Origin: a virus
IMG/VR virus record: IMGVR_UViG_3300032275_000015
Coordinates: 1-29,041 of that record
DNA length: 29,041 bases
Direction: 5' to 3' (one strand)
Shown here: piece after piece, positions 1 through 29,041 of the stretch
How positions within the stretch are numbered: position 1 is the stretch's first letter
Layout: the number at the start of each line of letters is the position of its first letter
Position numbers and translations under genes: made by a program
Notes under the pieces: generated by a model
What the model saw: only the letters and a program-made list of their open reading frames with translations
Databases searched by the model: none
What the model was told of the DNA's origin: nothing

Positions 1-54
1 GTCAGCAAATAGATTCACAAAGTATCTTCGTGTGTTTTTTTCTAATTTTCTCAT
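1..54 (-). CDS. Partial unknown gene, N-terminus only
   Basis: The minus strand has an ATG at 54 followed by 18 open codons (MRKLEKNTRRYFVNLFAD) that run off the left edge. A TATTTATA promoter motif lies about 37 nt upstream at 91-102, as for the neighbouring minus-strand genes. Too little is present to name a function. The basic start (MRKLEKNTRR) is compatible with a small DNA- or RNA-binding or structural protein, but that is only an impression. Confidence 0.55.
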   Translation of the reverse strand, partial: MRKLEKNTRRYFVNLFAD

Positions 55-90
55 ATTTTTTATTTTTATAATTAATATGAGTTTTATTTG

Positions 91-102
91 GATTTATAAA
101 TA
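91..102 (-). promoter_or_regulatory. TATTTATA-class (putative late) promoter
   Basis: The minus strand reads TATTTATAAATC, between the stop of the 376-aa gene and the start of the partial gene at 54. It matches the motif seen before at least nine other genes in the window. Confidence 0.5.
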
Positions 103-103
103 G

Positions 104-1234
104 TTAGATATAATCATCAAACATTTCGTTTATGTATTTTTGAGTTGTGGACCAATCTGGATAATCAGGAGTGTTAAAATCTATACATTCATAATCCTGA
201 TCGTAGATTAGTTGTTTCATCAAAGTAGTATAACTACCAAAATAATCTAAATATGAATCTGAATATGATTGACCTCTATTGTTTTCTAAAAATAAAGTAA
301 TGTTTCCAACAAAATCTCTAATTTTAATATAATTTAAGTATTTGGTTACTTTTTTACCATCCGATTTGGTGGTTTCTTTTGGGACTTCATCAATTTTTCC
401 TTCAAAGTATTCGTCTAAACCATTATATACTAATTCATATATTTCATTTTCATATGCAGAATTATAAGCGTTCCAATAAATATTTTTTAATTCTTGACCT
501 AACTCACTTAAATCATTTTTACATAGTTCATTTATTGCGTCGGAATCTTTAATTAATTCATTTAAGTCTTCAGCTTGAATTTTAAAATAACCTTCAGTTC
601 CCTGTTCTTCCGATAAACTTTCAAAAAAATCAGAGCTATAATCCTCTAAAGATAATTCAACATTACCGATTTCTTTAAAAATGGCATCTTTTAAATGAAT
701 GGTATTTTTTTCATTTAAATCGTCAATAACATCAGATGGTTTTGTATCAACATCAAAATACCAATCGTGAAAAAAACCCTCTTCGCTAAATACTAGTTTT
801 GCAACACCTTCAGGAGAACTATCACGACGAGAGGAACCGCAAAAGAAATCAGCTAACTCATCTCTATCATTGCCTAAATATAGGTAGAACCCATCAGGTC
901 TAATTTCAACATCACTTAAAAGGTTGCTTGTAATAAACTTAATAGTATCTTCGTAGTTATGTTCTAAACCATGTAGTAGATAATAATTCATAAACTCTTC
1001 AGGGACAGAATTGTAGTCTAAATTAGACATAATACCATTATCGACCAAATAATCAAACAACTCATTACTAAAATCATCAGGAGGAATCTCTCTTAAATCA
1101 AGTTCCTCTAAAAGATTGTATTTGTTAATGAATTTAAAAAAAGTAATTATGTTATTAAAGTATGGTTTTATCTCATCTTCATACTCACCATCATTAAATG
1201 ATTCTATTAAATTTTTTACCCTATCTAAACTCAT
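104..1234 (-). CDS. Unknown acidic protein (376 aa)
   Basis: I do not recognise this family. The protein is rich in Asp, Glu, Tyr and Asn, has no signal peptide or membrane segment, and shows no catalytic motif. Its start (MSLDRVKNLIESFNDGEY) holds an L-I-E tripeptide at residues 9-11, weakly like the (I/L)xE sites ending the tags of other proteins here. The ATG at 1234 lies 4 nt after a TATTTATA motif, which fixes the start and suggests late expression. An acidic protein from a late-type promoter could be an internal virion or scaffold-associated protein, but this is inference. Confidence 0.8.
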   Translation of the reverse strand: MSLDRVKNLIESFNDGEYEDEIKPYFNNIITFFKFINKYNLLEELDLREIPPDDFSNELFDYLVDNGIMSNLDYNSVPEEFMNYYLLHGLEHNYEDTIKFITSNLLSDVEIRPDGFYLYLGNDRDELADFFCGSSRRDSSPEGVAKLVFSEEGFFHDWYFDVDTKPSDVIDDLNEKNTIHLKDAIFKEIGNVELSLEDYSSDFFESLSEEQGTEGYFKIQAEDLNELIKDSDAINELCKNDLSELGQELKNIYWNAYNSAYENEIYELVYNGLDEYFEGKIDEVPKETTKSDGKKVTKYLNYIKIRDFVGNITLFLENNRGQSYSDSYLDYFGSYTTLMKQLIYDQDYECIDFNTPDYPDWSTTQKYINEMFDDYI

Positions 1235-1246
1235 ATTTTATAAATA
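1235..1246 (-). promoter_or_regulatory. TATTTATA-class promoter of the 376-aa gene
   Basis: The minus strand reads TATTTATAAAAT and the start codon follows immediately (4 nt after TATTTATA). The transcript is therefore expected to be leaderless or nearly so. Confidence 0.6.
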
Positions 1247-1255
1247 TCTATTAAA

Positions 1256-1281
1256 CAAAAAAGGTGTCCCAACGGAACACC
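1256..1281 (-). terminator. Rho-independent terminator after the 51-aa gene
   Basis: On the minus strand, GGTGTTCC, loop GTT, then GGGACACC (8 bp with one G-U) is followed by a run of six T (plus-strand A run 1257-1262). It lies between the stop of the 51-aa gene and the promoter of the next minus gene, so the two are separate transcription units. Confidence 0.75.
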
Positions 1282-1305
1282 CTTATCTCGATGATACAAA
1301 AAATA

Positions 1306-1461
1306 TTATCTTCTATAATATTTGTTGATGATTTTTTTCACATTCTCTTGAACATTTGAACCATTTGATGGTTGTTGAGGTTGTGTTTGAGGTTGTGCTT
1401 GAGGTTGTGCTTGAGGTTGTTGAGCCTGTTGATTAGCTTTGTTTTTACATCCGCAACTCAT
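1306..1461 (-). CDS. Small MSCGC / Gln-Pro-repeat protein (51 aa)
   Basis: This short gene begins MSCGCKNKANQQ, continues with a tandem run of QPQA/QPQT units (a 12-nt DNA repeat reading caacctcaagca on the coding strand), and ends in a basic tail (VKKIINKYYRR). The two Cys in SCGC could bind a metal or form disulfides; the Pro/Gln part is expected to be disordered. It has its own TATTTATA promoter about 25 nt upstream and its own terminator downstream, which supports it as a real gene although it is short. Function unknown. A late promoter and disordered low-complexity body fit a minor virion or assembly protein, but this is a guess. Confidence 0.75.
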   Translation of the reverse strand: MSCGCKNKANQQAQQPQAQPQAQPQTQPQQPSNGSNVQENVKKIINKYYRR

Positions 1462-1486
1462 GATAAGTATTTTTAAGTGGTTTATT

Positions 1487-1498
1487 TATCTATAAATA
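1487..1498 (-). promoter_or_regulatory. TATTTATA-class promoter of the 51-aa gene
   Basis: The minus strand reads TATTTATAGATA, and the start codon lies about 25 nt downstream at 1461. The site is nearly palindromic (plus strand TATTTATCTATAAATA), so weak divergent activity is possible. Confidence 0.5.
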
Positions 1499-1553
1499 GT
1501 ATACAAACAAACTTTAGTCCAAAAAAAATAAAAATCAATTATTTTTCTTTTGT

Positions 1554-1566
1554 TATATTTATAAAA
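1554..1566 (+). promoter_or_regulatory. TATTTATA-class promoter of the 404-aa gene
   Basis: TATATTTATAAAA is followed after 2 nt (GT) by the ATG at 1569. No Shine-Dalgarno sequence is present, so the mRNA would have almost no leader. Confidence 0.6.
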
Positions 1567-1568
1567 GT

Positions 1569-2783
1569 ATGTCAATAAAGAAGTTTTTTAAAAATTATAT
1601 TGTAGAACAAGATGAAAACCTTGTTTCAATTTCTCCTGAGGATTATTTAGAAATATTGGAAAATGTTGGTGGAATTGCAGAAAGAATATCAAACCTAAAG
1701 CCGTATAGAGGTAAGGGAATTGTTATTACTGGACCAATAAATGTTAGTAATTATAAAAATATTGGGCCACTTACAGGTGTTGTAAGAGTAATGGGTAGAT
1801 TAGACATTTCTCATACCAATGTTTCAAATCTCAATGGAATTAGAGTCGATGCTTATGTTAGTGATTATGGATCTTCTATGTGGAAGATTAAAATGCAAAA
1901 AGAGTTAAATGAAAAACTTTCAGATTTGGATGAAAAAAGAAGAGAAGATGAATGGAATGTTGAAAACCAAGATGATGAATCTGAAAGAACTGAAGCTGTA
2001 TACAAATATTTAAATCAACATGGTGATGTGGATATGGTTGAAGATGACGAAGGAAATGAAGTTCCTGAAGATAAGTATTATATCAATCCTAATGGAAGGG
2101 CAACCTATGGTTACGGAAAACAATATGAATGGTTAGGTGGTGGTAATGGGTTTAATCCTAATACCTATGATGTTTATACTGAAGATGAGGCAGATAGTGC
2201 GGCAAGACAATATGTTGAACAATTAATTGATGATGCAGGAATAGATTCGTTTAGTTCTTGGGCATTCAATGAGGCTTTAAATGATAAACAATGGTATAAT
2301 TGGTTATATGATTTCTACGATGATGATGTTAGAAATTCTCCTGAAAATTTTGACATACCTTTAGAACTATCAAATCAACAAATGAAACAAGTTCAACAAC
2401 TACAATCAAACATAGATTCACTTAATAAAAGATTAGAAAGTGAAAATTTACCTGATGAAAAATATGAAGAAATTGAAGTAAAAATTGAAGGATTGGTAGA
2501 AATAATTCAAGAAATCAATGATGACCCACAAGGTGATTATGATGAAAGTTCAATTGAAAATGAAATTACAAGTAGAGTTGATGATTACCAAAACGACATT
2601 CAAGGGTTTATTGATATATATGGTTTTGATAAAAACTTTATAATGGATTTTATTGATTTAGATAAACTAACTGAAACGGTAGTAAGTTCTGACGGATATG
2701 GTAATATGTTAAATTCTTATGATGGTGATTATGATACTTTTAATATAAATGGAACTGAGTATTATGTAATGAGGGTTCAATAG
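1569..2783 (+). CDS. Candidate internal virion protein with capsid-targeting-like N-terminus (404 aa)
   Basis: The N-terminus MSIKKFFKNYIVEQ is short, basic and amphipathic and ends in I-V-E (residues 11-13) before Q. This resembles T4 internal-protein targeting peptides, which the gp21 prohead protease removes after (I/L)xE. Residues about 40-85 look like a short beta/leucine-rich segment (GIVITGPINVS..., GRLDISHTNVSNL). The middle is very acidic and Tyr/Asn-rich, and residues about 265-320 are a probable coiled coil. No enzyme motif is visible. The gene has its own TATTTATA promoter directly before the ATG. The role as a packaged protein is inferred from the tag and promoter only; the family is not recognised. 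Confidence 0.8.
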   Translation: MSIKKFFKNYIVEQDENLVSISPEDYLEILENVGGIAERISNLKPYRGKGIVITGPINVSNYKNIGPLTGVVRVMGRLDISHTNVSNLNGIRVDAYVSDYGSSMWKIKMQKELNEKLSDLDEKRREDEWNVENQDDESERTEAVYKYLNQHGDVDMVEDDEGNEVPEDKYYINPNGRATYGYGKQYEWLGGGNGFNPNTYDVYTEDEADSAARQYVEQLIDDAGIDSFSSWAFNEALNDKQWYNWLYDFYDDDVRNSPENFDIPLELSNQQMKQVQQLQSNIDSLNKRLESENLPDEKYEEIEVKIEGLVEIIQEINDDPQGDYDESSIENEITSRVDDYQNDIQGFIDIYGFDKNFIMDFIDLDKLTETVVSSDGYGNMLNSYDGDYDTFNINGTEYYVMRVQ

Positions 2784-2823
2784 CCCTTTATTTGTTTTAT
2801 ATTTTGCATTATTTTTATTTTTA

Positions 2824-3591
2824 ATGACACGAAGAAAAAAAATAGAATTTTTAATGAATACCGATTGGATGTTCGAAAAACCTATTGATAGAGAATACAA
2901 AGAATACAAACTACTTTCCTATTTCCAAAAGATGGGAGAAAAACTTGACAAGTTAGAGTTATATCCAGGTTTTATTGAATTATCACTACATTTAATGAAT
3001 GTCCAAGCTCTTATGAGAGACCATAAGATTGTTTACACAGACAAAAAACTCACAAACATTGATGACGAAATTATGGTAAAAGATCTTAAAGTTAAAGATC
3101 TTCCCGATATGTCAGACGATGAATCCAAAGAATTTAAAAAAATACTAATGTACTCAGCACCAAGAATGATGGAGTACTTTAACATTGCTAAATCAGTGTG
3201 GACAATAGTGTTTGATTCTTTGGATATGAAAGTTAAAAGAAACAAAAAAAACATTATTCATCCTAAAGGGTTCTTTTATTTTATTGATCATGAAAAAACT
3301 CATTATGTTTGGGAATATGTGATCAAAAAACAAACTAAATTAAATCCCCAACAAATGACAAATGTAAAATTAATTTACGATCAGTCTATAAATGATTTGA
3401 CTATTTCAAAAATTATTTATAATTTTTCTTCATTCGATGGTATTGACAAAAAAATAGGACCAATCTTTTATATGAGCTCAAAGGGAATTTTTCCAATAAA
3501 CGAAACCCTACTTCCAATGTTCAAAAGAAGAATTGCTGGTCACATATCACAAACTAAAAAATTTGAAGAATTAAAAGAAAACAATGGGTGA
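2824..3591 (+). CDS. Unknown conserved-looking phage protein (255 aa)
   Basis: A soluble, charged protein without signal peptide, membrane segment or recognisable catalytic motif. Its N-terminal part (KPIDREYKEYKLLSYFQKMG, then YPGFIELSLHLMNVQAL) is predicted helical, and the C-terminal half is mixed alpha/beta. The start codon at 2824 is the first in the ORF and follows a T-rich 40-nt gap containing TATATTTTG, an imperfect host-type promoter box. Its end overlaps the 42-aa gene by 8 nt, suggesting coupled translation. Function unknown. Confidence 0.8.
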   Translation: MTRRKKIEFLMNTDWMFEKPIDREYKEYKLLSYFQKMGEKLDKLELYPGFIELSLHLMNVQALMRDHKIVYTDKKLTNIDDEIMVKDLKVKDLPDMSDDESKEFKKILMYSAPRMMEYFNIAKSVWTIVFDSLDMKVKRNKKNIIHPKGFFYFIDHEKTHYVWEYVIKKQTKLNPQQMTNVKLIYDQSINDLTISKIIYNFSSFDGIDKKIGPIFYMSSKGIFPINETLLPMFKRRIAGHISQTKKFEELKENNG

Positions 3592-3712
3592 TAAAGAAAA
3601 AAACAAAATTTTAGAATTTATTAAAAAAATGGTTGATAAATTTCCAAACGATCAGAATTTGGGTCACGAAATACGAAAGTATTATTTGACAAAAACACAA
3701 AAAAATAAATAA
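3584..3712 (+). CDS. Small unknown protein (42 aa)
   Basis: This ORF starts MGDKEKNKILEFIKKMVDKF inside the last codons of the upstream gene (8-nt overlap) and ends 3 nt before the glutamine synthetase start. It is helical and basic, with the segment FPNDQNLGHEIRKYY. The tight packing between two genes, in frame and on the same strand, supports it as real. No function can be assigned. Confidence 0.65.
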   Translation: MGDKEKNKILEFIKKMVDKFPNDQNLGHEIRKYYLTKTQKNK

Positions 3713-3715
3713 TAT

Positions 3716-4837
3716 ATGAAAATTAAATTGGAATATGTGTGGTTAGATGGATATAAACCAGAACCTAACCTCAGAAGTAAAGTTAAGATTGTTGAATACA
3801 ATACAGTTAAAAACGCATTTTTAGATGGGAATTTTCCTATGTGGAATTTTGATGGATCATCAACTAACCAAGCTAAAACTGGAAACTCAGATCGTATTTT
3901 AAAACCTGTTAGACATTATATGAAAGACATGTCATCAACGGTTTATGTTTTATGTGAGGTATTAAATCATGACGGGTCACCACACGAGTCAAATAAAAGA
4001 TCAAGTATTGGTGAAGGTTTTGAAGATCTTTGGTTTGGTTTTGAACAAGAGTATTTTATTCGTGAAGAAATTAATGGGAATATTTTAGGACATAAAAGAA
4101 ATAGCCTTAAAGGACAAGGTGAGTATTATTGTGGTGTGGGACATAATGTTGTTGGTCGTAAGTTTGTTGACGAACATACAAATATGTGTTTAGATTATGG
4201 TATTAATATTACAGGAACAAACGCTGAAGTTGCGTTAGGTCAGTGGGAATATCAGATATTATCTAAAGGTAAGTTAAAAGGGGGGGACGATCTTTGGATG
4301 ACTCGTTATTTCTTACACAAAGTTGTTGAAAATTATGGTTACCATATTGAACTTCACCCAAAACCAATTCAAAATGGTGAATGGAATGGATCAGGTCTTC
4401 ATACAAACTTCTCAACAGACATTATGAGACTTGACGGGGATGAAGAATACTTCATGGCACTACTCAACGCATTTGAATCAAGGCACAATGATCACATTAA
4501 AGCTTATGGTTCTAATAACAATCTAAGATTAACTGGGGAGTATGAAACTCAGGCAATTGATAAATTCAGTTGGGGTGTATCTGATCGTGGAGCGTCAATT
4601 AGAGTTCCTCAGGACACAGCAAAAGAATGGAAAGGATATATTGAAGATCGAAGACCAGGGTCAAATGCTGATCCTTACAAGATCATTCGTGAAATTGTTA
4701 AATCACTTGATGTTACACAACAAATATACGATACAAAAAATATGATGACCTCATTTGTTGATATGGATGGTCTTAATGGGAAATACGGAACAATGCCCAA
4801 CGATGAGTTATTAAAAGAATATAGAGAAGAAGAATAA
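3716..4837 (+). CDS. glnII: Glutamine synthetase type II
   Basis: This protein makes glutamine from glutamate, ammonia and ATP. It is full length (373 aa; GSII enzymes are about 340-370). Family signatures are in order: beta-grasp domain with WNFDGSSTNQA (43-53), metal/substrate motif FGFEQEY (107-113), NAEVALGQWEYQ (169-180), HPKPI then GSGLHTNFS (214-233), NNLRLTGEYET (268-278), SWGVSDRGASIRVP (285-298) and EDRRPGSNADPY (310-321). The catalytic Glu and Arg residues appear intact, so activity is likely. It overlaps DUF3310 by 1 nt (TAATG) and belongs to the 2824-5410 run. GSII is mainly eukaryotic and bacterial; in a phage it would be an auxiliary metabolic gene feeding nitrogen to nucleotide and protein synthesis. 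A GSI or GSIII is excluded by the signatures. Confidence 0.95.
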   Translation: MKIKLEYVWLDGYKPEPNLRSKVKIVEYNTVKNAFLDGNFPMWNFDGSSTNQAKTGNSDRILKPVRHYMKDMSSTVYVLCEVLNHDGSPHESNKRSSIGEGFEDLWFGFEQEYFIREEINGNILGHKRNSLKGQGEYYCGVGHNVVGRKFVDEHTNMCLDYGINITGTNAEVALGQWEYQILSKGKLKGGDDLWMTRYFLHKVVENYGYHIELHPKPIQNGEWNGSGLHTNFSTDIMRLDGDEEYFMALLNAFESRHNDHIKAYGSNNNLRLTGEYETQAIDKFSWGVSDRGASIRVPQDTAKEWKGYIEDRRPGSNADPYKIIREIVKSLDVTQQIYDTKNMMTSFVDMDGLNGKYGTMPNDELLKEYREEE

Positions 4838-5106
4838 TGGATAATGACTGTGTATGTGGCGGCACCGGACTTTGTCAGTGTCCCCCACCAAAAATAGAAC
4901 AAGTAAACCATCCTCAACATTACGGAGGAGAAAATAATGAATATGAAGTTATCAAGGTGATTGACGCTTGGGATTTAGGGTTTAGTTTAGGAAATGCAAT
5001 AAAATATATTAGTCGTGCAGGAAAAAAAAGAAAAGATACAGAACTTGAAGACCTCAGAAAAGCCCTTTGGTACCTCCAACACCACATCAAAAACATCGAA
5101 AAATAA
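4837..5106 (+). CDS. DUF3310 protein with N-terminal Cys cluster
   Basis: Residues about 20-89 match the DUF3310 pattern widespread in phages: VNHPQHYGG, YEVIKVIDAW, LGNAIKYISRAGKK, then EDLRKALWYLQHHI. The family is thought to be nucleotide-metabolism associated, but its reaction is unproven. An extra N-terminal stretch (CVCGGTGLCQCPPP, residues 5-18) holds four Cys that could bind zinc. The start is fixed by the TAATG overlap with glutamine synthetase. The next ORF starts inside this gene in another frame. Confidence 0.9.
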   Translation: MDNDCVCGGTGLCQCPPPKIEQVNHPQHYGGENNEYEVIKVIDAWDLGFSLGNAIKYISRAGKKRKDTELEDLRKALWYLQHHIKNIEK

Positions 5107-5410
5107 AACAGGGTTTAGTAAAGAAATTTCAGTTTTAGATGCTATCACAACACCAAGTGAATTACTACGAGAAACTCTTATAAATTTTATGTGGGGGTTT
5201 CTTGGGAACTCTATTGTTGTGTTTGTAGCAAACGAACTGGACTTTTTAGTTTTAATAAACTATATTGTTTATTACATTTTAATTTCTTATATTGTGAATA
5301 GAAAGAAATATGACACAATTCTTGGAAAGTTTATAGTTCTTCCTGGATCTGCTGCGTCAGGAGCTTTTGCAGGATATAAATTAGCTCAAATAATTACAGA
5401 AATAGTTTAA
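5015..5410 (+). CDS. Small membrane protein (up to 131 aa)
   Basis: The C-terminal 75 residues hold two or three hydrophobic helices (FMWGFLGNSIVVFVA, LVLINYIVYYILISYIV and GSAASGAFAGYKLAQII). The only ATG giving the full ORF is at 5015, 92 nt inside DUF3310. A TTG at 5045 and an internal ATG near 5189 (which would lose little of the membrane part) are alternatives. I keep 5015 as the default, but the start is uncertain. The part past 5106 is clearly coding by composition. It could act on the host envelope (lysis or exclusion), but no family is recognised. Confidence 0.6.
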   Translation: MQEKKEKIQNLKTSEKPFGTSNTTSKTSKNKTGFSKEISVLDAITTPSELLRETLINFMWGFLGNSIVVFVANELDFLVLINYIVYYILISYIVNRKKYDTILGKFIVLPGSAASGAFAGYKLAQIITEIV

Positions 5411-5436
5411 ATAATGATAAAAAATATATTTTAAAA

Positions 5437-6288
5437 ATGATAGAAACAGGAAAAATTATAAATGGAGATTGTATTGAGGTAATGAAAACTTTACCTGAAG
5501 GTAGTGTTGATTTGGTTGTTACATCACCACCATATAATTGTGGGATTAAATATGATATGCACATCGATAACTTACCTATGGACCAGTATTGGGGTTGGAC
5601 AAAAGAATGGTTAACAGAAACTTACCGATTGATTAAAGATGACGGTAGAGTCTCAATTAACATTCCTTACGAAGTGAATGTTCAAGATAGGGGAGGTAGA
5701 GTATTTTTTGTTTCAGAATTTTATCAAATAATGAAAGAAGTTGGATTTAAATTCTTTGGAATTGTGGATTTAGAAGAAGATTCTCCCCACAGAAGTAAGA
5801 CAACCGCATGGGGATCTTGGATGAGTCCCAGTTCTCCATATATTTATAATCCAAAAGAATGTGTGATATTAGCATACAAAAAAAACCACATTAAAAAGGT
5901 TAAAGGTGAACCAGAATGGAAAGGAGCCCCAACTGAGATTGAACAGGAAGACGGGACATTAAAGAAAAAAATTGTATATGAAGAAAAAGATAAAAAAGAG
6001 TTTATGGAACTTGTTTTTGGTCAGTGGAATTACTTTGCAGATACTAAATCACTCACCAAGGCAACTTTCTCGATGGACATACCAACAAAGGCGATTAAGA
6101 TATTGTCCTACAAAAACGATGTGATTTTGGATCCATTTGCTGGTAGCGGAACATCTATGGTGTCGGCAGAAATATTAGATCGTAGATGGTTGGGAATTGA
6201 ATTAAGTCCAAACTATTGTGATGTTGCGAGAGGTAGAGTTCAGACTTTTGTTGATGAAAAGAAACAAGTTAAAATAGATTTATTTTAA
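5437..6288 (+). CDS. Orphan beta-class DNA methyltransferase (N4-C or N6-A)
   Basis: This enzyme transfers a methyl group from SAM to an amino group in DNA. Motif IV TSPPYN (29-34) comes before motif I DPFAGSGT (232-239), the permuted order of beta-class enzymes. S/TSPPY is more typical of N4-cytosine enzymes, but some N6-adenine enzymes carry it too, so the base is unsettled. FSMDIPTKAI (211-220) is also a usual family segment. At 283 aa it is full length. No restriction endonuclease is nearby, so it probably protects phage DNA or regulates rather than forming an R-M system. It overlaps the minus-strand DUF192 gene tail to tail by 4 nt. A weak motif (TATATTTTAAAA) lies just before the ATG. 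Confidence 0.9.
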   Translation: MIETGKIINGDCIEVMKTLPEGSVDLVVTSPPYNCGIKYDMHIDNLPMDQYWGWTKEWLTETYRLIKDDGRVSINIPYEVNVQDRGGRVFFVSEFYQIMKEVGFKFFGIVDLEEDSPHRSKTTAWGSWMSPSSPYIYNPKECVILAYKKNHIKKVKGEPEWKGAPTEIEQEDGTLKKKIVYEEKDKKEFMELVFGQWNYFADTKSLTKATFSMDIPTKAIKILSYKNDVILDPFAGSGTSMVSAEILDRRWLGIELSPNYCDVARGRVQTFVDEKKQVKIDLF

Positions 6289-6626
6289 AGCAGAGTAACT
6301 TCATTGTCTTCTTTGATATTATATTTTTTACAAGTTCCACCAGGAAGTTCAAGTACTAAATCACCATTACCTTTGTAGTTATCACAATCATTTTCAAAAC
6401 AAGGTTTACAGTTGTGATGTATTTTTACAATTTTGTAATCATGTATGTAAATAATATCTAAATGAATAACACAGTTTTTCATCCAAAAAGAATGAGGTTC
6501 GTTTTTCATAAAAAATAACATACCATCATAACCATCAAATTTTTTACCCATCATACCCTTTTGAGCATCTTTTGAAGTTAATAGAGTTTTAACATCAAAT
6601 AAGTTATTATTTATTTTTACTTTCAT
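6285..6626 (-). CDS. DUF192 family protein
   Basis: The 113-aa protein fits DUF192 (COG1430): KGMMGKKFDGYDGMLFFM, FWMKNCVIHLDIIYI, then LVLELPGGTCKKYNIKEDNEV. The family is widespread in bacteria and archaea and its function is unknown. The start is taken at the ATG at 6626; an in-frame TTG at 6641 would lie upstream across the shared promoter and is unlikely. It lacks the signal peptide that many bacterial members have, so it should be cytoplasmic. It is one of the few minus-strand genes and is divergent from the Nudix gene. Confidence 0.85.
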   Translation of the reverse strand: MKVKINNNLFDVKTLLTSKDAQKGMMGKKFDGYDGMLFFMKNEPHSFWMKNCVIHLDIIYIHDYKIVKIHHNCKPCFENDCDNYKGNGDLVLELPGGTCKKYNIKEDNEVTLL

Positions 6627-6638
6627 ATTTATAAATAT
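6625..6638. promoter_or_regulatory. Palindromic divergent TATTTATA promoter
   Basis: ATATTTATAAATAT is a perfect 14-bp palindrome lying between the minus-strand start (6626) and the plus-strand start (6641). Read either way it gives TATTTATAAAT directly before an ATG (3 nt on minus, 7 nt on plus). Confidence 0.6.
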
Positions 6639-6640
6639 CA

Positions 6641-7057
6641 ATGAATAAGTTTAGAAAAAGTGCTGGTGTCATTCTTAAATATGGGGATGAGGTTTTACTC
6701 TGTAAAAGAGGACCAAAAGAAACATTACCAAACATTTGGTCAATACCTGGTGGTGGTATTGAAAATGGTGAATCGCCAGGTCAAGCCGCTATAAGAGAAT
6801 TTCACGAAGAAACTGATATTGAAATTAATACAGACTTAGATCTTGTTGGAATTATAGATAACTTTAATGATGACGGAACCAAAAGAGGAATGATGTTTGT
6901 ATTTTTACAAAATACCAAAGACAAAAAAGAACCTGATTTAAATAATGCAACTCATGGTCATGAACATACATCTTGTAAGTATTTTAAATTATATGACATA
7001 CCAAAACAAAAAGAAGTTGAACAACTTTATGATATTATTAAAAAAGTTTTAAAATAA
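6641..7057 (+). CDS. Nudix hydrolase
   Basis: The protein hydrolyses nucleoside diphosphates linked to another group. The Nudix box spans residues 38-60 (GGIENGE, then REFHEETDI) with all catalytic Glu residues present; the penultimate Gly of the consensus is Asp. At 138 aa it is a single-domain enzyme of the MutT-like type. Substrate cannot be read from sequence: oxidised dNTPs, mRNA caps or sugar nucleotides are possible. It starts 15 nt from the DUF192 start in the opposite direction and is driven by the shared palindromic promoter. Confidence 0.93.
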   Translation: MNKFRKSAGVILKYGDEVLLCKRGPKETLPNIWSIPGGGIENGESPGQAAIREFHEETDIEINTDLDLVGIIDNFNDDGTKRGMMFVFLQNTKDKKEPDLNNATHGHEHTSCKYFKLYDIPKQKEVEQLYDIIKKVLK

Positions 7058-7081
7058 TTTTTTTAGAACCAAAAGTTTTAT

Positions 7082-7089
7082 TACATTTG
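7082..7089 (+). promoter_or_regulatory. Host-type -7 box TACATTTG
   Basis: This fits TAnnTTTG, but no TTG lies at the usual upstream distance, only a T run. The ATG at 7106 is 16 nt downstream, so this would be a short-leader rather than a leaderless transcript. Confidence 0.45.
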
Positions 7090-7105
7090 TAGAAATAATA
7101 AAGAC

Positions 7106-7381
7106 ATGATAAAAACTCCAGTAAACCACAAAATTAATATTATCAACGAAAATTTTGGTACAATTCTATCTGAATCTTTTGTTGACCCAATTCAATTCAA
7201 GATATTTTTAAAAATGGTTGATGGTGCTTTAAATCTTAAAGAAGATCTTTCATTTTATGATGGTAATTTGTTTTTGGTTCATATTCCACATAAAATTTTA
7301 AAAGAGTCAATTGTTTTAACAAACCTGACACCTATAACTATTGGAGAACAAGTGAGAAATAAATTAGAAACTTTGGTATAA
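7106..7381 (+). CDS. Small unknown protein (91 aa)
   Basis: A soluble protein with no motif I can name. It contains FLKMVDGALNLKEDLSFYDG followed by a hydrophobic strand and IPHKILKESIVL, a probable small alpha/beta fold. It follows a host-type promoter box with a 16-nt leader and is followed after 1 nt by the lipoprotein gene, so the two probably share a transcript. Confidence 0.75.
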   Translation: MIKTPVNHKINIINENFGTILSESFVDPIQFKIFLKMVDGALNLKEDLSFYDGNLFLVHIPHKILKESIVLTNLTPITIGEQVRNKLETLV

Positions 7382-7382
7382 C

Positions 7383-7814
7383 ATGAAAAAACTTATTTTA
7401 TTTATTATAGGGTTTGTTTTATTTTCTTGTAAAAAAGTTGAGGTGAAACCACAACAACCTTTAGATCCGCAACCAATTATTACCGACACAACTTTTGTTG
7501 ACACAACAATAACTTTAAAAAATACTACTTGGGTAATCACTAAAGTTTTAAACACAAATTTTAATGAGGAACTAAGGTTGGACACTCTTGTTTTTTTAAC
7601 CTATAACACTTATAGTTTTAATGGTGTTCAGTCAACTTATAATTTTTATCCAAATAATTTAAACTATACCTTGACATTAAATAACACACCTTGGGGACAT
7701 ATAAGTGGTGGTATTTATAACTACAATATAACACAAGGTGAAATTATAAATTGTCAATTTAATAATTATTTTACAGGACAAAATGTAATAAAAGTTTGGA
7801 TGATTAAAATATAG
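7383..7814 (+). CDS. Phage-encoded lipoprotein (143 aa)
   Basis: The N-terminus MKKLILFIIGFVLFSC is a type II signal peptide with lipobox LFSC (Cys16), followed by KK and a Pro-rich linker. The mature part is beta-rich (DTTITLKNTTWVITKVL, then LDTLVFLTYNTYSFNG), resembling small lipocalin-like lipoproteins of Bacteroidetes. Such a protein would be exported and anchored in the host envelope. It may block superinfection or alter the surface, as known for other phage lipoproteins, but that is inference. It sits 1 nt after the 91-aa gene and before a strong terminator. Confidence 0.8.
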   Translation: MKKLILFIIGFVLFSCKKVEVKPQQPLDPQPIITDTTFVDTTITLKNTTWVITKVLNTNFNEELRLDTLVFLTYNTYSFNGVQSTYNFYPNNLNYTLTLNNTPWGHISGGIYNYNITQGEIINCQFNNYFTGQNVIKVWMIKI

Positions 7815-7817
7815 TTT

Positions 7818-7838
7818 CTTTGTTCTATCAAAACAAAG
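7818..7838 (+). other. Hairpin after the lipoprotein stop
   Basis: CTTTGTT, 7-nt loop, AACAAAG (7 bp). There is no T run directly after it, so it is not a terminator by itself. It may protect the 3' end or pause transcription. Confidence 0.4.
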
Positions 7839-7875
7839 TGGTGGAGTTAAATGGCATTTCAATGTCGATCTCTTG

Positions 7876-7910
7876 AAAGGTGGGAATTTATTTTCACCTT
7901 TTTGTTTTTT
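7876..7910 (+). terminator. Rho-independent terminator after the lipoprotein
   Basis: AAAGGTG and CACCTTT (7 bp, 12-nt loop) are followed by TTGTTTTTT. It closes the transcript just before the next TATTTATA promoter. Confidence 0.75.
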
Positions 7911-7914
7911 GGTA

Positions 7915-7926
7915 TATTTATAAATA
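7915..7926 (+). promoter_or_regulatory. TATTTATA-class promoter of 7937 gene
   Basis: TATTTATAAATA lies 11 nt before the ATG at 7937 and directly after a terminator, so it should drive 7937 and 8557 as one unit. Confidence 0.6.
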
Positions 7927-7936
7927 AAAATAAGAT

Positions 7937-8548
7937 ATGAAAAAATTAATATTAAATGAAAAACAATATAATAGACTTCAAAATATTATTATTAATAAAG
8001 CTATCATAAGTGAACAAACAAAAAGTCAAATAATGATAATCCAACAAAGACTAAAAGAATGTTTTAGTGCCTATCTTGGAACTTCAGGGCCTAACAAAGA
8101 TGGTGTTGATGGAGTTGCTGGTGATAAAACAAAAACTGCTATAGAAACATATACAAAATATCGTTTTGAACAAAATGATAATTCAGAAAATTCTGATTTA
8201 GTTACGAATCCAGATGTAGAGGCAAAAAAACAAGAAGTTTTAGTATTCCTTAATAAATTAAAAGAGTCTAATACTAATCAAATAGTTAAAAATCAAATAG
8301 AAAAAAGTATAACCGAATTAAATAATATGAGTACAGATTCAATTTGTGAAAATAATCAATTAAAACCTGAATTGGCTAAAAAATTAGCAGAATCTAAAAA
8401 AGATCTTAATAATTATCGATCTTTTATTAACGATCCAGAAAAATTAATTGACAAAATTATTATAAACATGACTTTTATTGAAGAATATTGTCAATCAAAA
8501 AATAAATCAAGTGATGTTGTCATAGATGACTCAGGTTTACTAGCTTAA
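7937..8548 (+). CDS. Candidate virion protein with tag and PG-binding-like domain (203 aa)
   Basis: The N-terminus (MKKLILNEKQYNRLQNIIIN, then KAIISEQ) is a basic helix with a possible cleavage site after I-S-E (24-26). Residues about 30-75 resemble a peptidoglycan-binding type 1 domain: IQQRLKEC, then DGVDGVAGDKTKTAIETY (compare the LQ..L and DG.fG..T..A...yQ pattern). The C-terminal half is a long charged helix region (VLVFLNKLKESN, then LKPELAKKLAESKK), probably coiled coil. There is no signal peptide. A cell-wall-binding protein carried in the particle and delivered at infection is a reasonable reading, but unproven. The next gene follows after 8 nt. Confidence 0.75.
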   Translation: MKKLILNEKQYNRLQNIIINKAIISEQTKSQIMIIQQRLKECFSAYLGTSGPNKDGVDGVAGDKTKTAIETYTKYRFEQNDNSENSDLVTNPDVEAKKQEVLVFLNKLKESNTNQIVKNQIEKSITELNNMSTDSICENNQLKPELAKKLAESKKDLNNYRSFINDPEKLIDKIIINMTFIEEYCQSKNKSSDVVIDDSGLLA

Positions 8549-8556
8549 AAATTACT

Positions 8557-9438
8557 ATGAGAAATAAATTAACAATAACAGAAGGAGAAATCCAAAGAAT
8601 ATTAGGGTTACACAAACAGGCCATTTTAAAAGAGAATAAAATAATCTTATCTGAGGGTTATGCTCTCAACATGATTTCCCGCGGCGATGGTTATAATTCA
8701 GGTATTGCACCTGATTTGTGGGCTATAAAAACAATTAATTTTGGCAAAAAATATGGTGACATTTTAAAAGCTACGGCTGTAGATTCTAATAAGAGCACAT
8801 TTAACAATATTGAGATTAATTGTAAAACCAAAGTTTTAACAATTAAAAGTGATGGTGCTGGGTCAATTGGTTCACAAGTGGCTAATACAACATACGACCT
8901 TGGAAGTTTAAAATCAACCGTTGAGGCAAAGTGTGGACCAGCAGATTTACCAAAAAAAGAAGTTGATAAAAAGAAGCCGGTAGATGAACCAAAAGTTGAT
9001 AAGCCGGTAGATGAACCAAAAAAAGAAGTAAATTGTAAAAACAAAACTCCATTTAATGCATTGACAGATGGTGGGCTTAATTGGAAAAAAGAAAAACGAA
9101 AATGGGTTGATGCAAATTGTAATGGAACAACCCCTTGTATATTTGGTAATTCAAAAACTAATATTAATTTAAGAAACGCATTTTGTGATAAAACTTGGCC
9201 AACTAACCAAAATAATTCGAATAAATATACTTTTGATTTTGATGCCATTATGAAGGCAATTAACGATACAGGAAAATGTGCTGGATATTCGGGTTCATCC
9301 GATGGAACAAACGGCACAAGTGGAACTCAAGGAACATCAGGAACTCAAGGAACTTCAGGAACAAATGTAATCCAAAATCCGTTACCAATTAATAATAAAA
9401 TATCTGCAGAACTCTATTATAAAATAACAGCACCTTAA
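8557..9438 (+). CDS. Candidate virion protein with tag, Pro/Lys linker and GTSGTQ repeats (293 aa)
   Basis: The N-terminus KLTITEGEIQRILGLHKQAI followed by LKE (24-26) and LSE (31-33) is of the same type as the other tagged proteins. Residues about 132-156 are a Lys/Pro/Asp/Glu linker with a repeated KPVDEPK unit. Residues about 245-265 carry GTSGTQGTSGTQGTSGTN, a low-complexity type often found in phage fibres and surface proteins. Six Cys are present in the central and C-terminal parts (KCGP, NCKNK, NCNG, PCIF, FCDK, KCAG), so disulfides are possible. No enzymatic motif is seen. It is translated after the 7937 gene and ends before a strong terminator. Confidence 0.75.
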   Translation: MRNKLTITEGEIQRILGLHKQAILKENKIILSEGYALNMISRGDGYNSGIAPDLWAIKTINFGKKYGDILKATAVDSNKSTFNNIEINCKTKVLTIKSDGAGSIGSQVANTTYDLGSLKSTVEAKCGPADLPKKEVDKKKPVDEPKVDKPVDEPKKEVNCKNKTPFNALTDGGLNWKKEKRKWVDANCNGTTPCIFGNSKTNINLRNAFCDKTWPTNQNNSNKYTFDFDAIMKAINDTGKCAGYSGSSDGTNGTSGTQGTSGTQGTSGTNVIQNPLPINNKISAELYYKITAP

Positions 9439-9441
9439 TAT

Positions 9442-9466
9442 AAAGGGAGTTTGACTCCCTTTTTTT
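9442..9466 (+). terminator. Rho-independent terminator
   Basis: AAAGGGAGT, loop TTG, ACTCCCTTT (9 bp) followed by T residues. It separates the tagged-protein unit from the host-type promoter of the next gene. Confidence 0.85.
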
Positions 9467-9482
9467 ATGCAATTTTTTTTCT

Positions 9483-9490
9483 TATATTTG
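9483..9490 (+). promoter_or_regulatory. Host-type -7 box TATATTTG, leaderless spacing
   Basis: TATATTTG, then 4 nt (TACT), then the ATG at 9495. The upstream -33 position is only a T run. Confidence 0.65.
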
Positions 9491-9494
9491 TACT

Positions 9495-9884
9495 ATGGAA
9501 AAAATGATATATCTAGTTAGAGGAATACCAGGAAGTGGTAAGACAACTTTTGCAAAACAATTAACTCCAAATGTATTTGAAGCAGACCATTATTTTTATG
9601 ATAATGACGATAACTACAATTTTATTGCATCTGAAATAAAAGAAGCTCATAAAGAGTGTCAACAATATGTTGGATATGCAATGGAGTCAAACACACCAAA
9701 AATTGCGGTTTCTAACACATTCACACAAGAGTGGGAACTTCAACCATATTATGAATTGGCAATTAAGTATGGTTATTATGTGACCTCTATTATTGTTGAA
9801 AACAGACACGGAGGCACAAATGTACACGATTGCCCTGAAGATATGATCCAATTAATGAAAGATAGATTCAATATAAAATTATAA
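9495..9884 (+). CDS. P-loop kinase-like ATPase (AAA_33 / N4BP2-like)
   Basis: The Walker A motif is GIPGSGKTT (10-18) in the strand-loop-helix context YLVRGIPGSGKTTFAK. Then come EADHYFYD, AHKECQQY, SNTFTQEWELQPYYELA and GYYVTSIIVE, matching the NEDD4-binding-protein-2-like / polynucleotide-kinase-like P-loop group. Its natural substrate may be an RNA or DNA 5' end or a small molecule. At 129 aa it is a lone kinase domain with no fused phosphatase. The next gene, 3 nt downstream, is a calcineurin-like phosphoesterase, so the pair could process nucleic acid ends together. That link is inferred from position. Confidence 0.85.
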   Translation: MEKMIYLVRGIPGSGKTTFAKQLTPNVFEADHYFYDNDDNYNFIASEIKEAHKECQQYVGYAMESNTPKIAVSNTFTQEWELQPYYELAIKYGYYVTSIIVENRHGGTNVHDCPEDMIQLMKDRFNIKL

Positions 9885-9887
9885 GAA

Positions 9888-10541
9888 ATGAAATTTGATG
9901 ACATATTAACAACGGGTGTAGTTTGGGTCACATCAGACACACACTACAACCATAAAAACATTTGTAGATCTGTGACTAATTGGAGAACCCAAGATGGGGA
10001 TGTCCCTACTTACAATACTAGAGATTTTCAATCGATAGATCAGATGAATGATGCTTTGGTAAACAATATTAACTCTAAAGTTGGTCAAGACGATACTCTA
10101 ATTATGTTGGGCGATATTGCTTTTGGTGGATTTGAAAGTATTGGTAAGTTTTTAGATCGTTTGGTTTGTAAAAACATTCATCTTGTTTTAGGAAATCACG
10201 ATCACCACATTAGAAATAATCGAGAAAACATTCATGATCGTTTTATAAGTGTTAGCGATTACTTACAAGTTAGAATTAATAATCAAGACTTTGTTTTAAG
10301 TCACTACCCATTTGCAAGTTGGAATGGGTTAAACAAAGGAGTGATTCACTTACACGGACATGTTCACTTATCTAATCAAAACAAATGGGGTAATGGAAAA
10401 CGACTAGATGTTGGTGTGGATGGTAATGGATATTTTCCTTATAAAATTACTGAGATTGTTCATATGATGGATCGTCGTGAGATTGGATCTGATTTAAGTA
10501 ATGATCACCACCTTGATGGTTTAGTTGGGGTTGTAGGATAA
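9888..10541 (+). CDS. Calcineurin-like metallophosphoesterase
   Basis: The metal-binding motifs are in order: SDTHYNH (16-22), GD (75-76), GNHDHH (102-107), SHYPF (138-142) and HGHVH (156-160). All expected Asp, His and Asn ligands are present, so an active two-metal phosphoesterase is likely. It is 217 aa, cytosolic and has no extra domain. Substrates of this superfamily vary widely (phosphoproteins, cyclic nucleotides, nucleic acid ends). Its coupling to the kinase 3 nt upstream, and the RNA ligase nearby, hint at RNA or DNA end processing, which the sequence does not prove. Confidence 0.92.
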   Translation: MKFDDILTTGVVWVTSDTHYNHKNICRSVTNWRTQDGDVPTYNTRDFQSIDQMNDALVNNINSKVGQDDTLIMLGDIAFGGFESIGKFLDRLVCKNIHLVLGNHDHHIRNNRENIHDRFISVSDYLQVRINNQDFVLSHYPFASWNGLNKGVIHLHGHVHLSNQNKWGNGKRLDVGVDGNGYFPYKITEIVHMMDRREIGSDLSNDHHLDGLVGVVG

Positions 10542-10556
10542 ACTATGACTTTAATA

Positions 10557-10567
10557 TATTTATTAGT
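10557..10567 (+). promoter_or_regulatory. TATTTATA-class promoter variant
   Basis: TATTTATTAGT directly precedes the ATG at 10568 (3 nt after TATTTATT). The eighth base is T rather than A, as also before 28964. Confidence 0.5.
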
Positions 10568-11815
10568 ATGAAAAATATTGTCATAACTGAAAGTCAATTA
10601 AAAATAATTACAGAAGCTTTAGGGGTTCCAGATAATATTTTGGATGCTGCCGATATGTTATATGATGTTGTTGAACAAGACATCAAAACAATCGATACCA
10701 TTCAAGACGAGTACAACTTTGATGGAGAAATTAACTTTGAATTGGGAAATAAGAAAAAAATTAAAATTGATTCATATACTCTTACTGTAAAAATTGAGGA
10801 GATTGAAGACGAAAAAGGAGGTGTCTTAGACATTATTTCAATGGGCATGGAAGGTGGTTTTGGGTTTAATAGAGATGTTTATATGAAAGAAACAGAACCC
10901 TCAACAACTTTAGAGTTGAGTATAACTTTTGCTGTTGGTGAAAATTGGGAACCTGAAGGACTAATTCAAAAAATGGAAGAAGAAAGAGATGAGCATGTTT
11001 CATCTTTATCTCATGAAATAAAACACAAATACGATAAACAGTCAAAACAATTTGGTTTAATGGGTCTTGATGCTGAATATCAAGCAACACAAAAAAGAGG
11101 TACTTTTGGAATACCTGCAATTGATAGTGTTTTTTATAGGTTTATGTATTATATCCATGCAATTGAAAACCTTGTCAGACCTACAGAAGTTGCATATTCT
11201 ATGAAAAGAAAAAATATTACAAAGTCACAATTCAAAGAGTTTTTAGAAAACAATAGAGTTTATAAAGAGTTGTTAGAAATTAAAAACTTTTCATTTGATG
11301 ATTTTATTTCACAATTAAAAGAACAAGAAGAAAGATTAGATGCTCTCTTGGAACACATTAATGATGATCCATCCAATATGACAATAGATGAAAAAATAAA
11401 AAGAGTTTTAGAAGTCGTTCATATTGATTTGGTAAATAATAAAATGGACTTGTTTGTAGAAATGACCTCACACTCAAGCGACGATTTTTTACGAATGGCT
11501 TTAGACATAGGGTTATTACCCCCAAACGCTGAAAAAAATATAGAAGGACTTAAAAAAACAAATGAAATTAGACAAAAGTTTTTTAATTATGTAATTAAAT
11601 ACCAAGAAAACCCAACTAAATTTTTTGAAAATGAGTTTAAAAGCTTTAACTTTGTTGCAAACAAAATGTTAAAAAAAATATCAAAATTATATGCTATGGC
11701 AAAAGACGATGAACAAGTTAGCGAATCAATTATTAATTGGGAACTTCATCAACAAATTATGGAAAAAAAATATGGTAAAAGAAAAATAGAAACCAAATAC
11801 AAATACAAAAAATAA
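10568..11815 (+). CDS. Tagged protein with HEXXH motif, putative zinc metallopeptidase (415 aa)
   Basis: The N-terminus MKNIVITESQLKIITEALG carries two I-T-E sites (6-8 and 14-16); cleavage after the second would leave ALG. The motif HEIKH at 149-153 (context SLSHEIKHKYD) is a zincin HEXXH, and Glu200 or Glu207 (ENLVRPTEVAY) may be the third metal ligand. The rest is helical and charged, with a Lys-rich tail. If active it would be a metallopeptidase packaged in the capsid and released at infection or used in assembly. A chance HEXXH cannot be excluded, but the hydrophobic-helix context is right. It has its own TATTTATA promoter and terminator. Confidence 0.75.
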   Translation: MKNIVITESQLKIITEALGVPDNILDAADMLYDVVEQDIKTIDTIQDEYNFDGEINFELGNKKKIKIDSYTLTVKIEEIEDEKGGVLDIISMGMEGGFGFNRDVYMKETEPSTTLELSITFAVGENWEPEGLIQKMEEERDEHVSSLSHEIKHKYDKQSKQFGLMGLDAEYQATQKRGTFGIPAIDSVFYRFMYYIHAIENLVRPTEVAYSMKRKNITKSQFKEFLENNRVYKELLEIKNFSFDDFISQLKEQEERLDALLEHINDDPSNMTIDEKIKRVLEVVHIDLVNNKMDLFVEMTSHSSDDFLRMALDIGLLPPNAEKNIEGLKKTNEIRQKFFNYVIKYQENPTKFFENEFKSFNFVANKMLKKISKLYAMAKDDEQVSESIINWELHQQIMEKKYGKRKIETKYKYKK

Positions 11816-11818
11816 AAT

Positions 11819-11852
11819 AAACCCCACAAAAAAAGTGGGGTTTCTTGTTTTT
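11819..11852 (+). terminator. Rho-independent terminator
   Basis: AAACCCCAC, loop of seven A, GTGGGGTTT (9 bp) followed by CTTGTTTTT. The TTG in the tail also serves as the likely -33 element of the next promoter. Confidence 0.85.
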
Positions 11853-11876
11853 AATCAAAAAACTTTATTATCTTTG
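11845..11876 (+). promoter_or_regulatory. Host-type promoter TTG-N21-TATCTTTG
   Basis: TTG 11845-11847, 21-nt spacer, TATCTTTG 11869-11876, then TTTT and the ATG at 11881. The start site is expected at the ATG. Confidence 0.7.
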
Positions 11877-11880
11877 TTTT

Positions 11881-12060
11881 ATGGAAACTCCCTGCAAAGA
11901 ATGTCCGCACTTTATTAAGAATCGTCATAATGATATGATTGTTGAATTTGGTCGTAGGACTGGTAAGAAACATAATTGTCATATGACCGAAGGGGTGAAA
12001 GATTTGTGGAATGTTACAGATAAAAAATTAGAATGTTATGGATCAAAAAAAAATATATAA
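11881..12060 (+). CDS. Small Cys/His protein, possibly DUF6283-like (59 aa)
   Basis: Start chosen at METPCKECPHF, because the in-frame upstream ATG at 11845 lies in the terminator and promoter. The protein has PCKECPHF (Cys4, Cys7), then KKHNCHM and a last LECYG, a CxxC...CH...C pattern that suggests a bound zinc. This resembles the phage/bacterial DUF6283 pattern, but I am not certain. It heads a unit of small genes that leads to cREC and the RNA ligase. Function unknown. Confidence 0.75.
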   Translation: METPCKECPHFIKNRHNDMIVEFGRRTGKKHNCHMTEGVKDLWNVTDKKLECYGSKKNI

Positions 12061-12062
12061 AA

Positions 12063-12284
12063 ATGGATAGTAGAGAAATTATTTACGGAGTGTGTGATAA
12101 AACAGGGAAATGTGATTCCTATTTTGGGTTCTTCAAAAATGAAAAAGATGCGGAACACGAAGTTGAAATCCAATCCAACAGGCTTAAGGAAGACTTGGGT
12201 ATGATGGATATTGATATTCAAACAGACCGAGCATTATTCAATGGTAAATTAGTAATAGTAATTCATAGATACGTATTAAGATGA
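12063..12284 (+). CDS. Unknown small protein, paralogue of 14420 gene (73 aa)
   Basis: The start is at MDSREIIYGVCDK, 2 nt after the previous stop; an earlier in-frame ATG inside that gene is less likely. It aligns with the protein at 14420: IYGVcDkTgkCDsYFGFFKnEKDA against IYGVYDRT..CDDYFGYFKKEKDA, and both end in a hydrophobic strand plus LR. Function unknown. The two copies flank cREC and the RNA ligase. It overlaps the next gene by ATGA. Confidence 0.8.
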   Translation: MDSREIIYGVCDKTGKCDSYFGFFKNEKDAEHEVEIQSNRLKEDLGMMDIDIQTDRALFNGKLVIVIHRYVLR

Positions 12285-12583
12285 AAACAAGAGAAACTAA
12301 ATTTGGAACATATATAGAAATGGAAACAGAAACAAGCACAAAATTAACTGGTGATAAGATCACAGTATTTGTAGAAAGATTGAAAAAAATTGGAATTGAG
12401 GTTAAACTTCAGGGTAATTTCCCATGGGTTTATATTAATGAAATCTGTGGTAAAAGAGTTACTGAAAAGTTTGAGGGGAATCACGGTTTTACTTTAATAT
12501 TTTTACCAGGTAGAAACGATAGTCCACCATCAGAATTTACAGATATTACAGAAATTTTTAAACTAATACGAAAGTATATATGA
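12281..12583 (+). CDS. Unknown small protein (100 aa)
   Basis: An alpha/beta protein with the segments LTGDKITVFVERLKKIGIEV, FPWVYINEICGKRVTEKF, NHGFTLIFLPGR and FTDITEIFKLIRKYI. No catalytic motif is recognised. It overlaps both neighbours by 4 nt (ATGA), which points to coupled translation with the cREC gene. Confidence 0.85.
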   Translation: MKTRETKFGTYIEMETETSTKLTGDKITVFVERLKKIGIEVKLQGNFPWVYINEICGKRVTEKFEGNHGFTLIFLPGRNDSPPSEFTDITEIFKLIRKYI

Positions 12584-12987
12584 ATAAAAAAATATATCTA
12601 GATGATGTTCGTACACCGGTAGACCCAAGTTGGATTGTTGTTCGTTCTTATGATGAATTTGTTAGTAAGATAAATGAAATTGGTTTAGAGAACATTGAGT
12701 TAATATCTTTGGATCACGATTTGGGTGATAGTGCTATGAGAGAATGGCATTACGGTGTTGTAAAAAACTATACTATCAATTACGATAATATAACAGAAAA
12801 AACTGGTATGGATTGCACCAAGTGGTTAGTGAATCAATGGTTAGATGGTAAACATATTGTTGAAGTTGTAGTCCATTCGGCAAACGCTGTGGGTAGTGGT
12901 AATATGATGGGATACATCAACAACTACCGACACTTAAATAGATTGGAACAAAATTGTGTAAGAGTTAAAATTGAACATACAGTATAA
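12580..12987 (+). CDS. cREC: cyclic-phosphate-processing receiver-domain protein
   Basis: The 135-aa protein matches the cREC family, a receiver-like fold proposed to act on 2',3'-cyclic phosphates or RNA ends. Visible: IYLDDVRTP (5-13; Asp8, Asp9), SLDHDLGD (43-50; Asp45 at the phosphoacceptor position), TGMDCTKWL (75-83) and VVVHSANAVGSGNMM (96-110). The acidic pocket is intact. It is followed 13 nt later by an RNA ligase, the typical partner for this family. It is therefore taken as an RNA-repair component, and not as a two-component response regulator since no output domain or kinase is present. Confidence 0.88.
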   Translation: MNKKIYLDDVRTPVDPSWIVVRSYDEFVSKINEIGLENIELISLDHDLGDSAMREWHYGVVKNYTINYDNITEKTGMDCTKWLVNQWLDGKHIVEVVVHSANAVGSGNMMGYINNYRHLNRLEQNCVRVKIEHTV

Positions 12988-13000
12988 AAAAATATAGAAA

Positions 13001-14119
13001 ATGGAAAATTTAAATAGCGTATGTTATGTTGGTGTAATCGGAGAGGTTAAACCAATAGAAGGTGCTGACAACATAGAACTTGTGATGGTTAATGGTTGGA
13101 ATGCCATAACTAAAAAAGTAGAATATAAAGTTGATGATTTGGTTGTTGTTGCAACCACCGATGCGGTTATACCACAAAAACTTTCTGATGGATTAGGTGT
13201 TACAAGTTATCTTCGTAAAGGTCAGAGAGTAAGAACTATAAAACTTGGTAAGGTTTACTCTGAATGTTTAATAATACCAATAGAGTTTGTTCCGGAAAAA
13301 TATAGATACGATGGTTCTGACTGCATGGAGTTACTTAAAGTGTTCAAATACGAACCACCTGTTAAGATGGTTCAGTTAAGTGGGGGTAGAAAATTCAAAT
13401 ACCACCAAAACCCTAACTTTCATGTCTACCACAAGTTTCCTAACTTAAAAAATGCGCCTGAAATGTTTAACGAAGAAGACATAGTTACTGTTACTCGTAA
13501 ACTTCACGGAACAAATGCTCGTTATGGTATTGTAAGAAAGAAAAGACTTTCATTCTTTGATAGAGTTAAAAAGTTATTTGGAAACAAATGGGTTAACTAC
13601 GAATATGTTTATGGATCACACAATGTGGAGAAAGGTTCTGACTCTCAAGGTTTTTATGAAACAGATGTTTGGAGAACGATCTCAGATAATTACAAAATAA
13701 AAAATAAACTATGGGATTATGTTAAGACATTTGGTAGTCCTGACTATTTGGGTGATGGGTTAATCATCTATGGTGAGATATATGGTCATGGTATACAAAA
13801 AAATTATGATTATGGTTTAACCGATGTTAAGTTTGCTGGTTTTGATGTTGAATTAAATGGTGATTACCGACCTTATCATGACGAAAAGAATGTCTTTGAA
13901 TCGTTGGGATTACCAAGAGTTGAGGTTCTTTATTTGGGAACTTGGTGCAAAGAAAAACAAGATAAATATGTGTTCAATAACAATATAGAGGGAACCAAAG
14001 TTCCTCACGAAGGTGTAGTTGTTAAATCAGTTACAGGTGATAGGCACAAAGTTGGTAAAGTAATCAATCCTGATTATAGTATATTCTGTGAAAAAAATAA
14101 TGTAGGTGACTCACATTGA
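13001..14119 (+). CDS. RNA ligase (nucleotidyltransferase superfamily, with N-terminal OB-like domain)
   Basis: The enzyme seals RNA ends through a lysine-AMP intermediate. Motif I is KLHGTN at 167-172 (Lys167 the nucleotidyl lysine), then YVYGSHN (202-208), IIYGEIYG (255-262), KFAGFDV (277-283) and EGVVVKS (337-343). Residues 1-120 form an extra N-terminal domain of the OB type (VCYVGVIGEVKPIEGADNIE), as in the TIGR02306-like/DraRnl group. Its length, 372 aa, is normal. It lies after cREC and closes the unit; a weak hairpin follows. A role in repairing tRNAs or other RNAs cut by host defence nucleases is likely from family knowledge. Confidence 0.93.
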   Translation: MENLNSVCYVGVIGEVKPIEGADNIELVMVNGWNAITKKVEYKVDDLVVVATTDAVIPQKLSDGLGVTSYLRKGQRVRTIKLGKVYSECLIIPIEFVPEKYRYDGSDCMELLKVFKYEPPVKMVQLSGGRKFKYHQNPNFHVYHKFPNLKNAPEMFNEEDIVTVTRKLHGTNARYGIVRKKRLSFFDRVKKLFGNKWVNYEYVYGSHNVEKGSDSQGFYETDVWRTISDNYKIKNKLWDYVKTFGSPDYLGDGLIIYGEIYGHGIQKNYDYGLTDVKFAGFDVELNGDYRPYHDEKNVFESLGLPRVEVLYLGTWCKEKQDKYVFNNNIEGTKVPHEGVVVKSVTGDRHKVGKVINPDYSIFCEKNNVGDSH

Positions 14120-14137
14120 TGGAGTCATTAACTTTTA
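14107..14137 (+). terminator. Weak terminator at the RNA ligase end
   Basis: TGACTC and GAGTCA (6 bp, 9-nt loop containing the stop codon) followed by TTAACTTTTATT. The T run is interrupted, so termination may be partial. Confidence 0.4.
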
Positions 14138-14141
14138 TTGT

Positions 14142-14153
14142 TATTTATAAAAA
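14142..14153 (+). promoter_or_regulatory. TATTTATA-class promoter of 14163 gene
   Basis: TATTTATAAAAA, with the ATG 13 nt after TATTTATA. It sits just after the weak terminator. Confidence 0.5.
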
Positions 14154-14162
14154 GAAAAAATT

Positions 14163-14423
14163 ATGGCAACATTTTGGACAAAAACGGAAATAGATTTGGA
14201 TGTTAATGAAATCTATGAAAATTTATCAGATCGTGAGATTTTACAACTAGTTGATTTACTTGTTGAAGAAAATTTAGTAATCTCTACTAATACAATTAAG
14301 AGTGAAAGTATAAATTTTTTAGATGATGAGTGGAGGAAAACACTTATGGGCCTAATAAATAATAGACACAGACTTTCAAATGAAGATGAAGAGATAATTA
14401 AATCAATTGCAAACAAATTATGA
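14163..14423 (+). CDS. Unknown small protein (86 aa)
   Basis: A mostly helical acidic protein with VNEIYENLSDREILQLVDLL and a polar C-terminus. No family is recognised. It overlaps the next gene by ATGA and is the first gene after a TATTTATA motif. Confidence 0.8.
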   Translation: MATFWTKTEIDLDVNEIYENLSDREILQLVDLLVEENLVISTNTIKSESINFLDDEWRKTLMGLINNRHRLSNEDEEIIKSIANKL

Positions 14424-14668
14424 TAGTAAAAGACAACGACCTGATATATGGGGTTTACGATAGAACAAGAGGTATCGGAGGATGTGATGACTATTTTGGA
14501 TATTTTAAAAAAGAAAAAGATGCAAAAAATGAGATGAAAATCCAATTTGAACATTTAAAAAGTAAAAACCCAAAAGAAACTTTTAAAATATATAAAGACA
14601 GAACGGTTAGGGTAAAAGAAAAAACAGAAGAGATTTTAATAATTATACACCCAATTTTATTACGGTAA
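14420..14668 (+). CDS. Unknown small protein, paralogue of 12063 gene (82 aa)
   Basis: It shares LIYGVYDRT, a Cys-Asp-Asp-Tyr-Phe-Gly core, FKKEKDA and a terminal hydrophobic strand with LLR with the protein at 12063. It has a slightly longer loop before CDDYFG and a diverged C-terminal half. The repeated pattern of aromatic and acidic residues suggests a small conserved fold. Function unknown. Confidence 0.8.
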   Translation: MIVKDNDLIYGVYDRTRGIGGCDDYFGYFKKEKDAKNEMKIQFEHLKSKNPKETFKIYKDRTVRVKEKTEEILIIIHPILLR

Positions 14669-14708
14669 AAGTATAATATTGTAACAAACCACAAAAAAAT
14701 AATTAAAA

Positions 14709-15716
14709 ATGACAGATAAAACTTTAGAAGAGATGAACGAAGAATTGACCAAACTTATGGATGATATAGAAGATAGGCATATTGATGGTGTTGAATACTC
14801 ATTACATAATAAAGAATTTAATGGATCAAATAAAAAAAATGAAAATTCGGCAACTCCAACATGTTGGGGGACATTACCTGACGAGGAGTTTGTTCCGGCT
14901 TTTAAATCGGTAGATAAAGTCCCTGCCGGTATTTATGAAATAGTGTATAATAGATCTTTAAACCAACACACAATAAAAAAACAACCATTCAAAACAGATG
15001 AATTATACCAATTACCTTCATACGAGATCCAAGACATCCTCAGGGATATCCAAAATTTTTGGGATCGTCGTGACAAATATAGAGAATATAATTTTGTTCA
15101 TAAGCGTGGGATTCTAATGTATGGCGAACCAGGATGTGGTAAGTCAGGAATCATTCAGTTAATTTCAAAACAACTAATTGAAAACGATGGGATTATTTTA
15201 AACATTAAAGATCATGACGATGTTGAATACTTTATTGATTTTATTGCAACATTTAGAAAGATTGAAGCTCACAGACCTTTAATTGTTTTGTTAGAAGATA
15301 TTGATTCAATTGCGGGCGAAAATAATCATGCGACAAGTAAATTATTAAACATTCTTGATGGTGTAAAACAAATTGAAGATGTTGTTTATATTGCAACAAC
15401 AAACTACCCTGAGAAATTACAAGAACGAATTACAAACAGACCTTCTCGTTTTGATAGACGATACAAAGTAGAACTTCCAAACAAAGAGATTAGAGATGCA
15501 TACATTCGTCACAAATTGACAGATGAAGATCTTACAAATGTTGATATTAACGAATGGGTAAAAAGAACTGAAGGTATGTCTCTTTCACACTTGAAAGAAG
15601 TTGTAATTTCAACTATAGTTATGGGAAGAGAGTTTGAAGAGGTCATGGATAACCTTGAAGGATTAAAGAAAGCCCCAACAATTAAACCATCAAGTAAATT
15701 AGGATTTGGACGATGA
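14709..15716 (+). CDS. AAA+ ATPase (CDC48/FtsH/Bcs1-like)
   Basis: A 335-aa protein with one AAA+ domain. Walker A is GEPGCGKSG (139-147), Walker B LIVLLEDID (191-199), sensor 1 ATTN (229-232) and the arginine finger region RPSRFDR (244-250). The N-terminal 110 residues are an adaptor-like region of unknown role. This kind of small AAA+ protein occurs in large phages and may remodel protein or nucleoprotein complexes. A 39-nt gap with TAATATTG (one mismatch to the host -7 box) precedes the start, so it may be a separate transcript. It overlaps the next microprotein by ATGA. Confidence 0.92.
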   Translation: MTDKTLEEMNEELTKLMDDIEDRHIDGVEYSLHNKEFNGSNKKNENSATPTCWGTLPDEEFVPAFKSVDKVPAGIYEIVYNRSLNQHTIKKQPFKTDELYQLPSYEIQDILRDIQNFWDRRDKYREYNFVHKRGILMYGEPGCGKSGIIQLISKQLIENDGIILNIKDHDDVEYFIDFIATFRKIEAHRPLIVLLEDIDSIAGENNHATSKLLNILDGVKQIEDVVYIATTNYPEKLQERITNRPSRFDRRYKVELPNKEIRDAYIRHKLTDEDLTNVDINEWVKRTEGMSLSHLKEVVISTIVMGREFEEVMDNLEGLKKAPTIKPSSKLGFGR

Positions 15717-15865
15717 AAAAAGGAATATATTATTTACCGTTGTGTTTGATATTACTATTTGTAATGGTCGGGACATTTTATGTTGGTGATTATTTAGGAT
15801 TTGTAATGTCAATAATATCAATTTTATTGTTAGGTGAAGTTTATTATCTAAGATTTATAAAATAA
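15713..15865 (+). CDS. Membrane microprotein (50 aa)
   Basis: The sequence MKKGIYYLPLCLILLFVMVG continues with a short loop and a second hydrophobic helix (LGFVMSIISILLLGEVYYL), so two transmembrane segments are expected. It overlaps the AAA+ gene stop by ATGA, which makes a coupled gene likely. Function unknown; small two-helix phage membrane proteins can act in lysis or membrane remodelling, but nothing here decides that. Confidence 0.7.
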   Translation: MKKGIYYLPLCLILLFVMVGTFYVGDYLGFVMSIISILLLGEVYYLRFIK

Positions 15866-15903
15866 TTTATAAAATTTCCCTATATCAAAAAGGTGGGGTT
15901 TTA

Positions 15904-15915
15904 TATTTATAGAAT
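15904..15915 (+). promoter_or_regulatory. TATTTATA-class promoter of 15916 gene
   Basis: TATTTATAGAAT directly precedes the ATG at 15916 (4 nt after TATTTATA). Confidence 0.6.
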
Positions 15916-16434
15916 ATGAAAAGATTAATAGAAAGAATTATCAGAGAATATCTTTTGGAGGAAAGAAAATTCCCCAAACAAAAAGGTAGTGAAGTCTATG
16001 ATAAAAGGTTATATAGTATCATATCCACATACCATCAGTGGTTTGATAGGCATGGAGATAATTCGTATGATCAAAATATTGATTTATTTTATGAAAAAAA
16101 TAATTCAGATAACAATTATAGGATTGGTGTTAGTGATAGGTTATTAATACCATTAATTAAAAAAAATATTGGTAAGATTATTGATAGTTTTAAAATGCAC
16201 AATCCTTGTAATAAAAGAATTATTTTTACAAATAAAATATTAAATAATGAGAATGAAGAATATTTTGATTTTACAGAGTTTATTATCCAAAAAGATGAGA
16301 ATGAATTAAAAATTGTTAGTTCTGCTTTTTCTGAAGACGGTAACTTTTTATATTTTGGTGTTAGACCAAGAAGTAAAAAAGAAAATTTAAAAGAAAATTC
16401 ATGTAAAAGTGGAGATATAGTTGTAGAATTATAA
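15916..16434 (+). CDS. Candidate tagged internal protein (172 aa)
   Basis: The N-terminus MKRLIERIIREYLLEERKFP is a basic amphipathic helix with L-L-E at 13-15 (and L-I-E, I-R-E earlier), of the same type as the other tagged proteins. The remainder is alpha/beta, with aromatic and basic residues and no catalytic motif that I can name. It has its own TATTTATA promoter at the ATG. I read it as a possible internal virion protein; the family is not recognised. Confidence 0.75.
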   Translation: MKRLIERIIREYLLEERKFPKQKGSEVYDKRLYSIISTYHQWFDRHGDNSYDQNIDLFYEKNNSDNNYRIGVSDRLLIPLIKKNIGKIIDSFKMHNPCNKRIIFTNKILNNENEEYFDFTEFIIQKDENELKIVSSAFSEDGNFLYFGVRPRSKKENLKENSCKSGDIVVEL

Positions 16435-16450
16435 AAAAGTATTATCTTTG
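16421..16450 (+). promoter_or_regulatory. Host-type promoter TTG-N19-TATCTTTG driving non-coding RNA
   Basis: TTG 16421-16423 and TATCTTTG 16443-16450 with a 19-nt spacer. No ORF follows before the terminator at 16554, unlike the other promoters of this class. Confidence 0.65.
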
Positions 16451-16588
16451 TAAGACAATTGATTGTTATTGGTTCAATCATTAAAAAATACCAATCGTAG
16501 GGTGTCTGGCGTAATCCGACACAGGTTGAAAATCCCACCCTTAGGTAAAATCAATCCCCACTGAAATATGTGGGGATCTTTTTTTTTA
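16451..16588 (+). ncRNA. Candidate structured small RNA (unknown family)
   Basis: About 130 nt between a good host-type promoter and a strong terminator hold no ORF but several hairpins. ATTGGT 16468-16473 pairs with ACCAAT 16490-16495; GTGTC 16502-16506 with GACAC 16518-16522 (plus GG/CC inside); or, alternatively, GGGTG 16500-16504 with CACCC 16536-16540. GATTG 16461-16465 can pair with CAATC at 16475, 16492 or 16552, so alternative folds are possible. It is not a tRNA by arm layout. A regulatory RNA, decoy or small riboswitch-like element is possible. The expected start is around 16455. Confidence 0.55.
16554..16587 (+). terminator. Strong terminator of the small RNA
   Basis: ATCCCCAC 16554-16561, 8-nt loop, GTGGGGAT 16570-16577, then nine T. 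Confidence 0.88.
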
Positions 16589-16593
16589 GATAC

Positions 16594-16615
16594 CCCATCT
16601 TAATTGATGGGTTTT
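16594..16615 (+). terminator. Second hairpin with T tail
   Basis: CCCATC 16594-16599 and GATGGG 16606-16611 with a 6-nt loop, followed by TTTT. Weaker than its neighbours. Confidence 0.45.
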
Positions 16616-16620
16616 AGGGC

Positions 16621-16640
16621 CGTTATCCGTTAGGGTAACG
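16621..16640 (+). other. Stable hairpin of unknown role
   Basis: CGTTATCC, loop GTTA, GGGTAACG: 8 bp with one T-G pair. It lies between two terminators and is not needed for either, so it may belong to a second structured RNA or an RNA processing site. Confidence 0.5.
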
Positions 16641-16644
16641 ATTT

Positions 16645-16675
16645 AAAGGGGGAATTCGCTACTCCCCCTTTTTTT
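16645..16675 (+). terminator. Strong terminator before the 16704 gene
   Basis: AAAGGGGGA 16645-16653, 9-nt loop, TCCCCCTTT 16663-16671 and more T. It insulates the next host-type promoter. Confidence 0.88.
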
Positions 16676-16691
16676 ATTTAATTCTTTTATT

Positions 16692-16699
16692 TATATTTG
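16692..16699 (+). promoter_or_regulatory. Host-type -7 box TATATTTG, leaderless spacing
   Basis: TATATTTG, then 4 nt (TATT), then the ATG at 16704. No clear TTG at -33. Confidence 0.65.
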
Positions 16700-16703
16700 T
16701 ATT

Positions 16704-16787
16704 ATGACAATTGGAACCATATTGTTTATTGTTTTAATCCTATGTATTGGGATATGGGGTAAACACGGAAAACACTTTAAAAAATGA
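16704..16787 (+). CDS. Single-TM microprotein (27 aa)
   Basis: The ORF codes MTIGTILFIVLILCIGIWGK followed by HGKHFKK: one hydrophobic helix and a basic, His-containing tail. The ATG sits exactly 4 nt after a host-type -7 box, and the stop overlaps the next gene by ATGA. Both features make it more likely real than most ORFs of this size. It would insert in the inner membrane with the tail in the cytoplasm. Function unknown. Confidence 0.65.
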   Translation: MTIGTILFIVLILCIGIWGKHGKHFKK

Positions 16788-17368
16788 AAGTAATATTTTT
16801 AGATAACGATTCCGTAATTTGTCTATCCAATAATTGGGGTGGAAGAACAAAGAAATGGGCAAAATACCGAAGAGCAAATCCTGACAGTAGTGATGAAAAA
16901 AAAAATGCTCCTGTATCTGTACGATTTGATGACTTTGATAAAAAGGCAATTAAAATCCTTAATGAGATACTTGAAGAAACAGGATGTGAAATTGTTGTAA
17001 GTTCTGATTGGAAATTGCATGCAACTCTTGAAGAACTTGGTGATTATTACGAAAGTCAGGGGATCATCAAACGACCAATTGCTTTGACTCCAAACATTCA
17101 AAATTGTACGGTTCATGGTAATGTTTTTATATGGTCATCACGATGGGATTTAGAACAAACACGAACCATTGAGATTCGACAATACTTACACGACCATCCT
17201 GAAGTAACACATTGGGTTTCTGTTGATGATTTGAACATGGGTAAAAATGGTGAGCCTTGGAAAGATGTTTGGGCAATTGACAATTTTGTTTTAACTCCAA
17301 AATCAAATGAAGGTATTAAACAATTAAGTATTAAAGAAAAGATATTAAATTTTTTAAAAGATGAGTAA
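16784..17368 (+). CDS. HAD-like phosphatase, RNA-repair (SAK) type
   Basis: MKVIFLDNDSVICL gives HAD motif I with Asp7 and Asp9; the usual Gly after the second Asp is Ser. Motif II is VVSSDWK (71-77), and acidic motif IV is VSVDDL (145-150). The pattern (I...SSxWR-type strand, TP loop, R/E-rich helix, VDD) is that of HAD domains found in Swiss-army-knife RNA repair proteins. It would remove phosphates from an RNA end or small molecule. It is the second gene of a unit started at 16704 and overlaps the next gene by 8 nt. Confidence 0.8.
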   Translation: MKVIFLDNDSVICLSNNWGGRTKKWAKYRRANPDSSDEKKNAPVSVRFDDFDKKAIKILNEILEETGCEIVVSSDWKLHATLEELGDYYESQGIIKRPIALTPNIQNCTVHGNVFIWSSRWDLEQTRTIEIRQYLHDHPEVTHWVSVDDLNMGKNGEPWKDVWAIDNFVLTPKSNEGIKQLSIKEKILNFLKDE

Positions 17369-17555
17369 AAAAATAGATAAGGATGATTTGTGGTGTGAAT
17401 ACAGTGATATGCCATCACCCTTAGCCTATACAAAAAATGAGGGTGATGTGGAAAATAAAAAAAATGGAAAGATGAGAAGAATAATTCAAAAGTTTACGTT
17501 ATGGTTATCACTCAAGTTTCCAAAGAAGAAAAAAAAATCAATTTGGGACATTTAA
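17361..17555 (+). CDS. Small basic protein (64 aa)
   Basis: Begins MSKKIDKDDLWCEYSDMPSP and ends in a strongly basic segment (KFPKKKKKSIWDI). It overlaps the HAD gene by 8 nt. It may be real because it is collinear and spaced like the other small genes; no family recognised. The basic tail could bind nucleic acid. Confidence 0.6.
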   Translation: MSKKIDKDDLWCEYSDMPSPLAYTKNEGDVENKKNGKMRRIIQKFTLWLSLKFPKKKKKSIWDI

Positions 17556-17566
17556 ATTAAAATTGT

Positions 17567-17950
17567 ATGAAAGATAATGAAATGAATGAATACCTTGAGT
17601 CCATAGGTGGACTTGAGAATGGTTTTTATCCCGATAAAGACCCAATTAAGGACTCTGGATTCTTTGAGTGTGGGAATGGTTGGTATCCATTAATTAAAGA
17701 CCTAATAACCGATTTAATAGAGTTAGGTTGGGACAAACAAGTATGTCAGGTAAAAGAAAAGTTTGGTGCGTTAAGATTTTACATCAATACTGGATCTGAT
17801 GAAATTTTTAAAAAAATACATTCATATGAAAATCAAAGTTATGAAACTTGTGAAACCTGTGGGGAAAAAGGAGAGTTAAGACTTGGAAGTTGGTATAAAA
17901 CATTATGTAATAAACACCATGAAGAGCGTAAACCAAATATTCAAAAATAA
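17567..17950 (+). CDS. Phage zinc-ribbon-like protein (127 aa)
   Basis: It has the pattern of a common phage hypothetical protein: GNGWYPLIKDLITDLI, then VCQVKEKFGALRFYI, then CETCGEKGELR and WYKTLCNKHHEE. The CxxCG and later C/H residues (CNKHH) suggest one zinc ribbon near residues 94-118. The central segment is the conserved part of the family; its function is unknown. Start at 17567, 11 nt after the previous stop, with an imperfect -7 box (TAAAATTG) just upstream. Confidence 0.85.
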   Translation: MKDNEMNEYLESIGGLENGFYPDKDPIKDSGFFECGNGWYPLIKDLITDLIELGWDKQVCQVKEKFGALRFYINTGSDEIFKKIHSYENQSYETCETCGEKGELRLGSWYKTLCNKHHEERKPNIQK

Positions 17951-17960
17951 TACACATCTA

Positions 17961-18230
17961 ATGGATCAACCTGAAGTAATTGAATTGATAGAATATTGTC
18001 AAGAATTGGAGGGTGAAGTCCTTGAAAAGAAAATTGAAGATACTTATAGTAAAGAAGAGATTTATCTTCAGATACTTAAAGAAATCTATGATAGTTGTGA
18101 TAAAACTTTAACTGATGATCAGCTGTCAGAAAGGTTCAAAGAAACCCCAAGAGTGGATTTCAAAGAGGCTGTAATAAATTTAAAAAAATATATGGGAGCC
18201 GTATCACAAATGTACGGATTTATGTTATGA
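17961..18230 (+). CDS. Unknown acidic helical protein (89 aa)
   Basis: The start is at MDQPEVIELIEYCQELEGEV, 10 nt after the preceding stop; ATGs at 17883 and 17919 in the same frame would overlap the previous gene and are less likely. It is helical and acidic, with a possible coiled coil at the N-terminus. Overlaps the next gene by ATGA. Function unknown. Confidence 0.75.
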   Translation: MDQPEVIELIEYCQELEGEVLEKKIEDTYSKEEIYLQILKEIYDSCDKTLTDDQLSERFKETPRVDFKEAVINLKKYMGAVSQMYGFML

Positions 18231-18544
18231 GTGAAAATGAAAAACAAAAAGTTAAATTGATGATGGTTGATGATAAACCATATATTGTGTCCTTAGACAA
18301 AGTAGAAATCGGAGATAAAGTTATCGTAACGGTTGGGGGTCAATACCCATCAATTGTTGAATGTGAAAATGAAACAGTTTTAAACTTATTAGTAGGATCA
18401 AAACTATCTTTAACGCAAGCAAATAAAATCTTCATGGAGCCCGAATATATAAAATTCCAACCAGAGCAAATCGAAAAAATTATTGAAAATGGCGGAATCT
18501 TAGAAGTTCAAATTGAAGATGGTGTTTACAAGTATAATTTATGA
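18227..18544 (+). CDS. Unknown small protein (105 aa)
   Basis: Beta-rich: KVKLMMVDDKPYIVSLD, GDKVIVTVGGQYPSIVECEN, then helix FQPEQIEKIIENGGILEVQIED. The pattern suggests a small barrel. No catalytic motif is visible and I do not recognise the family. Overlaps both neighbours by ATGA, as part of one operon. Confidence 0.85.
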   Translation: MSENEKQKVKLMMVDDKPYIVSLDKVEIGDKVIVTVGGQYPSIVECENETVLNLLVGSKLSLTQANKIFMEPEYIKFQPEQIEKIIENGGILEVQIEDGVYKYNL

Positions 18545-18657
18545 TGTCTATTGTTGAGACATATGTTCATGTTTTAGGGGTTTCTTTATTAATAATTCTT
18601 CTAAGTGGTTACTTTATTTATGGATATATTAAAAAAAAAAATAATGAAAACACTTGA
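18541..18657 (+). CDS. Single-TM microprotein (38 aa)
   Basis: The sequence MMSIVETYVHVLGVSLLIIL continues LSGYFIYGYIKKK, so one transmembrane helix then a basic tail. It starts on the ATGA overlap with the previous gene and overlaps the Smr gene start. Its packing favours a real gene. Function unknown. Confidence 0.6.
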   Translation: MMSIVETYVHVLGVSLLIILLSGYFIYGYIKKKNNENT

Positions 18658-18865
18658 TTTACATGGAGTTAAACACGCAGATGTCCCTCAATTAATCGAT
18701 CAATTTATTTGGGAACAGATGAATAAAAATTCAAAAGAGATTGAAATTGTTACAGGAATAAGCCAAACAATGAAAGAAGTGGTAATAAAAACCCTAAAAG
18801 ATTATGACTTCAATTATAACGAAGTGTGGAATAACCCCGGTAAGTTAATAATTAGTTTAGTTTAA
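18644..18865 (+). CDS. Smr-domain protein (73 aa)
   Basis: Contains LDLHG (4-8), a long helix, IEIVTGIS (33-40), and PGKLIISLV at the C-terminus, the order seen in Smr domains. These are nuclease or nucleic-acid-binding domains (MutS2/Smr). The usual G-x-G after the ITG strand is reduced to GIS, so activity is not certain. It is a lone domain without MutS. Start taken at MKTLDLHG, where an ATG directly precedes the domain; an upstream in-frame start overlaps the 38-aa gene. Confidence 0.82.
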   Translation: MKTLDLHGVKHADVPQLIDQFIWEQMNKNSKEIEIVTGISQTMKEVVIKTLKDYDFNYNEVWNNPGKLIISLV

Positions 18866-18881
18866 TAAAAAAATGTGATCC

Positions 18882-18908
18882 TCCGGTTGAATAAGTCGGG
18901 GGTTTTTT
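18882..18908 (+). terminator. Weak terminator
   Basis: CTCCG 18882-18886 pairs with CGGGG 18898-18902 (one G-T) with an 11-nt loop, followed by TTTTTT. The loop contains the TTG -33 element of the next promoter. Confidence 0.55.
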
Positions 18909-18917
18909 GTATCTTTG
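18888..18917 (+). promoter_or_regulatory. Host-type promoter TTG-N19-TATCTTTG
   Basis: TTG 18888-18890, 19-nt spacer, TATCTTTG 18910-18917, then 4 nt (TTTT) and the ATG at 18922. Confidence 0.72.
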
Positions 18918-18921
18918 TTTT

Positions 18922-20658
18922 ATGTTAGAAGTAGAAGGTAAAACATTTCATAAGTTAGTTGAGAAAAAAGATTATAGGACTGAACTATATCATAATTTTT
19001 GCGACATATCTCAAAAGGATAAAAATCTTTTAGGTTCATATATTATAACCAAAAATAGGGATAAGTTCTTTTCTGATATCCAATTTTTTACAGAAGAAGA
19101 TTTTGTTAAACATTTTGGAAATCCATGTGCTACCGTTAATTTTAATAGGCAAAGATTATTTATAGAAGAGGGTGACGATAAGATATCAATCAAATTTCAG
19201 ATTCATCAAAAAAGTAGAGTTGTGGGGTCTAAATACTTCTCAGAAAGAAAGTCTACAAACTACCTTACCTTTAATTTCAAAAAGAAAATGTTTTATTCAG
19301 GAACATTCTCCACTAAAAAAAAGAAAGTTATTGGAGGTAGTATGAAGGTAAACCCAACATATTTCGCAATTGAAAATTTTTTAAGAAATCTTAGAATTGA
19401 TGATAGTGTTAAAGTAGACCAATATATTTATTTTTTCTTAGAAAAGATTTGGGATAGAATGGGTATTGAAAACCCACAAAACTTTCAGTGGGACTGCGTG
19501 AGGTCTTTTTATAGTCTAACTTACTATTTGGTTAATGGGATTAAAATCCCAAACAACTGGAAAAAATTCACAGGTATATTCTTTTCTAAAAAAGAATTGA
19601 AAAAGTTTAATATGAACTTGGTGGATACTGCAATGGACAAACTAAAATTAAATGGATCCAAAGTTAAACAGATTTTTAATGAAATGGACTGGGTTGACTT
19701 TGATAAATTGCATATGACTTACAGCCTTTTGGGTATTGATAGATTTAATAAAATTGAAAATAAATACTTTTACGAGTATTATAGCAACAACGAATTTAGT
19801 CATCCAATAGAGGATAATAAAATGGGAAGATATTTTGAATGTTTTTATGAACAATATAATCAATACCAAAATAATAGAATGTCAACCCCATTAACTTCAA
19901 AAGAAAAAGACAGAATTTTAGACTTGATAAAATACTTTTACGGACATAATAAATGGTCAATATTGCTTGATCATTTAGATATGAAAAGGGATTTATTAAA
20001 TCTTGGTGAAGAAGTAAAATTCAAGTTCACAAACATCAGTAGTTTTAATTTAGAACACGAAGAGTTTAGTCGTCTTTTACAATCATATAGAAAAGGTGAG
20101 GTTGAAAGATTCTATGGTAATATTGATAGTTTAGAAAAACCAATCGAACATGAAGGTGAAACATATTATCCGGTACTTCTTCGTAAAACATCGGACTACG
20201 AAGAAGAATCACAACACCAACGAAATTGTGTTCGGACTTATGCTGAGAGACCTGAGTGTTTGATATTCTCAATTCGTAAAGAATCAACTGATGGTGATGA
20301 AAGAATCACAGTTGAATATCAATACCGACATAATGAAATATTAAATGTTCAAGAACGAGCGAAGTTTAATGAAATGCCGTCATTAGAATTCTCACAAGTT
20401 GCTAAAATACAACTTGCGAACATCAATCTTATGTATAAACTTGAGACATTGAAGTTACCAAAGTTAATTAAAAAATACCGTAGTGGTAAAGTTATTGAGC
20501 AACAGTCGACATTCAGAAGTTTAGAACATGAAGGAACTAAAGTGATTGCTATGACTCCTCGTTGGGATACATATACTCCTGAGTTATCTTATTGGCAAAA
20601 TGAAATATTAGGGTTTGATATGCCAGCTTATGATAATTTGTTTGATGAATTACCATAA
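18922..20658 (+). CDS. PcfJ-like protein (578 aa)
   Basis: Start at MLEVEGKTFHKLV (ATG 18922), 4 nt after the -7 box; an in-frame TTG at 18907 lies inside the promoter. The C-terminal part has QHQRNCVRTYAERPECLIFSIR and ITVEYQYRHNEILNVQERAKFNEMP (given in short here), the Cys-Val...Tyr and TVEY...Q pattern of PcfJ-like domains known from conjugative and phage loci. The first 350 residues are alpha/beta, basic and aromatic-rich, with no motif I recognise. Function of the family is unknown. It is the largest gene in the window and alone in its transcript. Confidence 0.8.
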   Translation: MLEVEGKTFHKLVEKKDYRTELYHNFCDISQKDKNLLGSYIITKNRDKFFSDIQFFTEEDFVKHFGNPCATVNFNRQRLFIEEGDDKISIKFQIHQKSRVVGSKYFSERKSTNYLTFNFKKKMFYSGTFSTKKKKVIGGSMKVNPTYFAIENFLRNLRIDDSVKVDQYIYFFLEKIWDRMGIENPQNFQWDCVRSFYSLTYYLVNGIKIPNNWKKFTGIFFSKKELKKFNMNLVDTAMDKLKLNGSKVKQIFNEMDWVDFDKLHMTYSLLGIDRFNKIENKYFYEYYSNNEFSHPIEDNKMGRYFECFYEQYNQYQNNRMSTPLTSKEKDRILDLIKYFYGHNKWSILLDHLDMKRDLLNLGEEVKFKFTNISSFNLEHEEFSRLLQSYRKGEVERFYGNIDSLEKPIEHEGETYYPVLLRKTSDYEEESQHQRNCVRTYAERPECLIFSIRKESTDGDERITVEYQYRHNEILNVQERAKFNEMPSLEFSQVAKIQLANINLMYKLETLKLPKLIKKYRSGKVIEQQSTFRSLEHEGTKVIAMTPRWDTYTPELSYWQNEILGFDMPAYDNLFDELP

Positions 20659-20672
20659 AATTATTATATTTG
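20637..20672 (+). promoter_or_regulatory. Host-type promoter TTTG-N20-TATATTTG
   Basis: Two TTTG elements (20637-20640 and 20641-20644); the second lies 20 nt before TATATTTG 20665-20672. The ATG at 20677 follows after 4 nt (TAAA). The -33 element lies within the coding end of the PcfJ-like gene. Confidence 0.72.
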
Positions 20673-20676
20673 TAAA

Positions 20677-20955
20677 ATGGAAGACAAGGAATATGAATTG
20701 ATAAACAAAATGATGGTTAAACTTGACGAAGCAAGAACCTATCAAAGAATATCAGGTGTAATTACAATTATTTGGTTAATTGAATTTTTCCATACTTTTT
20801 TTTGGACAAAAAACTTTGACTATATGTATTGGTTAATTTGGGTGGTATGTATGGTTGGTTTTATTCACATGAATAGAAAGTATAGATTTGCAATGAAAGA
20901 ATATGAAGAATTAAAAAAAAAATACGAAACACGATTTGAAGATGAAAACATATAA
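20677..20955 (+). CDS. Two-TM membrane protein (92 aa)
   Basis: A helical charged N-terminus, then hydrophobic segments ISGVITIIWLIEFFHTFFW and MYWLIWVVCMVGFIHM, and a long charged C-terminal helix (coiled-coil-like, EYEELKKKYETRF). Probably an inner membrane protein with cytoplasmic ends. It heads a unit from a leaderless promoter and overlaps the next gene by 14 nt. Function unknown. Confidence 0.8.
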   Translation: MEDKEYELINKMMVKLDEARTYQRISGVITIIWLIEFFHTFFWTKNFDYMYWLIWVVCMVGFIHMNRKYRFAMKEYEELKKKYETRFEDENI

Positions 20956-21523
20956 ACAACTACCGATCCCTGAAGACAGTGCTTGGGATAGAAATACTTT
21001 ATACAGTAAACTACACTGGAGAATAAGATATTTTTTTTATGGTGTTAAAAACATTATAAGATGGACCCCAACTATGTATCACGACAGAGATTGGGATGGT
21101 CAATTCATCTTAGAAATCTTACAAAAGAAAATAGAGTTCCAAAGAAAAGAACTTGTTAACGCGAATCGCCACACAAGAATTGAAATGGATAATCGTGACA
21201 TGACTTTAGCTTTAAACTTACTTGAACGAGTTAAAGAAGATTACTATGGTTTGGAGTGTATGGACTATTGGGATAATGACATGACATTCAACGATGTGAC
21301 TGATAAACCTGGATGTAAATTAATTGATTTTGAGGAAAAGTGGGAAAAGTGTGATGAATACTTATCAAAATACCCATCTTCAGTTCGTGGTGTAATTAAA
21401 GAACATGGAGACCAAGATGATAAAAAGCGTTTATGTTTGATGGTTTCTCACTATAATCATAAAAAGGCAAATAAACTACTATTCAGAGTGCTTGAAGAAA
21501 GATTGGCATTTTGGTGGGATTAA
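20942..21523 (+). CDS. Unknown phage protein (193 aa)
   Basis: Start at the ATG 20942 (MKTYKQLPIPEDSAWDRN), 6 nt after an in-frame TTG that is less likely. Contains LHWRIRYFFYGVKNIIRW, RDWDGQFILEILQKKIEFQR, then a helical middle and a Lys-rich end with HKKANKLLFRVLEERLAFWWD. Tryptophan- and Arg-rich; no known motif. Phage proteins with this type of N-terminus exist but have no known role. Confidence 0.85.
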   Translation: MKTYKQLPIPEDSAWDRNTLYSKLHWRIRYFFYGVKNIIRWTPTMYHDRDWDGQFILEILQKKIEFQRKELVNANRHTRIEMDNRDMTLALNLLERVKEDYYGLECMDYWDNDMTFNDVTDKPGCKLIDFEEKWEKCDEYLSKYPSSVRGVIKEHGDQDDKKRLCLMVSHYNHKKANKLLFRVLEERLAFWWD

Positions 21524-21534
21524 AAAAATATATT

Positions 21535-21714
21535 ATGCAAGACAAAAGAATTATGCACGGACAACTATTGAATGAACATCGAATAATTTCCAACGAAATT
21601 TCTGATATCAAAGCCAACAGTTATGAACTAAATGATGAAGAAAAAAGAAAAGTTGCCGATCTACAAAAACGACAATTTATGATTATGAAACAACTTGAAA
21701 ATTTACTTAAATAA
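21535..21714 (+). CDS. Small coiled-coil protein (59 aa)
   Basis: Starts MQDKRIMHGQLLNEHR and continues as a charged helix with heptad-like spacing through ISNEISDIKANSYELNDEEK and ending in MKQLENLLK. The ATG at 21535 is chosen over a TTG at 21511 that overlaps the previous gene. Adjacent, without gap, to the next gene. Function unknown. Confidence 0.7.
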   Translation: MQDKRIMHGQLLNEHRIISNEISDIKANSYELNDEEKRKVADLQKRQFMIMKQLENLLK

Positions 21715-21957
21715 ATGGAAAATAGAAGCAAACATTACGGAGACATTAAATTATGGGTTGAGAAAGTAATCAACTCTTGCAAAACTATGGGGCAAATAAA
21801 AACTGCCGAGAGGTTAATTAATAATTTTAATAAACAATTAGAGCATAAATGTATTACAACATATTTGAAAGATTATTACCACACTATTATTAGTCCACTT
21901 AAATTCTTATTAGAACAAAAAAAAGATAAAATATTTAAAAAGAAAAAATCATGTTAG
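21715..21957 (+). CDS. Unknown small protein (80 aa)
   Basis: Helical and basic: YGDIKLWVEKVINSCKTMGQ, then AERLINNFNKQLEH, with a Lys-rich tail ending KKSC. Starts right after the previous stop and overlaps the next gene by 7 nt. No family recognised. Confidence 0.75.
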   Translation: MENRSKHYGDIKLWVEKVINSCKTMGQIKTAERLINNFNKQLEHKCITTYLKDYYHTIISPLKFLLEQKKDKIFKKKKSC

Positions 21958-22202
21958 GTCATTTAATAAAACAAGATGGTGAATGGATGGTAAAATATAA
22001 TAATAATGGCGATATTAAATTATATCCATTATGTCCTGAAACTAAAAAATGGTCAGAAAATCCTAACACTCAAAAATACATAAAAGAAAATATTGAGGTA
22101 GTTTTTGATTTTCTTATTAAAGGAGAATATTGTGAAACCCAAGAACAAATGATTAAAAATTATTTTGCAAAAATAAAACTAGTTGAACACGAGAGTATAT
22201 AA
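21951..22202 (+). CDS. Unknown small protein (83 aa)
   Basis: Starts MLGHLIKQDGEWMVKYNNNG, has LYPLCPETKKWSENP, then a helical end ending VEHESI. The N-terminal hairpin strand pattern is like small beta domains. No catalytic motif. Overlaps the previous gene by 7 nt and precedes the GT9 gene by 3 nt. Confidence 0.75.
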   Translation: MLGHLIKQDGEWMVKYNNNGDIKLYPLCPETKKWSENPNTQKYIKENIEVVFDFLIKGEYCETQEQMIKNYFAKIKLVEHESI

Positions 22203-22205
22203 TGT

Positions 22206-23120
22206 ATGAAAAAATATGGTTTTAAAATATCAGGTTGTTTAGGTGATATAGTTAATGCAACTCCGGTTTTTAAATATGTTAGTAGATGCCACAATCAAAA
22301 ACTTTTATTGGAGACTAACTTACCTCATCTGTTTAAAAACAACCCTTATATTGAAAAAATTTATGACACAAACATTGGTGAAACAATTCCTGATGATGTT
22401 TTAATTTATGATTGTAATATCCATAATGTTAATGGAATACAAAAACAAATTAGAAAGATGTCCTCATTTGATTATATCTCAACCAGTTTAGGTTTTACAT
22501 TACCACCCGAAGAAAGGACATTAGAATTCTATCCTGATCCTTTAGACTTTGAATTACCTGAGGGTAAATACATTGTTCTTAACCCGTCAATCACTTGGCC
22601 TTCACGAACATGGGATTTAGAAAAATGGGATAAATTAACCGAGATGATTTTGTCTTTAGGTATTAAGGTTGTTATGGATGGTAAGGATGTTGCATACGGT
22701 GACGACAAGAAAAGTTTTCAAAATATAGATAACCCAAACATCATTAACACCGGTAATAAATTAAACTTATCACAACTTTGGCATCTATTGGAAAATAGCT
22801 TTGCGGTTGTTACATTGGATACTGGTATGTTACACTTCGCTGGTACAACCGATACTAATATTATTGAGGTCGGAAGCGCCATTGACCCGTACTATAAAAC
22901 GCCATGGAGACATGGTACTCAAGATTATAAACATAAATTTGTTGGAGGTTCTTGTAAGTTATTTTGTCAATCAGATATGAAATACAATACTGATGGATCT
23001 TGCAAAATAACCGATGGGTTTCCAATGCATGGATGTTATGAAAATAAACCAACATTTGAATGCCAACCATCACCAAATGGGGTATTCAATGCAATATTAG
23101 AACTTTTAAGTAATAAGTAA
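22206..23120 (+). CDS. GT9 (heptosyltransferase-like) glycosyltransferase
   Basis: The N-terminus SGCLGDIVNATPVF (9-22) is the GT9 substrate loop; the C-terminal domain carries NPSITWPSRTWDLEKW (126-141) and DTGMLHFAG (205-213), the donor-binding signature. This is the GT-B fold family that adds ADP-heptose or similar sugars. Unusual is a Cys-rich C-terminal part (SCKLFCQS, GSCK, HGCYEN, FECQ). It may act on a host surface glycan or modify a virion or DNA component. The next two genes are a methyltransferase and a GT-A glycosyltransferase, so the set likely makes one modified glycan. Confidence 0.88.
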   Translation: MKKYGFKISGCLGDIVNATPVFKYVSRCHNQKLLLETNLPHLFKNNPYIEKIYDTNIGETIPDDVLIYDCNIHNVNGIQKQIRKMSSFDYISTSLGFTLPPEERTLEFYPDPLDFELPEGKYIVLNPSITWPSRTWDLEKWDKLTEMILSLGIKVVMDGKDVAYGDDKKSFQNIDNPNIINTGNKLNLSQLWHLLENSFAVVTLDTGMLHFAGTTDTNIIEVGSAIDPYYKTPWRHGTQDYKHKFVGGSCKLFCQSDMKYNTDGSCKITDGFPMHGCYENKPTFECQPSPNGVFNAILELLSNK

Positions 23121-23737
23121 TGAAAATTGAAAACAGATTAGATATTGTTGATGTATTAAATCAACTATCTTCAAATGGTAAAGGGGTTGAAATAGGATCC
23201 TTTAAAGGTGAGTTTGCAGCTCATATTGTTAAAAATTGGAATGGTAAACTTTATATGGTTGACATTTGGAGACCATTAAGTAGTGAAGAATATAACGATG
23301 CAACAAACCATATGTACCATACTGATGCTTATTCGGTAACTATGGATAACATAAAAGGTTATGAAGACAGAGCATTTATGTTAAGAATGACAGGTAAGGA
23401 AGCTTCAAAATTATTTGGCGATGAATCTTTGGACTTTATTTATATTGATGCCGACCACACTTACGAGGCGATTAAAGAAGATATCAAAGATTGGTATAGA
23501 AAAGTTAAGTCAGGTGGATTGGTGATGGGTCATGATTACTTACCTGATTATTTCTATGATGGTAAGGAAGAAAAGAATCAAGCTCTTTACACTTATGTTG
23601 ATGGTAAACCTGAAGAAGCTAAATTTTCTGGTATGTTTGGTGTCAAACCGGCAATTGATGAGTTTGGAAAAGAAAACGGATATACAATAAACAAAACAAA
23701 TGAATTCTTAGCCAGTTGGTGGTTCATTAAAAAGTAA
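23120..23737 (+). CDS. Class I SAM-dependent methyltransferase
   Basis: The SAM-binding motif is GVEIGSFKGEF (22-32); the acidic motif YMVDIW follows; and LDFIYIDADHTYEAIKEDI (104-122) with SGGLVMGHDY (131-140) is typical of Methyltransf_24-like enzymes. These often act on sugars or small molecules in glycan clusters. The start overlaps the GT9 stop by 1 nt (TAATG). It lies between two glycosyltransferases, which suggests methylation of the sugar they attach. Confidence 0.9.
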   Translation: MKIENRLDIVDVLNQLSSNGKGVEIGSFKGEFAAHIVKNWNGKLYMVDIWRPLSSEEYNDATNHMYHTDAYSVTMDNIKGYEDRAFMLRMTGKEASKLFGDESLDFIYIDADHTYEAIKEDIKDWYRKVKSGGLVMGHDYLPDYFYDGKEEKNQALYTYVDGKPEEAKFSGMFGVKPAIDEFGKENGYTINKTNEFLASWWFIKK

Positions 23738-23741
23738 TAAT

Positions 23742-24866
23742 ATGAATAAGATACCTGCAGTACTTTATTGTACGGAAAACTATTTGGGTGGATCATTAAA
23801 TGTGATAAACACTTTAAACTTATATCACAACGACTTAGAGTTTTATTTATATACATTAAATTTTAGATACGAGTCGGACATACATAATGTTAAAACAATC
23901 TACATTGAGGACAATAGAATTGAAAACAACATTCAATTTGTAGGAACCAAAAATGATATTGGAAATACTAATGTTTATAAAGCCGTGTTCTTTAAAAGTA
24001 GGGTTATTTTAGATTCGTTAGTTAATTTGAATTTAGATAATGTAATTTATATTGATTCGGATATTATACCAACAGGAAACATATCTTACTTGTATGGGTT
24101 TTTTAATCAGATCACAGATTACCCACTCATTCAACAAGGGATATTTGAATACCAAATGGCTTTTGATCGAGGTAATCCATTCCATAAAGGTGGATTTGAT
24201 GAAACAAATGTTTTGGAGTATCCATTAATGATGAGACACTACATGGACTTCAATAATAGAACACCATACTCCGTTGCATCAATTATGTTGTATAATAAGA
24301 ATTGTAAACAATTCGTTATGGAATACAATTGGTTAAATAATCTTGCATTTGATATGAGTAGGAAAGATATTGAATTTTATTACCCATTTTGTGATGAGAC
24401 AACGGTAAATGTTTTATTATGGAAATACGCATACAATAAAAGATTACCATTAATGCAAATGAACATTGATAAGTTTGAAAATGTAAAAGAGTTTTATGAA
24501 TCAAACTACGATGAAGAAAAAGAACTAGAACCATTTATCGTGGTTCCAAGTAAGACAGAAAGAAAAAATAAACTATTTTTCCACGGAGTTAAAGGACAAC
24601 TATCTAATGATACTTTTGATTACCAAAAGAATATGTTCCAAACAAAGATAGATTATAACGAAAATAAATATTATATTATATCTAATGTTAATTTTAATAG
24701 AGATTTAACAATAATGTTTTGCAATAAAGATGAGGTATTCTACGATGTAACACATTACATTGAACAAGGACTTGAGTATTGGTATTCACCAAGTCAAACC
24801 ATTAGTGAGATTAAAAATTTGGTAATTAAAATATACGATGACGGAAAATTAATTTTTAAATTATGA
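23742..24866 (+). CDS. GT-A fold glycosyltransferase (GT8-like)
   Basis: The DxD-type motif is YIDSDIIPTGNI (103-114; Asp105, Asp107), in the setting KAVFFKSRVILDSL...NVIYIDSD, as in GT8-like retaining enzymes that use nucleotide sugars. Residues about 170-260 hold the acceptor side with Tyr/Asn-rich loops; the last 90 residues (KYYIISNVNFNRDLTIMF to KIYDDGKLIF) are a separate beta domain. Donor and acceptor are unknown. It follows GT9 and the methyltransferase by 4 nt and overlaps the next gene by ATGA. Confidence 0.83.
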   Translation: MNKIPAVLYCTENYLGGSLNVINTLNLYHNDLEFYLYTLNFRYESDIHNVKTIYIEDNRIENNIQFVGTKNDIGNTNVYKAVFFKSRVILDSLVNLNLDNVIYIDSDIIPTGNISYLYGFFNQITDYPLIQQGIFEYQMAFDRGNPFHKGGFDETNVLEYPLMMRHYMDFNNRTPYSVASIMLYNKNCKQFVMEYNWLNNLAFDMSRKDIEFYYPFCDETTVNVLLWKYAYNKRLPLMQMNIDKFENVKEFYESNYDEEKELEPFIVVPSKTERKNKLFFHGVKGQLSNDTFDYQKNMFQTKIDYNENKYYIISNVNFNRDLTIMFCNKDEVFYDVTHYIEQGLEYWYSPSQTISEIKNLVIKIYDDGKLIFKL

Positions 24867-25309
24867 AAGATTTATTAAACTTTAGAATTATTAAGTTCGA
24901 CTACCCATTCCCAACTGAAGAACTTGCGGTAAGAATTTGGGATAAGATGAATGAGACTGAAACAAAATGGGCAATCAAATTGACCATAGAAGGTATTAAC
25001 GACACTGGTGATTCTTTAATAGGATCTTGGGACATATTTTTCTTGGACGATAAATTACAAGAAAAAATAGAAAATATACTTAAGAAATATGATGTACCCC
25101 ACAAAATGTTAGATCATACCAATCTTTTAATTGATGATATTGAATACTTCTCAAAAGAATTTTTAGAGAAAATAGATTCATATTTAGGTAAAAATTTGAC
25201 AATTGATTATATTTTGGATAGAATTTTAGAAGTAGGTTATGAAAATATAACTATCTTTGAAAAATACTATTTAGAAAACAACATCGAGATAAGAGAAAAA
25301 AATGATTAA
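24863..25309 (+). CDS. Unknown protein (148 aa)
   Basis: Acidic alpha/beta protein: LLNFRIIKFDYPFPTEELAV, KLTIEGINDTGDS, a charged helical middle, and ITIFEKYYLENNIEIREKND at the end. No family recognised. Overlaps the glycosyltransferase by ATGA and the repeat protein by 8 nt. Confidence 0.8.
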   Translation: MKDLLNFRIIKFDYPFPTEELAVRIWDKMNETETKWAIKLTIEGINDTGDSLIGSWDIFFLDDKLQEKIENILKKYDVPHKMLDHTNLLIDDIEYFSKEFLEKIDSYLGKNLTIDYILDRILEVGYENITIFEKYYLENNIEIREKND

Positions 25310-26042
25310 CTCAACAGGAAAAAAATTAGAAAAAATTATCTTTAAATTGTTTGACGATGCAAGTCAAGGGGTTGATAGATATAATCACAATGGTAGTCTA
25401 TGGGCTATCTTTACCAATGAGATGAAATGGGTTGTTGAATACACTAAAGACCAAACTCTATGGTATAACTATAGATTCTTCAAAGATGAGATGGAGTTAG
25501 TTAGTTTGGATTGTGTTGAAAATAAAGACCTCATTAAAAAGTGGTTTGAATCAAGATTTTTGGGAATACCAAAGGTTGAAGATTCCTGTGAACCATTTTT
25601 TAATCAAGACCAATATGTTGAAGATACCATTCAAAATGGGGTGAAACACACCTATCAATTAGCTAGACATCATTTGGTTGAAGACGCCATTCAAAATGGG
25701 GTGAAACACACCACTCCGGATGCATCAACAATCGTATATGCGGTTGAAGACACCGTTCAAAATGGGGTGAAACAAACCGAATTATCAAAGCGTGACTTTT
25801 TTCCAAAAGACATTATTCAAAATGGGGTAAAAGAGACCAAACGACCACTACTACTGAGAACCAAGAGAGTTGAAGACGCCATTGAAAATGGAGTAAAACA
25901 TACCGAAGACGGTGATTGGTTAGATTGTGATGAAAGGTTTAATAATATTATTCAAGAAGGTGTAAAGGAAACTCATGATGATTGTTCAAATAACATTTCA
26001 AGAGTTGAAGGTATAGTTAGAATAGGTGAAAAATTAAATTAA
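25302..26042 (+). CDS. Six-motif repeat protein (VEDxIQNGVKxT)
   Basis: The N-terminal 100 residues form a small domain (LWAIFTNEMKWVVEYTKDQT, LWYNYRFFKDEM, ENKDLIKKWFES). After it come six copies of a 12-residue motif with consensus VEDxIQNGVKxT at residues 106, 126, 148, 168, 190 and 213, separated by 8-11 unrelated residues (period 20-23 aa). The C-terminus has a degenerate seventh (VEGIVRIGEKL). The spacers vary freely while the motif is kept, as in repeated binding sites. It may display short peptides that bind several copies of one partner. Function is unknown. The motif resembles the ThyA segment DILDNGVKKET. Confidence 0.8.
   Translation: MINSTGKKLEKIIFKLFDDASQGVDRYNHNGSLWAIFTNEMKWVVEYTKDQTLWYNYRFFKDEMELVSLDCVENKDLIKKWFESRFLGIPKVEDSCEPFFNQDQYVEDTIQNGVKHTYQLARHHLVEDAIQNGVKHTTPDASTIVYAVEDTVQNGVKQTELSKRDFFPKDIIQNGVKETKRPLLLRTKRVEDAIENGVKHTEDGDWLDCDERFNNIIQEGVKETHDDCSNNISRVEGIVRIGEKLN
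25617..25973 (+). repeat. Six in-frame motif repeats inside the 25302 gene
   Basis: DNA units of 36 nt encode the 12-residue motif, with 24-33 nt variable spacers between them. Repeat copies differ at third codon positions (for example gaagat/gaagac, gggtga/gggtaa), showing selection on protein rather than DNA. Confidence 0.85.
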
Positions 26043-26043
26043 G

Positions 26044-26349
26044 ATGGGATTTGACGATAAAATAATGAAACTAAGTAGGACAATATATCAAATGTCAGTG
26101 ATGGATCATGGGTCAAAAAATAACCCAACAGGACAAATCAACAAAATAAAAGATATGGTCCGAGAGTTTATTAGAATGGAGGTGGTTCCATATGAATTAA
26201 CAAACCAAGAAAAACTATCATTCATTCTTGACAATGAATATAAAATAACTTCCGCCGTTTTGAACGGACATAAGGCCAGTGATGGAGATGAGTTCCAACT
26301 TGTTAGAGAAAAAATAAAAAAATATAGAATAGAATTAAAAATATTATGA
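26044..26349 (+). CDS. Unknown protein (101 aa)
   Basis: Helical: MKLSRTIYQMSVMDHGSKN, then INKIKDMVREFIRMEV, and a basic end (VREKIKKYRIELKIL). No motif recognised. 1 nt after the repeat gene and overlapping the next by ATGA. Confidence 0.8.
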   Translation: MGFDDKIMKLSRTIYQMSVMDHGSKNNPTGQINKIKDMVREFIRMEVVPYELTNQEKLSFILDNEYKITSAVLNGHKASDGDEFQLVREKIKKYRIELKIL

Positions 26350-26564
26350 GTGAAAAAATAACACCTTACATAGGGTCGGATGGAGATTTTTATATGGATG
26401 AAGACGAAATTAAATTATGGGACAACACATTAATGGACGGAATTAAAGAAATTAAAGTTGAGGAAGTAATTGACAAAATCAGAAATTATTACAATACCTG
26501 TTGTGATATTGATGGAAGATCACCATCTAAAGTAGAATTCAACGAGTTTCTTGATTTATTATAA
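26346..26564 (+). CDS. Unknown small acidic protein (72 aa)
   Basis: Starts MSEKITPYIGSDGDFYMDEDE and continues as an amphipathic helix region ending FNEFLDLL. Acidic, soluble, no known motif. It closes a run that began at 20677 and precedes a host-type promoter. Confidence 0.75.
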   Translation: MSEKITPYIGSDGDFYMDEDEIKLWDNTLMDGIKEIKVEEVIDKIRNYYNTCCDIDGRSPSKVEFNEFLDLL

Positions 26565-26581
26565 AAAAATTTATATTTTTG
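26551..26581 (+). promoter_or_regulatory. Host-type promoter TTG-N20-TATTTTTG
   Basis: TTG 26551-26553, 20-nt spacer, TATTTTTG 26574-26581, then 4 nt (TTTT) and the ATG at 26586. Confidence 0.68.
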
Positions 26582-26585
26582 TTTT

Positions 26586-26831
26586 ATGGGAAAAATAACA
26601 ATAGAATTTGATTCGGTAGAAGAATCACAAGATGCAAGAGTGGCGCTTGATGCAATGAAGTGGAAGATGGCAATGTGGGACCTTGACCAAAAATTAAGAT
26701 CAACAACAAAACACGGAATTAAGTTTTATTCCAACGAAGAAGCGTCAAGTGAGGAAATAGATATTTGTCAAAAAATCAGAGATGAAATCAGAAAGACTCT
26801 TGAAGGTTATAGTTTAAATTTAAACGATTAA
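26586..26831 (+). CDS. Unknown phage protein (81 aa)
   Basis: Starts MGKITIEFDSVEESQDARVA with LDAMKWKMAMWDLDQKLRS and ends in helix EICQKIRDEIRKTLEGYSLN (approximate). The DxxEE...ALDAxKWKxAMWDLDQxLR pattern is a familiar but uncharacterised phage family. First gene of a leaderless transcript. Confidence 0.8.
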   Translation: MGKITIEFDSVEESQDARVALDAMKWKMAMWDLDQKLRSTTKHGIKFYSNEEASSEEIDICQKIRDEIRKTLEGYSLNLND

Positions 26832-26839
26832 AAAGACAA

Positions 26840-26920
26840 ATGAAAAAGTTATTTAGATACCTAATATGGTTACAAAAAGAAAAAATAAATGCAATGGTAT
26901 ATCGCCAAAGAGGTTTTTAA
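26840..26920 (+). CDS. Possible microprotein (26 aa)
   Basis: MKKLFRYLIWLQKEKINAMV followed by YRQRGF: basic amphipathic helix. It fills the gap between two genes, 8 nt after the previous stop. Real status is uncertain. Confidence 0.4.
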   Translation: MKKLFRYLIWLQKEKINAMVYRQRGF

Positions 26921-26939
26921 AAATAAAACAGAATAAATT

Positions 26940-27134
26940 ATGAATAAAGAAGAACCAAAATTTAAGGTTGGTGATAAGGCACACAAACCAAAAGGTTATA
27001 AATTTCCTTGTACAATCGTAGGTGTATTTGAAACAGTCGGTGGTGAAATCCGGGTGATAGGCGAAATGGACGAATATGGACTATTACACATCTTCAACGA
27101 AAATCAATTGGAAAGTTATGAACAAATGGTCTAA
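26940..27134 (+). CDS. Unknown small beta protein (64 aa)
   Basis: KFKVGDKAHKPKGYKFPCTI, VGVFETVGGEIRVIGEMDEY and LLHIFNENQLE form a strand-rich SH3/KOW-like pattern often seen in small phage proteins. Its specific role is unknown. Lies just before thyA. Confidence 0.78.
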   Translation: MNKEEPKFKVGDKAHKPKGYKFPCTIVGVFETVGGEIRVIGEMDEYGLLHIFNENQLESYEQMV

Positions 27135-27174
27135 CTATGGAAAGTGGAGACATCCTGAAAAACGTAAAAAACTA

Positions 27175-28458
27175 ATGAAAAATATAGATATAAAAAATAA
27201 TACCTTAGATAAACAATACACAGATTTATTACAGGACATCCTTGATAATGGTGTAAAAAAAGAAACAAGAAACGGTGGTACTTTTTCAGTGTTTGGTAGA
27301 CAGATTAGACATAATATGAAAGATGGTTTTCCATTACTTACAACAAAGAAAATGGCTTGGAAAACTATGGTGACCGAGTTATTATGGTTCCTTCGTGGTG
27401 ATACTAACATTAAGTATTTGGTTGATAATAATTGTCATATTTGGGATGGTGATGCTTATCGTTCTTATTGTGATAATTACCCTGATGTTGAAAAAACATT
27501 TCAATATGAAGGAAGTAATATTGAAGTTAGAAAAATGACACAGGAAGAATTCATCAACCAAATCAAAACCGATGATGAGTTTGCTAAGAAATGGGGTGAC
27601 CTTGGGCCTGTGTATGGAAAGCAATGGAGAAGTTGGAACGACAACATAGACCAAATATCGGATTTGATTAAACAACTCAAAGAAAATCCTGATAGTCGCA
27701 GGCTACTCTTGTCAGCGTGGAACCCATCTGAATTAGACCAAATGGTTCTTCCACCCTGTCATTATGGATTTCAAGTTTATACAAGAGGGTTGAGTAGGGA
27801 TGAAAGAATTGATTTGTATATTAAAAAGTATGGAGATAGTGGTATGGATTATGGAAAATATAAAGACACAATACCAACCAGAGCAATCTCTTTAATGTGG
27901 AATCAAAGAAGTGTAGATACATTCTTAGGTTTGCCATTCAATATTGCGTCTTACGGATTGTTATTAGAAATCATTGCTAAAGCAGTTAATATGGTTCCTG
28001 ATGAATTGATTGGTAATTTAGGTGATGTTCATTTATATTCAAATCATATTGAACAAGCTAAAGAACAGATTGGAAGAGAGATGAGTGATGAAGAGATAAT
28101 TGAATACTACTATAAAAACATAGATACTAAAACTAAATGGAAAAAATTAGATAATAAGTATTTCTACTACTCAGAAGAAAATAATATGTGGTTTGAACAT
28201 TCGACAAGTGATATTTACTTTGGTATGAGACCACATTGTCCTAAACGTACAAGAGAACCATTTCCATTACCAACATTAAATATCAATACAGAATTTTGGC
28301 CAACTGAATCAGGTGAGTGTGGTATAGGACTATTAAATGCAATAAAAATATTTAATTCATTTACTAATGACAATTTTTGTAAATGTTTATTAGAAGAAGA
28401 TATACAATTAAGTAATTATAGATCACACGAAAAAATTAAGGCACCATTATCAAATTAA
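27175..28458 (+). CDS. thyA: Thymidylate synthase (ThyA type) with insertions
   Basis: The enzyme makes dTMP from dUMP and methylene-THF. Key parts: DILDNGVKKETRNG (substrate arm), GPVYGKQWR, PDSRRLLLSAWNPSELDQM, PPCHYGFQVY with catalytic Cys195, RSVDTFLGLPFNIASYGLL, and GDVHLYSNHIEQAKEQI. At 427 aa it is far longer than the 264-aa E. coli enzyme. Extra segments lie before GPVYGKQW, between QVY and WNQRSVD, and after EQIGRE (about 60 residues), before the C-terminal part ending IKAPLSN. The ATG at 27175 is preferred because it is nearest the domain; 27118 is possible and would add a basic 19-residue extension overlapping the previous gene. Confidence 0.93.
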   Translation: MKNIDIKNNTLDKQYTDLLQDILDNGVKKETRNGGTFSVFGRQIRHNMKDGFPLLTTKKMAWKTMVTELLWFLRGDTNIKYLVDNNCHIWDGDAYRSYCDNYPDVEKTFQYEGSNIEVRKMTQEEFINQIKTDDEFAKKWGDLGPVYGKQWRSWNDNIDQISDLIKQLKENPDSRRLLLSAWNPSELDQMVLPPCHYGFQVYTRGLSRDERIDLYIKKYGDSGMDYGKYKDTIPTRAISLMWNQRSVDTFLGLPFNIASYGLLLEIIAKAVNMVPDELIGNLGDVHLYSNHIEQAKEQIGREMSDEEIIEYYYKNIDTKTKWKKLDNKYFYYSEENNMWFEHSTSDIYFGMRPHCPKRTREPFPLPTLNINTEFWPTESGECGIGLLNAIKIFNSFTNDNFCKCLLEEDIQLSNYRSHEKIKAPLSN

Positions 28459-28480
28459 AAATAAATTAAAAATAAAAAAA

Positions 28481-28816
28481 ATGACAGAAAAAATTATATT
28501 AAAAGAAACAATTACTAAAGGAAACCCTGAGGTAAAAAAAACAACAAAGAAAAAATATTATAAACCAAAAAAGAAAAGAGAAATTTTAGATATTAAAATT
28601 GATAAAATTGGACTTAATAATTTTCATAAAATAGTTCATACAGAAAAACCATATTTGGAATATAAAAAACTAATAACAAATAAAAATGTTGGCAGTTATT
28701 TTATGGGTACCGGAAAAGGATTTCACATCCATTTGGAGAAAAAACCAAATTGGTTACACAGAAAATGTATGAAACTATTTTTAGGTTGGGAATGGAGTGA
28801 TTATACCAACAAATAA
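28481..28816 (+). CDS. Unknown basic protein (111 aa)
   Basis: A Lys-rich N-terminal half (KKTTKKKYYKPKKKREIL) followed by a compact end (MGTGKGFHIHLEKKPNWLHR, KCMKLFLGWEWSD). The C-terminal Trp/His/Cys-containing part appears conserved in small phage proteins. Basic enough to bind nucleic acid. Function unknown. Ends before a strong terminator. Confidence 0.8.
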   Translation: MTEKIILKETITKGNPEVKKTTKKKYYKPKKKREILDIKIDKIGLNNFHKIVHTEKPYLEYKKLITNKNVGSYFMGTGKGFHIHLEKKPNWLHRKCMKLFLGWEWSDYTNK

Positions 28817-28835
28817 TAAAAGTAATACTACAATT

Positions 28836-28870
28836 AAAACCCCCATTTCTAATAATAGTGGGGGTTTTTT
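28836..28870 (+). terminator. Rho-independent terminator
   Basis: AAAACCCCCA 28836-28845, 13-nt loop, TGGGGGTTTT 28859-28868, then TT. 10-bp stem closes the transcript that includes thyA. Confidence 0.9.
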
Positions 28871-28942
28871 ACTATAATAACCTTAGTAAAATAGTAAAAA
28901 ATGTGAATTTATAAAAAAATTTTATTTTTTAGTAATAAGATA

Positions 28943-28954
28943 TATTTATTAATA
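28943..28954 (+). promoter_or_regulatory. TATTTATA-class promoter variant
   Basis: TATTTATTAATA (T at the eighth position as before 10568), 13 nt after TATTTATT to the ATG at 28964. Confidence 0.45.
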
Positions 28955-28963
28955 AATAAAATT

Positions 28964-29041
28964 ATGAAATACACTAAAGAAAATATTGAGTCTACCGTAA
29001 AGACTAAAGGTTATGTTTGGTTTGAAGACACAAACAATAAA
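28964..29041 (+). CDS. Partial unknown gene, N-terminus only
   Basis: The ATG at 28964 starts MKYTKENIESTVKTKGYVWF, followed by EDTNNK, open to the right edge (26 codons). The start YVWFEDTNNK resembles the beginning of a phage cell-wall-related family that I half recall, but the fragment is too short to assign. Preceded by a TATTTATA-type motif and a strong terminator. Confidence 0.6.
   Translation, partial: MKYTKENIESTVKTKGYVWFEDTNNK

What the first reader, a model, noticed from the sequence alone, without database searches (positions are those of the whole stretch)
25302..26042. Protein with six copies of VEDxIQNGVKxT separated by free spacers
The motif is held over six copies (period 20-23 residues) while the 8-11 residue spacers have no similarity to each other. 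This is unlike a folded repeat, and more like multivalent short binding peptides. Silent codon changes between copies show protein-level selection. The N-terminal domain is separate. It may recruit or titrate a host protein.
Basis: seen in the sequence. Interest (0 to 1): 0.72.

Follow-up and report, generated by a model that had tools for sequence, protein, structure and literature searches.

The report
Translated CRISPR-like peptide array in phages
A gene family of uncultured large phages carries an array built like a CRISPR array (36-base repeats, 30-base spacers, newest units at one end) that is translated into protein, so each spacer becomes a 10-residue peptide that selection then preserves and phages exchange; this would be a new way for a virus to generate and store protein diversity.

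Summary
The window gene belongs to a family found on at least 119 IMG/VR contigs: an 85-residue N-terminal domain, then 12-residue repeats alternating with 10-residue spacers (105 distinct arrays, 1052 units). It is absent from 50,697 phage records, 72,556 plasmids and 84,980 prokaryote genomes. In young arrays the 36-bp repeats are identical and spacers between near-identical repeats are exactly 30 nt (57/57). These spacers have 44% GC and no codon periodicity, in phages of ~31% GC, and cluster next to the N-terminal domain. As flanking repeats diverge, spacer GC3 falls to 0.24 while GC1+2 stays flat: inserted DNA adapts to phage codon usage while the peptide is kept. Homologous spacers have dN/dS ~0.3. 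Arrays differ by whole cassettes in conserved order, and identical cassettes occur in distant phages. No DNA-level spacer breaks the frame. A diverged repeat in another phage repeats the pattern. Best reading: a translated array that grows like a CRISPR array, storing selected peptides on a constant scaffold. Shown: anatomy, selection, exchange. Inferred: insertion mechanism and peptide function. Unknown: spacer source, integrase, target, fold.

The parts
25302..26042 (+). Array protein gene, 246 aa: N-terminal domain plus repeat-spacer array
25302..25565 (+). N-terminal domain (residues 1-88): helix, four strands, two helices (AF2 pLDDT about 80-94); sits where a CRISPR leader would
   Evidence: profile A2 of 72 relatives; AF2; no PDB match, no Pfam match above cut-off
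25575..25586 (+). Vestigial half repeat GTTGAAGATTCC (VEDS)
   Evidence: family D3
25617..25652 (+). Repeat 1 VEDTIQNGVKHT (36 bp)
25653..25676 (+). Spacer 1 YQLARHHL, not found elsewhere
25677..25712 (+). Repeat 2 VEDAIQNGVKHT, 34/36 nt identical to repeat 1
25713..25742 (+). Spacer 2 TPDASTIVYA; alleles in 3 other arrays (87-90% nt)
25743..25778 (+). Repeat 3 VEDTVQNGVKQT
25779..25802 (+). Spacer 3 ELSKRDFF; in 3 other arrays (96% nt)
25803..25838 (+). Repeat 4 PKDIIQNGVKET (degenerate)
25839..25868 (+). Spacer 4 KRPLLLRTKR; allele KRGLLPRTKK in L109 (80% nt)
25869..25904 (+). Repeat 5 VEDAIENGVKHT
25905..25937 (+). Spacer 5 EDGDWLDCDER; most widely shared cassette (24 other units)
25938..25973 (+). 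Repeat 6 FNNIIQEGVKET (degenerate)
25974..26003 (+). Spacer 6 HDDCSNNISR; HDDCSNNIAR in L002 and L003, YDDCSNNIAR in L001
26004..26039 (+). Decayed terminal repeat VEGIVRIGEKLN
24863..25309 (+). Upstream neighbour, stop overlaps the array gene's start; family near 22 of 80 array clusters; no known family above cut-off
26044..26349 (+). Downstream neighbour; family near 27 of 80 array clusters; no known family above cut-off

Best explanation
The gene is a protein-coding array that grows and ages like a CRISPR array. It belongs to T4-like large phages, probably of Bacteroidota. New units are added next to the N-terminal domain. Each unit is one exact copy of the resident 36-bp repeat plus 30 bp of DNA that does not look like the phage's own. 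Because 36+30 is a multiple of three, each unit adds one constant 12-residue scaffold element and one new 10-residue peptide. Peptides that help are kept by purifying selection, adapt to phage codon usage, and spread between phages as whole cassettes by recombination in the near-identical repeats; the distal repeats decay. The protein is then a multi-specific collection of peptides on a constant scaffold, most likely binding many variable host or competitor proteins (counter-defence or phage-phage conflict). Shown: anatomy, frame conservation, purifying selection on spacers, cassette gain/loss and exchange, N-proximal youth gradient, foreign-like composition of young spacers with later GC3 decay. 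Inferred: insertion as the source of new units, and binding as the function. Unknown: where the 30-mers come from and what inserts them.
For: Young spacers (flanking repeats >=35/36 identical): 57/57 exactly 30 nt; GC 0.43-0.45 with flat codon positions and no purine bias at position 1, in loci of mean GC 0.31. GC3 falls from 0.44 to 0.24 with flank divergence (Spearman 0.30, p=3e-11; 0.25, p=8e-8 without the two richest loci) while GC1+2 is flat (p=0.85). Young spacers lie N-terminally (mean relative position 0.28 vs 0.52, p=7e-8). L081 has 8/8 and L120 11 identical 36-bp repeats over two paralogous arrays, with unrelated spacers. No DNA-level spacer length is off a multiple of 3. Spacer dN/dS 0.27-0.32; silent fraction 0.51 vs null 0.26 +- 0.02, only in the coding frame. 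Arrays with near-identical N-domains differ by whole cassettes, 316 of 320 shared ones in the same order. Identical cassettes occur in phages whose N-domains are 58-70% identical in nt. Independent replicate: G005 arrays with repeat GTTGAAAGAATCCTTCAAAAGGAGGTTAAAGACACC, 30-nt spacers of GC 0.456 vs 0.286 for the 30 nt after the last repeat (p=0.008) in a genome of GC 0.30.
Against: No spacer source was found: nothing above chance in 2.0 Mb of related phage sequence, 50,697 phages (60 young spacers), 72,556 plasmids (27 spacers), or IMG/VR (one spacer tested). No Cas1 in 11 phage records, so no integrase is identified. Among close relatives, cassette turnover is spread along the array (0.18/0.23/0.15/0.15 by quarter), so recombination, not only end addition, shapes arrays. 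Selection on the youngest, single-copy spacers cannot be measured. No target or activity is known.
Confidence: 0.6

Rival explanations
1. One reading: the motif is a multivalent short binding peptide; spacers are neutral linkers.
For: The motif is the conserved part and copy number varies.
Against: Spacers show dN/dS about 0.3 and a silent excess only in frame, have a fixed length, and are shared across distant phages. A sister array keeps the 12+10 geometry with a different motif, VERILQKEVKDT.
Confidence: 0.08
2. Unit duplication followed by targeted hypermutation of the spacer (diversity-generating retroelement or other mutagenic process) instead of insertion of outside DNA.
For: Precise 66-bp units and identical repeats.
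Against: No reverse transcriptase in 11 phage records while controls ring. Spacers within an array show no residual similarity and only 2 of 98 arrays hold a duplicated spacer. No base-specific bias, and the composition is not the phage's. Weak TA depletion and AA/TT excess resemble natural DNA.
Confidence: 0.15
3. Nucleic-acid-level CRISPR array or RNA-based anti-CRISPR decoy whose ORF is incidental.
For: 36+30 geometry, short repeat hairpin CCATTcaaAATGG, polarity. Flavobacterium columnare II-C and VI-B repeats are also 36 bp and share 5'-GTTGT (PMC8092290).
Against: Conserved N-terminal domain in frame, silent-site excess in spacers, no frame-breaking length, no Rfam CRISPR family at threshold, RNA folding z only -1.5, decay of silent sites in old repeats.
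Confidence: 0.05
4. Beta-solenoid binding protein with hypervariable loops that simply shuffles coils by recombination, with no special acquisition of new DNA.
For: AF2 model of ten units pLDDT 83, pTM 0.83, like parallel beta-helices (Z up to 16.7). Cassette shuffling. Significant position preferences inside spacers.
Against: AF2 gives confident false solenoids for repeats (PMC11795689). The window's own array scored only 55-70 pLDDT. The homologous VERILQKEVKDT repeat replaces the NG turn by KE. Shuffling alone does not explain unperiodic 44% GC in young spacers.
Confidence: 0.15
5. Multi-core peptide precursor: the motif is a processing or recognition sequence and each spacer is released as a peptide.
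For: Leader-like domain plus repeated constant/variable modules, as in multi-core RiPP precursors (PMC5934393).
Against: No neighbour recurs in more than 31 of 80 array clusters, and no recurrent processing or modifying enzyme was recognised; arrays also sit upstream of other phage proteins in G005.
Confidence: 0.07

Closest known systems
CRISPR arrays, especially type II-C and VI-B of Flavobacterium columnare (36-bp repeats sharing 5'-GTTGT, PMC8092290)
   Same: 36-bp repeats starting GTTG, 30-bp unique spacers, identical repeats at the young end, degenerate terminal repeat, colinear arrays differing by whole units
   Different: Translated in frame, fused to a conserved protein domain, spacers under codon-level purifying selection, cassettes exchanged between phages, no cas1 in the phages, no protospacers found
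[quoted passage not shown] PMC2996958)
   Same: Tandem coding repeats with constant and hypervariable residues, dyad symmetry in the coding DNA, horizontal spread
   Different: 25-residue repeat with variable residues interspersed among conserved hydrophobic ones, whereas here a 12-residue block alternates with a wholly variable 10-residue block; no sequence match; no foreign-like spacers or age gradient described there
Borg amino-acid tandem repeats (PMC9879509)
   Same: Fast-evolving in-frame repeats in large extrachromosomal elements
   Different: Those are direct tandem repeats; here unrelated spacers separate the repeats
Diversity-generating retroelements (e.g. Bacteroides phage DGR, PMC6199706)
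   Same: Phage-borne source of protein diversity
   Different: No reverse transcriptase found; new segments of unrelated sequence instead of a mutated copy of a template
Multi-core RiPP precursors (PMC5934393)
   Same: Leader plus repeated constant/variable modules
   Different: No processing enzyme recognised nearby; spacers lack any common core motif

Membership tests
CRISPR array | Near-identical direct repeats with unique spacers of uniform length | tested here: met
   L081 8/8 and L120 11 identical 36-bp repeats; 57/57 young spacers 30 nt
CRISPR array | Polarity: young leader end, degenerate distal end | tested here: met
CRISPR array | Spacers match protospacers in mobile elements | tested here: inconclusive
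   none found in phages, plasmids or related phages; one spacer tested in IMG/VR
CRISPR array | Associated cas genes | tested here: not met
   no Cas1 in 11 phage records; host not known
CRISPR array | Non-coding, acts through crRNA | tested here: not met
   translated frame under purifying selection
PARCEL / DUF285 | Matches the DUF285 (Pfam) or TIGR02167 profile | tested here: not met
   no such match in Pfam or NCBIfam scans up to E=1
PARCEL / DUF285 | Dyad symmetry in coding repeat | tested here: inconclusive
   short CCATT/AATGG symmetry in the young consensus, lost in old copies; folding z -1.5
Diversity-generating retroelement | Reverse transcriptase nearby | tested here: not met
   no RVT_1 in 11 phage records; records may be incomplete
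Diversity-generating retroelement | Adenine-specific variation of a template repeat | tested here: not met
   young spacers share no template and have near-even base composition
Beta-solenoid repeat protein | Stacked beta coils, one per repeat | tested here: inconclusive
   AF2 pLDDT 83, pTM 0.83; known AF2 artefact class
Multi-core RiPP precursor | Co-encoded modifying or cleaving enzyme | tested here: inconclusive
   none recognised among recurrent neighbours; neighbours not exhaustively annotated

The most novel reading that the evidence does not exclude
The phage carries a mimic of the host's CRISPR repeat inside a gene, and a CRISPR-type integrase (host Cas1-Cas2 or an unknown enzyme) inserts 30-bp DNA fragments next to the N-terminal domain. 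The resulting peptides are then selected, so the phage turns DNA capture into a heritable, growing library of binding peptides.
Probability: 0.22. Interest if true: 0.97.

Novelty: categorically new. Interest (0 to 1): 0.87.

Why it matters
If the reading holds, phages have a way to acquire peptides built like CRISPR adaptation but read as protein: precise insertion, duplication of the repeat, storage in order, then selection and sharing. It would be a natural system that makes and keeps new short peptides, with the age of each one readable from repeat decay and codon amelioration. It also warns that repeat-spacer arrays in phage contigs can be protein-coding and be mistaken for CRISPR. The order of cassettes, the 30-nt rule and the GC3 clock are directly testable in long-read metagenomes.

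Tried and rejected
Known families: N-domain profile has no PDB match and no Pfam or PHROG match above cut-off (DUF7250 E=0.0018 in 3 of 72 members is not a filing). Resemblance of the motif to the thymidylate synthase N-terminus and to dodecin was dropped: thymidylate synthase does not score with the motif matrix, and the dodecin score is a sum of sub-threshold pieces. Spacers as pieces of the phage's own genome: longest exact matches barely exceed codon-shuffled controls. Spacers as host peptides copied in frame: no purine bias at codon position 1. Unequal crossing-over with divergence: no residual similarity among spacers of one array. DGR and own Cas1: not found. CRISPR repeat in bacteria: no exact match to the repeat pattern in 84,980 genomes; no Rfam hit at threshold. 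Strict end-only growth: rejected, turnover is spread. Foldseek on the full window model gave no match with E <= 0.001, and none in viral models for the array; a weak or missing match does not exclude a fold. A guess at the major capsid protein of G001 had no match.

Full report
CHECK. The ORF at 25302-26042 encodes 246 residues with six copies of the motif plus a decayed seventh and a half copy. Nucleotide identity of successive repeats falls from the N- to the C-terminal side: 34, 33, 26, 25, 20, 20 of 36. The window is a 29-kb virus record with RNA ligase, AAA ATPase, glutamine synthetase-like, DNA methylase, NUDIX, glycosyltransferase and thymidylate synthase genes.

FAMILY. The N-terminal domain alone gave 155 confirmed loci. 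None was found in 50,697 phage records (weak hits are tape-measure proteins), 84,980 prokaryote genomes or 72,556 plasmids. Of 95 N-domain ORFs scored locally, 93 carry repeats. The final set holds 105 distinct arrays, 1052 units and 947 spacers. Most units are exactly 22 residues: 674 of 882 spacers are 10 aa, and one array has 23 strict copies of the motif. The phages are large: records up to about 300 kb. The portal of one (G001) is T4-like (phrog_213); its nearest isolates at 35-37% identity include Microcystis phage Mel-JY01 and Flavobacterium phages. Some records encode proteins that look like Bacteroidota type IX-secreted ones (recognised from memory). Host assignment to Bacteroidota is inference.

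SPACERS ARE NOT FREE. Spacers were grouped into 447 families; 76 have more than one allele. dN/dS among alleles is 0.27-0.32. Among nearest alleles, 51% of single-base codon differences are silent against 26% +- 2% for the same changes placed at random, and this holds only in the coding frame. It also holds without the 12 commonest families and for spacers flanked by young repeats. 100 families occur in more than one array cluster; a Chao1 estimate gives about 1500 families in all. Identical spacers occur in phages whose N-domains share only 58-70% of nucleotides, with varied neighbours. Arrays whose N-domains are at least 95% identical differ by whole cassettes, with 316 of 320 shared cassettes colinear. 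In the window itself five of six spacers recur elsewhere.

ARRAYS GROW AND AGE LIKE CRISPR ARRAYS. In L081 eight repeats are identical over 36 nt. In L120 two paralogous arrays share a lineage-specific repeat identical in 11 copies; all spacers differ, and only the distal repeats decay. Spacers between near-identical repeats (>=35/36) are 30 nt in 57 of 57 cases. They lie near the N-terminal domain (mean relative position 0.28 vs 0.52, p=7e-8). At the DNA level, without assuming the frame, no spacer length departs from a multiple of three. Across close relatives, however, gain and loss are spread along the array, so recombination also acts inside it.

YOUNG SPACERS DO NOT LOOK LIKE THE PHAGE. 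Young spacers have GC 0.43-0.45, equal purine content at all codon positions and no codon periodicity, in loci of mean GC 0.31. Neutral drift in these AT-rich genomes would not produce this (inference). As the flanking repeats diverge, GC3 of the spacer falls to 0.24 (Spearman 0.30, p=3e-11) while GC1+2 does not change (p=0.85). The trend survives removal of the two richest loci. This is what inserted DNA would show if its peptide is kept while silent sites adapt. A second, diverged repeat (VERILQKEVKDT) in G005 gives the same picture inside other phage proteins: 30-nt spacers of GC 0.456, against 0.286 in the 30 nt after the last repeat and 0.30 for the genome.

WHERE SPACERS COME FROM is open. 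No match above chance was found in 2.0 Mb of related phage DNA, in known phages (60 young spacers) or plasmids (27), or for the one spacer scanned against IMG/VR. No reverse transcriptase or Cas1 was found in 11 phage records, while controls rang. The geometry matches Flavobacterium CRISPR repeats, which are 36 bp and begin GTTGT (PMC8092290). The 30-nt spacer length of those systems is from memory. Host Cas1-Cas2 acting on a repeat mimic is therefore a hypothesis, not a finding. One polarity detail differs: in F. columnare the GTTG end is leader-distal, whereas here the GTTG end of each repeat faces the young end.

STRUCTURE is unresolved. AF2 models the N-domain well (about 80-94) and the window's array poorly (55-70). 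Ten young units of L108 give a beta-solenoid at pLDDT 83 and pTM 0.83 that resembles parallel beta-helices. AF2 is known to make confident false solenoids from repeats (PMC11795689), and the VERILQKEVKDT sister repeat suggests a helix instead. Spacers show weak but significant position preferences, so they are probably structurally constrained.

MECHANISM. The economical reading is a translated array. Each new unit adds one constant segment and one new 10-residue peptide. About 56% of random 30-mers of this composition lack an in-frame stop, so insertion can often be tolerated. Useful peptides are kept and shared. An open pool of this size suggests many variable targets, such as host defences or rival phages; that last step is inference. 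Assembly chimeras are unlikely as the general cause because the same long array order recurs in many contigs, but single arrays such as L120 rest on one contig.

COMPARISON. It shares growth features with CRISPR arrays but fails two defining tests (cas association in the phage, non-coding function), so it is not filed as CRISPR. It differs from PARCELs, Borg repeats, DGRs and multi-core precursors as listed.

Noticed in passing
G005 (L251-L260) 18464-19800 and 154900-157000 (+), 40900-42000 (-); L261: One to three tandem copies of the N-domain plus short VERILQKEVKDT arrays sit upstream of other phage domains, one a nucleotidyltransferase-like protein (phrog_36119).
   Followed up: partly
L120 4158-6100 (- strand ORFs); G005 24719-26100; L070; L055: A second repeat family in some of the same phages: 20-21-residue leucine-rich-like repeats SLGNLxSVGGxLxL.
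   Followed up: no
window 3716-4837: Phage-encoded glutamine synthetase-like protein (PF00120, PF03951).
   Followed up: no
window 23742-24866, 22206-23120, 23120-23737: Glycosyltransferase (GT8 and GT9 type) and methyltransferase cluster just upstream of the array operon.
   Followed up: no
window 18907-20658: 583-aa ORF (TTG start) with a PcfJ-like match (PF14284), a family otherwise known from conjugative plasmids.
   Followed up: no
L003 5297-6070: ORF resembling a GIY-YIG homing endonuclease near the array; a family of this kind lies near 11 of 80 array clusters.
   Followed up: no
L002 510-3326; L003 918-2759; L249 16039-17904: Large secreted proteins that look like Bacteroidota type IX-secretion cargo encoded by the phages, a hint to the host.
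   Followed up: no
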